Source of the DNA: Phaeospirillum sp.
GTDB taxonomy: Bacteria > Pseudomonadota > Alphaproteobacteria > Rhodospirillales > Magnetospirillaceae
DNA: 46,432 bases
Assembly: GCA_030651575.1 (NCBI GenBank)
Contig: JAUSFB010000038.1
Coordinates: 1 to 46,432 of the forward strand
Direction: 5' to 3'
Of this stretch, positions 1-46,432 are shown one piece after another. Below the pieces are notes generated by a model that searched no databases, was not told the DNA's origin, and worked only from the letters and a program-made list of their open reading frames with translations. Numbering within the stretch: the stretch's first letter is position 1; the number at the start of each line of letters is the position of its first letter. Both the position numbers and the translations under genes were made by a program.

Positions 1-2
1 GC

Positions 3-434
3 GAGTGGGGTTACGTTGTGTTTGCCGCCGGACTGATTCTGGTCTCGGACGACAATCGCAAGTTCTACTGCAAGTAGCTTTGCCCGCGGGGCGCGGCGCT
101 CACCATCCCGGGCAAGTTCCGCATCATCGACTGGTTGCGGCGGCACCGCGAGTGCGGGCGTCCGTGTCAGGTGTGCGCTGTCGAGTGCGAGGTGCAGGCG
201 ATCCGCAAGAACGGCGAGATCAACGCCAACGAATGCCACTATTGTCTCGACTGCCAGGTGACGTATTGGAACAACCAAAAATGCCCGCCGGAAGTCGAGC
301 GGCGCAAGCGCCGCGAGAGAAGCGGCCGTGCTCGTGAATTGGTGCGTGGCATGGAGCAGATTGTCGGGTCCTCCGGGCTGTTTGACCAAGATCAAGCGGG
401 CTGCGAAGCTTGTCCGCGTCGAGAGCCGAAATGA
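3..434 (+). pseudogene. NosR/NirI-type regulator/electron-transfer protein, C-terminal part, interrupted by an amber codon
   Basis: The frame is open from the window edge except for TAG at 75-77. It reads a membrane-segment end, then the polyferredoxin-like C-terminus typical of NosR and NirI: a YCK-stop-LCPRGA block, then CGRPCQVCAVEC, then NECHYCLDCQ and a Lys/Arg-rich tail ending in CEACPRREPK. The Cys clusters fit two [4Fe-4S] sites. Family members carry an ordinary, usually aromatic, residue between the CxxxC cysteines where this frame has the stop. These membrane flavo-Fe/S proteins are required for expression or activity of nitrous oxide reductase (NosR) or nitrite reductase (NirI). 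Lying just upstream of nirS on the same strand fits NirI, but I cannot separate the two from this fragment. An ATG at 135 could restart translation of the Fe-S tail only. A sequencing error is possible. The 5' part is outside the window. Confidence 0.75.
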
Positions 435-527
435 ACCGCTTCGAGCGGTATTTCATCGACGGCCATGCCAGCCGAATTTCTTCGGATTGTTGTAATATGT
501 CTAACAACACTAATCCCATGGTTTCTC

Positions 528-541
528 TTGACCCATGTCAA
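528..541 (+). promoter_or_regulatory. FNR/NNR-type operator upstream of nirS
   Basis: The sequence TTGACCCATGTCAA is a perfect TTGAC-N4-GTCAA dyad, the form recognised by FNR/Dnr/NnrR-type regulators of denitrification genes. A TACAGT hexamer at 564-569 lies where a -10 box would be if the dyad were centred near -41.5 (class II activation), which predicts a start of transcription near 576. The nirS ATG is 87 bases downstream of the dyad. Operator assignment rests on motif and position. Which CRP/FNR-family protein binds is not shown here. Confidence 0.8.
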
Positions 542-589
542 GGAGCGAGCCCGGGCTCACTTTTACAGTGTCGCCCCACATGGTTTTAA

Positions 590-2371
<1,782 letters not shown>

Positions 2372-2393
2372 GAAACGACCCGACACTACCCGT

Positions 2394-2427
2394 CCCCGGG
2401 AACCATATGGTTCCCGGGGATTTTTTT
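2394..2427 (+). terminator. Rho-independent terminator of nirS
   Basis: A perfect 26-base palindrome at 2394-2419 (arms CCCCGGGAACCAT and ATGGTTCCCGGGG) is followed by A and a run of seven T at 2421-2427. It starts 22 bases after the nirS stop codon. A very stable stem plus U-tract on the plus strand supports termination of nirS. Confidence 0.92.
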
Positions 2428-2464
2428 GTTTGATCGGCAGACTGGCCGGCAAGCGAGCACCATT

Positions 2465-2495
2465 AAAAAAGCCGCACCGCGATGAGCGGTGCGGC
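2465..2495 (-). terminator. Rho-independent terminator of mrp
   Basis: Inverted repeat GCCGCACCGC (2471-2480) and GCGGTGCGGC (2486-2495) with a 5-base loop. On the minus strand the stem is followed by six U (AAAAAA at 2465-2470 on the plus strand). It lies 39 bases past the mrp stop codon, so nirS and mrp are convergent units each with its own terminator. Confidence 0.9.
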
Positions 2496-2533
2496 TGACT
2501 ACGTTCCGATGAGCGGGTCACCGGAACGTGATG

Positions 2534-3655
2534 TCATTCCATGACGATACGAGGGCTCTTGCGGCCGCTATTGCCCTGGATGGCCTGGACCTTGTCCCAG
2601 ATCTTGGCCGCGATATCCCGATAGACCTTGGCATGGGGGCCGTTGGGCTTGGACACCACGATGGGTTCGCCGGCGTCGGAGGTCTGACGGATGGCGATGT
2701 CCAGCGGCACCTCGCCCAGGAATTCGGTGGACAGCCGCGCCGCCTCAGCCTTGGCGCCGCCATGACCGAAGATATGGGCTTCGTCGCCGCATTTCGGGCA
2801 GATGTAATAGCTCATATTCTCGATGATGCCCAATACCGGCACATCGACCTTACGGAACATGTTGAGGCCCTTGGTGGCGTCCAGCAGGGCGATGTCCTGG
2901 GGGGTAGAGACGATCACCGCGCCGGTCAGCGGCAAACGCTGGGTGATGGTCAGCTGGGTGTCGCCGGTGCCGGGAGGCATATCGATCACCATGACGTCAA
3001 GCTCGCCCCACTGGACGTCGCGCAGCAACTGCTCCAGGGCGCCCATGACCATGGGGCCGCGCCAGATGATCGGCGAGTCCTCGGGCACCAGAAAGCCCAT
3101 GGACATGCACTTAACGCCGTAATTCTCCATGGGCATCATGGTCTTGCCGTCATTGCTGACTGGGTCGCCGGTGATGCCCAGCATGCGCGGCATAGACGGG
3201 CCGAAGATGTCGGCGTCGAACAGGCCGGTCTTCAGGCCCATCTGCGACAGCGCCATGGCCAGATTGGTGGCGGTAGTGGACTTGCCGACGCCACCCTTGC
3301 CCGACGCCACCGCGATGATCGCCTTGACATGGGGGAGCAGCGGCGCGTCGGCCTGTCCGGCGCCATGGGCATGGCCGTGACCGCCCTTGGGGCCGCCCTG
3401 GACGTTGCGTTCGGCGGTCAGCACCGCCGAGACCGACACCACGCCGGCCAAATCATGGACCGCCTTCTCGGCGGCCTTGCGCAGCGGCTCCAGATTCGGC
3501 CCACGCGAGGGCTCGACCTCGATGGCGAAGGCGACGTGGCCGTTCTTGACGGCGATGCCCGACACCATGCCCAGGCTGACGATGTCGGCCTTCTTGTCGG
3601 GATCTTGGATGTGCTTCAGCGCCTCGATGATCTGCTGCTCGGTGACCTCGGCCAT
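2534..3655 (-). CDS. mrp: Mrp/NBP35-family Fe-S cluster carrier ATPase (ApbC)
   Basis: Cytosolic P-loop ATPase that assembles and transfers [4Fe-4S] clusters. The product is 373 residues: an N-terminal DUF59/MIP18 domain (about 1-85), a His/Gly-rich linker (GGHGHAHG), then the ParA/MinD-like NTPase with the deviant Walker A GKGGVGKST at about 119-127 and DMPPGTGD further on. The CxxC (ICPKCG, near residue 285) is the conserved bridging cluster ligand of the family. The ATG at 3655 begins a normal Mrp N-terminus (MAEVTEQQI). The gene stands alone, convergent to nirS and divergent from hflK. Confidence 0.96.
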   Translation of the reverse strand: MAEVTEQQIIEALKHIQDPDKKADIVSLGMVSGIAVKNGHVAFAIEVEPSRGPNLEPLRKAAEKAVHDLAGVVSVSAVLTAERNVQGGPKGGHGHAHGAGQADAPLLPHVKAIIAVASGKGGVGKSTTATNLAMALSQMGLKTGLFDADIFGPSMPRMLGITGDPVSNDGKTMMPMENYGVKCMSMGFLVPEDSPIIWRGPMVMGALEQLLRDVQWGELDVMVIDMPPGTGDTQLTITQRLPLTGAVIVSTPQDIALLDATKGLNMFRKVDVPVLGIIENMSYYICPKCGDEAHIFGHGGAKAEAARLSTEFLGEVPLDIAIRQTSDAGEPIVVSKPNGPHAKVYRDIAAKIWDKVQAIQGNSGRKSPRIVME

Positions 3656-3893
3656 GGACGTCCTCTTTCTGATGAAAAGGCTTACGGAATTAAGGGTTTT
3701 TGCGGCGCTGAACGCCTACAAGCAGTACCTCATATAGGCTGGCGGCCCCGGTTTGCAAAGACGGAAAGGCGCGGGGAACATTGAAATCGGGTAATCCTTG
3801 CCTCCCCGCGTTGCGCAAGGGGGAATCCTGCCCTATGTTCCGGAGAGCGGAGATATGCTCCGGCCTTGGACGGACTACGATAGGGGACAATTC

Positions 3894-5045
3894 ATGCCTT
3901 GGAATCCTCGTGGCGGCGGCGGTGGCGGCCCTTGGGGCGGCGGCGGCGGTGGCAACGGCCCGTGGGGTCGGCCCGGCGGCGGCTCCGGCGGCGGCAATGG
4001 CGGCGGCGGCATGCCGGGAGGCCCCGAGGTCGAGGACTTCATCCGACGCGGCCAGGAAACCCTGCGCCGCATCATGCCCGGCAACGGAATCGGCGGCGGT
4101 CAGGGCTTGGCGGCTCTGGCGGTGTTGGTGGTGGCGGCCTGGGCCTTTACCGGCATCTACAAGGTCAGCCCGGACGAGCAGGGCGTGGTCATGCGCTTTG
4201 GCAAGTGGGTCGACACTACCGAGCCCGGCCTGCATTACCGTCTGCCCTACCCGATCGAGACGGTGCTGCTGCCCAAGGTCACCAAGATCAACCAGTTGCA
4301 GCTGGGCTATCGCTCGGTCGGCGAAACCCGGGGCGAGCGCGGCTCGTCGTCGCGCAACGTCCCCGAGGAAAGCCGCATGCTGACCGGCGACGAGAATATC
4401 GTCGAGGCCGATGCCGCCGTGTTCTGGCGCATCAAGGACGCCGGCAAGTTCCTGTTCAACATCCGCGACCCCGAGGCCACCGTCAAGGTCGCGGCGGAAA
4501 GCTCGCTGCGCGAGGTGGTGGGCCGCAATCCCATCCAGGCCGCGCTGGCGGACAAGCGCGAACAGATCGCCATCCAAGCCCAGGAAGAGCTGCAAAAGCT
4601 GCTCGACACCTACGGCGCAGGCATCCAGGTGCAGCAAGTCCAGTTGCAAAAGGTCGATCCGCCGGCGGCGGTGATCGACGCCTTCAACGACGTGCAGCGC
4701 GCCCGCGCCGATCAGGAGCGCGCCCGCAACGAGGCCGAGGCCTACCGCAACGACATCATTCCCCGCGCCCGCGGCGAGGTCGAACGCATCTCGCAGGAAG
4801 CCCAGGCCTATCGCGAGCAGGTGGTCGATCTGGCCCAGGGTGACGCCCAGCGCTTCCTGGCCCTCTACGGCACCTACAAGCAGGCCGAGGACGTCACCGC
4901 CCGCCGGCTCTATATCGAGTCCATGGAAGAAATCCTCAAAGGCGCCACCAAGATCATCATCGACCCATCGGCCAAGGGAAATCAGGGTGTGGTGCCTTAT
5001 CTGCCGCTGCCCGAAATCAGAAAGAACGCGGGAGGCGCGAAATGA
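3894..5045 (+). CDS. hflK: FtsH protease modulator HflK
   Basis: SPFH/band-7 membrane protein that forms a complex with HflC around the FtsH protease. The product from this start is 383 residues: a Gly/Trp-rich N-terminus (MPWNPRGGGGGGPWGGG), a single membrane segment (about residues 68-85, LAALAVLVVAAWAFTGIY), then the SPFH domain and an Ala/Glu/Arg-rich coiled coil. I chose ATG 3894 over the in-frame ATG at 3798 because MPW-NxxGGGG is the usual HflK start and AGGGGA lies just upstream. The stop overlaps the hflC start (ATGA at 5042-5045), which suggests translational coupling. Confidence 0.95.
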   Translation: MPWNPRGGGGGGPWGGGGGGNGPWGRPGGGSGGGNGGGGMPGGPEVEDFIRRGQETLRRIMPGNGIGGGQGLAALAVLVVAAWAFTGIYKVSPDEQGVVMRFGKWVDTTEPGLHYRLPYPIETVLLPKVTKINQLQLGYRSVGETRGERGSSSRNVPEESRMLTGDENIVEADAAVFWRIKDAGKFLFNIRDPEATVKVAAESSLREVVGRNPIQAALADKREQIAIQAQEELQKLLDTYGAGIQVQQVQLQKVDPPAAVIDAFNDVQRARADQERARNEAEAYRNDIIPRARGEVERISQEAQAYREQVVDLAQGDAQRFLALYGTYKQAEDVTARRLYIESMEEILKGATKIIIDPSAKGNQGVVPYLPLPEIRKNAGGAK

Positions 5046-5914
5046 ACCGCGGTCTACTGATATCGGCCGCCCTGGCCGTGGTGGTCCTGGTGATGGCCAG
5101 TTCGTCGCTGTTCATCGTCAATCAGGCCGAACAGGCCCTGGTTCTGCGCTTCGGCGCCCACCGCGCCACCATCAAGGAGCCCGGCCTGCATGTGAAGCTG
5201 CCGTTCGTCGAGGATGTGGTCCGCTATGACCTGCGCCTGCTGGGCCTTGATCCGCCCGACGAGCAGATCATCCTGGGCGACCAAAAGCGTATCGTGGTCG
5301 ATACCTTCACCCGCTACCGCATCGCCGATCCGCTGAAGTTCTATCAGGCGGTTCGCACCGAAACCCTGGCGCGGGCCCAGTTGGCCCAGATCGTTTCCTC
5401 GGCCATGCGCCGGGTAATGGGTCAGGTGATGCTGCCCTCCATCTTGTCGGAGGAGCGCGCCAAGATCATGGGAGCGATTCAGCAAGACGTCGCCGAGCGG
5501 GCCTTGCGCGAGTTGGGCATTCAGGTGGTGGACGTGCGGTTGCGCCGCGCCGACCTGCCCGAGGAGACCAGCCAGTCCATCTACGACCGCATGAAATCCG
5601 AGCGCGAACGCCAAGCCAAGGAAGCCCGGGCTCAGGGTTACGAGTGGAGCCAGCAAATCCGAGCCCGCGCCGACCGCGAGCGTACGGTGATCCTGGCCGA
5701 GGCCCAGCGTCAGGCCCAGATCGAGCGCGGCGAGGGCGATGCCGAGGCGAATCGCATCTTCGCCGACGCGTTCGGCCGCGACCCGCAATTCTTTGCCCTG
5801 TACCGTTCCTTACAGGCTTACCGCAACGCCCTGGGAGACGGCAACACCACCTTGGTGCTGTCGCCGGACAACGATTTCCTGAAGGTGTTCGGTCACGGCC
5901 CGCGCGGGCGCTAA
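5042..5914 (+). CDS. hflC: FtsH protease modulator HflC
   Basis: Partner of HflK in the membrane complex that regulates FtsH. The 290-residue product has an N-terminal signal anchor (LLISAALAVVVLVMASSSLFIV), an SPFH domain beginning near NQAEQALVLRFGAH, the family stretch MKSERERQAKEARAQGYE in the coiled coil, and the usual C-terminal FFALYRSLQAYRNAL segment. It overlaps hflK by four bases and is followed after 89 bases by degP, the common alphaproteobacterial order hflK-hflC-degP. The 89-base gap holds a long hairpin described separately. Confidence 0.95.
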   Translation: MNRGLLISAALAVVVLVMASSSLFIVNQAEQALVLRFGAHRATIKEPGLHVKLPFVEDVVRYDLRLLGLDPPDEQIILGDQKRIVVDTFTRYRIADPLKFYQAVRTETLARAQLAQIVSSAMRRVMGQVMLPSILSEERAKIMGAIQQDVAERALRELGIQVVDVRLRRADLPEETSQSIYDRMKSERERQAKEARAQGYEWSQQIRARADRERTVILAEAQRQAQIERGEGDAEANRIFADAFGRDPQFFALYRSLQAYRNALGDGNTTLVLSPDNDFLKVFGHGPRGR

Positions 5915-5943
5915 CGGGACCGCAAAGGCCCAGGTCATGGCAA

Positions 5944-5984
5944 GATGGGTTTTTCGGACCGTATCGGCTGCCGGAAAACCCATC
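5944..5984 (+). other. Long hairpin in the hflC-degP intergenic region, ending at the degP ribosome binding site
   Basis: Arms 5944-5957 (GATGGGTTTTTCGG) and 5971-5984 (CCGGAAAACCCATC) pair over 14 bases with one G-U, leaving a 13-base loop. The hairpin ends two bases before the strong Shine-Dalgarno AAGGAGGA at 5987-5994. There is no U-tract after it, so it does not look like an intrinsic terminator. A processing site, mRNA stabiliser or translation-modulating leader are possible roles. The structure is read directly and the role is inference. Confidence 0.6.
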
Positions 5985-6003
5985 GGAAGGAGGATTTGAT
6001 CCG

Positions 6004-7527
6004 GTGTTCATCTCCAAGATAAAGACCCAGACTGCCGGTCCGCGCATTCTGTTCGCCGGGCTGGCGCTGTGCGCCGTCCTGTTCGCATCGGACGCCAAGG
6101 CCACCACGCCGCCGGGCAGCTTCGCCGATCTGGCGGAGCGGTTGCTGCCCAGCGTGGTCAACATCTCCACCACCCAGACCATCAAGAATCCCCAGGGTGG
6201 GCTGGAAATGCCGCAATTCCCGCCAGGCTCGCCGCTGGAGGAGTTCTTCAAGGAGTTCCTCGAACGTCAGCAAGGCGGCGGCGGCGGGCGTCCCGACGCG
6301 CCGGCCCGCAAGGCCACCTCGCTGGGCTCGGGCTTTATCATCGACCCCGCCGGCTATATCGTGACCAACAACCACGTCATCGCCGACGCCGACGAAATCA
6401 GCATCAAGCTGCATGACGATTCGGTGTTCTCCGCCACGGTGGTGGGCCGCGACCCCAAGGTCGACCTCGCCCTGCTCAAGATCGATCCCGGCAAAAAACC
6501 CCTGGTCGCGGTCGCCTTCGGCAATTCCGACGAGGCGCGGGTGGGCGACTGGGTGCTGGCCATCGGCAATCCCTTTGGTTTCGGCGGCACCGTCACCGCC
6601 GGCATCGTCTCGGCACGCGCCCGCGACATTAACGCCGGTCCCTACGACGACTTCATCCAAACCGACGCCCCCATCAACCGGGGCAATTCCGGCGGCCCCA
6701 TGTTCAACATGAAGGGCGACGTCATCGGCATCAACTCGGCCATCATCTCGCCATCGGGCGGCTCCATCGGCATCGGCTTCGCCATTCCGGCTTCGCTGGC
6801 CATGCCCGTGCTGGACGATCTGCGCAAGCATGGCAAGGTGCGGCGCGGCTGGCTGGGGGTTCGCATCCAGTCGCTGGACGCCGACATGGCCGAAAATATC
6901 GGCCTCGCCGACCAGCACGGCGCCCTGGTGGCCAAGGTCGATCCCGCCGGCCCCGGCATGAAGGCCGGCATGAAGGACGGCGACGTTGTGCTGAAGTTCG
7001 ACGGCAAGGACATCAACGAGATGCGCCGCCTGCCGCGTTACGTGGCCGGCACTCCCATCGGCAAGAAGGTCGATGTGCTGATCTGGCGCGACGGCAAGAA
7101 GCTGACCATCCCGGTGACGGTGGGCGAACTGCCCGAGGACCCGGCCGAACAACTGGCCAAGGGCGGCAAGACCGAACAGCCCAAGACGGCTCCGGGCAAG
7201 GACGGCGTCCTGGTCATTCCGGGCTCTGGGATGGCCGTGTCGCAGCTGACTCCGCAAATACGCGAGCGTTTCGGCATCGACGACGAGTCCAAGGGTGTGG
7301 TGGTGATCGAGGTCAAGACCGACTCGCCCGCCGCCGAAAAGGGCCTGCGCCCCGGCGACCTCATCATCGAGGCCGATCACAAGCCGGTCCGCGCCCCCCA
7401 GGACCTCGCCAAGCAGATCGACGACGCCCGCAAGGCTGGGGCCAAGTCACTGCTGCTGCGGGTCGAAAATCCCCAGCAACTGCGCTACGTGGCGCTGTCG
7501 CTGGCCGAGGGCAAGGCCAAGAAGTAG
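6004..7527 (+). CDS. degP: Periplasmic serine protease/chaperone of the DegP/HtrA (MucD) type
   Basis: Degrades or refolds misfolded envelope proteins. From the GTG at 6004 the product is 507 residues: a signal sequence (ILFAGLALCAVLFASDAKA), a trypsin-like domain with the triad His124 (TNNHV), Asp154 (VDLALLKID) and Ser229 (NRGNSGGP), then two PDZ domains (about 285-370 and 415-500). The GTG is chosen because AAGGAGGA lies nine bases before it and because it starts right before the signal peptide; the frame stays open much further upstream through hflC, which is a shadow. It belongs to the hflK-hflC unit, so membrane and periplasmic protein quality control are encoded together. Confidence 0.94.
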   Translation: MFISKIKTQTAGPRILFAGLALCAVLFASDAKATTPPGSFADLAERLLPSVVNISTTQTIKNPQGGLEMPQFPPGSPLEEFFKEFLERQQGGGGGRPDAPARKATSLGSGFIIDPAGYIVTNNHVIADADEISIKLHDDSVFSATVVGRDPKVDLALLKIDPGKKPLVAVAFGNSDEARVGDWVLAIGNPFGFGGTVTAGIVSARARDINAGPYDDFIQTDAPINRGNSGGPMFNMKGDVIGINSAIISPSGGSIGIGFAIPASLAMPVLDDLRKHGKVRRGWLGVRIQSLDADMAENIGLADQHGALVAKVDPAGPGMKAGMKDGDVVLKFDGKDINEMRRLPRYVAGTPIGKKVDVLIWRDGKKLTIPVTVGELPEDPAEQLAKGGKTEQPKTAPGKDGVLVIPGSGMAVSQLTPQIRERFGIDDESKGVVVIEVKTDSPAAEKGLRPGDLIIEADHKPVRAPQDLAKQIDDARKAGAKSLLLRVENPQQLRYVALSLAEGKAKK

Positions 7528-7609
7528 GACGTCTTCCGGGGGTGCGGGCAGGACGCCCACGCTCCCGGAAACGCCGGCGCCCTTGCCCGCGCCATGGGAT
7601 CCCGCCTGT

Positions 7610-8182
7610 TCAGGCGTGCCCGGCTTCCGCCGAGAGCAGACCCACATCGATGCCAAGCTTGTGGATGGCCTGTTCGTATTTGTGCTCGATATCGCGGCTG
7701 AACAGCAGGTCGGAATCGGCCGGGACATTGAGCCAAGCGTTCTCGCGAATCTCGGAATCCAGCTGGCCCGAGCCCCAACCGGCATAGCCCAGGGCCAGCA
7801 GGCTGCGGCTGGGGCCATTCCCCTCGGCGATGGCGCGCAGCACATCGACGGTAGCGGTCAGGGCGACGCCACGGGCCACCATCATGGTGTTCTCGTGAAT
7901 GTAGTCGTCGGAATGGAGCACGAAGCCGCGCCCGCTTTCCACCGGCCCGCCGAAATGGACGCGGATCTCGTCGCATTCCGGTGTCGGCGGAATGTCCAAC
8001 TGCTCCAGCAACTGGGGAAAGGTGATGCCGCCGAACAGGCGGTTGACCACGATCCCCATGGCGCCATCGGCGCTGTGGGCGCACAGATAGACCACCGAAC
8101 GGGCAAAACGCTCGTCTGACATCTGCGGCATGGCGATGAGGATTTGGCCGGCTAAATAGCCTGAGGTCTTTTGCATGGGCAT
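7610..8182 (-). CDS. yqgE: YqgE/AlgH family protein (DUF179)
   Basis: Conserved cytosolic protein of uncertain biochemical role. The 190-residue product shows the family signature: [24 protein letters not shown] at the N-terminus, then [10 protein letters not shown], and [17 protein letters not shown] in the middle, and [22 protein letters not shown] near the C-terminus. Length is normal. A second ATG two codons in (MQKTSG) is an equally possible start. It lies 44 bases downstream of ygiQ on the same strand and may be co-transcribed. It is convergent to degP. Confidence 0.93.
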
Positions 8183-8226
8183 TCTTCTGAGATAGGCCGG
8201 TCCGCCAAGGAATGCAAGCCCAAGTC

Positions 8227-10137
8227 TCAGCGCAAACCGCGCGGCACCAGATGCTGCTTTCCCGGCCCGATCAGGTCCGAGCGACCCATGCGGATCAGGG
8301 CTTCGCGGATGATGGCGGCATTCTCGGGATCATGATAACGCAGGAAGGCCTTGTGCAGGCGACGTTGCTTCAGGCCCTTGGCGGTAAAGACCTGCCCACT
8401 CTCGCGCCGGACCGGCCGCAGGGGGTCGTGACCGCTGTAATACATGGCGGTGGCCAACGACATGGGGGTCGGCAGGAAGGTCTGGACCTGATCCAGCTTG
8501 AAGCCGTTCTTCTTCAGCCACAGCGCCAGATTCAACATGTCCTCGTCGCTGGTGCCGGGATGGGCGCCGATGAAATAGGGGATGATGAAAAGCTTCTTGC
8601 CGGCTTTTTTGACCGAGGCCTCGAACATGGCCCGAAAGCGGTCGAAGGACTTGATCCCCGGCTTCATCATCTTGGAAAGCGGCCCCTCCTCGGTGTGTTC
8701 CGGCGCGATCTTGAGATAGCCGCCCACATGGTGGCGGACCAGCTCGTCCACATAGGCCGGACTAAGCACCGCCAGATCATAGCGCACCCCGGAACCGATA
8801 TTGACCCGCGCTACCCCCTGTACCGCGCGGGCGGCGCGGTACAGGCCGATCAGCGGGTCGTGGTCGGTGCCCAGCATGGTGCAGACATCCGGGTAGACGC
8901 AAGACAGCCGGCGGCAGACAGCCTGAGTCTGGGGATCGCGGCAGCCCAGCCGCCACATATTGGCGGTGGGGCCGCCCAGATCGGAGATGGTGCCGGTAAA
9001 GCCGGGAGTCTTGTCGCGGATTTCGCCGATCTCGCGCAAGATGGAGACTTGGGAACGGTTCTGGATGATGCGGCCCTCATGCTCGGTGATGGAGCAAAAC
9101 GAGCACCCCCCGAAACAGCCGCGCACGATGTTGATGGAAAAACGGATCATCTCCCAGGCGGGAATCCTGGCGGCGCCGTAGGACGGATGCGGCGCGCGGG
9201 CATAGGGCAGGTCATAGACCCCGTCCAACTCGGCGGTGGTAAGGGGAATCGGCGGCGGCGCCACCCACAGTTCCTTGTCGCCGTGACGCTGGACCAGGGC
9301 GCGGGCGTTGAGGGGATTGCTCTCCTGATGCAGCACCCGCGAGGCCTGGGCGTAGAGGACCGGGTCGTCCCTGACCTGCTCGTAGGAGGGCAGCCGCACC
9401 ACCACCTTGTCGCCGGTCGCCGAACGCGCCGCCTGACCGATCCCAGAGCCGTCGGCGACGGTCCAGCCCTCTGGTACCGCATCGCGCACCGAAACGGTGC
9501 CGCGAATATGGGTCATGGCCTTGGGAGCCTCGCCGGCATCGATGCGGTGGGCGACCTCGACCAGGGCGCGCTCGGCATTGCCGAACAGCAGCAGGTCGGC
9601 CTTGGCGTCCATCAGCACCGAGCGGCGCAGCTTTTCCGACCAGATATCAAAATGGGCGATACGGCGCAGCGAGGCCTCGATGCCGCCCAGGATGACCGGC
9701 ACGTCCTTGAAGGCCTCGCGGCAACGCTGGGCATAGACGATGACGGCGCGGTCCGGCCGCTTGCCGCCCTCGCCGCCGGGGGTATAGCTGTCGTCGTGGC
9801 GCAGCCTTCGGTCCGAGGTATAGCGGTTGACCATGGAATCCATGTTGCCCGCCGTGACCCCGAAGAACAGCCGTGGCCTGCCCAGCGCGCGGAACGGCTC
9901 GGGGCCGCTCCAATCGGGCTGGGCGATGACGCCGACGCGAAAGCCCTGAGCCTCCAGCAGACGGCCGACGATGGCCATGCCGAAACTGGGATGATCCACA
10001 TAGGCGTCGCCGGTCACCAGGACGATATCGCATTGATCCCAGCCCAACCGATCCATTTCCGCCTTCGACATGGGCAGAAAGGGGGCGGGATTCATGCGAT
10101 ATTTCGCATACGAAAAAATGTCGCGTGGCGGTTCCAT
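8227..10137 (-). CDS. ygiQ: YgiQ-family radical SAM protein (UPF0313)
   Basis: Radical S-adenosylmethionine enzyme of unknown substrate. The 636-residue product has the YgiQ N-terminal domain ([21 protein letters not shown]), then the radical SAM core with the cluster motif CxxxCxxC at Cys341, Cys345 and Cys348 ([11 protein letters not shown]), and a family-typical [18 protein letters not shown] further on. Length agrees with the family. The large plus-strand open frame across the same bases is a GC-rich shadow. It is divergent from the TRAP genes and upstream of yqgE. Confidence 0.94.
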
Positions 10138-10259
10138 CGTGCCTACATAACACTAATTCCGACGGATTTCCGCAATGGCCGTGAGCATGGGCCTATGCCA
10201 TAGTCCTATACGACGACCGTCATCAATAGGCGGCGTCGCGGGTCTGGGAGGACAGGGCT

Positions 10260-10823
10260 TTGAAATCACTTCTGTCGCTGAGCGCGTTGATCGACGGCGT
10301 CAACGAACGGGTTGGCCGCACGGTTCAATGGTTGATCCTGCTGATGGTGATCATCAGTTCCGGCAACGCCGTCGTCCGTTATATCTTCAGCACCAGTTCC
10401 AACGCCTGGCTTGAGGTGCAGTGGTACCTGTTCTCGACGGTGTTCCTGTTATGCGCGGGCTATACCTTGCTGCGCAACGAACATATCCGCATCGACGTGG
10501 TGTGCGGGCGGCTGTCGCGATCCAAGCAGATCTGGATCGACATCCTGGGCACGGTATTTTTCCTGTTCCCCATGGTCATCACGATCATGTGGCTGTCCTG
10601 GCCGATGTTCATGAAGTCCTTCCTGCAAGGCGAGATGTCGGGCGATGCAGGCGGCCTGCTGCGCTGGCCGATCAAGCTGGCAATTCCGGTCGGCTTCCTG
10701 CTGCTGCTGATCCAGGGCGTGTCAGAGCTGATCAAAAAGATCGCCATCCTGACCGGCCATATCCCCGATCCCGGCGAACACGGGCACCATCACCACACCG
10801 CAGCGGACGGAGAAGCCGCATGA
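10260..10823 (+). CDS. dctQ: TRAP transporter small membrane subunit (DctQ type)
   Basis: Four-helix membrane component of a tripartite ATP-independent periplasmic transporter. The 187-residue product has four hydrophobic segments (WLILLMVIISSGNAVVRYI; WYLFSTVFLLCAGYTLL; the segment after WIDILGTVFFLFPMVI; LAIPVGFLLLLIQGVSEL) and the DctQ-typical NEHIRIDVV. The start is a TTG with GGGAGGA upstream. The stop overlaps the dctM ATG (ATGA at 10820-10823). The C-terminus is His-rich (GEHGHHHHTA). Confidence 0.9.
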   Translation: MKSLLSLSALIDGVNERVGRTVQWLILLMVIISSGNAVVRYIFSTSSNAWLEVQWYLFSTVFLLCAGYTLLRNEHIRIDVVCGRLSRSKQIWIDILGTVFFLFPMVITIMWLSWPMFMKSFLQGEMSGDAGGLLRWPIKLAIPVGFLLLLIQGVSELIKKIAILTGHIPDPGEHGHHHHTAADGEAA

Positions 10824-12277
10824 CCGCGTTTCTCATCGCCAATATGGCGCCATTGATGTTCGCGGCCCTGGTCGGCTTCCTGCTGCTGGGCTATCCCGTC
10901 GCCTTCGCCCTGGCCGCCAACGGCATCGTGTTCGGACTGGTCGGCATCGAGTTGGGGCTGCTAAACTCCCAACTGTTCCAGGCCCTGCCGGAGCGCGTCT
11001 TCGGCATCATGCGCAACGACACCTTGCTGGCCATTCCGTTTTTCACCTTCATGGGCCTGATCCTGGAACGCAGCGGCATGGCCGAGGATCTGCTTGATTC
11101 CATCGGCCAACTGTTCGGCCCCATTCGCGGGGGCCTCGCCTATGCGGTGATCTTCGTCGGCGCACTGCTGGCGGCGACCACCGGCGTGGTGGCGGCCTCG
11201 GTGATCTCCATGGGGCTGATCTCGCTGCCGATCATGCTGCGCTACGGCTATGACCGGCGGGTGGCGGCGGGCGTCATCGCCGCGTCGGGCACCCTGGCCC
11301 AGATCATCCCGCCGTCGCTGGTGCTGATCATCATGGCCGATCAGTTGGGCAAGTCGGTGGGCGATATGTATGCCGGCGCCTTCATTCCCGGCTTCGTGCT
11401 GACCGCCCTTTATGCCGGCTATATCTTTCTGGTTTCCATGATCTACCCCAACGCGGCCCCGGCCTTGCCGCCCGAAGCCCGAAGCCTGCGGGGAATGGGG
11501 CTGCTCATCCGCTCCATCACCTGCCTTCTGCCGCCTTTGGTGCTGATCTTCCTGGTGCTGGGCACCATCTTCCTGGGCATCGCCACCCCCACCGAAGGCG
11601 GCGCCATGGGAGCCGCCGGCGCGCTGATCCTGGCCCTAGCCCGCAACAAGCTAAACTGGTCGCTGCTGAAGCAGGCCATGGACACCACCGCCAAGCTGTC
11701 CACCTTCGTGGTGTTCATCCTGGTGGGCTCGACCGTGTTCGGCCTGGTGTTTCGCGGCGTCAACGGCGATCTGTGGGTCGAACACCTGCTGACCGGCCTG
11801 CCGGGCGGCAAGCTGGGCTTTCTGATCGTCGTCAACGTGCTGATGTTCGTGTTGGCCTTCTTCCTCGACTTCTTCGAGCTGGCCTTCATCCTGGTGCCCC
11901 TGCTGGGGCCGGTGGCGGAGAAGCTGGGCATCGACCTGATCTGGTTCGGCGTCCTGCTGGGCGTCAACATGCAGACCTCGTTCATGCATCCGCCATTCGG
12001 CTTTGCCCTGTTCTATCTGCGCAGCGTGGCGCCGAAGACGGACTATATCGACAAGGTCACCAACAAGCTGACGGCCAAGATCACCACCGGCCAGATCTAT
12101 TGGGGCGCGGTGCCGTTCGTGGTGATCCAGATGATCATGGTCGGGCTGGTGATCGCCTTCCCCGCCCTGGTGACGGGCGGACTGGCCAAGGATCGGATCA
12201 TCGACACCAGCAAGATCCAGATCGAAGTCCCGCAGGAGGATTACGGCGGGGGCGGCGGTATGTACGACCAGAAATAG
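10820..12277 (+). CDS. dctM: TRAP transporter large membrane subunit (DctM type)
   Basis: Main ion-coupled permease of the TRAP system. From the ATG overlapping dctQ the product is 485 residues with about a dozen membrane segments and DctM signatures: LPERVFGIMRNDTLLAIPFFTFMG, AATTGVVAASVISMGLISLP, and ASGTLAQIIPPSLVLIIMAD. The open frame reaches upstream to 10421 but that part is a shadow of dctQ. A bidirectional terminator follows, and the likely solute-binding partner lies convergently just beyond it. Confidence 0.93.
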   Translation: MTAFLIANMAPLMFAALVGFLLLGYPVAFALAANGIVFGLVGIELGLLNSQLFQALPERVFGIMRNDTLLAIPFFTFMGLILERSGMAEDLLDSIGQLFGPIRGGLAYAVIFVGALLAATTGVVAASVISMGLISLPIMLRYGYDRRVAAGVIAASGTLAQIIPPSLVLIIMADQLGKSVGDMYAGAFIPGFVLTALYAGYIFLVSMIYPNAAPALPPEARSLRGMGLLIRSITCLLPPLVLIFLVLGTIFLGIATPTEGGAMGAAGALILALARNKLNWSLLKQAMDTTAKLSTFVVFILVGSTVFGLVFRGVNGDLWVEHLLTGLPGGKLGFLIVVNVLMFVLAFFLDFFELAFILVPLLGPVAEKLGIDLIWFGVLLGVNMQTSFMHPPFGFALFYLRSVAPKTDYIDKVTNKLTAKITTGQIYWGAVPFVVIQMIMVGLVIAFPALVTGGLAKDRIIDTSKIQIEVPQEDYGGGGGMYDQK

Positions 12278-12304
12278 GGGGCATTCTTCAAGGCGCTCCG
12301 AACC

Positions 12305-12336
12305 AAAAAAGCCCCCCGCCATGACGGGGGGCTTTC
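12305..12336. terminator. Bidirectional terminator between dctM and dctP
   Basis: Stem GCCCCCCG (12311-12318) and CGGGGGGC (12325-12332) with a 6-base loop, flanked by six A on the left and TTTCT on the right. It can end plus-strand dctQM and minus-strand dctP transcription. The six-base tract on the dctP side makes that direction the stronger. Confidence 0.85.
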
Positions 12337-12351
12337 TCGTTCCCGACCCGG

Positions 12352-13512
<1,161 letters not shown>

Positions 13513-13642
13513 CTACGCAATCCACAAGGCCCCGTCCGCCAGGGAAGAGATATCGACCCCGGCGCGTCAAGAATCTTGCTCTCACGCCGTCATCGGGGCA
13601 CAGTCCCGGCGGCTTGCCTCTCCCCCAGCTTCAGGACCCGCA

Positions 13643-16216
13643 ATGTTGCGACAATTGGCCGTTTTTATCGTGGATTGGTGTTGGCGACACGCGGTGACGG
13701 TGGTGATCGCCGCGGTGGCGGCCTCGATCCTGATGGGGGCCTACGCCGCCAATCATCTGGCGCTGGATACCGATGAAAGCAAGCTGATCTCGGCCGACCT
13801 GCCGTTCCGCCAGGCCGAGCGCACCATCGACGGCGCGTTTCCCCAAGGCGTCGACCGGCTGGTGGTGGTGCTGGACGGCCCCACGCCCGAACTGGCCGAG
13901 GAGGCGATCGAGCGGTTGAAGGCGGCCCTGACCGGCGGCAAGACGCTGATCCATGCGGCGGACCGGCCATCGGAAGAAATGTTCTTTCGCCGCAACGGCC
14001 TGCTGTTCCTGTCGCCGGACGAACTGACCGAGTTGTCGGACAAGCTGATCCAGGCCCAGCCCATGCTGGGCGCGGTGGCGCGCGATCCCAGCCTGCGCGG
14101 CCTGCTGTCGTCGGTCGAGCTGATCTTGCAGGGCGTCGCCCATGGTCAGGCCAAGCCCCAGGATATCGAACCGCTGATCGCCCAATTGGACGCCGCCGCC
14201 GCCCTGATCGCCGAGGGCAAGACAGCGCCGCCCGCCGACTGGCAATCCATGATGGCCGGCGGCCCCGCCCGCGATACCCCCAGGCGCTTCCTGATGGTCC
14301 AGGCCAAGCTGGATTACGGCGAGCTGGAGGCCGGCGCCGGCGCCGGCAACCTGATCCGCGAGACCGCCCGGCAGTTGGGCTTCACCCCCGCCCAAGGCTA
14401 TCAGGTGCGCCTGACCGGCCCGGTGGCGCTGGCCGACGCCAATTTCGCCACGGTGGCGGAAGGGGTCGAGATTTCGGCGCCGCTATCGCTGATCGCGGTG
14501 CTGATCCTGCTGTTCTGGGGGGTCCGGTCGGCCCGCGTCGTGGCCGCGATCATGCTCAGCCTGACCGTCGGACTGGTGGCGACCGCCGCTTTCGCCGCCG
14601 CCACCGTCGGCAGCCTCAATCCCATCTCGGTGGCCTTCGCGGTGCTGTTCGTCGGCATCGCGGTGGATTTCGGCATCCAGTTCGTCACCGCCTACCGCGC
14701 CGAGCGTTTCGCCTCTGGCGACCCGGCCGTCGCCGTGCTGGCGGCCGCCGGAGCCATGGCGTCGCCGCTGTCGCTGGCGGCCATCGCCACCGCCGTGGGC
14801 TTCCTGTCCTTCCTGCCCACCGCCTATACCGGCGTATCCCAGTTGGGGCTGATCGCCGGCGGCGGCATGTTGATCGCCCTGGTGGTGGACTTCACCGTTC
14901 TGCCGGCGCTACTGGCCTTGCTGAAGCCGCCGCCGGAGGAAGCGCCGGTCGGCCTCAAGCTCGCCGCCATTGATGGCTGGCTGCAACGCCACGCCAAGCC
15001 CATCGTCTGGGGGGCCGGCCTGCTGACCGCGATCGGAGCGGCGCTGCTACCGGTGCTGCCGCTGGATTTCGATCCGCTGCACCTGCAAGACCCCAAGGCC
15101 GAGGCGGTGTCCACCTTCCTCGATCTGGCCAAGGATCCCGAGGCCGGAGTTTATTCCATCGAGACCCTGGCCCCCTCGGTGGACAAGCTGGGCGAACTGG
15201 TCGCCAAATTCGAGGCCCTGCCGCTGGTCCGCCGCGTCATGACCATCGAGACCTTCGTTCCCGATCAGCAGGACGACAAGCTGCTGATCATCAACGACGT
15301 CGCCTCGGTGCTGGGGCCGACCCTGTCCCCGGCCAAGATCCTGCCGCCGCCCTCGCCCGAGGACCTGGTCGCCGCCATCGCCAGGGTGGCCGAGCAGTTG
15401 GCCGTCGTCGCCCCGGATCACAAACCGTCACAGCTGTTGTCCGGACATCTGCGCCGGATCGCCGCCGCCGGCCCCCAATCGGCCGAGGCGCTGCAACGCG
15501 CCACCGCCTCGGGACTGGCCACCCTGGTGTCGGGCCTGCGCCGCAGCCTCGACGTGGGACCGGTGACCCTCCAGGGCCTGCCGCCCCAGCTGCTGGCCGA
15601 CTGGATCGCGCCCGACGGCCGGACCCGCGTCCAGGTGCTGCCCAAGGAGGATATGCAAGATCAGGCGGCGCGGGCTCGCTTCGCCGAAGCGGCCGCCACC
15701 GTCACGCCACTGGTCGCCGGCGCCCCCATCGCCATGGAACAGTCAGGCCGCGTGGTCATCGGAGCCTTCGCCTTCGCCGGAATAGGGGCCTTGGCCGCCA
15801 TCGCCCTACTGTTGGGAGCGATGCTGCGGCGGGCTCTCGATTCGGCGCTGGTGGTGGCGCCGCTGGTGGTGGGAGCCATGGTCACGGTGATCGCCGCCAA
15901 GCTGCTGGGCATTGCGCTCAACTTCGCCAATGTGATCGCCTTGCCGCTGCTGCTGGGCATCGGAGTCGCCTTCAACATTTACTTCGTGGTCAACTGGCGC
16001 GGCGGCGTCACCGACCATCTGCAATCACCCACCACCCGTGCCGTCCTGTTCAGCGCCCTGACCACCGGTTCGGCCTTCGGCAGTCTGGCGGTATCGCCCC
16101 ATCTGGGAACCGCTTCCATGGGGCTGCTGCTGTTCTTGTCGTTGGGGCTGTCGGTGGCGGCGACCTTTGTGGTATTGCCAGCCATCTTTCATCTGATCGG
16201 GAAGCCCAAACCTTGA
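13643..16216 (+). CDS. hpnN: Hopanoid-associated RND transporter HpnN
   Basis: Inner-membrane MMPL/RND-superfamily protein needed in other bacteria to move hopanoids to the outer membrane. The 857-residue product from ATG 13643 has an N-terminal helix (AVTVVIAAVAASILMGAYAANHL), a large periplasmic domain starting LALDTDESKLISADLPFRQAE, five or so helices with GIAVDFGIQFVTAYR, a second periplasmic domain and a second helix bundle ending near 857. The frame extends upstream to 13370 but opposite dctP and without family similarity. Its TGA overlaps the TTG of hpnK (16213-16216). Confidence 0.92.
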   Translation: MLRQLAVFIVDWCWRHAVTVVIAAVAASILMGAYAANHLALDTDESKLISADLPFRQAERTIDGAFPQGVDRLVVVLDGPTPELAEEAIERLKAALTGGKTLIHAADRPSEEMFFRRNGLLFLSPDELTELSDKLIQAQPMLGAVARDPSLRGLLSSVELILQGVAHGQAKPQDIEPLIAQLDAAAALIAEGKTAPPADWQSMMAGGPARDTPRRFLMVQAKLDYGELEAGAGAGNLIRETARQLGFTPAQGYQVRLTGPVALADANFATVAEGVEISAPLSLIAVLILLFWGVRSARVVAAIMLSLTVGLVATAAFAAATVGSLNPISVAFAVLFVGIAVDFGIQFVTAYRAERFASGDPAVAVLAAAGAMASPLSLAAIATAVGFLSFLPTAYTGVSQLGLIAGGGMLIALVVDFTVLPALLALLKPPPEEAPVGLKLAAIDGWLQRHAKPIVWGAGLLTAIGAALLPVLPLDFDPLHLQDPKAEAVSTFLDLAKDPEAGVYSIETLAPSVDKLGELVAKFEALPLVRRVMTIETFVPDQQDDKLLIINDVASVLGPTLSPAKILPPPSPEDLVAAIARVAEQLAVVAPDHKPSQLLSGHLRRIAAAGPQSAEALQRATASGLATLVSGLRRSLDVGPVTLQGLPPQLLADWIAPDGRTRVQVLPKEDMQDQAARARFAEAAATVTPLVAGAPIAMEQSGRVVIGAFAFAGIGALAAIALLLGAMLRRALDSALVVAPLVVGAMVTVIAAKLLGIALNFANVIALPLLLGIGVAFNIYFVVNWRGGVTDHLQSPTTRAVLFSALTTGSAFGSLAVSPHLGTASMGLLLFLSLGLSVAATFVVLPAIFHLIGKPKP

Positions 16217-17076
16217 GCAAGCGCCTCATCGTCACCGCCGACGATTTCGGCCGTTCGACTCCGGTCAACGACGCGGTGATCGACGCCCATGCCAACGGCA
16301 TCCTGACCGCCGCCAGCCTGATGGTGACGGAGGCGGCGCTGGACGATGCGGTGGCGCGGGCCAAGGCGCTGCCGTCGCTGGGAGTCGGGCTGCATATGAC
16401 CCTGGTGGACGGCATCCCGGCGCTGCCACCCTCGGAAATCCCAGATCTGGTCGATGCCCGGGGACACTTCACCCTGGATCTGGTCCGCCTCGGCGCCCGG
16501 ATCTATCTCGGCAAGCGGGTTCAAAATCAGGTCATCGCCGAGATGCGGGCTCAGTTCGAGCGGTTCAAGGCCACCGGCCTGCCGCTGGCCCATGTGGACA
16601 GCCACCACCACTATCACCTCCACCCGACGGTGTTCGAACTGATGCTGGATCTGGCGGTGGAATACGGCGCGCCCGGCATCCGCATCCCGTGGGAGCCGCC
16701 CATGCTGTCATGGCGGGCGCGGCGGGACCGCATGGGGCTGCGGCTGTTCAACGGCGTCTTTCACTGGCGGCGGGCCGAGCGCATGCGCAAGATGGCGCAG
16801 CGGGCCGGGCTGGTCGTCAACGACATCGCCTTCGGCCTCAATGATTCTGGCGCCATGAACGCGGAGCGCGTAGGATCATTCCTGGATGTTCTACCCGATG
16901 GATTGACCGAGATCTACAGCCATCCCGCCACTCGCCACTGGGAGAACCGCCCCATGCCGCCGCATTACCGGGTGGCCGACGAATATCTGGCCCTGACCGA
17001 CGCCGCCAATCGCGCCAAGGTAAGGGCGTTGGGTATTCAGCTGACCACCTTCGCCGCCGAGGCGGGCCGGAGATGA
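16213..17076 (+). CDS. hpnK: Hopanoid biosynthesis-associated protein HpnK (YdjC/ChbG-like deacetylase family)
   Basis: Member of the YdjC-like carbohydrate deacetylase fold, associated with hopanoid gene clusters; its exact reaction is not established. The 287-residue product begins KRLIVTADDFGRSTPVNDAV, with the metal-site DD typical of the family, and carries LHMTLVDG and DSHHHYHLHPTVFEL, whose His residues complete the site. The TTG start overlaps the hpnN stop and the stop overlaps the hpnL ATG (17073-17076), so the three genes are tightly coupled. Confidence 0.93.
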   Translation: MSKRLIVTADDFGRSTPVNDAVIDAHANGILTAASLMVTEAALDDAVARAKALPSLGVGLHMTLVDGIPALPPSEIPDLVDARGHFTLDLVRLGARIYLGKRVQNQVIAEMRAQFERFKATGLPLAHVDSHHHYHLHPTVFELMLDLAVEYGAPGIRIPWEPPMLSWRARRDRMGLRLFNGVFHWRRAERMRKMAQRAGLVVNDIAFGLNDSGAMNAERVGSFLDVLPDGLTEIYSHPATRHWENRPMPPHYRVADEYLALTDAANRAKVRALGIQLTTFAAEAGRR

Positions 17077-18047
17077 AGGCCGCCCTCCTCCGTCTCGGCC
17101 TGATCGGGCTGATTCTCGGCGTCGCGTGGTGGCTGCGCGACGGGTTTGGCGACGTCAAGGGAGCGTTGGACAATGTGGGCTGGTTCGGCGTGGTGATCAT
17201 GGCCTTGTGCCATATCCCGCCCATGGCCCTGTGCGGAGTGGCCTGGAGTTCGCTTCAGGCGGGGGCCCCGGCCCGCACCTATGTGGTGTGGCGCTGGATC
17301 AAGGACGGGGTCGGCGAACTGGCCGGCTTCCTACCGCTGTCGGGCGAGATGGCCGCCATCCGCATGATGACCCGCTCCGGTTTCCGGATCGCCGACGCCA
17401 GCGCCATCGTGGTGGTGGACGTCACCGCCGAGGCCATCGCCCAATTCTTCTTCAGCCTGCTGGGCGTCGCCATGTGGCTGCGCCTCTATCCCGAAGCCGA
17501 GGTGACGCGCTGGGCCTTGATCGCCCTGGCGATCAGCATTCCCGGACTGGCCGCCTTCGTGGCGTTGCAGCGCTCGGTGGTGGTCCGCTTCCTCGAAACC
17601 CTGCCGTCCCGGCTGATGCCCCATGCCTGGGACGCGCCCGACGCCGATGCCGGCGTCCATGCCGCGATCCAGGCGGTCTACGCCAACAAGGCCCGCTTCG
17701 CCCGTTCGGTGTCGTGGCACATCCTGGCCTGGGGGGCCGGAGCGATCGAAGCCTATGTGGCGCTGCATCTGCTTGGCTTCCCGTTGGGGATCGCCGAGAT
17801 TTTGGCCATGGAAAGCATCATCTACGCCATCCGCTCGGTGGCCTTCGTGGTGCCGGCGGCGATCGGTCTTCAGGAAGGCGGCTATATGATCGTCGGAGCG
17901 GTTCTCGGCCTGCCGACCGAGGTGGCGCTGGCGGTGTCGCTGCTGAAGCGCGGCCGCGAGCTGCTGATGGGCCTGCCCGCCCTGCTGGCCTGGCACTTCA
18001 TCGAAGGCGCGCCCCGGCCAAAGCCGGCGGAGACTCCGATCGAGTAA
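17073..18047 (+). CDS. hpnL: Hopanoid-associated membrane protein HpnL (UPF0104/LPG synthase-like membrane domain)
   Basis: Multi-pass membrane protein of 324 residues related to the flippase-like domain of lysylphosphatidylglycerol synthases. Visible are several helices (LGLIGLILGVAWWLRDGF; WFGVVIMALCHIPPMALCGV; the GFPLGIAEILAMESIIYAIRS segment) and the family stretch FVVPAAIGLQEGGYMIVGAVLGLP. In this family the gene commonly travels with hpnK and hpnN; a role in hopanoid lipid handling is inferred from that. It overlaps hpnK by four bases. Confidence 0.9.
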   Translation: MKAALLRLGLIGLILGVAWWLRDGFGDVKGALDNVGWFGVVIMALCHIPPMALCGVAWSSLQAGAPARTYVVWRWIKDGVGELAGFLPLSGEMAAIRMMTRSGFRIADASAIVVVDVTAEAIAQFFFSLLGVAMWLRLYPEAEVTRWALIALAISIPGLAAFVALQRSVVVRFLETLPSRLMPHAWDAPDADAGVHAAIQAVYANKARFARSVSWHILAWGAGAIEAYVALHLLGFPLGIAEILAMESIIYAIRSVAFVVPAAIGLQEGGYMIVGAVLGLPTEVALAVSLLKRGRELLMGLPALLAWHFIEGAPRPKPAETPIE

Positions 18048-18200
18048 GATATTTCACCCGGTCGCGGGCTTGATTGCTCCAAGAAGCCTTTCCGAGTCCC
18101 TTGACGCCACCTTGAAAAAGGTGTTTGACCAGAAGCTGCCGCCCTCCCTCCAACGGGTGGGGGCGACGCCACCCCCTCCCTTGCCCAAAGGTCGCCAGCC

Positions 18201-19817
<1,617 letters not shown>

Positions 19818-19976
19818 GGTGAAATCGTCACCCCCGAGCTTGTCCCGGGGGTGACGCCGCCACACGGGCAGGTTGCATACATCGTCCCCGATGGGATTCG
19901 CGTCCAGCCGCCCTAGCATTCCACCCCTGCCGCACCCACTCTATACCAGAGTGACTCCTATTCGCAGCGTTGGTCC

Positions 19977-20387
19977 ATGCCCCAAAGCCCTCCTGTCCAG
20001 CCGGCCAAACGCCCGGTACCGCGTTCCCTGTTACGCGGGCTGTTGCGGCGTTGTCCCAACTGTGGAATCGGATCTCCCATGGAGGGCTATCTGCGGGTCC
20101 GTGCATCTTGTCCCCATTGCGCCGAGCCGCTGGGCCATATCCGCGCCGATGACGGGCCGGCCTATTTCACCATGCTGATTTCCGGCCATGTGGTGGTGCC
20201 GCTGGTGCTGATGGCTGAACAGCGCTGGCACCCGCCGATGGTGCCGCTGATGGTTGTGTCGGTGGCGGGGATGAGCCTGCTGATCTGGCGGCTACTGCCC
20301 CGCGTCAAGGGGGCGATGCTGGGGCTGATCTGGGCCTTGCGCCTCAAAGGCGACGAGATCCAAGGCGACATCAACCGCCACGGATGA
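19977..20387 (+). CDS. DUF983 family membrane protein
   Basis: Small protein of unknown function, 136 residues. It shows the family pattern: basic N-terminus (SLLRGLLRRCPNCG), a zinc-ribbon-like pair of CxxC motifs (CPNCG and CPHCAEPL), then DDGPAYFTMLISGHVVVPLVL and a second hydrophobic segment (PLMVVSVAGMSLLIWRLLP). In many alphaproteobacteria such proteins lie near cytochrome oxidase genes, which is not the case here. The ribosome binding site is weak. It is convergent to the next gene with a 6-base gap. Confidence 0.85.
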   Translation: MPQSPPVQPAKRPVPRSLLRGLLRRCPNCGIGSPMEGYLRVRASCPHCAEPLGHIRADDGPAYFTMLISGHVVVPLVLMAEQRWHPPMVPLMVVSVAGMSLLIWRLLPRVKGAMLGLIWALRLKGDEIQGDINRHG

Positions 20388-20393
20388 TCGCTT

Positions 20394-21188
20394 TTAGATC
20401 AAGAACAGGTTATCGAGCGCCTTGAACAGGTCGTCAGCGAAGCTGGGGCCTTTGAACAGTACCGGCACCCGCTTGGGCAACAGCTTCAAGGCATCGTCAT
20501 CCTTATCCAGGCTGGTGATCACCGCCAGGGGGATGTTGCGGGTCGAAGCCATGGCCGACAGGGCCATGGCCAGGTCGATGCCTTCCAGCGACGGCATCAC
20601 CGCCGAGATGATGACCAGATCGGGCTTGGTCTGGACCACCATGCCGAAAGCCTGGAGCGAATCCGGCACCATGGAGACCCGATAGCCGCACTGCTGCAAT
20701 TCACGCTCGACAAAGCGGGTCTGCGCGCCGGGCGGCATCACCAGCAACACTTCCACATTGCGGATTTCGATATCGCCGAGATCAAAGCCCAGCTTGACCG
20801 GCAGAGCCCGCACCAGACTGGCGGGATCGGCCTCCGCCGCGTTATTGCCCGCGCCCAACCGGATCATCAGATCGAAATAGCCCTGAAGGTCATCCCAGAT
20901 GCGCGGCGGCGCCACCGTCGGCGTATTGGCCAGATACTCGTCCAGGCGATGGGCGACGGTGGCAAGCTGGTGCATGGCGAAGTTGGATGCCTGGCCCCGG
21001 AACAAGACGGCGGCGCGGCGGCAGTCATTGACCACCTGCGACAAGTCCCGGTGGCCGTTGCGGGCGGCGTCGAACGCCACCTCCAGGGATTGCAGGGTTT
21101 CGGTCAGCTCGGCCAGGAACTCCTGCCGCAACTGCTCGACAACCTCCTGAACTCCCTTGTTATGGTGCCCGTTTGCGGAATCAGACAT
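20394..21188 (-). CDS. HPt-like plus receiver-like protein lacking both phospho-acceptor residues
   Basis: 264 residues. The N-terminal part (about 15-120) is helical and resembles a histidine-phosphotransfer domain, but where HPt domains have HxLKG this one reads VLFRG (residues 61-65), so the acceptor His is Val61. The C-terminal part (about 144-264) follows a receiver fold: VLLVMPPG, then PDLVIISAVMPSLEGIDLA, LAVITSLD and VLFKGPSF. The acceptor Asp is Ser195 and the acidic pair after strand 1 is absent, while the switch Thr225 and Lys246 remain. It therefore looks like a non-phosphorylated adaptor or one sensing something else. It is divergent from the c-di-GMP gene across a 186-base gap. 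Fold assignment is by eye. Confidence 0.75.
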   Translation of the reverse strand: MSDSANGHHNKGVQEVVEQLRQEFLAELTETLQSLEVAFDAARNGHRDLSQVVNDCRRAAVLFRGQASNFAMHQLATVAHRLDEYLANTPTVAPPRIWDDLQGYFDLMIRLGAGNNAAEADPASLVRALPVKLGFDLGDIEIRNVEVLLVMPPGAQTRFVERELQQCGYRVSMVPDSLQAFGMVVQTKPDLVIISAVMPSLEGIDLAMALSAMASTRNIPLAVITSLDKDDDALKLLPKRVPVLFKGPSFADDLFKALDNLFLI

Positions 21189-21374
21189 GTGCCCAGACTC
21201 TCTTCCAGAGTACGTATTCCCCCGAACACCCAGGGGCAGTCTAATCGACGGCGGCAGTTATCACCATGGTTTTAGCTCCGGCCAGAGATGTTCCACTCCT
21301 GCTTTGGGTTATTGCGTCGGGGCGGGAGTTAAGCAAGACTGGCGTAGGGATAATTCAGGAGATCTGGCCGCGAC

Positions 21375-23954
21375 ATGACGAACAAAAGCCGCGGCACGGC
21401 AATCACCAAGGTGGAACGTCCAGTGCCCCCAGATCAGCTCATCGAGCGCATCGTTCAAAAATCGCTGCTAAGCTGCTCACCCGGCACATCGATCCTCGAT
21501 GCGGCCCGCAGCATGGCCGAGGGCCGTTGCAGCTCCATCGTCGTTATCGATAACGGCAGGCCCGTCGGCATCTGGACCGAACATGACGCGCTGGCGGTGG
21601 ATCTCACCGACCCCACGGCCTTTGCCCAGCCGATCGCCACGGTGATGAGTCATCCGATCAAGACCATTGCCGCCGGCACCACCGTCGGCGACGCCGGAAT
21701 GCGCTTCAAGCTGGAGGGCGTGCGACACTTCGTGGTGGTCGACGAGGCCGGCGAGGCCACCGGAATCGTCAGCCAAAGCGACGTCATCCTGCGTCACGGC
21801 GTCGAGCACTTCCTGGTGTTGCGCAATGTCCGCTCGGCCATCAACCGGCCCATGGTCACCATCGCCGCCGACGCGTCGCTGAAGGATGCCGTGGCGCAAC
21901 TCCATTCCGCCCGCGCCGATGCCGCCGTGGTGCTGGGCGACGACGCCACCGACCCCGGCATCATCACCGAACGCGACATCATCCGCCTGATCGCCTCGCA
22001 CAAGGCGATCCCCGCGACGGTGGGCCAGATCGCCAGCCGCCCCCTGGTCACCGTCCGCGAGGATGACAGCCTGCTGGGGGCGCGCAACCTTCTGGAAGAA
22101 AAGGGCATCCGCCACATCGCCGTCACCGACAAGGCCGACGTGCTGATCGGGCTGCTGTCGTTCTCCGACATCCTGGCCACGCTGCAATACGAATACGTCC
22201 ACCGCCTGGACGAGGCCCTGCGCGAACGCGACGCGGCCCTGCTGCGATCGCGCAAGGATCTCAGTCTGGCGCGCAAGGTGATCGAGGCGTCGCTGGACGG
22301 CATCATGATCATCGACGCCAACAATCGGATCGAGTTCGCGAACCCCGCCTTCACCCATATGACCGGCTACACGCCGGAAGAGATCATCGGCCAGAACCCC
22401 AGCATCTTGAAGTCCGGCCGCCACGACGACGCGTTCTACCAGCACATGTACGAGATACTGGCCAAGCAGGACTACTGGCAGGGCGAGATCTGGAACCGCC
22501 GCAAGAACGGCGAAATCTTCCCCGAATGGCTGACCATCAACGTCATCCGCGACGAGGACGGCGACGTCTCGCAATACGCCGCCATCTTCAGCGACATCAC
22601 CGAGCGCAAGAAGACCGAGGAGCGGATCAAGAATCTGGCCTATTTCGACGTCCTGACCGCCCTGCCCAACCGGCGGCTATTCACCGACCGGCTTCAGATC
22701 GCCATCGCCAACGCCCATCGCCACGGCCATCTGATGGCGATCATGTTCCTCGACCTTGACCTGTTCAAACGCATCAACGATTCGCTGGGCCACGGCATCG
22801 GCGATCAGGTGCTGATCGAAACCGCCGCCCGCCTGGGTCACTGCCTGCGCGAGGGCGACACGGTGGCCCGGCTGGGCGGTGACGAGTTCACCATCCTGCT
22901 GCCCGAGATCGAGCATGTCGAGGACGCCGCCAAGCTGGCCGAACGCCTGATCGCCCACGTCAAGCAACCCTTCCTCATCGACGAGCACGAGCTGTACGTC
23001 ACCACCTCCATCGGCATCGCCGTCTACCCCGACGATGGCGAATCGGTGGAAACCTTGATCAAGAACGCCGATACCGCCATGTATCGGGCCAAGGATCTGG
23101 GCCGCAACAGCTATCAGCTTTATACCCCGGCCATGAACGCCCGCTCGTTCGAGCGCCTGACCATGGAAGCCAGCCTGCGCCACGCGGTGACGCGGGGCGA
23201 GTTCAGGCTGGCCTATCAGGTCAAGGTCGACATGACCACCGGCCGCATGTCCGGCGTCGAGGCGCTGGTGCGCTGGCACCACCCGGAGATGGGTCTGGTC
23301 TCGCCCGCCGACTTCATCCCGCTGGCCGAGGATATGGGCGTCATCTCCGATATCGGCGAATGGGTGCTGCGCGAGGCCTGCAAGCAGTGCAAGCACTGGC
23401 ACGACCTGGGCCTGCCGCCGGTCCGCATCGCCGTCAACGTCTCGGCGATCCAGTTCCGCGAGACCAAGGTGCCCGAAGTGGTCGCCCGCGCGCTGCGCGA
23501 TACCGGCCTGTCGCCCCACTTCCTTGAACTGGAGCTGACCGAATCCGTGCTGATGCAGCGGGTCGACGAGGTGGTGGTCGTCCTCAAGGAGCTGCGCGCC
23601 ATGGGCATCCGCATCTCCATCGACGACTTCGGAACCGGATATTCCAGCCTCAGCTATCTCAAGCGCATGCCCATCGACGCGCTGAAGGTCGACCGCTCAT
23701 TCGTCAACGACATCTTCGGCGACGACGATCAGGCCACCGACGAAGGCGCCGAGATCGTCTCGACCATCATCAACCTCGCCCACAACCTGAAGCTTAAAGC
23801 CATCGCCGAGGGGGTGGAAACCGCCGCCCAGGCCGCCTTCCTCCACTCCAAGGGCTGCGACGAGGTCCAGGGCTTCCTGATCAGCCGTCCGGTCTCGGGC
23901 GAGGATCTGATCAGCCTGTTCGACCGCAATCTGCTGCCGGAGGCGCAGACTTAG
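21375..23954 (+). CDS. CBS(x4)-PAS-GGDEF-EAL cyclic-di-GMP enzyme
   Basis: 859 residues with no membrane segment. Two CBS pairs occupy about 20-275 (repeats of the VMSHPIKTIAAGTTVGDA and IASRPLVTVREDDSLLGA kind), then a short helix, a PAS domain (about 298-412, ending FSDITERKKTEER), GGDEF (about 420-590) and EAL (about 600-850). GGDEF is intact (RLGGDEFTIL, near residue 500) and has the inhibitory-site RxxD (REGD) five residues before it. EAL is intact (VEALVRWHHP, near 629), with DDFGTGYSSLSYLK further on. CBS pairs usually bind adenine nucleotides, so the enzyme may couple energy status to c-di-GMP synthesis or breakdown. AGGAGA lies upstream of the ATG. Confidence 0.94.
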   Translation: MTNKSRGTAITKVERPVPPDQLIERIVQKSLLSCSPGTSILDAARSMAEGRCSSIVVIDNGRPVGIWTEHDALAVDLTDPTAFAQPIATVMSHPIKTIAAGTTVGDAGMRFKLEGVRHFVVVDEAGEATGIVSQSDVILRHGVEHFLVLRNVRSAINRPMVTIAADASLKDAVAQLHSARADAAVVLGDDATDPGIITERDIIRLIASHKAIPATVGQIASRPLVTVREDDSLLGARNLLEEKGIRHIAVTDKADVLIGLLSFSDILATLQYEYVHRLDEALRERDAALLRSRKDLSLARKVIEASLDGIMIIDANNRIEFANPAFTHMTGYTPEEIIGQNPSILKSGRHDDAFYQHMYEILAKQDYWQGEIWNRRKNGEIFPEWLTINVIRDEDGDVSQYAAIFSDITERKKTEERIKNLAYFDVLTALPNRRLFTDRLQIAIANAHRHGHLMAIMFLDLDLFKRINDSLGHGIGDQVLIETAARLGHCLREGDTVARLGGDEFTILLPEIEHVEDAAKLAERLIAHVKQPFLIDEHELYVTTSIGIAVYPDDGESVETLIKNADTAMYRAKDLGRNSYQLYTPAMNARSFERLTMEASLRHAVTRGEFRLAYQVKVDMTTGRMSGVEALVRWHHPEMGLVSPADFIPLAEDMGVISDIGEWVLREACKQCKHWHDLGLPPVRIAVNVSAIQFRETKVPEVVARALRDTGLSPHFLELELTESVLMQRVDEVVVVLKELRAMGIRISIDDFGTGYSSLSYLKRMPIDALKVDRSFVNDIFGDDDQATDEGAEIVSTIINLAHNLKLKAIAEGVETAAQAAFLHSKGCDEVQGFLISRPVSGEDLISLFDRNLLPEAQT

Positions 23955-23965
23955 AAACTTGCCCT

Positions 23966-25156
23966 CTACCCAACCGGAACCGCCCGCTCCGACGGTAGTT
24001 GCGACGCCGCCACCGCGACCACCGCCGCCGAGACAGCCAGCAGCACGAACAGCGCCTCGAACCCGCCGAACGCGCCGCGCATCACCGAGACCAGCGGCAC
24101 CCCCAGCCCCGATACCCCGAAGGACAGGACGAATTTGAGGCCAAAGGCGGTACCGCGCCACTTGGCCGGAGTATAGCGCGACAGCAGCAGATTTTCGGCC
24201 GGAATGGCCGCCATGTTGAAGGTGACCGCCAGCACCGCGACCACCACCAGCCCCAGCCCCGAAGCGTAGCCCACCCCCAGCAACAGCGGCACCTGCACCG
24301 CCGCCACCACCAGATAGATCCGCTTGGGCGACAGCCGGTCCGCAAGGTGGCCAGCCAGGATCTGAGTCAGACCGGCCAGCAGATAAACCACGGTGACGCC
24401 GCCCGCCGCCACCCAGATGCCGGCGTCGCCCAGCCGCTCGGCGAACAGCTTGGGCAAGGCGGGCTGCGTCGCCTGATAGACCAACCCGGCGCACAACATG
24501 GTCACCGACAGCACCAGACCGGCACGGACGGTATCGCCTCTGCTGGCGACCGGCTCGGGCCTGCGGTCGCCTTTGGTCTCGACCACCACGCCCTTGGCCA
24601 GCATCACCAGGAATAGCAGACCGGTGGCGATCACCGCCACGCCCGGCACGATGAAGGCGGCGCGCCAGCCCGAACTCGCGATCAGGACGCCGGCGACCAG
24701 TCCGGCCAGGGCCGGACCGATGCCGCCGAAGACGCCGTTGAGGCCGATGGCCTTGCCCTTATCCTCGGCGTTGCGGATCAGCCAAGCGATGCCCACCGGA
24801 TGATAGATCGAGCCGAACAGGCCCATCAGCCCCAGCGCCGCAGCCAGCATCCACGGCCCCTGGGCAAGGCCGACACCCACGGCCGCGGCTCCCAGGCCCA
24901 GGAAGTAGACCGCCATCATCCCCACCGTGCTCCAGCGGTCGCCCAGCCATCCGGCCAGCGGCGCCATCAGGCCGTAGAGCAACTTGCCGGCAACGATCAA
25001 CGCCAGCACCTCCTCGTAGGACAGCCCCATCTCGGCCGGCAGCACCAACGCCGAAATAAAGAAGATCGGCTCGAAAATATGCGCATAGGCGTGACCGGCG
25101 CAGGAAAAGGCCAGCGAGGCGCGGGCGGAACGGTGGGAAATGGCGGACGGGGACAT
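23966..25156 (-). CDS. Major facilitator superfamily permease
   Basis: About 396 residues from the chosen ATG. Twelve hydrophobic segments can be traced, with the MFS loop signature GWLGDRWSTVGMM between helices 2 and 3 and the related GHLADRLSPKRIYL in the second half. I do not recognise the substrate. The start is uncertain: the frame is open to 25264, with ATGs at 25264 and 25198, but the family-like sequence begins after MSPSAISHRSARASLAFS. No clear Shine-Dalgarno precedes any of them. It is convergent with the GGDEF-EAL gene (11-base gap). Confidence 0.83.
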   Translation of the reverse strand: MSPSAISHRSARASLAFSCAGHAYAHIFEPIFFISALVLPAEMGLSYEEVLALIVAGKLLYGLMAPLAGWLGDRWSTVGMMAVYFLGLGAAAVGVGLAQGPWMLAAALGLMGLFGSIYHPVGIAWLIRNAEDKGKAIGLNGVFGGIGPALAGLVAGVLIASSGWRAAFIVPGVAVIATGLLFLVMLAKGVVVETKGDRRPEPVASRGDTVRAGLVLSVTMLCAGLVYQATQPALPKLFAERLGDAGIWVAAGGVTVVYLLAGLTQILAGHLADRLSPKRIYLVVAAVQVPLLLGVGYASGLGLVVVAVLAVTFNMAAIPAENLLLSRYTPAKWRGTAFGLKFVLSFGVSGLGVPLVSVMRGAFGGFEALFVLLAVSAAVVAVAASQLPSERAVPVG

Positions 25157-25333
25157 TTTTGAAAAACCGGCTGTCGATTGGTCGGACCACTCTGCCATCA
25201 AGGGCGCCGGAAATGCAATCCAAGCCGAGCCGGAGCAATGCCGTCCCGGCAAGCACTCTTGCATCCCACCGGGCTTTGAACGACATTGGAGCGTGGTTTT
25301 GGCTCCCCTTAAATCCGGCTTGGCGGTTACTCA

Positions 25334-25960
25334 ATGAGCATGACGTCCGTACTCATCGTCGCCTTCGCAGCGGGCGTCGTTCTTATCGTCGGCGGCGGGC
25401 TCGTGATGTATATGGCGGGTCTGGTCAAGAGCGCCTACGAATTGAAGGTCCAGATCAACGCCGATATCGACGAACGACTCGGCAAGATGACCGAGGATCT
25501 CGACAAGAAAAGCCGCTGGATCAAGCGCGACCTGCTGGAGGAAATCGAAAAGATCAAGGCCGCGCTGGAGAGCGACAACGCCCGCAAGTTCCAGGAACTG
25601 GGAGAACCGGTGCTCAAGCGTATCGAGGAATTGGACCAGATCATCCGCAAGGAACGGGGTGAGTGGATCAAGGCGATCGAGAGCGACCGCGAGAACCTGA
25701 CCAAGCTGGATGCCAAGATCGGCGGGCTGCGCCGCGATATAAAACGGCTGGAACTGAAAGCGGGCATTACCCCCCAGGCCGAAGGCAACGCCGCATCCGC
25801 CCTGGACGCCGCCAGCGCCGCCCTGGCGGCCAAGGGCGACGCCGTACCGCCGACCGACGCCACCGCACCGGAGGAGCCCGCCGCCGCCGCAAACCCGACG
25901 CCCACCGACACCAAGACCATGAGCGGCTTCCTTCCCGATCTCGGCGCGCGAAAGACCTGA
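25334..25960 (+). CDS. Membrane-anchored coiled-coil protein, function unknown
   Basis: 208 residues: one N-terminal membrane helix (SVLIVAFAAGVVLIVGGGLVMYMAGLV), a charged helical region of about 110 residues with heptad-like spacing (MTEDLDKKSRWIKRDLLEEI; LKRIEELDQIIRKERGEWIKAI), then an Ala/Pro/Thr-rich disordered tail ending FLPDLGARKT. No enzymatic motif is visible. It precedes the HD-GYP gene by three bases and is probably in the same operon, so it may be a scaffold or partner for it. I do not recognise a named family. Confidence 0.75.
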   Translation: MSMTSVLIVAFAAGVVLIVGGGLVMYMAGLVKSAYELKVQINADIDERLGKMTEDLDKKSRWIKRDLLEEIEKIKAALESDNARKFQELGEPVLKRIEELDQIIRKERGEWIKAIESDRENLTKLDAKIGGLRRDIKRLELKAGITPQAEGNAASALDAASAALAAKGDAVPPTDATAPEEPAAAANPTPTDTKTMSGFLPDLGARKT

Positions 25961-25963
25961 GCC

Positions 25964-27262
25964 TTGCCCATCCTGATCGGTTCACAGCTTAAACGTCGCC
26001 TGGCTCTGCGGCTTTGCCTCGGCGGCATCCTCATCGCCACGACTCTGGGCGGGGGAGTGTTCTGGTACGAAATTGAACGGATCGAGCATGGCTTCGTCGC
26101 CGAGGCGGTCGAGCAGGCCCGGACCCTCTCGCCCAACCTGCCATCCCGGCTGGACGCCACCACCGCTCCACAGGTGCAGGCGGCCCTGGAAGCCTTCCTG
26201 CGCGGCAATGAACGCGGGGCCTCCGATCATTTCGCCGGGGCAGAAATCTACGCCCGCGATCATTCCACGCTGGCCGAAGCCATTTTGCCCCGGGCCGGAG
26301 CCGCCGCCCAGGCCATCGACCGCACCGGCCACGTCTTCCCCGACCCCGGTGAAAGCTGGTACTTCAAGCATGTCGTGGCCGGAGAAATCTATCTTCAGGT
26401 CATGACCGGCCTTGCCGCCGGCGCCGACGGCCCGTCGGCGGGCTATTTCGAGGGCCTGTATCACGTCTCTCCGGCGCACATCGCCGATGCCAGGAATGCC
26501 GGGCTGCGAACCACCATCTTGGTGATCTTGTCGGTTCTGGCCACCTCGGGCCTGCTTTACCCCATCATCCTCCAGCTCAACAGCCGCATGGTGGCCGGAT
26601 CACGCGCCCTGCTCGCCGCCAATATCGGCGCCATCGAGATGCTGGGAAACGCCATCGCCAAACGCGACAGCGACACCAACAGCCATAATTACCGGGTCAC
26701 CATCTACGCCCTGCGCCTCGCCGAGGCGATCAAGCTGGACCCCGGAAAGATCCGCAGCCTGATCAAGGGCGCCTTCCTGCACGATGTGGGAAAGCTGGCC
26801 ATTCCGGATTCGATTCTGCTCAAACCGGGCAAGCTGGACGACGTCGAGTTCGAAATCATGAAGACCCACGTCTCCCACGGCCTCGACGTGGTCAAGCGAT
26901 TCGAATGGCTGCGAGATGCCGCCGACGTCGTCACCAGCCACCACGAGAAGTTCGACGGCAGCGGCTATACCGCCGGGCTGGCGGGTGATCAGATCCCCCT
27001 CAACGCTCGGATCTTCGCCATCGCCGACGTCTTTGACGCCCTGACCTCCCGACGCCCCTACAAGGAACCGCTGCCGGTGGAACAAGCCACCGCCATCATG
27101 CTGGCCGGGCGCGGCAGCCATTTCGACCCCAGCCTGCTGGATACGTTCTTCACCATGGCGGGCGATCTCTTCGCCGAGTTCGGCAGCAGCGAGGATCTGG
27201 CGCTGGACGAGACCCTGCGTCGCCTCTCGACCCCCTATTTCCTGTCGCTGCTGGCGGATTAA
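25964..27262 (+). CDS. Membrane sensor with HD-GYP domain (c-di-GMP phosphodiesterase)
   Basis: 432 residues. An N-terminal helix (LCLGGILIATTLGGGVFWYEI), an extracytoplasmic domain of about 150 residues, a second helix (TTILVILSVLATSGLLYPIIL), then the HD-GYP domain (about 225-425). Motifs are intact: FLHDVGKLAIPDSIL, HHEKFDGSGY (the usual proline after GY is replaced by Thr), and ADVFDALTSRRPYK. This class hydrolyses c-di-GMP to GMP or pGpG in a two- or three-metal site. The start is a TTG three bases after the preceding stop; no later start keeps the full first helix. Confidence 0.92.
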   Translation: MPILIGSQLKRRLALRLCLGGILIATTLGGGVFWYEIERIEHGFVAEAVEQARTLSPNLPSRLDATTAPQVQAALEAFLRGNERGASDHFAGAEIYARDHSTLAEAILPRAGAAAQAIDRTGHVFPDPGESWYFKHVVAGEIYLQVMTGLAAGADGPSAGYFEGLYHVSPAHIADARNAGLRTTILVILSVLATSGLLYPIILQLNSRMVAGSRALLAANIGAIEMLGNAIAKRDSDTNSHNYRVTIYALRLAEAIKLDPGKIRSLIKGAFLHDVGKLAIPDSILLKPGKLDDVEFEIMKTHVSHGLDVVKRFEWLRDAADVVTSHHEKFDGSGYTAGLAGDQIPLNARIFAIADVFDALTSRRPYKEPLPVEQATAIMLAGRGSHFDPSLLDTFFTMAGDLFAEFGSSEDLALDETLRRLSTPYFLSLLAD

Positions 27263-28677
27263 CGAAAGTAATCGTCCGCCGCGATGGCGAAGTTCAGACC
27301 CTCGGCGTCGCGCAGATGGAAGGTGGTAATTCCAACCAGATTCCCGGCGGCATCGAATAGTCCGCCTCCCGACGATCCCGCCGAGATCGGGGCCGAGGTC
27401 TGGACGTAACGCAGCCCCTTGATAGTGCGCAGCCCCGACACCAGCCCCTGGCCCAGGGTGGCCTCCAACCCCTTGGGGGCTCCGATGGAATAGACCGTCT
27501 CGCCGACCTTGAGATCCTCCCACGGCCGCACGCCGGGCACCGCCGACAGGCGACCGGGCGACACCGTCAACTGACAGCGGTCGGTCAGGCCGTCGCCGCC
27601 CGAAGCGGAGGCGCGGAGCATCTGCCCCCCCTGACGCAACCAGATCACCGGCATTTCGTCGATCACATGGCAATTGGTGATCAAAGTGCGCTCGTCCATG
27701 GCCACCGCCGACCCGAACCGAACCCGGTTGGCCTTCATATCCTCGTCATTGCGCGCCGCGACCACCACGAAGACCGAACGGCCGACGGTGGCGAAGACCT
27801 CTTCCGCCCCGACCTTGGTCCGCCCAGGCGAACGGCGCAGCGATGCCGGCAATTGCTGCCACGGCGGCAATTTGTGAACCCCGGCCATGCTTGCGCCGTG
27901 ACCGGCGGGTGGCACGCCCAGGGCGGCGGGAATCTCCACCGGCCCCTGCCGGTCGGGCAGGCGTCCCGGCCGCCACGCCGCCGCCGAGGCCTCGACCTTG
28001 GCCCTGAGATCGGCGGGCACCATCCGCGACAACTCCCCTTTCAGAAAATAGGCCTCGTTGCCGCAGTCGCCGTAATGAAACCGGCTTTCGAATAGCGGAT
28101 GGCCTTCGGCCAGACTGGGATCGCGACTGTTTCCGGCGGCGACATAGGCCCAAAACAGCGCCTGAGACCGATTTTTTTCCAACCAGCCGCCCCGGTCATG
28201 GCCGTGGGACAGGCGGAGCTGCGCCAGACAATTTCCCTCGCCGGCCAGGACGGTATACAGCTCGGCGGCGGCGGATCCGTCTTCTCCCTCCAGCAGCAGG
28301 GCGCGCACCAGCCTGGCCCAGGCCGCGCCCTGGGTGACCGCCCGATCAAGATAGGCGCGGGCCTTGAAGGTGTCCTTCAAAGCGCCGCGACCATACCAAT
28401 TGGCGTCGAACAGCCGACGCAGCGCCACGACATTGCCGACGGCGGCGGCCTGCTCCCACCAGGAGATGGCGGCGGCGGGATCGTAGAGTCGCTGGCTGGC
28501 GTCGGCCAGGGCATCGCCCAGCGCCAATGCGGCATGAACGTCGCCGGCATTAGCGGCGGCGGAACATTGGCTGAGTTCGGAAGGACCATTCGGCTTGGCC
28601 GGGCACGCGGCATAGGCCGGCCCCTCCACCCATGCGGCGACCATGGTCGCCAAGATCCACACCCACCGCGAGCTCAT
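27259..28677 (-). CDS. Exported protein with Sel1-like repeats and a trypsin-like protease domain
   Basis: 472 residues. A signal peptide (WVWILATMVAAWVEGPAYA) is followed by helical Sel1/TPR-like repeats to about 250 (ANAGDVHAALALGDALADAS; WWEQAAAVGNVVALRRLFDANWYGRGALKD), then a trypsin-like domain (about 300-472). His is in LITNCHVIDEM and Ser in SAGSSGGGLFD; the Asp is not clear, since the region that should hold it reads DGLTDRCQLTVSP. The domain resembles the compact HtrA-like S1 peptidases but has no PDZ. Its last codon overlaps the HD-GYP stop convergently. Substrate unknown. Confidence 0.85.
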   Translation of the reverse strand: MSSRWVWILATMVAAWVEGPAYAACPAKPNGPSELSQCSAAANAGDVHAALALGDALADASQRLYDPAAAISWWEQAAAVGNVVALRRLFDANWYGRGALKDTFKARAYLDRAVTQGAAWARLVRALLLEGEDGSAAAELYTVLAGEGNCLAQLRLSHGHDRGGWLEKNRSQALFWAYVAAGNSRDPSLAEGHPLFESRFHYGDCGNEAYFLKGELSRMVPADLRAKVEASAAAWRPGRLPDRQGPVEIPAALGVPPAGHGASMAGVHKLPPWQQLPASLRRSPGRTKVGAEEVFATVGRSVFVVVAARNDEDMKANRVRFGSAVAMDERTLITNCHVIDEMPVIWLRQGGQMLRASASGGDGLTDRCQLTVSPGRLSAVPGVRPWEDLKVGETVYSIGAPKGLEATLGQGLVSGLRTIKGLRYVQTSAPISAGSSGGGLFDAAGNLVGITTFHLRDAEGLNFAIAADDYFR

Positions 28678-28755
28678 GGCTTCTCCCTGATGCTCAGACC
28701 CTTACGATGCGGAAAGTAAGGAACTCGTCGGCAGGAGTTTAGCGCGGAGTCGGGC

Positions 28756-28776
28756 TCGGGTCTTTACCCGATTTTT
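28756..28776 (+). terminator. Intrinsic-terminator-like hairpin facing plus, between two minus-strand genes
   Basis: Arms TCGGGT (28756-28761) and ACCCGA (28766-28771) with a CTTT loop, then five T (28772-28776). The U-tract lies only on the plus side, but both neighbouring genes run on the minus strand. It could end an antisense or small transcript begun upstream, or arise by chance. Confidence 0.45.
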
Positions 28777-28820
28777 GACATTCATCAATGAAATGTGAAT
28801 ATTTTATACGGATTTCCCTG

Positions 28821-31511
28821 TCAGACCAGCTTGGGAAGCGCCACCAGGAAGGTGCTTCCCGCCCCTTTTTCCGACTCCACCCAAATCCGGCCGCCGTTGT
28901 TCTCGCAGATCTTGCGGCAGACCGCGAGACCGATGCCGTTGCCTTCATACTGCTCCTGAGACACCAGCCGCTGAAAGACGACGAACAGGCGTTGATGGTC
29001 CTCGGGGGCGATCCCGATGCCGTTATCCGAGACGGCGATGATCCATTCGCGCGCCATGTCGACGCATTCCAGCGTCACGCTGGGGCGCCGGTCCGGGGCT
29101 CGGAACTTGATGGCGTTGCCGATCAGATTCTGGAACAGGCGGACCAGCTCCGACTCGAAGCCAAAGACCTGCGGCAGCCCCGATGGAATCACCACCTCGG
29201 CCCCGGATTCGGCGATGGCCGCCCCCAGATTGTCCACGGCCTGACCGAGAATACCGGCCAGCGACACCACCTCTCCGGCCTGACCATGGCAACCGAGCCT
29301 GGAATATTCCAGCAGATCGATGATCATGCGGTCCATCCGCTTGGCGCCATCGACGGCAAAACCGATGAACTGCCGCTCGTCCTCGTCCAGCCGCTCCTTC
29401 AGCCGACGTTCCAGCAGCATCAGGTAGCTGCTGACCATCCGCAGCGGCTGGCGCAGATCGTGGGAGGCCACATAGGCGAACCGCTCCAATTCGGCGTTGG
29501 AACGCTTGATATCCAGTTCCAGCGCCTTGCGTTCGGTCACATCCTCGGCCGCCCATACGACGCCCAGCTCGGGCGCCTTCTCGTCGACCATATGCGCCAC
29601 GGCCCGCACCCAGACATCCGAGCCGTCGCCGCGTTTCATCAGCAATTCGCTTTCGAACACCTGGCCTTGCTCGATCATTGGATAGGCACGATGGCCGATC
29701 TCCTCGTACTGCTCGGAATCGGCATAAAGCACGGTGGTGGGCTGGCCGATCAGGCCGTCGGCGTCGCGGCCAAAGACCCGGCCAAACGCTTCATTGGCCT
29801 CGATAATCCGCCGGTCCTGATCGACGATGGCGATGCCGATGGGGGTATTGCCCAGAACCGCCCGCTGCCGGGCCAGCAGTTCCTGCATTTCCCGCTCGGC
29901 CCGCCGACGCTCGACGATATCGTGGAATACCACCACGGCGCCGACAATCGAATTCCCGGCCATCTGCGGCGAGACCACGTATTCGACCGGAGTCCGAATA
30001 CCATCGGCCATTTGAAAGAACTCGTCGGTCACCCGCCGGGTCCGGCCGTCCCTCATGGTCGCGCGGATGAAACACATGCCGTCGTGACAGGGGCTGCCAT
30101 CGGCAAGGCGGTGTCCCACCGCCTCGGCCGTCTTGCGCCCCAGCAACGCCTGAACCGAGGAAAAGCCGAACACCCGGGCGACGGTCTGATTGGCGAAACT
30201 GATCCGCCCGTCGCCGTCGATTCCAAAAATCCCCTCGCCCGCCGTTTCCAGCACCAGACCCAGACGGGTGGTGGTCGCCCGCAATTCGGTCTCGACCCTC
30301 CGGCGCTCGATCAGGCTGTCATGCAGCGCAACCATCGCTTCCTGCATCTGGCCGATTTCATCGGAGCGTTCCTGCCGCCGCGGCTCGAAGGCGGCATCGC
30401 CGGCGGCCAGGGCCGCCAAACGGCATTGAACCCGATACAGCGGCGTCAGCAACCGGCCGATAGTGACCAGCACAGTTCCAACTCCCAAGCTGATGGCAAG
30501 GGCGCCCGACGCCAGATTGTAGACCATCGCCATCCGCGTCTGCTCAAGATTGGCCTGGGCATAGACGAGGGTCTCCGCAGTCGCGGCCGACATCAGGGCG
30601 GCGATGGAATCGAGGGCGGGAACCGAGGCGCCGGTAAACGCCTTGATCGATAGCGGCAAAGGTTGGCCTCCCGTTAACGCGGCGATGGCCTGATCCTCCA
30701 GCGGCCGGAACTTGCCGAAAAACTCCCGGCCCACCGTCTCCAGCGCCGCTGTCAGCGCAATGCTGTCGGTCAGCGCGACCTCGCGGCGCAACGCGGACCA
30801 ACTGGCGGCGCCCTGCCCCCGCAATTGCATGATCTCGACCAGAGTGGCGCGACTCATGGCGTTGCCGGCCACCATAGTGGCGGCGATCCGAGACGACTCC
30901 ACCCCCAGGGCGTCGCGCAGTTCGAAGGCCATCCCCTTAACCCGGCTGAGAATGCGGAATTCCGGCGTGAAACGGTCGCGCCGCAGGGCAACGGCGGAGG
31001 CCAACCCGGCTATGTCCTTCAACAGACCGGACGTGGTGGAAAACCACCGATCGGCCAGGGTCGGATCCCGGGCGGCCAACGGATGGGAGACGGCGGCGTC
31101 GATCTCGGCCCGCAGCCCGATCAGCCGGGCATAGCCGCTGCGAACCGCCCCGCCCTGCTGTTCGAGGCCGGCGGGAATCCGGCGCAGGGCCTCGTCCATA
31201 TTACTGGCGGCGGCATTCCGCCGCTGGTCGAGAAAGACCCGGTTGTCGCCACTGATTGGATCGGGACCACGGAGAACAACATTCGTCCGTCCCCGCTCGA
31301 ACGCCAGATTCTGCGCCGATTGAAGCAGGCGATCGACCATGTCGTTGGTCTCGATCACCTTGAGGGCGTTGACATAGCCATCCCAGGCCGCCATGCACTG
31401 ACGAACGGCCTGGGCCGAAACGATCGCGACCAGGGCGACCACCAGAGCGGTCACCACCCGCCGGATCGAATAAGACCGACCGCCACCCGCAGGAGAACCA
31501 TGGCCCGCCAT
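28821..31511 (-). CDS. Membrane sensor histidine kinase with two PAS domains
   Basis: About 896 residues from ATG 31511, preceded by GGAGG; the frame reaches 31559. Order: helix (VVTALVVALVAIVSAQAV), a long helical extracytoplasmic domain (about 40-335) with LAFERGRTNVVLRG that resembles nitrate/nitrite-sensing (NIT) domains, a second helix (YNLASGALAISLGVGTVLVTI), HAMP, PAS (about 425-540), PAS (about 555-670), then HisKA with ASHDLRQPLRMVSSY (His near 684) and an ATPase domain with NLIGNAIKF, DNGIGI and NGIGLAVCRKI. The kinase core is of the bacteriophytochrome-like DLRQPLR group. No receiver is fused. The NIT assignment is tentative. Confidence 0.9.
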   Translation of the reverse strand: MAGHGSPAGGGRSYSIRRVVTALVVALVAIVSAQAVRQCMAAWDGYVNALKVIETNDMVDRLLQSAQNLAFERGRTNVVLRGPDPISGDNRVFLDQRRNAAASNMDEALRRIPAGLEQQGGAVRSGYARLIGLRAEIDAAVSHPLAARDPTLADRWFSTTSGLLKDIAGLASAVALRRDRFTPEFRILSRVKGMAFELRDALGVESSRIAATMVAGNAMSRATLVEIMQLRGQGAASWSALRREVALTDSIALTAALETVGREFFGKFRPLEDQAIAALTGGQPLPLSIKAFTGASVPALDSIAALMSAATAETLVYAQANLEQTRMAMVYNLASGALAISLGVGTVLVTIGRLLTPLYRVQCRLAALAAGDAAFEPRRQERSDEIGQMQEAMVALHDSLIERRRVETELRATTTRLGLVLETAGEGIFGIDGDGRISFANQTVARVFGFSSVQALLGRKTAEAVGHRLADGSPCHDGMCFIRATMRDGRTRRVTDEFFQMADGIRTPVEYVVSPQMAGNSIVGAVVVFHDIVERRRAEREMQELLARQRAVLGNTPIGIAIVDQDRRIIEANEAFGRVFGRDADGLIGQPTTVLYADSEQYEEIGHRAYPMIEQGQVFESELLMKRGDGSDVWVRAVAHMVDEKAPELGVVWAAEDVTERKALELDIKRSNAELERFAYVASHDLRQPLRMVSSYLMLLERRLKERLDEDERQFIGFAVDGAKRMDRMIIDLLEYSRLGCHGQAGEVVSLAGILGQAVDNLGAAIAESGAEVVIPSGLPQVFGFESELVRLFQNLIGNAIKFRAPDRRPSVTLECVDMAREWIIAVSDNGIGIAPEDHQRLFVVFQRLVSQEQYEGNGIGLAVCRKICENNGGRIWVESEKGAGSTFLVALPKLV

Positions 31512-31707
31512 TACGCCTCCACTTCCCTGGCAATGCCGCCGGCTGAACCTGCGGCACATACTTTAGGACATGCTACTCCCTCTGAATCCATTGGAACAGA
31601 GGCCAACCGCGCCGTTCGGCATAACAGCCACCCCAAAATCGGGCATCAGGATCAACTCCGTCGGGGGATATGCTGAACGGCGGCTGAACTGGTCGGGGGG
31701 CTCTGTA

Positions 31708-32316
31708 ATGCGTGACCGGATTTACCTGCTTGCCGTCATGGCGATCGCCCTGGGGAGTGGCCCGGCCGCCGCCCAGGATGCCTCGCTGCCGGCGGTGACC
31801 ATATTCGATTCCATCTGCCTGCAATGTCACGAGGGCGAGTGCAGCGGCCGGCTGGCCCTGCGTACCGAAAACAACCCCGCCGCCGTGAGCGGCCATGTCA
31901 AAGGCTATGCTGGCGCGCAATCCGATGGCGTCGTCGCCGAGTTAAAGGCCCTGCTGGGTCGGGTCAAGACCGAATGCGCCCTGCCGCCGCCGCCGGTGGC
32001 GCTTCCCGCCGACGGACAGTGGACGCCGGCCCTGCTGGAGTCCCTGACGGTGGCGGATCGCCTGCGGATGTTCGTCCCGCTCGGTCCCTTAAGCAAGCAA
32101 GCCCAGCGGCTGACGATCCAGGCGGATCAGGCCGACCGCGTCCGTATCCAGATCATCGCCCAGACCTTCGACATCGTCGTGGACGAGGACATGGCGATCG
32201 GCCCCGAACGCCGCGACCGGCCATGGGCAGTGGACGAAGCCGGACTTCACTTCCTGCGGATCATCTCCAAGTCACCGCTTGGGCGGCTGTCCATCCGCAA
32301 CGACGCCGTGCGGTAA
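31708..32316 (+). CDS. Exported protein with one c-type heme motif, function unknown
   Basis: 202 residues from ATG 31708, with a signal peptide (IYLLAVMAIALGSGPAAAQ). A single CLQCH (residues about 37-41) follows IFDSI, then a cytochrome-like stretch (SGHVKGYAGAQSDGVVAELKALLGRV). The C-terminal half (about 105-202) is not cytochrome-like and begins WTPALLESLTVADRLRMFVPLG. No Met ligand is obvious in the expected place. It converges on the heme-chemoreceptor gene with a 16-base gap. I do not recognise the family. Confidence 0.72.
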   Translation: MRDRIYLLAVMAIALGSGPAAAQDASLPAVTIFDSICLQCHEGECSGRLALRTENNPAAVSGHVKGYAGAQSDGVVAELKALLGRVKTECALPPPPVALPADGQWTPALLESLTVADRLRMFVPLGPLSKQAQRLTIQADQADRVRIQIIAQTFDIVVDEDMAIGPERRDRPWAVDEAGLHFLRIISKSPLGRLSIRNDAVR

Positions 32317-32332
32317 AGGCCCCGCCTACCGC

Positions 32333-34042
32333 CTACCCCCTTACCGAATGCAGGAACTGTTCGGCCTCATCGTTGAGCTCCTTGACCACGGAGGTCAGGG
32401 TCTTGGCGCTCCAGATCACCCGGATGGTGCCGGCGCAAGCCATGGCCGAGGCCTTGGACAAGTGGGTGACGCTGCGCGATACCTCCCCGGCCTGGCGCGC
32501 GACCTCGTCGATATTGCTGGCGATGTCGCGGGTGGTGGCTTCTTGCTCCTGCACCGCGCTGGCGATGGCGCCAGAGATGTTGTCGATGGTGCGCATGGTC
32601 TCAACCACGCCCTCGATGCTGGTGGTCATTTCCCGGGTCGAGTTCTGCACGGCGGCGACCTGGAGCGAAATCTCCTCGGTCGCCTTGGCGGTCTGATTGG
32701 CCAGATGCTTGACCTCGTTGGCGACCACGGCGAAGCCCTTGCCGGCCTCGCCGGCCCGCGCCGCCTCGATGGTTGCGTTCAGCGCCAACAGATTGGTCTG
32801 AGCCGCGATATCGTTGATCAGGCTGACCACGTTGCCGATGGCCTGAACCGCCGAGGACAGCTCGACCATCTGCCCGGCGGTGGTGTTGACGTCGTCCACC
32901 GCCTTTTGGGCGATCTGGCTGGAATGGCTGACCTGTTGGGCGATCTCGTTGACCGACAGGGCCAGCTGGCGCGTCGCCTCGGACACGGCGGCGGCGCGTT
33001 CGGTGGTGATTTCGGCCGCCTCGCCGACCTCCAGCGACCGTCCACCACTCTTTTCCGAACGGTTCGCCATGGAATTGGCGGTGTTGTGGATTCCCGAGGT
33101 GGAGGCCCCCACCTGGGCGACCTTGGCCTTGACCGTCGCTTCGAAGTGATCGGCCATCTCGCGCATGGCCCGAGCCCGTTCGGCGGCGGAGCGCAGACGC
33201 CCCTCCTCCTGGCTGGCGCGCAGCCCCTCGGCTTCGAGCATGTGTTCCTTGAACACCTGGACGGTGCGGGCCATGTCGCCGACCTCGTCCTTCCGATCGA
33301 CCGCCTCGATCATGACCGAGGTGTCGCCGTCGGCCAAACGCCCCATCAGCGTGGTCATACGGCCGATGGGCCGCGTGATCACACGGGTCAGGATCGAGCG
33401 GACCCCGAACACGGAAAGGACGGTGGCGGCGATCCCAAAGCCGATCAGCCCGATCAGAACCTTGTGCAGCTCGGCCTTTTCCTGGGCGGAAGACAGCGAG
33501 CTGGACAGCACGGCGATGACCTCGCCATCCCCCATCCCCATGCCGCCGTGGCAGGCATGACAGACCTCGTCCTTGGCGCCGTCGGTGACGCCCAGCACGA
33601 TGGGCATGGCGTAGCGGTAGGAGCCATCGACCATGCGGCCCACTGGCTTGCCGGTCGCCATGGCCTCGCGATCGACCTCGTCCTGGGCCGGCTTGGCGGC
33701 GCGTTCCGGCTCGACCTCCTTCATATGGGCGGCGACCTTCGGCCCCCAGGCGCTCCAGACCTTGCCGGCGTAATGAACGTTGCGGCTGTCGAACCACTTG
33801 TTGAAGACCTTGATGCCGATATTGTCGGCATCCTCCGGGCGGGTCGCCATGACGTTGACGATCAGGGCGTGCAGCGACGTCATCTCGTTGACGCTCAGTT
33901 CATGAAGCTTGCGCTCCATGGCCTGCTCCTCGAAACGGGCGATGAATACCACGATCAGGGACGCCATCAAGATGACGCCCACCCCGACGACGATCATGAA
34001 CCGCTGCCGCAATCGCAAACTCTGCCAGACGCCATTGGACAT
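32333..34042 (-). CDS. Methyl-accepting chemotaxis protein with a periplasmic c-type heme motif
   Basis: 569 residues from ATG 34042, which has GGGAGGGGG upstream (a TTG one codon earlier is possible). Helix 1 (FMIVVGVGVILMASLIVVFIA), then a periplasmic domain (about 38-190) of the DUF3365/Tll0287-like type holding CHACH at 161-165, helix 2 (LIGLIGFGIAATVLSVFGV), HAMP with RPIGRMTTLMGRLADGD, and a cytoplasmic signalling domain with the hairpin tip NLLALNATIEAARAGEAGKGFAVVANEVK. Heme-containing members of this sensor class respond to redox state or diatomic gases. The last gene of a same-strand set with the STAS, ATPase and PP2C genes upstream. Confidence 0.92.
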   Translation of the reverse strand: MSNGVWQSLRLRQRFMIVVGVGVILMASLIVVFIARFEEQAMERKLHELSVNEMTSLHALIVNVMATRPEDADNIGIKVFNKWFDSRNVHYAGKVWSAWGPKVAAHMKEVEPERAAKPAQDEVDREAMATGKPVGRMVDGSYRYAMPIVLGVTDGAKDEVCHACHGGMGMGDGEVIAVLSSSLSSAQEKAELHKVLIGLIGFGIAATVLSVFGVRSILTRVITRPIGRMTTLMGRLADGDTSVMIEAVDRKDEVGDMARTVQVFKEHMLEAEGLRASQEEGRLRSAAERARAMREMADHFEATVKAKVAQVGASTSGIHNTANSMANRSEKSGGRSLEVGEAAEITTERAAAVSEATRQLALSVNEIAQQVSHSSQIAQKAVDDVNTTAGQMVELSSAVQAIGNVVSLINDIAAQTNLLALNATIEAARAGEAGKGFAVVANEVKHLANQTAKATEEISLQVAAVQNSTREMTTSIEGVVETMRTIDNISGAIASAVQEQEATTRDIASNIDEVARQAGEVSRSVTHLSKASAMACAGTIRVIWSAKTLTSVVKELNDEAEQFLHSVRG

Positions 34043-34069
34043 CAAAATTCCCCCTCCCGGACTCGGACC

Positions 34070-34375
34070 CTAACGCTGAATATCGAAGGTCTTGTGCGCC
34101 TCGGTCAATTCGAGCATGCGATAGACATTGTCGCGCGGATGGGAGAGCGTGATATCCGATCCCGCTTCCGCCATGTCCTCGCGGGCAATATAGAGCAAGC
34201 CCAATCCCACCGAGTCGATATGACTCAGCCCTGACATCTCGAAGAATATCTTTTTTCCCTTATATGTACAAAGCTGGGTCAAAAGTCCCTGAAAGTCCTC
34301 GTTCGCGGCAAAGTTCAACTGGCCTTCCAGCGACACATGGACGTTAACCCCATCCTCTTTGACTCGAAACTGCAT
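34070..34375 (-). CDS. STAS-domain anti-anti-sigma-type protein
   Basis: 101 residues from ATG 34375, preceded by GAGGAG; the frame extends upstream to 34420 without family similarity. A single STAS domain (VHVSLEGQLNFAANEDFQGLL; KIFFEMSGLSHIDSVGLGLLYIARE). The Ser of HIDSVGLG is at the usual phosphorylation position. Such proteins, when dephosphorylated, bind and neutralise an anti-sigma or related kinase. It lies between the ATPase gene and the chemoreceptor gene, all on the same strand. Confidence 0.88.
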   Translation of the reverse strand: MQFRVKEDGVNVHVSLEGQLNFAANEDFQGLLTQLCTYKGKKIFFEMSGLSHIDSVGLGLLYIAREDMAEAGSDITLSHPRDNVYRMLELTEAHKTFDIQR

Positions 34376-34439
34376 GGTGCAACTCTCCTCGTATTGGTCA
34401 TCGGCCCCATCCGAATCCACACTCGAACCAAAGCCTAGC

Positions 34440-35204
34440 TCAGCGGGCGAACGTCATCACCAATGTTCGTCCCTCATCCTCCCCCAGGACCGACGCGCAA
34501 ATCTTCCGGATCAATCCCAGGCCGCGTCCACTTTTCGCATCGGACTGGACGTCGCGGGACAGCTTGCCGGCCAGATCAAAGCCATGGCCCTGGTCAGAAA
34601 CCGTGATGGTCAGAAAATCCGCCCCCCGCGCCATGACATTGACTTCCACCCGCCGGCGCGACAGCACTGGATCGGCCAATCGCTCGTGCAAGACGTGCCG
34701 GAAGTGTTCAAACCCCTTGGATGTGGCCCGCAGGTGGTTGGGAATGCCAAGATTGCCGTGAATGACGGCATTACCGATCGCCTCGCCCATGCAGATATCG
34801 ATCTGATCGGCGACCTTGCCGGCCGGAAGATTCATGCTGTGGCGGATGCCTTCGCTCAACAGTTCCATGGTGTTCAGCGCATAGGCTTGTCCGGTCAGCA
34901 GCGACAGGCACAGCCCCCCGGCCCGCACCGTCTCGAAGCAGCGCAGCCCCACCCCCAGCACCCCCTCGTCGCCCAGTTCGACAAAGCCGCTAAACGGTGG
35001 CGTCATCCCCCGGCGCACTAAGCCGGCACTGGACGCCCCCGCCAGGATGCAGCCATCGGCTCCATCACAGCGCCCATCCGGTAACAGGGCGACACGAAGC
35101 CCCAGGGCGGCGCACTGCCCAGCCAGATCCTCCGAGATGACGCCGTCACCGACCAGCATCGTCACCGTCGCCATGGGCTGATGGGGCACGCTGATATTCA
35201 TCAT
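34440..35204 (-). CDS. Anti-sigma-type serine kinase (GHKL ATPase) with an N-terminal extension
   Basis: 254 residues. The C-terminal domain (about 110-254) is a SpoIIAB/RsbW-like ATPase: N-box GEAIGNAVIHGNLG, G1 VSDQGHGFD, G2 SGRGLGLIRKI. The first 100 residues are receiver-like in length but hold no clear acceptor (VTMLVGDGVISEDLAGQ; GFVELGDEGVLGVGLRC), so their role is open. The ATG overlaps the PP2C gene stop (ATGA at 35201-35204), which sets the start. It probably phosphorylates the neighbouring STAS protein. No sigma factor lies nearby, so the final target is unknown. Confidence 0.87.
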   Translation of the reverse strand: MMNISVPHQPMATVTMLVGDGVISEDLAGQCAALGLRVALLPDGRCDGADGCILAGASSAGLVRRGMTPPFSGFVELGDEGVLGVGLRCFETVRAGGLCLSLLTGQAYALNTMELLSEGIRHSMNLPAGKVADQIDICMGEAIGNAVIHGNLGIPNHLRATSKGFEHFRHVLHERLADPVLSRRRVEVNVMARGADFLTITVSDQGHGFDLAGKLSRDVQSDAKSGRGLGLIRKICASVLGEDEGRTLVMTFAR

Positions 35205-36523
35205 AGCGACGGCCCCAGCCGCCGGATGCAGACGGCGGTCAGATCATCTTCCAACGGCATCCGCACCCGGCTGTACAGCCCCTCGATCAGGTGATCGACC
35301 GCCAGCCTGCCATCCTGGGCCAGCAGCTCCCGCACCAGTTCGGCCAGTCCGGACTCGCCGAACAGCTCGTCATCGGGTTGGGGGGCGTCGGTGATGGCGT
35401 CGGAATACATCAGCAGGCTGGTGCCCGGCGGGAACGGCATCCGGTGGTCGGTATAGTCCGGGGTCCTGCTGAGGCCAAGCGGAATACCGCGCGTTTCGAG
35501 AAAATGGAACCCGCCATCCGTCAGCAGCAAGGGGGCCGGCGCGCCCGCCGAAGCCCATTCGACCTCCCCCCGCTCGCAATCCACCGTGCAAAAGAACATG
35601 GTGGCGAACTGGCCGCGTCCCAACAGCCCGCGCAACGCCGAACCCAGAACCCGCAGCGTCTCGGCCGGTCCCCGCCGAGGATCCCAGTGATCGCTGATCA
35701 GGGCGTGCAGACGGAACACATTGAGGGCGGCGCCGATGCCGTGGCCGGTGAAATCAAAACTGTAGAAGCTCATGCGGCCGCCGCCGCAATCAAGACATCC
35801 CCAAAGATCGCCGCCGATGCCCGATGACGGCTCGAAGAACGACTCCACCTCCAGCCCCAGTTCGGCCAGCCGGTGATCGACGCGTTCCGGCCGGGGCAGC
35901 AGGTCGAACTGCATGGCCCGAGCCGCCGCGACCTCCTCGATCAGGTGGCGCTGCTGCTCGGCGATGCGCTCGATCAGCTCCTGGCGCTCGATCTGGCCGG
36001 CCATGCGGGTGATAGCGTAACGGATGGCGCGGCCCACGGTTTTTTCAGGGTCATCGCTCTTGATCAGGTAGTCCTGCGCCCCGGCCTCCAGGGCATAGCT
36101 GGCGAAGCGCGGATCGTCCATTCCGGTCATGATCACGATGGGGGTCTTCGACGCCACTTCTTGCATCCGCGACACGGTCGTGATCCCCGACGAATCGGGT
36201 AAGCTGAGATCCAGCAGCACCACATCGGTCTCTACGCCGCTCCGCACATGCTCGATAGCGGCGGCCAGGGTCACCACATGGGTCACCTGGAAAACCGGGG
36301 ACGACGACATCCGCAGCGCGAACTCCACCAGCTTGGCATCTCCCGGCTCATCCTCCACCAACAAAACCCGCAGGGTCTCCTTGTTGGGACGCCCCACCAT
36401 CAACTGCGGCAGGAACGAAGCCTGCTGCATGATCTGATCCGTCCGCCACCCACCGGATCGGCTGGGCAACTTGATCAGGCGCCCCCCGGCTTGCTCGCTC
36501 GGACGTTCGTCTAAGTTCGTCAT
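35201..36523 (-). CDS. Response regulator with PP2C-type (SpoIIE/RsbU-like) phosphatase output
   Basis: 440 residues from ATG 36523; the frame is open to 36565. A receiver (about 50-175) with LVEDEPGD, the acceptor Asp in VVLLDLSLPDSSG, MTGMDD and YLIKSDD, a helical linker (about 180-225), then a PP2C phosphatase (about 230-438) with GIGGDLWG, FDFTGHGIGAALN and the late DAPQPDDELFG. Receivers of this LPDSSG type often pair with DLRQPLR kinases. The usual job is to dephosphorylate the STAS protein when the receiver is phosphorylated. First gene of the PP2C-ATPase-STAS-chemoreceptor set. Confidence 0.92.
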   Translation of the reverse strand: MTNLDERPSEQAGGRLIKLPSRSGGWRTDQIMQQASFLPQLMVGRPNKETLRVLLVEDEPGDAKLVEFALRMSSSPVFQVTHVVTLAAAIEHVRSGVETDVVLLDLSLPDSSGITTVSRMQEVASKTPIVIMTGMDDPRFASYALEAGAQDYLIKSDDPEKTVGRAIRYAITRMAGQIERQELIERIAEQQRHLIEEVAAARAMQFDLLPRPERVDHRLAELGLEVESFFEPSSGIGGDLWGCLDCGGGRMSFYSFDFTGHGIGAALNVFRLHALISDHWDPRRGPAETLRVLGSALRGLLGRGQFATMFFCTVDCERGEVEWASAGAPAPLLLTDGGFHFLETRGIPLGLSRTPDYTDHRMPFPPGTSLLMYSDAITDAPQPDDELFGESGLAELVRELLAQDGRLAVDHLIEGLYSRVRMPLEDDLTAVCIRRLGPSL

Positions 36524-36667
36524 CGCACACCCCCCACCGCACCCCGGTGCCTCATGCTTTAGCATTAGACGCCCTACCTTAACGCATAGGAGTGACCATT
36601 TTTCGCTCCGAACATCAACGCATTGTAAATGCGCGGCGAACGGGAAAATACGGTATCCCGCCCCTCC

Positions 36668-37087
36668 TCAGTTCTCGACCCCACCGGGGATGTCGAGCTG
36701 GCCGCCATCGGTCAGGTGAAGGTCGCGCTCGTTGACCAGGCAGGCCTTCTCGGCGACCCGGCGGCCGCCCAACGGCTCAACCACCGCCTGGACCATGCAG
36801 GACTGACTACAGGCCTCGGCGCAGACCAGCAGCATATTCTGCCACTGTTCGGTCGCGCCAAGATCCACATAGCCCTTCATGGCCTTGACCTCCGCCTCCG
36901 TGTACAGGCCGCCCAGGGCCTTGCCATAGTCGGCCCGTATCCGGTCGGGCGAGATGTCCGAACAGCCACAATTGGCCACCAGTCCCATGAAGCGGCCCAT
37001 GCGGGAAAAGTACGCCGGCTGATCCGGCGGCGGCAGGATGCAGCCGGCCAGCAGCGGCAGCAGGACAAAGGCGGCAACGACTCTCAT
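36668..37087 (-). CDS. Putative lipoprotein, function unknown
   Basis: 139 residues from ATG 37087 (frame open to 37126). MRVVAAFVLLPLLAGC is a lipoprotein signal with LAGC and Cys16 as the predicted lipidated residue. The mature part has five or so Cys (NCGCSD; VCAEACSQSC; KAC), suggesting disulphides, and the helical GKALGGLYTEAEVKAMKGYVD. No family is recognised. It is divergent from the kinase gene at 37331. Confidence 0.7.
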   Translation of the reverse strand: MRVVAAFVLLPLLAGCILPPPDQPAYFSRMGRFMGLVANCGCSDISPDRIRADYGKALGGLYTEAEVKAMKGYVDLGATEQWQNMLLVCAEACSQSCMVQAVVEPLGGRRVAEKACLVNERDLHLTDGGQLDIPGGVEN

Positions 37088-37200
37088 GAAAGCCTCACAT
37101 GCGAAGGGCGGCCCCGACGCCGCCACGATAGTCCCAAACGCATATTTCCGCCATCTGGGTGGCCTATGTAAATATGGATGTCTGAGGCACCATCAAGAAA

Positions 37201-37212
37201 CGTGAATTCACG
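37201..37212. promoter_or_regulatory. Perfect 12-base palindrome upstream of the 37331 kinase gene
   Basis: CGTGAATTCACG is a perfect dyad in the divergent gap, 119 bases before the chosen kinase start codon and 114 bases upstream of the lipoprotein start. It could be an operator. Nothing else supports this, and a palindrome of this length can occur by chance. Confidence 0.3.
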
Positions 37213-37330
37213 GATCAAGCCGATTATACTTCCAGATCGTCCTCAGGTTGCCACGGTGTCCACCACGATACCTTCGGAACGGGGAAGGACGAAATACCGG
37301 ATGCGCGGCAATAATAATGATAGAGGGACA

Positions 37331-39073
37331 ATGACGGAGAGAAATCTTGAGTCAGGCCTATCGGTCGAGGGGCGGATGACGGCGCGGGTCCAGGTCTTCG
37401 TCTTCATCGGCTTGGCGCTCGTCCTTGCCGTGACGACGTCGGGGCTGACCCCCGCGCCGGTTTGGGCCATGCCGGTGGTCGCCACATTGACGGTTCTGCT
37501 CGCGCTTCATTTGGCCCGCTCGGTCCTGTCCGACAGCGCCTCTCTCCGGGGACTGCGGGACGAAGCCGCCCGCCTGCGCGATGAATGCGTCGAGCTGAAG
37601 GAGAGCGAGGCTCGCTATCGCGGCTATTCCGAGGCCATCGCCGACTGGTTCTGGGAAACCGATTCCGAACACCGCTTCTGCTGGTTCTCCGAAGAGTTCC
37701 AGGCGGTGCTGGGCGTACCGCCGAGCCGCCTGCTGGGCAAGCGCAGCTGGGACGTGGTCAGCGAACGCATGGAGATCGATTCCAAGCAGTGGCAGGCCCA
37801 TATCACCGACCTGACCGCCCAACGGCCGTTCCGCGACTTCAAGTACTGGCTGGAGGACGATCACGGCCGGGCGCGCTGGATCAAGGTCCACGGCATTCCG
37901 CGCTTTACCCCGGACGGCTCGTTCCTGGGCTACCGCGGCACCGGCACCGACATCACCGCGGCGGTGGAAAACGCCCACCGCATGCACATGCTGAACCGGG
38001 CGGTGGAACAAAGCCCGGTCTCCATCGTCATCACCGACCTCAGCGCCAACATTCAGTACGTCAACGGCAAATTCCTCGAAGTCACCGGCTATACCGCCGA
38101 GGAAGCGCTGGGTCGCAATCCCCGCATCCTGAAGTCCGAACACACCCCCCCCGAGACCTATAAGGCCATGTGGGTGGCGCTGACCGCCGGAGACACCTGG
38201 GACGGAGAGCTGATCAACCACCGCAAGAACGGCGAACTCTACTGGGAATTCGCCTCGATCCAGCCGATCCAGAATATCGAGGGAACCGTCACCAACTATC
38301 TGGCGATCAAGACCGACATCACCCTGCAAAAACACAACGAAGCCCGACTGGCCAAACTGGTGGAGGATCTGCACCGCTCGAACGAGGAACTGGAGCAGTT
38401 CGCCTATGTGGCGTCCCACGATCTGCGCCAACCACTGCGCATGATCAGCGGCTATCTCGGCATGCTGCAAAAGACCCTGGCCGACAGCCTCAACGACGAT
38501 TCCCGCGCCTTCTTTGGCTTCGCCATCGACGGTGCCAAGCGGCTGGACCGCATGATCGTCGATCTGCTGGAATATTCGCGGATCGGCCGCCAGGCTTCTC
38601 CCCAGGACACGGTCGACCTGAACGAAATTCTCGGCGACAGCCTGTGCCATCTGGAAGTCGCCATCGCCGAGACCGGCGCCGTCGTGACCCTGGCCAAGAA
38701 TATGCCCACCCTCGCCGGCGATCGTTCCGAACTTGTCCGGCTGTTCCAGAACCTCGTCGGCAACGCCATCAAATACTGCGCCCCCGACCGCAAGCCCGTG
38801 GTTGAAATCTCCTGGTGCGACCGGGGACCGGACTGGGTGGTGACGGTCAGGGACAACGGTATCGGCATCGGCAAGGACGACCTTCAGCGGGTCTTCGGCA
38901 TCTTCCAGCGGCTGGTCGCCCGCGACCAGTACGAAGGCACCGGAATCGGGCTGGCGGTCTGCAAGAAAATCGCCGAACACCACGGTGGCCGGATCTGGGG
39001 GGAATCAGAACCGGGCGAAGGCAGCGCCTTCCTGGTGGCCTTCCCCAAGGCCGGGGTCAGCCGGCCGGTCTGA
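37331..39073 (+). CDS. Membrane sensor histidine kinase with two PAS domains
   Basis: 580 residues from ATG 37331, chosen for AGAGGGA just before it; the frame is open from 37178. Two helices (VQVFVFIGLALVLAVTTSGL and VWAMPVVATLTVLLALHLA) with almost no extracytoplasmic loop, a coiled coil, PAS (about 95-215, starting SEARYRGYSEAIADWFWETD), PAS (about 220-335), HisKA with ASHDLRQPLRMISGY (His near 362) and the ATPase domain (NLVGNAIKY, DNGIGIG, GTGIGLAVCKKI). The kinase core is closely similar to that at 28821-31511, suggesting duplication. No response regulator is adjacent; the PP2C regulator at 35201 is the nearest. Confidence 0.92.
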   Translation: MTERNLESGLSVEGRMTARVQVFVFIGLALVLAVTTSGLTPAPVWAMPVVATLTVLLALHLARSVLSDSASLRGLRDEAARLRDECVELKESEARYRGYSEAIADWFWETDSEHRFCWFSEEFQAVLGVPPSRLLGKRSWDVVSERMEIDSKQWQAHITDLTAQRPFRDFKYWLEDDHGRARWIKVHGIPRFTPDGSFLGYRGTGTDITAAVENAHRMHMLNRAVEQSPVSIVITDLSANIQYVNGKFLEVTGYTAEEALGRNPRILKSEHTPPETYKAMWVALTAGDTWDGELINHRKNGELYWEFASIQPIQNIEGTVTNYLAIKTDITLQKHNEARLAKLVEDLHRSNEELEQFAYVASHDLRQPLRMISGYLGMLQKTLADSLNDDSRAFFGFAIDGAKRLDRMIVDLLEYSRIGRQASPQDTVDLNEILGDSLCHLEVAIAETGAVVTLAKNMPTLAGDRSELVRLFQNLVGNAIKYCAPDRKPVVEISWCDRGPDWVVTVRDNGIGIGKDDLQRVFGIFQRLVARDQYEGTGIGLAVCKKIAEHHGGRIWGESEPGEGSAFLVAFPKAGVSRPV

Positions 39074-39076
39074 TCG

Positions 39077-39652
39077 TCAGCGCAAGCCGAACATGCGGTT
39101 CAGGGTCCGGTGGCCGGCCAACTGATGCAACAGGCCAAGCAGGGGATGGACGATCAGATAGGCCCACATCAGCGGCGCCATGGCCTCGTGAACCTCCTTG
39201 ACCGTGCGCAACGACGGCGACAATCCGCCGTTCGGGGCGGCTCCGACCGCCAGGGCGGTTCCGGTGGCCGCCATGAACAGCGCGATCAGCAATCCGCCGC
39301 CTTGAACCGCCGCCGGCAGCGGTCGGGTCTGCGAACCATCGGGCAACCGCCCCCGGACTCCCTCCCCGACCGTCTCCGCGATGTCGGCGCGCAGCTCCGA
39401 CAGCCGCCCCCGCGAGAACCAGGGGAACAGCATCAACGCCTCGCCGCGCATCACGCCGCGCCCGACCACCCACAGCCAGTAGAGGCTGGTCACGCCCAGC
39501 AGGCCGATGCCGATCAACTCGTGAACGCCGTACCACTCATTGGGCAAGCGCCCGGGTTTCGGGTGAATCATCACCAGACTGGTCACCATCTGCGAAGTGA
39601 CGCCAACTGCGACAAGCAGATGCAAGATGCGGGTCAGCGGGTCATATTTCAT
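39077..39652 (-). CDS. Cytochrome b561-type membrane protein
   Basis: 191 residues, four helices of the prokaryotic b561/Ni-Fe-hydrogenase cytochrome b class: TRILHLLVAVGVTSQMVTSL with one His, WYGVHELIGIGLLGVTSLYWLW with a second, GGLLIALFMAATGTALAVG, and VHEAMAPLMWAYLIVHPLLGLLHQL with further His. These His residues can coordinate two hemes that carry electrons across the membrane. A cytoplasmic insert of about 50 residues separates helices 2 and 3. AGGAG precedes the ATG. It follows the 39662 gene by nine bases and shares its control region. Confidence 0.82.
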   Translation of the reverse strand: MKYDPLTRILHLLVAVGVTSQMVTSLVMIHPKPGRLPNEWYGVHELIGIGLLGVTSLYWLWVVGRGVMRGEALMLFPWFSRGRLSELRADIAETVGEGVRGRLPDGSQTRPLPAAVQGGGLLIALFMAATGTALAVGAAPNGGLSPSLRTVKEVHEAMAPLMWAYLIVHPLLGLLHQLAGHRTLNRMFGLR

Positions 39653-39661
39653 GGCGCGCTC

Positions 39662-40135
39662 CTAATGGCTCGGGGATTGCCAGCCGGGATGGGCGAAGAA
39701 TCGGCCATAGGACGAAATGGCGTCGATCACCATGACGACCCCGTCCTGCGCCTTGCGCTCCGTCTTCATGTGCTCGACGCCGTCCATGATCCGGGCCAAC
39801 ACCAGATGAAGCTGGGCGTCGGCCTCGGGCGGCAGCTTGCAATTGGCGGTCACGTATTCAATCCGGGCGGAAATCCCGTTGGCCAACCGGGAAAACTCGG
39901 CCGCGTCGAACCGGCCGTCATGGATCCGTGGCGCGGCATCGGCCATGAGGTCGCGGATTTCGGACATGCCGTGGCGAAGGGCGCCGTCGGTCGGCCATTG
40001 CCGGCCGTGGTCAAGCGTCGGCTCCGATTGGGCCGCGCCATGGGAGGCGTGGCCATGGTCGGCGGCAAAAGCGCCGCCGATGGCCGAAACTCCCAGGCCG
40101 GCGGCGATCAGTAGTGCGAGAACAGTGTGATTCAT
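39662..40135 (-). CDS. Exported helical His-containing protein of the b561/SHP locus, function unknown
   Basis: 157 residues from ATG 40135 with AAAGGAG upstream (a TTG at 40156 is less likely). A signal peptide (TVLALLIAAGLGVSAIGGAFA) precedes ADHGHASHG and a predicted helical bundle (RHGMSEIRDLMADAAPRIHDG; ARIEYVTANCKLPPEADAQLHLVLARIMDGVEHM). No CxxCH is present, so any heme or metal would be bound non-covalently. The 40-bp element described at 40178 lies 43 bases upstream of the start codon. I do not recognise a named family. Confidence 0.78.
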   Translation of the reverse strand: MNHTVLALLIAAGLGVSAIGGAFAADHGHASHGAAQSEPTLDHGRQWPTDGALRHGMSEIRDLMADAAPRIHDGRFDAAEFSRLANGISARIEYVTANCKLPPEADAQLHLVLARIMDGVEHMKTERKAQDGVVMVIDAISSYGRFFAHPGWQSPSH

Positions 40136-40177
40136 GAGGGTACGTGCTCCTTTCAAACGTCAAGATAGTCATGCCCA

Positions 40178-40217
40178 CCTGAACCGGATCTGACTCGTTC
40201 GTTCATCCTGGGTTCAG
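40178..40217 (-). promoter_or_regulatory. 40-bp element, copy 1, upstream of the 39662/39077 operon
   Basis: Reads CCTGAACC (40178-40185), CTGAC (40190-40194), CGTTCAT (40200-40206) and CTGGGTTCAG (40208-40217). The same blocks with the same spacing recur at 41774-41813, with 31 of 40 positions equal. The ends form an imperfect inverted repeat (CCTGAACC with GGTTCAG). It lies in the 92-base gap between the diheme cytochrome gene and the 40135 start. Binding by the adjacent OmpR-type regulator is inferred. Confidence 0.75.
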
Positions 40218-40227
40218 GTTGGCTTTA

Positions 40228-40701
40228 TCAATCGTCGTCGTACAAACCCCGGTCGGCGCCCATATGGCAGGCGGGGCAGTTGGACTTGGTCACCACCTTG
40301 GGGTCCTGCCAGACCTTGTCGGCAAAGCGGTGCTTGCGCTCGAAATCCGGGTTGGCGGTGATCCGCTGCGGCGTGGCGCCGGGATTGACCCATTGCATGT
40401 ATTTACGGGCGCGCCCCTTGGTCACCACATCGCCGGCATTGGCGGTCATGTAGTCGCGGATGATTTTGGCCTTGTCGGCAGGCAGGCTGGCGTCCTCGTC
40501 GAAGTGCTTGTCCAGTTCGTTCATCATGCGGTCCCAGGACCGGGCCGGCAGAAAGGCGGGCTGGAACGCCATGTGACAGGCGCCGCATTCTTTTTGCACG
40601 ACGGCGTCCGTGACCGGTGGAACCCAGTCGTTGCCGCCGGCCAAAGCCGGAGTGGCCACCAGCAGCGCCGCCGCGAGGGAGAAGATAATCCGCATGATCA
40701 T
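40228..40701 (-). CDS. dhc: Diheme cytochrome c (DHC type)
   Basis: 157 residues from ATG 40701, which overlaps the SHP gene stop (ATGA at 40698-40701). A signal peptide (MRIIFSLAAALLVATPALA) then two heme sites, CGACH (38-42) and CPACH (about 143-147), separated by the DHC-typical LPARSWDRMMNELDKHFDEDASL. DHC passes electrons from a membrane cytochrome b to SHP in the known three-gene clusters. The C-terminus is acidic (LYDDD). Confidence 0.9.
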   Translation of the reverse strand: MIMRIIFSLAAALLVATPALAGGNDWVPPVTDAVVQKECGACHMAFQPAFLPARSWDRMMNELDKHFDEDASLPADKAKIIRDYMTANAGDVVTKGRARKYMQWVNPGATPQRITANPDFERKHRFADKVWQDPKVVTKSNCPACHMGADRGLYDDD

Positions 40702-41117
40702 TGCCCCGCCATGAAGGTGATGTAGTCGCCTTTTTCGATCGGGGAGCACTCGCGCCCGATCACGCTTTTACAATCCCGGCCGAACTGCTTTTCCACCTCG
40801 GCCATATCGGTGAAGCGTTTAGGCGTGACCGACACCGCCACCGGCTCGATGGGGCGGCCGGTCTTGGCGTTCTGGCCGGCCGTCTTGGGATTGTCGGTAT
40901 GGCAGGCGGTGCAAGACGGGGTGCGGGCGTCGCCCCCGGTCCATTTGGCGCGGAACAGGCTTTCTCCGCGCTGGGCCGAAAATCCGGTGAAGGCGGGATC
41001 AACCTTGCGAGCCTGACCGGCGTAATCGGCCAAAATGGTGTCGCGGCGGGCGTCTGCGGCCATGGCAGCGGCCGGCAGGGCAATCATAAGGCCGACCATG
41101 AGAAGGGGACGGATCAT
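40698..41117 (-). CDS. shp: SHP-type monoheme cytochrome c (DUF1924)
   Basis: 139 residues from ATG 41117, which overlaps the cytochrome b stop. A signal peptide (MVGLMIALPAAAMA) precedes ADYAGQARKVDPAFTGFSAQRGESLF, the DUF1924 signature, and the heme motif CTACH at 69-73. The two late Cys (FGRDCKSVIGRECSP) fit the SHP disulphide. SHP (Rhodobacter sphaeroides heme protein) has a labile Asn heme ligand and binds O2 or NO when reduced. It lies in a cyt b-shp-dhc order with four-base overlaps. Confidence 0.92.
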   Translation of the reverse strand: MIRPLLMVGLMIALPAAAMAADARRDTILADYAGQARKVDPAFTGFSAQRGESLFRAKWTGGDARTPSCTACHTDNPKTAGQNAKTGRPIEPVAVSVTPKRFTDMAEVEKQFGRDCKSVIGRECSPIEKGDYITFMAGQ

Positions 41118-41590
41118 TGGATGTTCTCCTTGGAAAATCGGATGCCGGACAATTCCTGCCCGATACGGTTCAGCAGCCGCTTGCCGCCGTAGATAAAGGC
41201 GACGAAGGCCACATGGCCGCCGATCACCCAAAGGGAGGTCTGGGCGATGACTTCATGCGGGTCTTCCAGCCACGGAAGACCATCGGCAAGCGCGCCGGAG
41301 ATCGCGGCGAGGCCGACCCCGGCCAGCAGAGCCGCCGCCAGCCAGCCGAACAGCGGATGGCGCCCCTTTCTGGCCCAGTCCAGGGTGGGACGCGGCAGGC
41401 GCAGCGGGCTGGCGGTTGGGGCGAACGCCCCCACCAGCAACCGGACGACGATGGCCGCCAGCACTGCATAGCCGGCGAACAGATGCATGGCGTAGGTGTC
41501 CTCGTCCGCCGTCACATAGGCGACGAGGAAGGCCCCGGCCACCCAGGCGTGCCAGAGCTTCAGCAAGGTATGATGGAGCTTGGTCGACAT
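41114..41590 (-). CDS. Cytochrome b561-type membrane protein of the SHP operon
   Basis: 158 residues with four helices (LLKLWHAWVAGAFLVAYVTA; YAMHLFAGYAVLAAIVVRLLVGAF; FGWLAAALLAGVGLAAISGAL; SLWVIGGHVAFVAFIYGGKRLL) whose His residues fit the b561 heme sites. It is the membrane quinol-side partner expected for DHC and SHP. It begins 12 bases after the stop of the small ORF at 41603-41728 and its stop overlaps the shp ATG. Confidence 0.9.
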   Translation of the reverse strand: MSTKLHHTLLKLWHAWVAGAFLVAYVTADEDTYAMHLFAGYAVLAAIVVRLLVGAFAPTASPLRLPRPTLDWARKGRHPLFGWLAAALLAGVGLAAISGALADGLPWLEDPHEVIAQTSLWVIGGHVAFVAFIYGGKRLLNRIGQELSGIRFSKENIQ

Positions 41591-41602
41591 GATCGTTCTC
41601 GC

Positions 41603-41728
41603 TCAGTCGTGATGGCCGGTGACGGTCGGCAGGGCGAGTCCGGCCCCCCGCGTCTGGGCATAGACGGCGGCGGCCGATCCGATCAGGATGGCGGCGACCA
41701 GGCAGTGGATCAGCATTTTTCCGAGCAT
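41603..41728 (-). CDS. Small leading ORF of the SHP operon (41 residues)
   Basis: Too short for usual gene calls. ATG at 41728 is preceded five bases away by a perfect AAGGAGG (41734-41740). The product is MLGKMLIHCLVAAILIGSAA, then VYAQTRGAGLALPTVTGHHD, with stop TGA at 41603-41605. It reads as a signal peptide with a probable AYA-Q-like cleavage (VYA/Q), leaving a 17-residue mature peptide ending His-His-Asp, or as a single-pass membrane peptide. It is the first gene downstream of the 40-bp element copy 2 and heads the cytochrome b-shp-dhc operon. I do not recognise a family. Confidence 0.72.
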   Translation of the reverse strand: MLGKMLIHCLVAAILIGSAAAVYAQTRGAGLALPTVTGHHD

Positions 41729-41773
41729 CGCATCCTCCTTGGGTCTCGATGTCGGCCAGAGTACTCAAACCAG

Positions 41774-41813
41774 CCTGAACCAAGACTGACCGGCCCGTTC
41801 ATGCTGGGTTCAG
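41774..41813. promoter_or_regulatory. 40-bp element, copy 2, in the divergent gap of the SHP and PepSY-regulator operons
   Basis: Reads CCTGAACC (41774-41781), CTGAC (41786-41790), CGTTCAT (41796-41802) and CTGGGTTCAG (41804-41813), with the same block spacing as copy 1. It ends 24 bases before the PepSY start and begins 45 bases upstream of the small ORF start, so it can serve both directions. Confidence 0.78.
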
Positions 41814-41837
41814 ACTTCGGGGCCTAGGATTCAAGCC

Positions 41838-42164
41838 ATGACATACGCTCCGCTCATCCTGGCCGCCCTGATCGCCTTCACGGCTGGACCGGCCCTTGCC
41901 AGCGACGGCCACGGCCGCAGTCACGATCACGACCGCGCCCGCCGCGCCGTCGAGGAGGGCCGCATCCTGCCGCTGAAAGAAATTCTGAACCGGGCCGAAA
42001 CGGCTTATCCTGGACAACTGATCGAAGCGGAACTGGAGGATGATGACGGCCCCCTGGTCTACGAGATCAAGATGCTGACCAAGGATGGTCGCCTGATGAA
42101 GCTGCTCTACGACGCCCAGACCGGCGAATTGATCAAGGCCAAAAGCCGGGACAACCGGCGATGA
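41838..42164 (+). CDS. Exported PepSY-domain protein
   Basis: 108 residues. A signal peptide (PLILAALIAFTAGPALA) precedes a His-rich strip (SDGHGRSHDHD) and a PepSY domain (GRILPLKEILNRAETAYPGQ; EIKMLTKDGRLMKLLYDAQTGEL). Such proteins are often encoded before PhoPQ-type two-component genes and may modulate the kinase from the periplasm. The stop overlaps the response regulator ATG (42161-42164). Confidence 0.9.
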   Translation: MTYAPLILAALIAFTAGPALASDGHGRSHDHDRARRAVEEGRILPLKEILNRAETAYPGQLIEAELEDDDGPLVYEIKMLTKDGRLMKLLYDAQTGELIKAKSRDNRR

Positions 42165-42829
42165 GAGTGTTGGTGATCGAGGACGAGCCGACCCTGGCCT
42201 TCCGCCTGCAACAGGTGCTGGAGGCGGCAGGTTTTGTCGTAGACGTCGCCTATGACGGCGAGGAGGGCTGCCATCTGGGCGATACCGAGCCCTATGACGC
42301 CGTCGTCCTCGACCTCGGCCTGCCCAGGATCGATGGCGTCACCGTGCTGCAACGCTGGCGCGAAGCGGGCCGCGCCATGCCGGTGATGATCTTGACGGCG
42401 CGCGGCCGCTGGTCCGAAAAAATGGCGGGATTCAACGCCGGCGCCGACGACTACATGACCAAGCCGTTCGAGATGGAGGAAGTGGTCTATCGCCTGCGCG
42501 CCCTGATCCGGCGGGCGGCGGGCCATTCCCAGCCGGAACTGGTCTGCGGCGCGGTGCGGCTCGACACCAATAGCGGCCGGGTCACGCTGGACGGCGTTCC
42601 GATCCAGATGACCGCACAGGAATTCCGCATCCTGTCTTATTTCATGCACCATCCGGGGCGGATCGTCAGCCGCACCGAGCTGATGGAGCATGTCTACGAC
42701 CGCCACTTCGACAGCGATTCCAACGTGCTTGAGGTCCTGCTGGGACGGATCCGCAAAAAAGTCGGGGCCGAACTGATTCAGACCGTGCGCGGCCAGGGCT
42801 ATCGCATGGTGGAGCAGCGGGGGCAATGA
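42161..42829 (+). CDS. OmpR-family response regulator
   Basis: 222 residues. A receiver with the acidic pair (VIEDEPT) and acceptor Asp in AVVLDLGLP, near 51, then ILTARG and the KPF lysine, followed by a winged-helix domain (about 128-220; LTAQEFRIL-like QMTAQEFRILSYF and RIRKKVG). It is of the QseB/PhoP group. The 40-bp element copies upstream of the cytochrome operons are its likely targets. Overlaps both neighbours by four bases. Confidence 0.93.
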   Translation: MRVLVIEDEPTLAFRLQQVLEAAGFVVDVAYDGEEGCHLGDTEPYDAVVLDLGLPRIDGVTVLQRWREAGRAMPVMILTARGRWSEKMAGFNAGADDYMTKPFEMEEVVYRLRALIRRAAGHSQPELVCGAVRLDTNSGRVTLDGVPIQMTAQEFRILSYFMHHPGRIVSRTELMEHVYDRHFDSDSNVLEVLLGRIRKKVGAELIQTVRGQGYRMVEQRGQ

Positions 42830-44148
42830 CCGCCTCCCTCTCCGCCCGTCTGGTGGCTGGGGCGCTGATCTGGCTGGTGGTCATGCTGGCGATGGGCGGC
42901 GGCGTCCTGACCCTGGCCTTCCGCAATACCGTCGAGCAGGAGTTCAGCCATCGCCTGGACGCCATGCTGCGGGCGATGATCGCCGCCACCGAGATCGGCC
43001 CCGATGGAGCCGTCATTACCATGCGGCCCCTGGGCGATCCGCGCTTCGACCAGATCTTTTCCGGCTGGTACTGGCAGGTGACGGAGCCGTCTGGGCGTCA
43101 GCTCCGCTCGCGCTCCCTGTGGGACAGCGTCCTGGACTCCGCCGATGGCGGCACGGAATTGCGCACCCGCCACATGGACGGCCCCCAGGGCGAACCCCTG
43201 CTGGTGGCCGAGCGCGACCTGCGCTTTCCCGAAGCCAGCGGCCCGGTCCACCTGCTGATCGCCGGCGACCTGCGCGAGGTGCGCGAGGGAGTGCGGCGCT
43301 TCGACCTGCTGCTGGGATCGGCCCTGGGGCTGCTGGGCGGCGGATTGGTCATCGCCATCCTGATTCAGGTCCGGTTCGGCCTGCGCCCGCTGCGGGCCAT
43401 GGCGCATGATCTGAATGCGGTCCGCCAGGGCGAGCGCGACCGGCTGCCAGAGGGCTACCCACGCGAGGTCGCCCCCCTGGCCGAAGCCATGAACGGCGTG
43501 CTCGATAAGGACGCCGAGCTGATCGAGCGGGCGCGGACCCATGTGGGCAATCTGGCCCACGGCCTGAAAACACCGCTGGCCATCGTCGCCGCCGAAATGG
43601 CCGACCACCCGGACAAGACGGTGGTGGCCGAACAGGTGGAAGCCATGCGCCGGCTGATCGAACACCACCTGGGCCGCGCCTCGGCGGTGGCCGGAGCCGG
43701 ACGGGTGCTGGGCGGCAAGGTGGCGGTGCGCGAGGTCGCCCAGGCCATCGCCGGCGTATTGGCCCGCGTCTTCGCCGATCGGGACCTTGCCTTCGACATC
43801 GACCTTCCCGCCACGGCCGCTTTCCGGGGACAGCGCGAGGATCTGGAAGAGATCCTGGGCAATCTGATGGAGAACGCCTGCAAATGGGCGGTCGGCCGGA
43901 TCAGGGTGTCGGGCGGCGGCGGCCCGGCCGGGCTGACCCTGTCGGTGGAGGATGACGGGCCGGGGATGCCGCCCGAACTGACCGCCGAGGCGTCCCAGCG
44001 GGGGCGCCGTCTCGATGAGATGGCCCCGGGCTGGGGCCTGGGCCTGTCCATCGTGTCCGATCTGGTGCAGGTCAATGGCGGCGCGATGGACTTTTCCCGC
44101 TCCGATCTCGGCGGCCTTGCCGTCACCATCCGGATGCCGCCCCGCTGA
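42826..44148 (+). CDS. Membrane sensor histidine kinase (PhoQ/QseC type)
   Basis: 440 residues. Helix 1 (LVAGALIWLVVMLAMGGGVLTLAF), a periplasmic domain (about 35-160), helix 2 (LLGSALGLLGGGLVIAILIQV), HAMP, HisKA with HVGNLAHGLKTPLAIV (His near 245), and an ATPase domain with NLMENACKWA, DDGPGMP and GWGLGLSIVSDLV. It ends the PepSY-regulator-kinase operon, divergent from the SHP operon. The stimulus is not known; the PepSY partner and the cytochromes suggest a redox or gas signal. Confidence 0.92.
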   Translation: MTASLSARLVAGALIWLVVMLAMGGGVLTLAFRNTVEQEFSHRLDAMLRAMIAATEIGPDGAVITMRPLGDPRFDQIFSGWYWQVTEPSGRQLRSRSLWDSVLDSADGGTELRTRHMDGPQGEPLLVAERDLRFPEASGPVHLLIAGDLREVREGVRRFDLLLGSALGLLGGGLVIAILIQVRFGLRPLRAMAHDLNAVRQGERDRLPEGYPREVAPLAEAMNGVLDKDAELIERARTHVGNLAHGLKTPLAIVAAEMADHPDKTVVAEQVEAMRRLIEHHLGRASAVAGAGRVLGGKVAVREVAQAIAGVLARVFADRDLAFDIDLPATAAFRGQREDLEEILGNLMENACKWAVGRIRVSGGGGPAGLTLSVEDDGPGMPPELTAEASQRGRRLDEMAPGWGLGLSIVSDLVQVNGGAMDFSRSDLGGLAVTIRMPPR

Positions 44149-44234
44149 CAGGAGTCTCGGAGGACCGGGATTTGGCGTTGTGGTTGTTGATAAAGCACCG
44201 CACTGACTATAAGCCAGTACAAATCAATGTGTTG

Positions 44235-44535
44235 ATCGTCGATTTCCATGGATATTTTATGTAACAATTGCACTTCTGGGTATCTGACACTGCTGGTCGA
44301 CGTGTTCAGTCGATGCATCTTGGGTTGCTGCTTGACCCTTGAAAAGCCAAAAGTTCTGTCGGTTGCGATCTGTCTTGCCCACGCAATCTGCCCCAAGAAC
44401 GAATGGATGAAAGCGCTTGGCTTGGCCGATTTTTCCTGGCCACCGTATGGGCGGCCCAAGAAGATTCTAACCGACAGTGGCAAGGACTTTCGGAGCGATG
44501 CATTCGTGCAAGACTGTGAGGATTTCGGCATCGCA
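44235..44535 (+). mobile_element. Remnant of a Mu/TniA-family DDE transposase
   Basis: From about 44248 the frame reads LTLLVDVFSRCILGCCLTLEKP, SVAICLAHAICPKNEWMKALGL, then [32 protein letters not shown]. This is the rve/DDE core of TniA- or IS481/Mu-type transposases, with the second catalytic Asp in LTDSGKDF. The N-terminus is missing (stop at 44233-44235), the part past the central core including the last Glu is missing, and no terminal repeats are visible. The stretch 44160-44450 is richer in A and T than the flanks, which fits foreign DNA. Ends in an abrupt junction with another coding fragment. Confidence 0.75.
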
Positions 44536-44728
44536 TTGGGCCGGCGAAACCGCGGTCGGGCTGCGGGAACTGGGAACCGCCAGGACCGGGGCCTACTTCT
44601 CCACCGCCCCGTTCGTGGCGGCCTTCGCCGGACGCGCCTATGGTGGGATCTATATCCTGACTTCGCTGGTTTGGCTGTGGCTGGTGGAGGGCCATCGCCC
44701 CGACCGTCCTGATTTCGGGGCGTCATGA
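44536..44728 (+). pseudogene. Fused remnants of an EamA/DMT permease and a YnfA-family protein
   Basis: After the transposase fragment, the frame continuing to TGA at 44726 reads [19 protein letters not shown], typical of the last-helix region of EamA/DMT permeases, then [25 protein letters not shown] and [11 protein letters not shown], typical of the C-terminal half of YnfA (UPF0060). The first is missing both ends and the second lacks its N-terminal half and its last helix. The join of the two is near 44613. This looks like a deletion scar; neither product can be functional. The stop overlaps the end of the MerR gene. Confidence 0.68.
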
Positions 44729-45115
44729 CGCCAGAGCGTCGATGATGCGGCATTCGGCGACGGTTCCGGCACAACAGCGCGCCATCTCGCGCAGCGCATC
44801 CCGCAGTCGCCCCAATTCCTCGATCTTGCGCTCGACCTCGGCCAGATGCGCCGCAGTCATGCGGTCGGCATCCTCGCACGGTTGCTCGGGATGCTCGGCC
44901 AGACGCAACAGCGCCCGGATCGCCTCGATACTGAAGCCGAGATCGCGTCCCTTGCGGATGAAGGACAGCCGCCGCAGATGCTCCTCGCCATATTGGCGAT
45001 AGCCCGCCGATGTCCGATCCGGTTCGGGCAACAGAGCGATGCGCTCGTAATAGCGGATGGTCTCGATATTGACGCCGGTCGCCTTGCCGAGCGCCCCGAT
45101 GCTGATCATCTTCAT
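44723..45115 (-). CDS. MerR-family metal-responsive regulator (CadR/ZntR-like)
   Basis: About 130 residues from ATG 45115 (ATGs at 45118 and 45109 are also possible; frame open to 45154). The winged-helix part is [23 protein letters not shown], then the dimer helix ending near the RCCAG metal loop. Cys residues fit the metal-sensing pattern: PCEDA, then [11 protein letters not shown] close to the C-terminus. It is divergent from the CDF gene and its operator lies in the 66-base gap. Metal specificity (Cd/Pb/Zn/Hg) cannot be read with certainty. Confidence 0.9.
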
Positions 45116-45123
45116 CATGGCGC

Positions 45124-45144
45124 TTGACCCTGTAGCCGCTACAG
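45124..45144 (+). promoter_or_regulatory. MerR-type promoter with dyad operator for the CDF gene
   Basis: A -35-like TTGACC at 45124-45129 is followed directly by the dyad CTGTAGCCGCTACAG (45130-45144). A CATCAT hexamer at 45149-45154 gives a 19-base spacer, the long spacing that MerR-family activators twist into an active form. The dyad resembles the CadR/PbrR operator core. The CDF ATG is at 45182. Confidence 0.75.
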
Positions 45145-45181
45145 ACCCCATCATATCCTGGAATGAGTCCGGGAGGTAGGT

Positions 45182-45817
45182 ATGGGCGCAAGCTGCTGCC
45201 AGGGTGGATGTCAGACCCCGTCGGACGGGGCAGGGCCGCGTTTCCGTCGGGCATTGTGGGCCGCGCTGGTGATCAATGCCGGGATGTTCGTGGTCGAGAT
45301 CGTCGCGGGCATGGCGGCGGGATCGTCTGCGCTACAGGCGGATTCCCTGGACTTCCTCGGGGATGCCGCCAATTACGGCGTCAGCCTGTTCGTGCTGGGG
45401 ATGAGTCTGCGCCACCGGGCACGGGCATCGGTGCTGAAGGGGGCGACCATGGGGGCGTTCGGCCTGTGGGTGGTCGTCAACACCACCCTCCATCTGGTCA
45501 ACGGCACCGTCCCGGAAGCGGAGATGATGGGCATTGTCGGCGTTGTCGCCCTGATCGCCAATGGAGCGGTAGCGGTCATGCTGTATGCCTTCCGCGAGGG
45601 CGACAGCAACATGCGCTCGGTGTGGATCTGCTCGCGCAACGACGCCATCGGCAATATCGCCGTCCTGGCCGCCGCCAGCGGTGTCTTCGCCACCGGCTCG
45701 GGCTGGCCCGATTTCGCCGTGGCGGGGATCATGGCCGCCCTGGCTCTGAGCGGGGCGTTCCAGGTTCTGCGCCACGCTTTTGCCGAGTTGCGCTACTCCC
45801 CCATCGTGCAAGGATAG
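45182..45817 (+). CDS. Short CDF-type cation transporter with atypical metal-site residues
   Basis: 211 residues with GGGAGG upstream. The N-terminus is Cys-rich (MGASCCQGGC), then five or six helices (LWAALVINAGMFVVEIVAGM; ADSLDFLGDAANYGVSLFVLGM; VICSRND-like WICSRNDAIGNIAVLAAASG). In canonical CDF proteins helix 2 and helix 5 each carry HxxxD or DxxxD. Here helix 2 has D-LD-FLGD (Asp in place of the usual His) and helix 5 has C-SRN-D (Cys in place of His). The C-terminal metallochaperone-like domain is missing, so it is much shorter than CzcD/ZitB. Divergent from the MerR gene, so probably metal-induced efflux. Confidence 0.85.
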   Translation: MGASCCQGGCQTPSDGAGPRFRRALWAALVINAGMFVVEIVAGMAAGSSALQADSLDFLGDAANYGVSLFVLGMSLRHRARASVLKGATMGAFGLWVVVNTTLHLVNGTVPEAEMMGIVGVVALIANGAVAVMLYAFREGDSNMRSVWICSRNDAIGNIAVLAAASGVFATGSGWPDFAVAGIMAALALSGAFQVLRHAFAELRYSPIVQG

Positions 45818-46281
45818 GCCTTGCGGATATAGACGATGAAGGCCTGCGGCGCGCTCAGCCGGAATACGTCATCTACCCCCCTCCGGTTAAGATCTTCGGC
45901 CCATTCGATGAAGCCGCTGACCAAGTCCTGATCCTTCACCATGGGAGGTAAGCAGACCAGCCTCTCTTGGTACATGGGGGCCATGACCCGGATGGTCTCG
46001 ATAATGGCTGCCGTTGCCGCGAGGCATTTGGTTCCGCTGCTGACGACGTCGATATCTTCCTGGGACAGGGGGCGCTTGCCCAGTTCTCCGTTGAGCGCCA
46101 TGAGTTTCTTGACGTCTCCGCATAACCCCAGCAGTCGCGATAGAGGCAGTTTGCGGGTATTAGCCAAATGCTCTCGTGTCGGGGCTGATGATTCTCGCAT
46201 CGACCCGGCCTGTTCCCGCGCGGAAACAGACCAGGGCAGCAGCACGGCACAAACGGCAAGCACGGCAAGTCGAGCAAACAC
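45793..46281 (-). CDS. Exported Cys-containing protein, possibly Rap1a/Tai-like
   Basis: About 162 residues from a GTG at 46281, chosen because the signal peptide (VFARLAVLAVCAVLLPWSVSA) begins there and AGAAGG lies just upstream; the frame is open to 46422 across the RND gene end. The mature protein has Cys in GLCGD, GTKCLAA, LVCLPP and AYPC. This spacing, with a helical core and a final YPC, resembles Rap1a/Tai immunity-like domains, which I give only as a possibility. It converges on the CDF gene with a 25-base overlap and follows the RND gene by 11 bases. Confidence 0.6.
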   Translation of the reverse strand: MFARLAVLAVCAVLLPWSVSAREQAGSMRESSAPTREHLANTRKLPLSRLLGLCGDVKKLMALNGELGKRPLSQEDIDVVSSGTKCLAATAAIIETIRVMAPMYQERLVCLPPMVKDQDLVSGFIEWAEDLNRRGVDDVFRLSAPQAFIVYIRKAYPCTMGE

Positions 46282-46292
46282 GGGAGGCCTTC

Positions 46293-46432
46293 TCACAGCA
46301 TGTCCGCCGAGCGGCGGCGCAGCGTGTCGTGCTGGCGCAACTCCCGCCGGATCGCCCCAAAGCGCAGGTAGAGGGCGGGCACCACCACCATGTTCAGAGC
46401 GGTGGAGGACACCAAACCGCACAGGATGACCA
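46293..46432 (-). CDS. Heavy-metal RND efflux pump (CusA/CzcA type), C-terminal end only
   Basis: The minus-strand frame from the window edge reads VILCGLVSSTALNMVVVPALYLRFG, the last membrane helix of CusA/CzcA-family inner-membrane pumps, then a short basic tail (RRELRQHDTLRRRSADML) and TGA at 46293-46295. The rest lies outside the window. It belongs with the MerR and CDF genes to a metal-resistance region; the metal cannot be told from this fragment. Confidence 0.85.
   Translation of the reverse strand, partial: VILCGLVSSTALNMVVVPALYLRFGAIRRELRQHDTLRRRSADML

Follow-up and report, generated by a model that had tools for sequence, protein, structure and literature searches.

Results

Genes around the twin elements

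The window analysed here is a 46,432-nucleotide contig of Phaeospirillum sp. (JAUSFB010000038.1), in which two neighbouring gene sets carry copies of a shared element. On the forward strand, a gene for a PepSY-domain protein of 108 amino acids (41838-42164; Pfam PF03413) opens an operon, and its reading frame overlaps the start of the gene for an OmpR-family response regulator (42161-42829; PF00072 and PF00486, with orthologues in related genomes), the proposed binder of the element. A sensor kinase gene follows (42826-44148), assigned to the SK1 class by its motifs SGWYWQ and RSRSLWD, the latter invariant in the 16 kinase sequences compared. The regulator came nearest to three NCBIfam equivalogs, all below cut-off (PmrA, 193.9 of 330 bits; QseB, 183.9 of 345; PhoP, 175.9 of 336), and its identification as PhoP, PmrA or QseB proper was rejected on those scores. 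It matches the regulators of seven family genomes from other genera at 77-86%, compared with 69-72% within its own genus, a hint that the locus may have been exchanged horizontally. Beyond the kinase (44248-46432), reading frames judged by eye resemble a transposase remnant, a MerR-type regulator (44723-45154, reverse strand) and a cation-efflux-like protein (45182-45817, forward strand).

The operon on the reverse strand probably begins with a 41-amino-acid reading frame whose translation has a signal-peptide-like start (41603-41728), located between the second element copy and a gene for a cytochrome b561-like membrane protein (cytb1, 41114-41590; PF01292 below cut-off, 26.7 against 30.1 bits). 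Reading frames of 55-107 amino acids with similar starts and Asp/His-rich ends occupy the same place at six other loci (L117, L120, L121, L123, L129 and L137). Next come a DUF1924 protein, which we take to be SHP (40698-41117), and a dihaem cytochrome c, DHC (40228-40695; PF09626). SHP is an oxygen-binding cytochrome c whose role is unsettled. Further along the same strand lie a His-containing protein of 157 amino acids counted from its ATG (39662-40135, hereafter 39662) and, behind it, a second cytochrome b561 (cytb2, 39077-39652; PF01292), whose homologues have the element upstream. For 39662 a four-helix bundle is predicted (mean pLDDT 81, folded from an alignment omitting the homologues at L145 and L150). 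The model found no PDB match at an E value of 0.001 or better (best 0.11), and the sequence has no family in Pfam or PHROGs, with one sub-threshold N-terminal match in NCBIfam (20.3 against 50 bits).

Anatomy of the element

The original prediction described two 40-bp elements, one before each cytochrome unit, with four conserved blocks at equal spacing and freely differing bases between them. Ungapped alignment of copy 1 (40178-40217) and copy 2 (41774-41813), neither assigned a strand, gives the 31 of 40 matches that had been claimed, at the coordinates given, and the four blocks are as described. In copy 1 they read CTGAAC (40179-40184), CTGACT (40190-40195), GTTCAT (40201-40206) and GTTCAG (40212-40217); in copy 2, CTGAAC (41775-41780), CTGACC (41786-41791), GTTCAT (41797-41802) and GTTCAG (41808-41813). 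Each copy thus follows CTGAAC-N5-CTGACY-N5-GTTCAT-N5-GTTCAG, four hexamers on a single 11-bp period, with the hexamers conserved separately and the gap bases free. Since about 0.1 pairs of 40-mers this good are expected by chance (ungapped, both strands, at the size and base composition of the window), the twin pair alone is only mildly unusual and weak evidence.

Absent from the original prediction is that both copies are near-palindromic, copy 2 being identical to its own reverse complement at 30 of 40 positions. Because the first two hexamers are of the GTTCA type on the other strand, the element can be read as two direct-repeat boxes, GTTCA-N6-GTTCA, set back to back. Copy 2 lies between two divergent units, and the two copies would therefore serve three promoters. 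Copy 1 lies past the end of the DHC gene (stop at 40228) and has a gene start facing it on the left alone. Of its two arms, the one directed at 39662 is the weaker (AGTCAG-N5-GTTCAG, a box score of 10/12 with a weak distal half-site), and the perfect arm is directed at the 3' end of DHC, facing no gene start and lacking a -10-like hexamer (CAATCG at that offset).

Promoter layout

In three outward directions within the window a -10-like hexamer, predicted from its position, begins exactly 11 bp past the box. These are TATCTT (40162-40167, reverse strand) beyond the outer hexamer of copy 1 toward 39662, TACTCT (41758-41763, reverse strand) beyond copy 2 toward the SHP operon, and TAGGAT (41825-41830, forward strand) beyond copy 2 toward the PepSY-regulator-kinase operon, with 7 nt separating it from the ATG. 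The same distance was found in a survey of 58 distinct elements with a core of at least 15/16, whose 116 arms are related sequences and not independent. TANNNT stood at offset 11 in 47 of the 116 arms, compared with at most 4 at every other offset from 0 to 17, and across all arms offset 12 was A in 87% and offset 16 was T in 80%. Counted by element, the strict hexamer at offset 11 was present in both arms of 9, one arm of 29 and neither arm of 20. Toward the PepSY gene, the distance from the -10 to the ATG is 6-8 nt in 18 of 21 cases, window included; in the other three, left uncounted, the start came out as TTG or GTG and falls no later than the last base of the -10. From this spacing, a leaderless mRNA is predicted for the regulator operon.

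Occurrence in the genome and the family

The 16-position core is perfect at two places only in the 4.23-Mb genome, as a search for further copies proposed in the original prediction revealed, and the next best place has 3 mismatches. A search with just the right arm, allowing up to 2 mismatches, was too noisy to name targets (129 places in this genome versus 58 for the reversed control), and the seven places at 1 mismatch lack the -10 pattern. Across the family, the core is found at 0-1 mismatch in 38 of 55 genomes, and the reversed pattern in none of the 55. The placement of copy 2 between the SHP and PepSY-regulator-kinase operons, as originally noted, is the usual one: at 19 of 21 loci around primary copies (L100 and L120-L139) the dyad is flanked by a cytochrome/SHP operon on one side and a PepSY-regulator-kinase operon on the other. 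Of the remaining two, L137 has the SHP operon but no adjoining regulator genes, and L138 lacks both operons and sits among TIR- and PurL-like genes.

The element co-occurs with the regulator

Among the 36 family genomes covered by both searches, the element is present in 24/24 with an orthologue of the 42161 regulator (best E below 1e-80) and in 1/12 without (Fisher 2e-8), and part of this co-occurrence is linkage. The single genome with the element and no detected orthologue, G028, carries it at L138, where there is no PepSY or regulator gene. In another genome, G026, the two operons, SHP (L117) and regulator (L060), are on different contigs, each with its own site.

SHP loci from a wider search separate the two candidates for what the element belongs to. 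A class-wide DUF1924 search gave 12 of 385 genomes, including our own, and nine others have SHP and DHC; not counted below are the window itself and L282 and L283, two weak DUF1924 hits that showed no SHP, DHC or regulator match by tblastn. Where such a regulator lies near the SHP locus the element is present (2/2), and where it does not the element is absent (0/7; Fisher 0.028). L274 has a 12/12 box and a 14/16 dyad, and L281, with two dyads of 15/16, repeats the twin arrangement, one dyad preceding PepSY-regulator-kinase and the other cytb1-SHP-DHC. Because none of the seven loci without the regulator has a dyad above 12/16 in the stretch fetched, we reject the reading of the element as a property of SHP operons as such; a 10/12 box does occur somewhere within 10-15 kb at three of them.

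Genes behind the element

The original prediction tied 39662 and the second b561 to the SHP system, and comparison supports this. By protein search, homologues of 39077 occur in 15 of 55 genomes (E 1e-20) and those of 39662 in 11 of 55, the window included in both counts. A single box with its -10 stands upstream of seven of ten homologues of 39662 (L143-L149), at 11 or 12 of 12 positions and matched by 0 of 100 resamples in each case. An eighth, L150, has a 10/12 box and a 14/16 dyad; the other two, L141 and L142, have no box upstream. Among the 13 nearest cytb2 homologues (L152-L164), several of them unlinked, 12 have a dyad of at least 14/16 or a box of at least 11/12. One of these 12, L158, coincides with the regulator locus; the exception is L152, whose dyad is degraded (12/16). 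For the six distant cytb2 matches (L165-L169 and lower), no element was present in the five loci fetched.

From the other direction, 20 loci were fetched mainly for second copies of the element (L100-L119). In L100, L101, L104, L105 and L108-L111 a cytb2 homologue lies behind it, directly or with one small gene between. The other twelve have PepSY_2 proteins, FGE-sulfatase-domain proteins, a cupredoxin-like protein, chemoreceptors, the SHP operon (L117), the regulator operon (L119) or nothing telling.

Some of these neighbours deserve mention in their own right. A perfect core in L102 (3882-3918) precedes a small cupredoxin-like gene (4063-4374; PF13473) that adjoins a gene for 1058 amino acids, presumably an RND transporter from the look of its start. 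Secreted-looking FGE-sulfatase-domain proteins are found behind the element in L102 (5824-6627) and L107 (4289-5068), in the latter with a PepSY_2 gene intervening. Genes of 664-666 amino acids stand behind it in three genomes of one genus (L112, 2018-4018; L113, 1940-3934; L114, 4104-6098), and the L112 product is a chemoreceptor with HAMP and MCP signalling domains. In L100, a P-type ATPase with a C-terminal hemerythrin domain (3765-6056) lies between DHC and the second element copy.

The box in the wider kinase family

A kinase profile search extended the comparison to the best 80 of 510 loci, which are mostly alpha- and betaproteobacterial, with one record titled as a gammaproteobacterium. 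Seventy-one were assessable, the other nine lacking either a regulator match next to the kinase or enough upstream sequence. In 59 of these 71 (from the best 80 of 510), the DNA upstream of the regulator contains a box with nAnnnT that reaches 10/12 or better, compared with 0.7% of first-order Markov resamples, and in 38 one of at least 11/12, compared with no resample, in keeping with the autoregulation originally proposed. In the remaining 12 the score stays below 10/12, and these include the gammaproteobacterial record (9/12). Dyads of at least 15/16 occur, within the same best 80 of 510, in records of Aromatoleum, Achromobacter, Azospirillum, Magnetovibrio and Candidatus Accumulibacter, among others.

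The strength of the second arm varies with the orientation of the upstream gene. With 17 loci lacking an upstream gene call omitted from the 59 that have a box of at least 10/12 (again from the best 80 of 510), a strong second arm was found 12 times where the upstream gene is divergent and 0 times where it is on the same strand, and a weaker arm 6 and 24 times, respectively. Given this association, we regard the single box as the unit and the dyad as its divergent form.

Discussion

We propose that the two elements are operators of the 42161 response regulator, and put the probability of this at roughly 85%. That they are regulatory sites of a small autoregulated regulon reaching 39662 and 39077, as first suggested from the letters of the window, gains support from their conservation, the fixed distance to the -10 and the co-occurrence with orthologues of this regulator. 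Binding, dependence on phosphorylation, and activation rather than repression are what we infer from these patterns. In our model the basic site is GTTCA-N6-GTTCA, to which the regulator, once phosphorylated, would bind as a dimer in tandem arrangement, bringing in RNA polymerase. The second hexamer ends 11 bp before the -10 and so would replace the -35, as in PhoP-type promoters. Two such boxes placed back to back, in the same 11-bp phase across the centre, would provide four half-sites in a dyad able to fire both ways. From copy 2, transcription would then run leftward into the SHP-cytochrome operon and rightward into the PepSY-regulator-kinase operon, the latter amounting to positive autoregulation, and from copy 1 into the 39662-39077 unit. 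By analogy with FeuN and DbfQ, the PepSY protein probably acts in the periplasm to hold the kinase in check. As for the signal, metal, redox or envelope stress would be our guess, given the target genes and the relatives of the system.

It is unlikely that the elements bind some other regulator, such as a different paralogue of the OmpR family or a palindrome-recognising dimeric repressor, with the 42161 regulator a mere neighbour. The near-palindromic form would suit such a protein, binding by the 42161 regulator is itself a prediction, and G028 has the element with no orthologue detected. Direct repeats of 11-bp period are, however, the usual site of the OmpR family, and the dyad is missing from all seven SHP loci that have no such regulator. 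Moreover, many loci (among the best 80 of 510) have the direct-repeat box without a second arm upstream of the regulator, and homologues of 39662 are likewise preceded by it. The existence of these single boxes led us to reject a palindrome-reading repressor as the main reading.

A shade less probable still is that the 42161 regulator does bind, yet represses the three promoters until its signal arrives. The sequence does not show directly whether the effect is positive or negative, which leaves room for this, but a box ending 11 bp before the -10 has the position of activating PhoP boxes (PMC3335776, in excerpt), the layout needs no good -35, and the related dbfQRS operon is positively autoregulated (PMC12714742, in excerpt). 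That the resemblance is due to chance, or to terminator-like or repeat sequence, is very improbable: the modest expectation for such pairs in the window and the location of copy 1 after a gene end would allow it, whereas the family count against the reversed control, the separately conserved hexamers with free gaps and the -10-like hexamer at a fixed distance all oppose it.

Beyond the candidate operator, it is possible, and we suggest it tentatively, that one grammar is common to the PepSY/FeuPQ (SK1) systems of alpha- and betaproteobacteria, namely GTTCA-N6-GTTCA followed 11 bp later by a -10 of the form nAnnnT. The four-site form would then be a symmetric divergent switch in which two regulator dimers fire the SHP operon and the regulator's own operon from one complex. 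The regulator side would be leaderless, such that the feedback arm and the output arm differ by translation, and SHP, the second b561 and 39662 would belong to one periplasmic response pathway. Were this shared grammar true, the box would be a search key for missing parts of that pathway.

The regulation of SHP was previously inferred from gene order (PMC2909971, in excerpt), and a sequence-defined candidate operator makes the regulon testable. It also extends that regulon to the second b561 and to 39662, a so far unstudied four-helix protein, and the box with its fixed -10 offers a way of picking out candidate targets in further genomes with the regulator. The kind of site, a TTCA-N7-TTCA box in a PhoP-type layout, is already known. 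What appears to be new is the putative four-site divergent operator, the conserved boxes that mark SHP and b561 genes as candidate targets, and the leaderless mRNA predicted for the regulator. Among the matches listed from the openly licensed literature, titles and the starts of abstracts contain no description of this operator in front of an SHP operon.

Comparison with known systems

Two known operators resemble the element in layout. In Salmonella, activating PhoP boxes lie 12 nt from the -10, or 11 nt in one promoter (PMC3335776, in excerpt), and the three predicted promoters here likewise have a direct-repeat box in direct orientation, at 11 bp, as in PhoP architecture I. The half-site sequence is different, and the window regulator falls below the NCBIfam cut-off for PhoP. 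The BqsR operator of Pseudomonas aeruginosa, TTAAG-N6-TTAAG with one pentamer overlapping the -35, shares the two pentamers and the 6-bp gap, and a BqsR promoter with four pentamers is described in which two are only additive (PMC4682146, in excerpt). The half-site in the window is TTCA-based, unlike the BqsR pentamer, and this motif mismatch excludes both a BqsR operator and a UzcR operator (CATTAC-N6-TTAA).

The FeuNPQ system of Sinorhizobium meliloti is close in its motif. TTCA-N7-TTCA is its candidate FeuP site, found also upstream of feuN (PMC3616915, in excerpt), a gene adjoining feuPQ whose periplasmic product binds and restrains the kinase FeuQ (PMC12486126, in excerpt). The GTTCA-N6-GTTCA box contains this motif with equal spacing and half-site, taking the S. 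meliloti side from its published description, and it is present in copies 1 and 2 and upstream of the regulator in the 59 of 71 loci (best 80 of 510) mentioned above. The known FeuP targets include the glucan exporter gene ndvA rather than cytochromes, and the excerpts of both papers make no mention of a four-site divergent form (PMC3616915; PMC12486126). On the regulator side, the comparison covered a Phyllobacterium regulator (L226), to which the window regulator is 61% identical over 216 amino acids, against 37-40% for its own paralogues. The L226 regulator lies upstream of ccm genes, and the small protein there has no Pfam match. feuPQ are linked to cycHJKL.

The gene order of the regulator operon, with a PepSY gene beside those for regulator and kinase, is that of dbfQRS in Vibrio cholerae, where the PepSY protein DbfQ binds the DbfS sensor and favours its phosphatase activity (PMC12714742, in excerpt). 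That operon is positively autoregulated, and in the window the box lies upstream of the corresponding operon. Its outputs differ, being biofilm, metabolism, motility and envelope genes, and its operator is undescribed in the excerpts of that paper (PMC12714742).

The closest counterpart in gene content is the SK1/SHP arrangement of Meyer, Kyndt and Cusanovich (2010), who recognised SK1 by two periplasmic motifs, SGVYWQ-like and RSRSLWD, and by an adjacent Orf1, and inferred a divergent promoter in Rhodospirillaceae from gene order (PMC2909971, in excerpt). There, as here, an SHP-DHC-cytochrome b operon is divergent from Orf1-regulator-SK1, and the kinase motifs are alike, the window kinase having SGWYWQ as a variation, RSRSLWD, and a PepSY gene upstream. 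The excerpts of that paper include neither an operator nor the unit of 39662 and the second b561 (PMC2909971), both of which our analysis would add. The candidate operator may join SK1/SHP, FeuNPQ and DbfQRS, three lines that the available parts of these papers treat separately.
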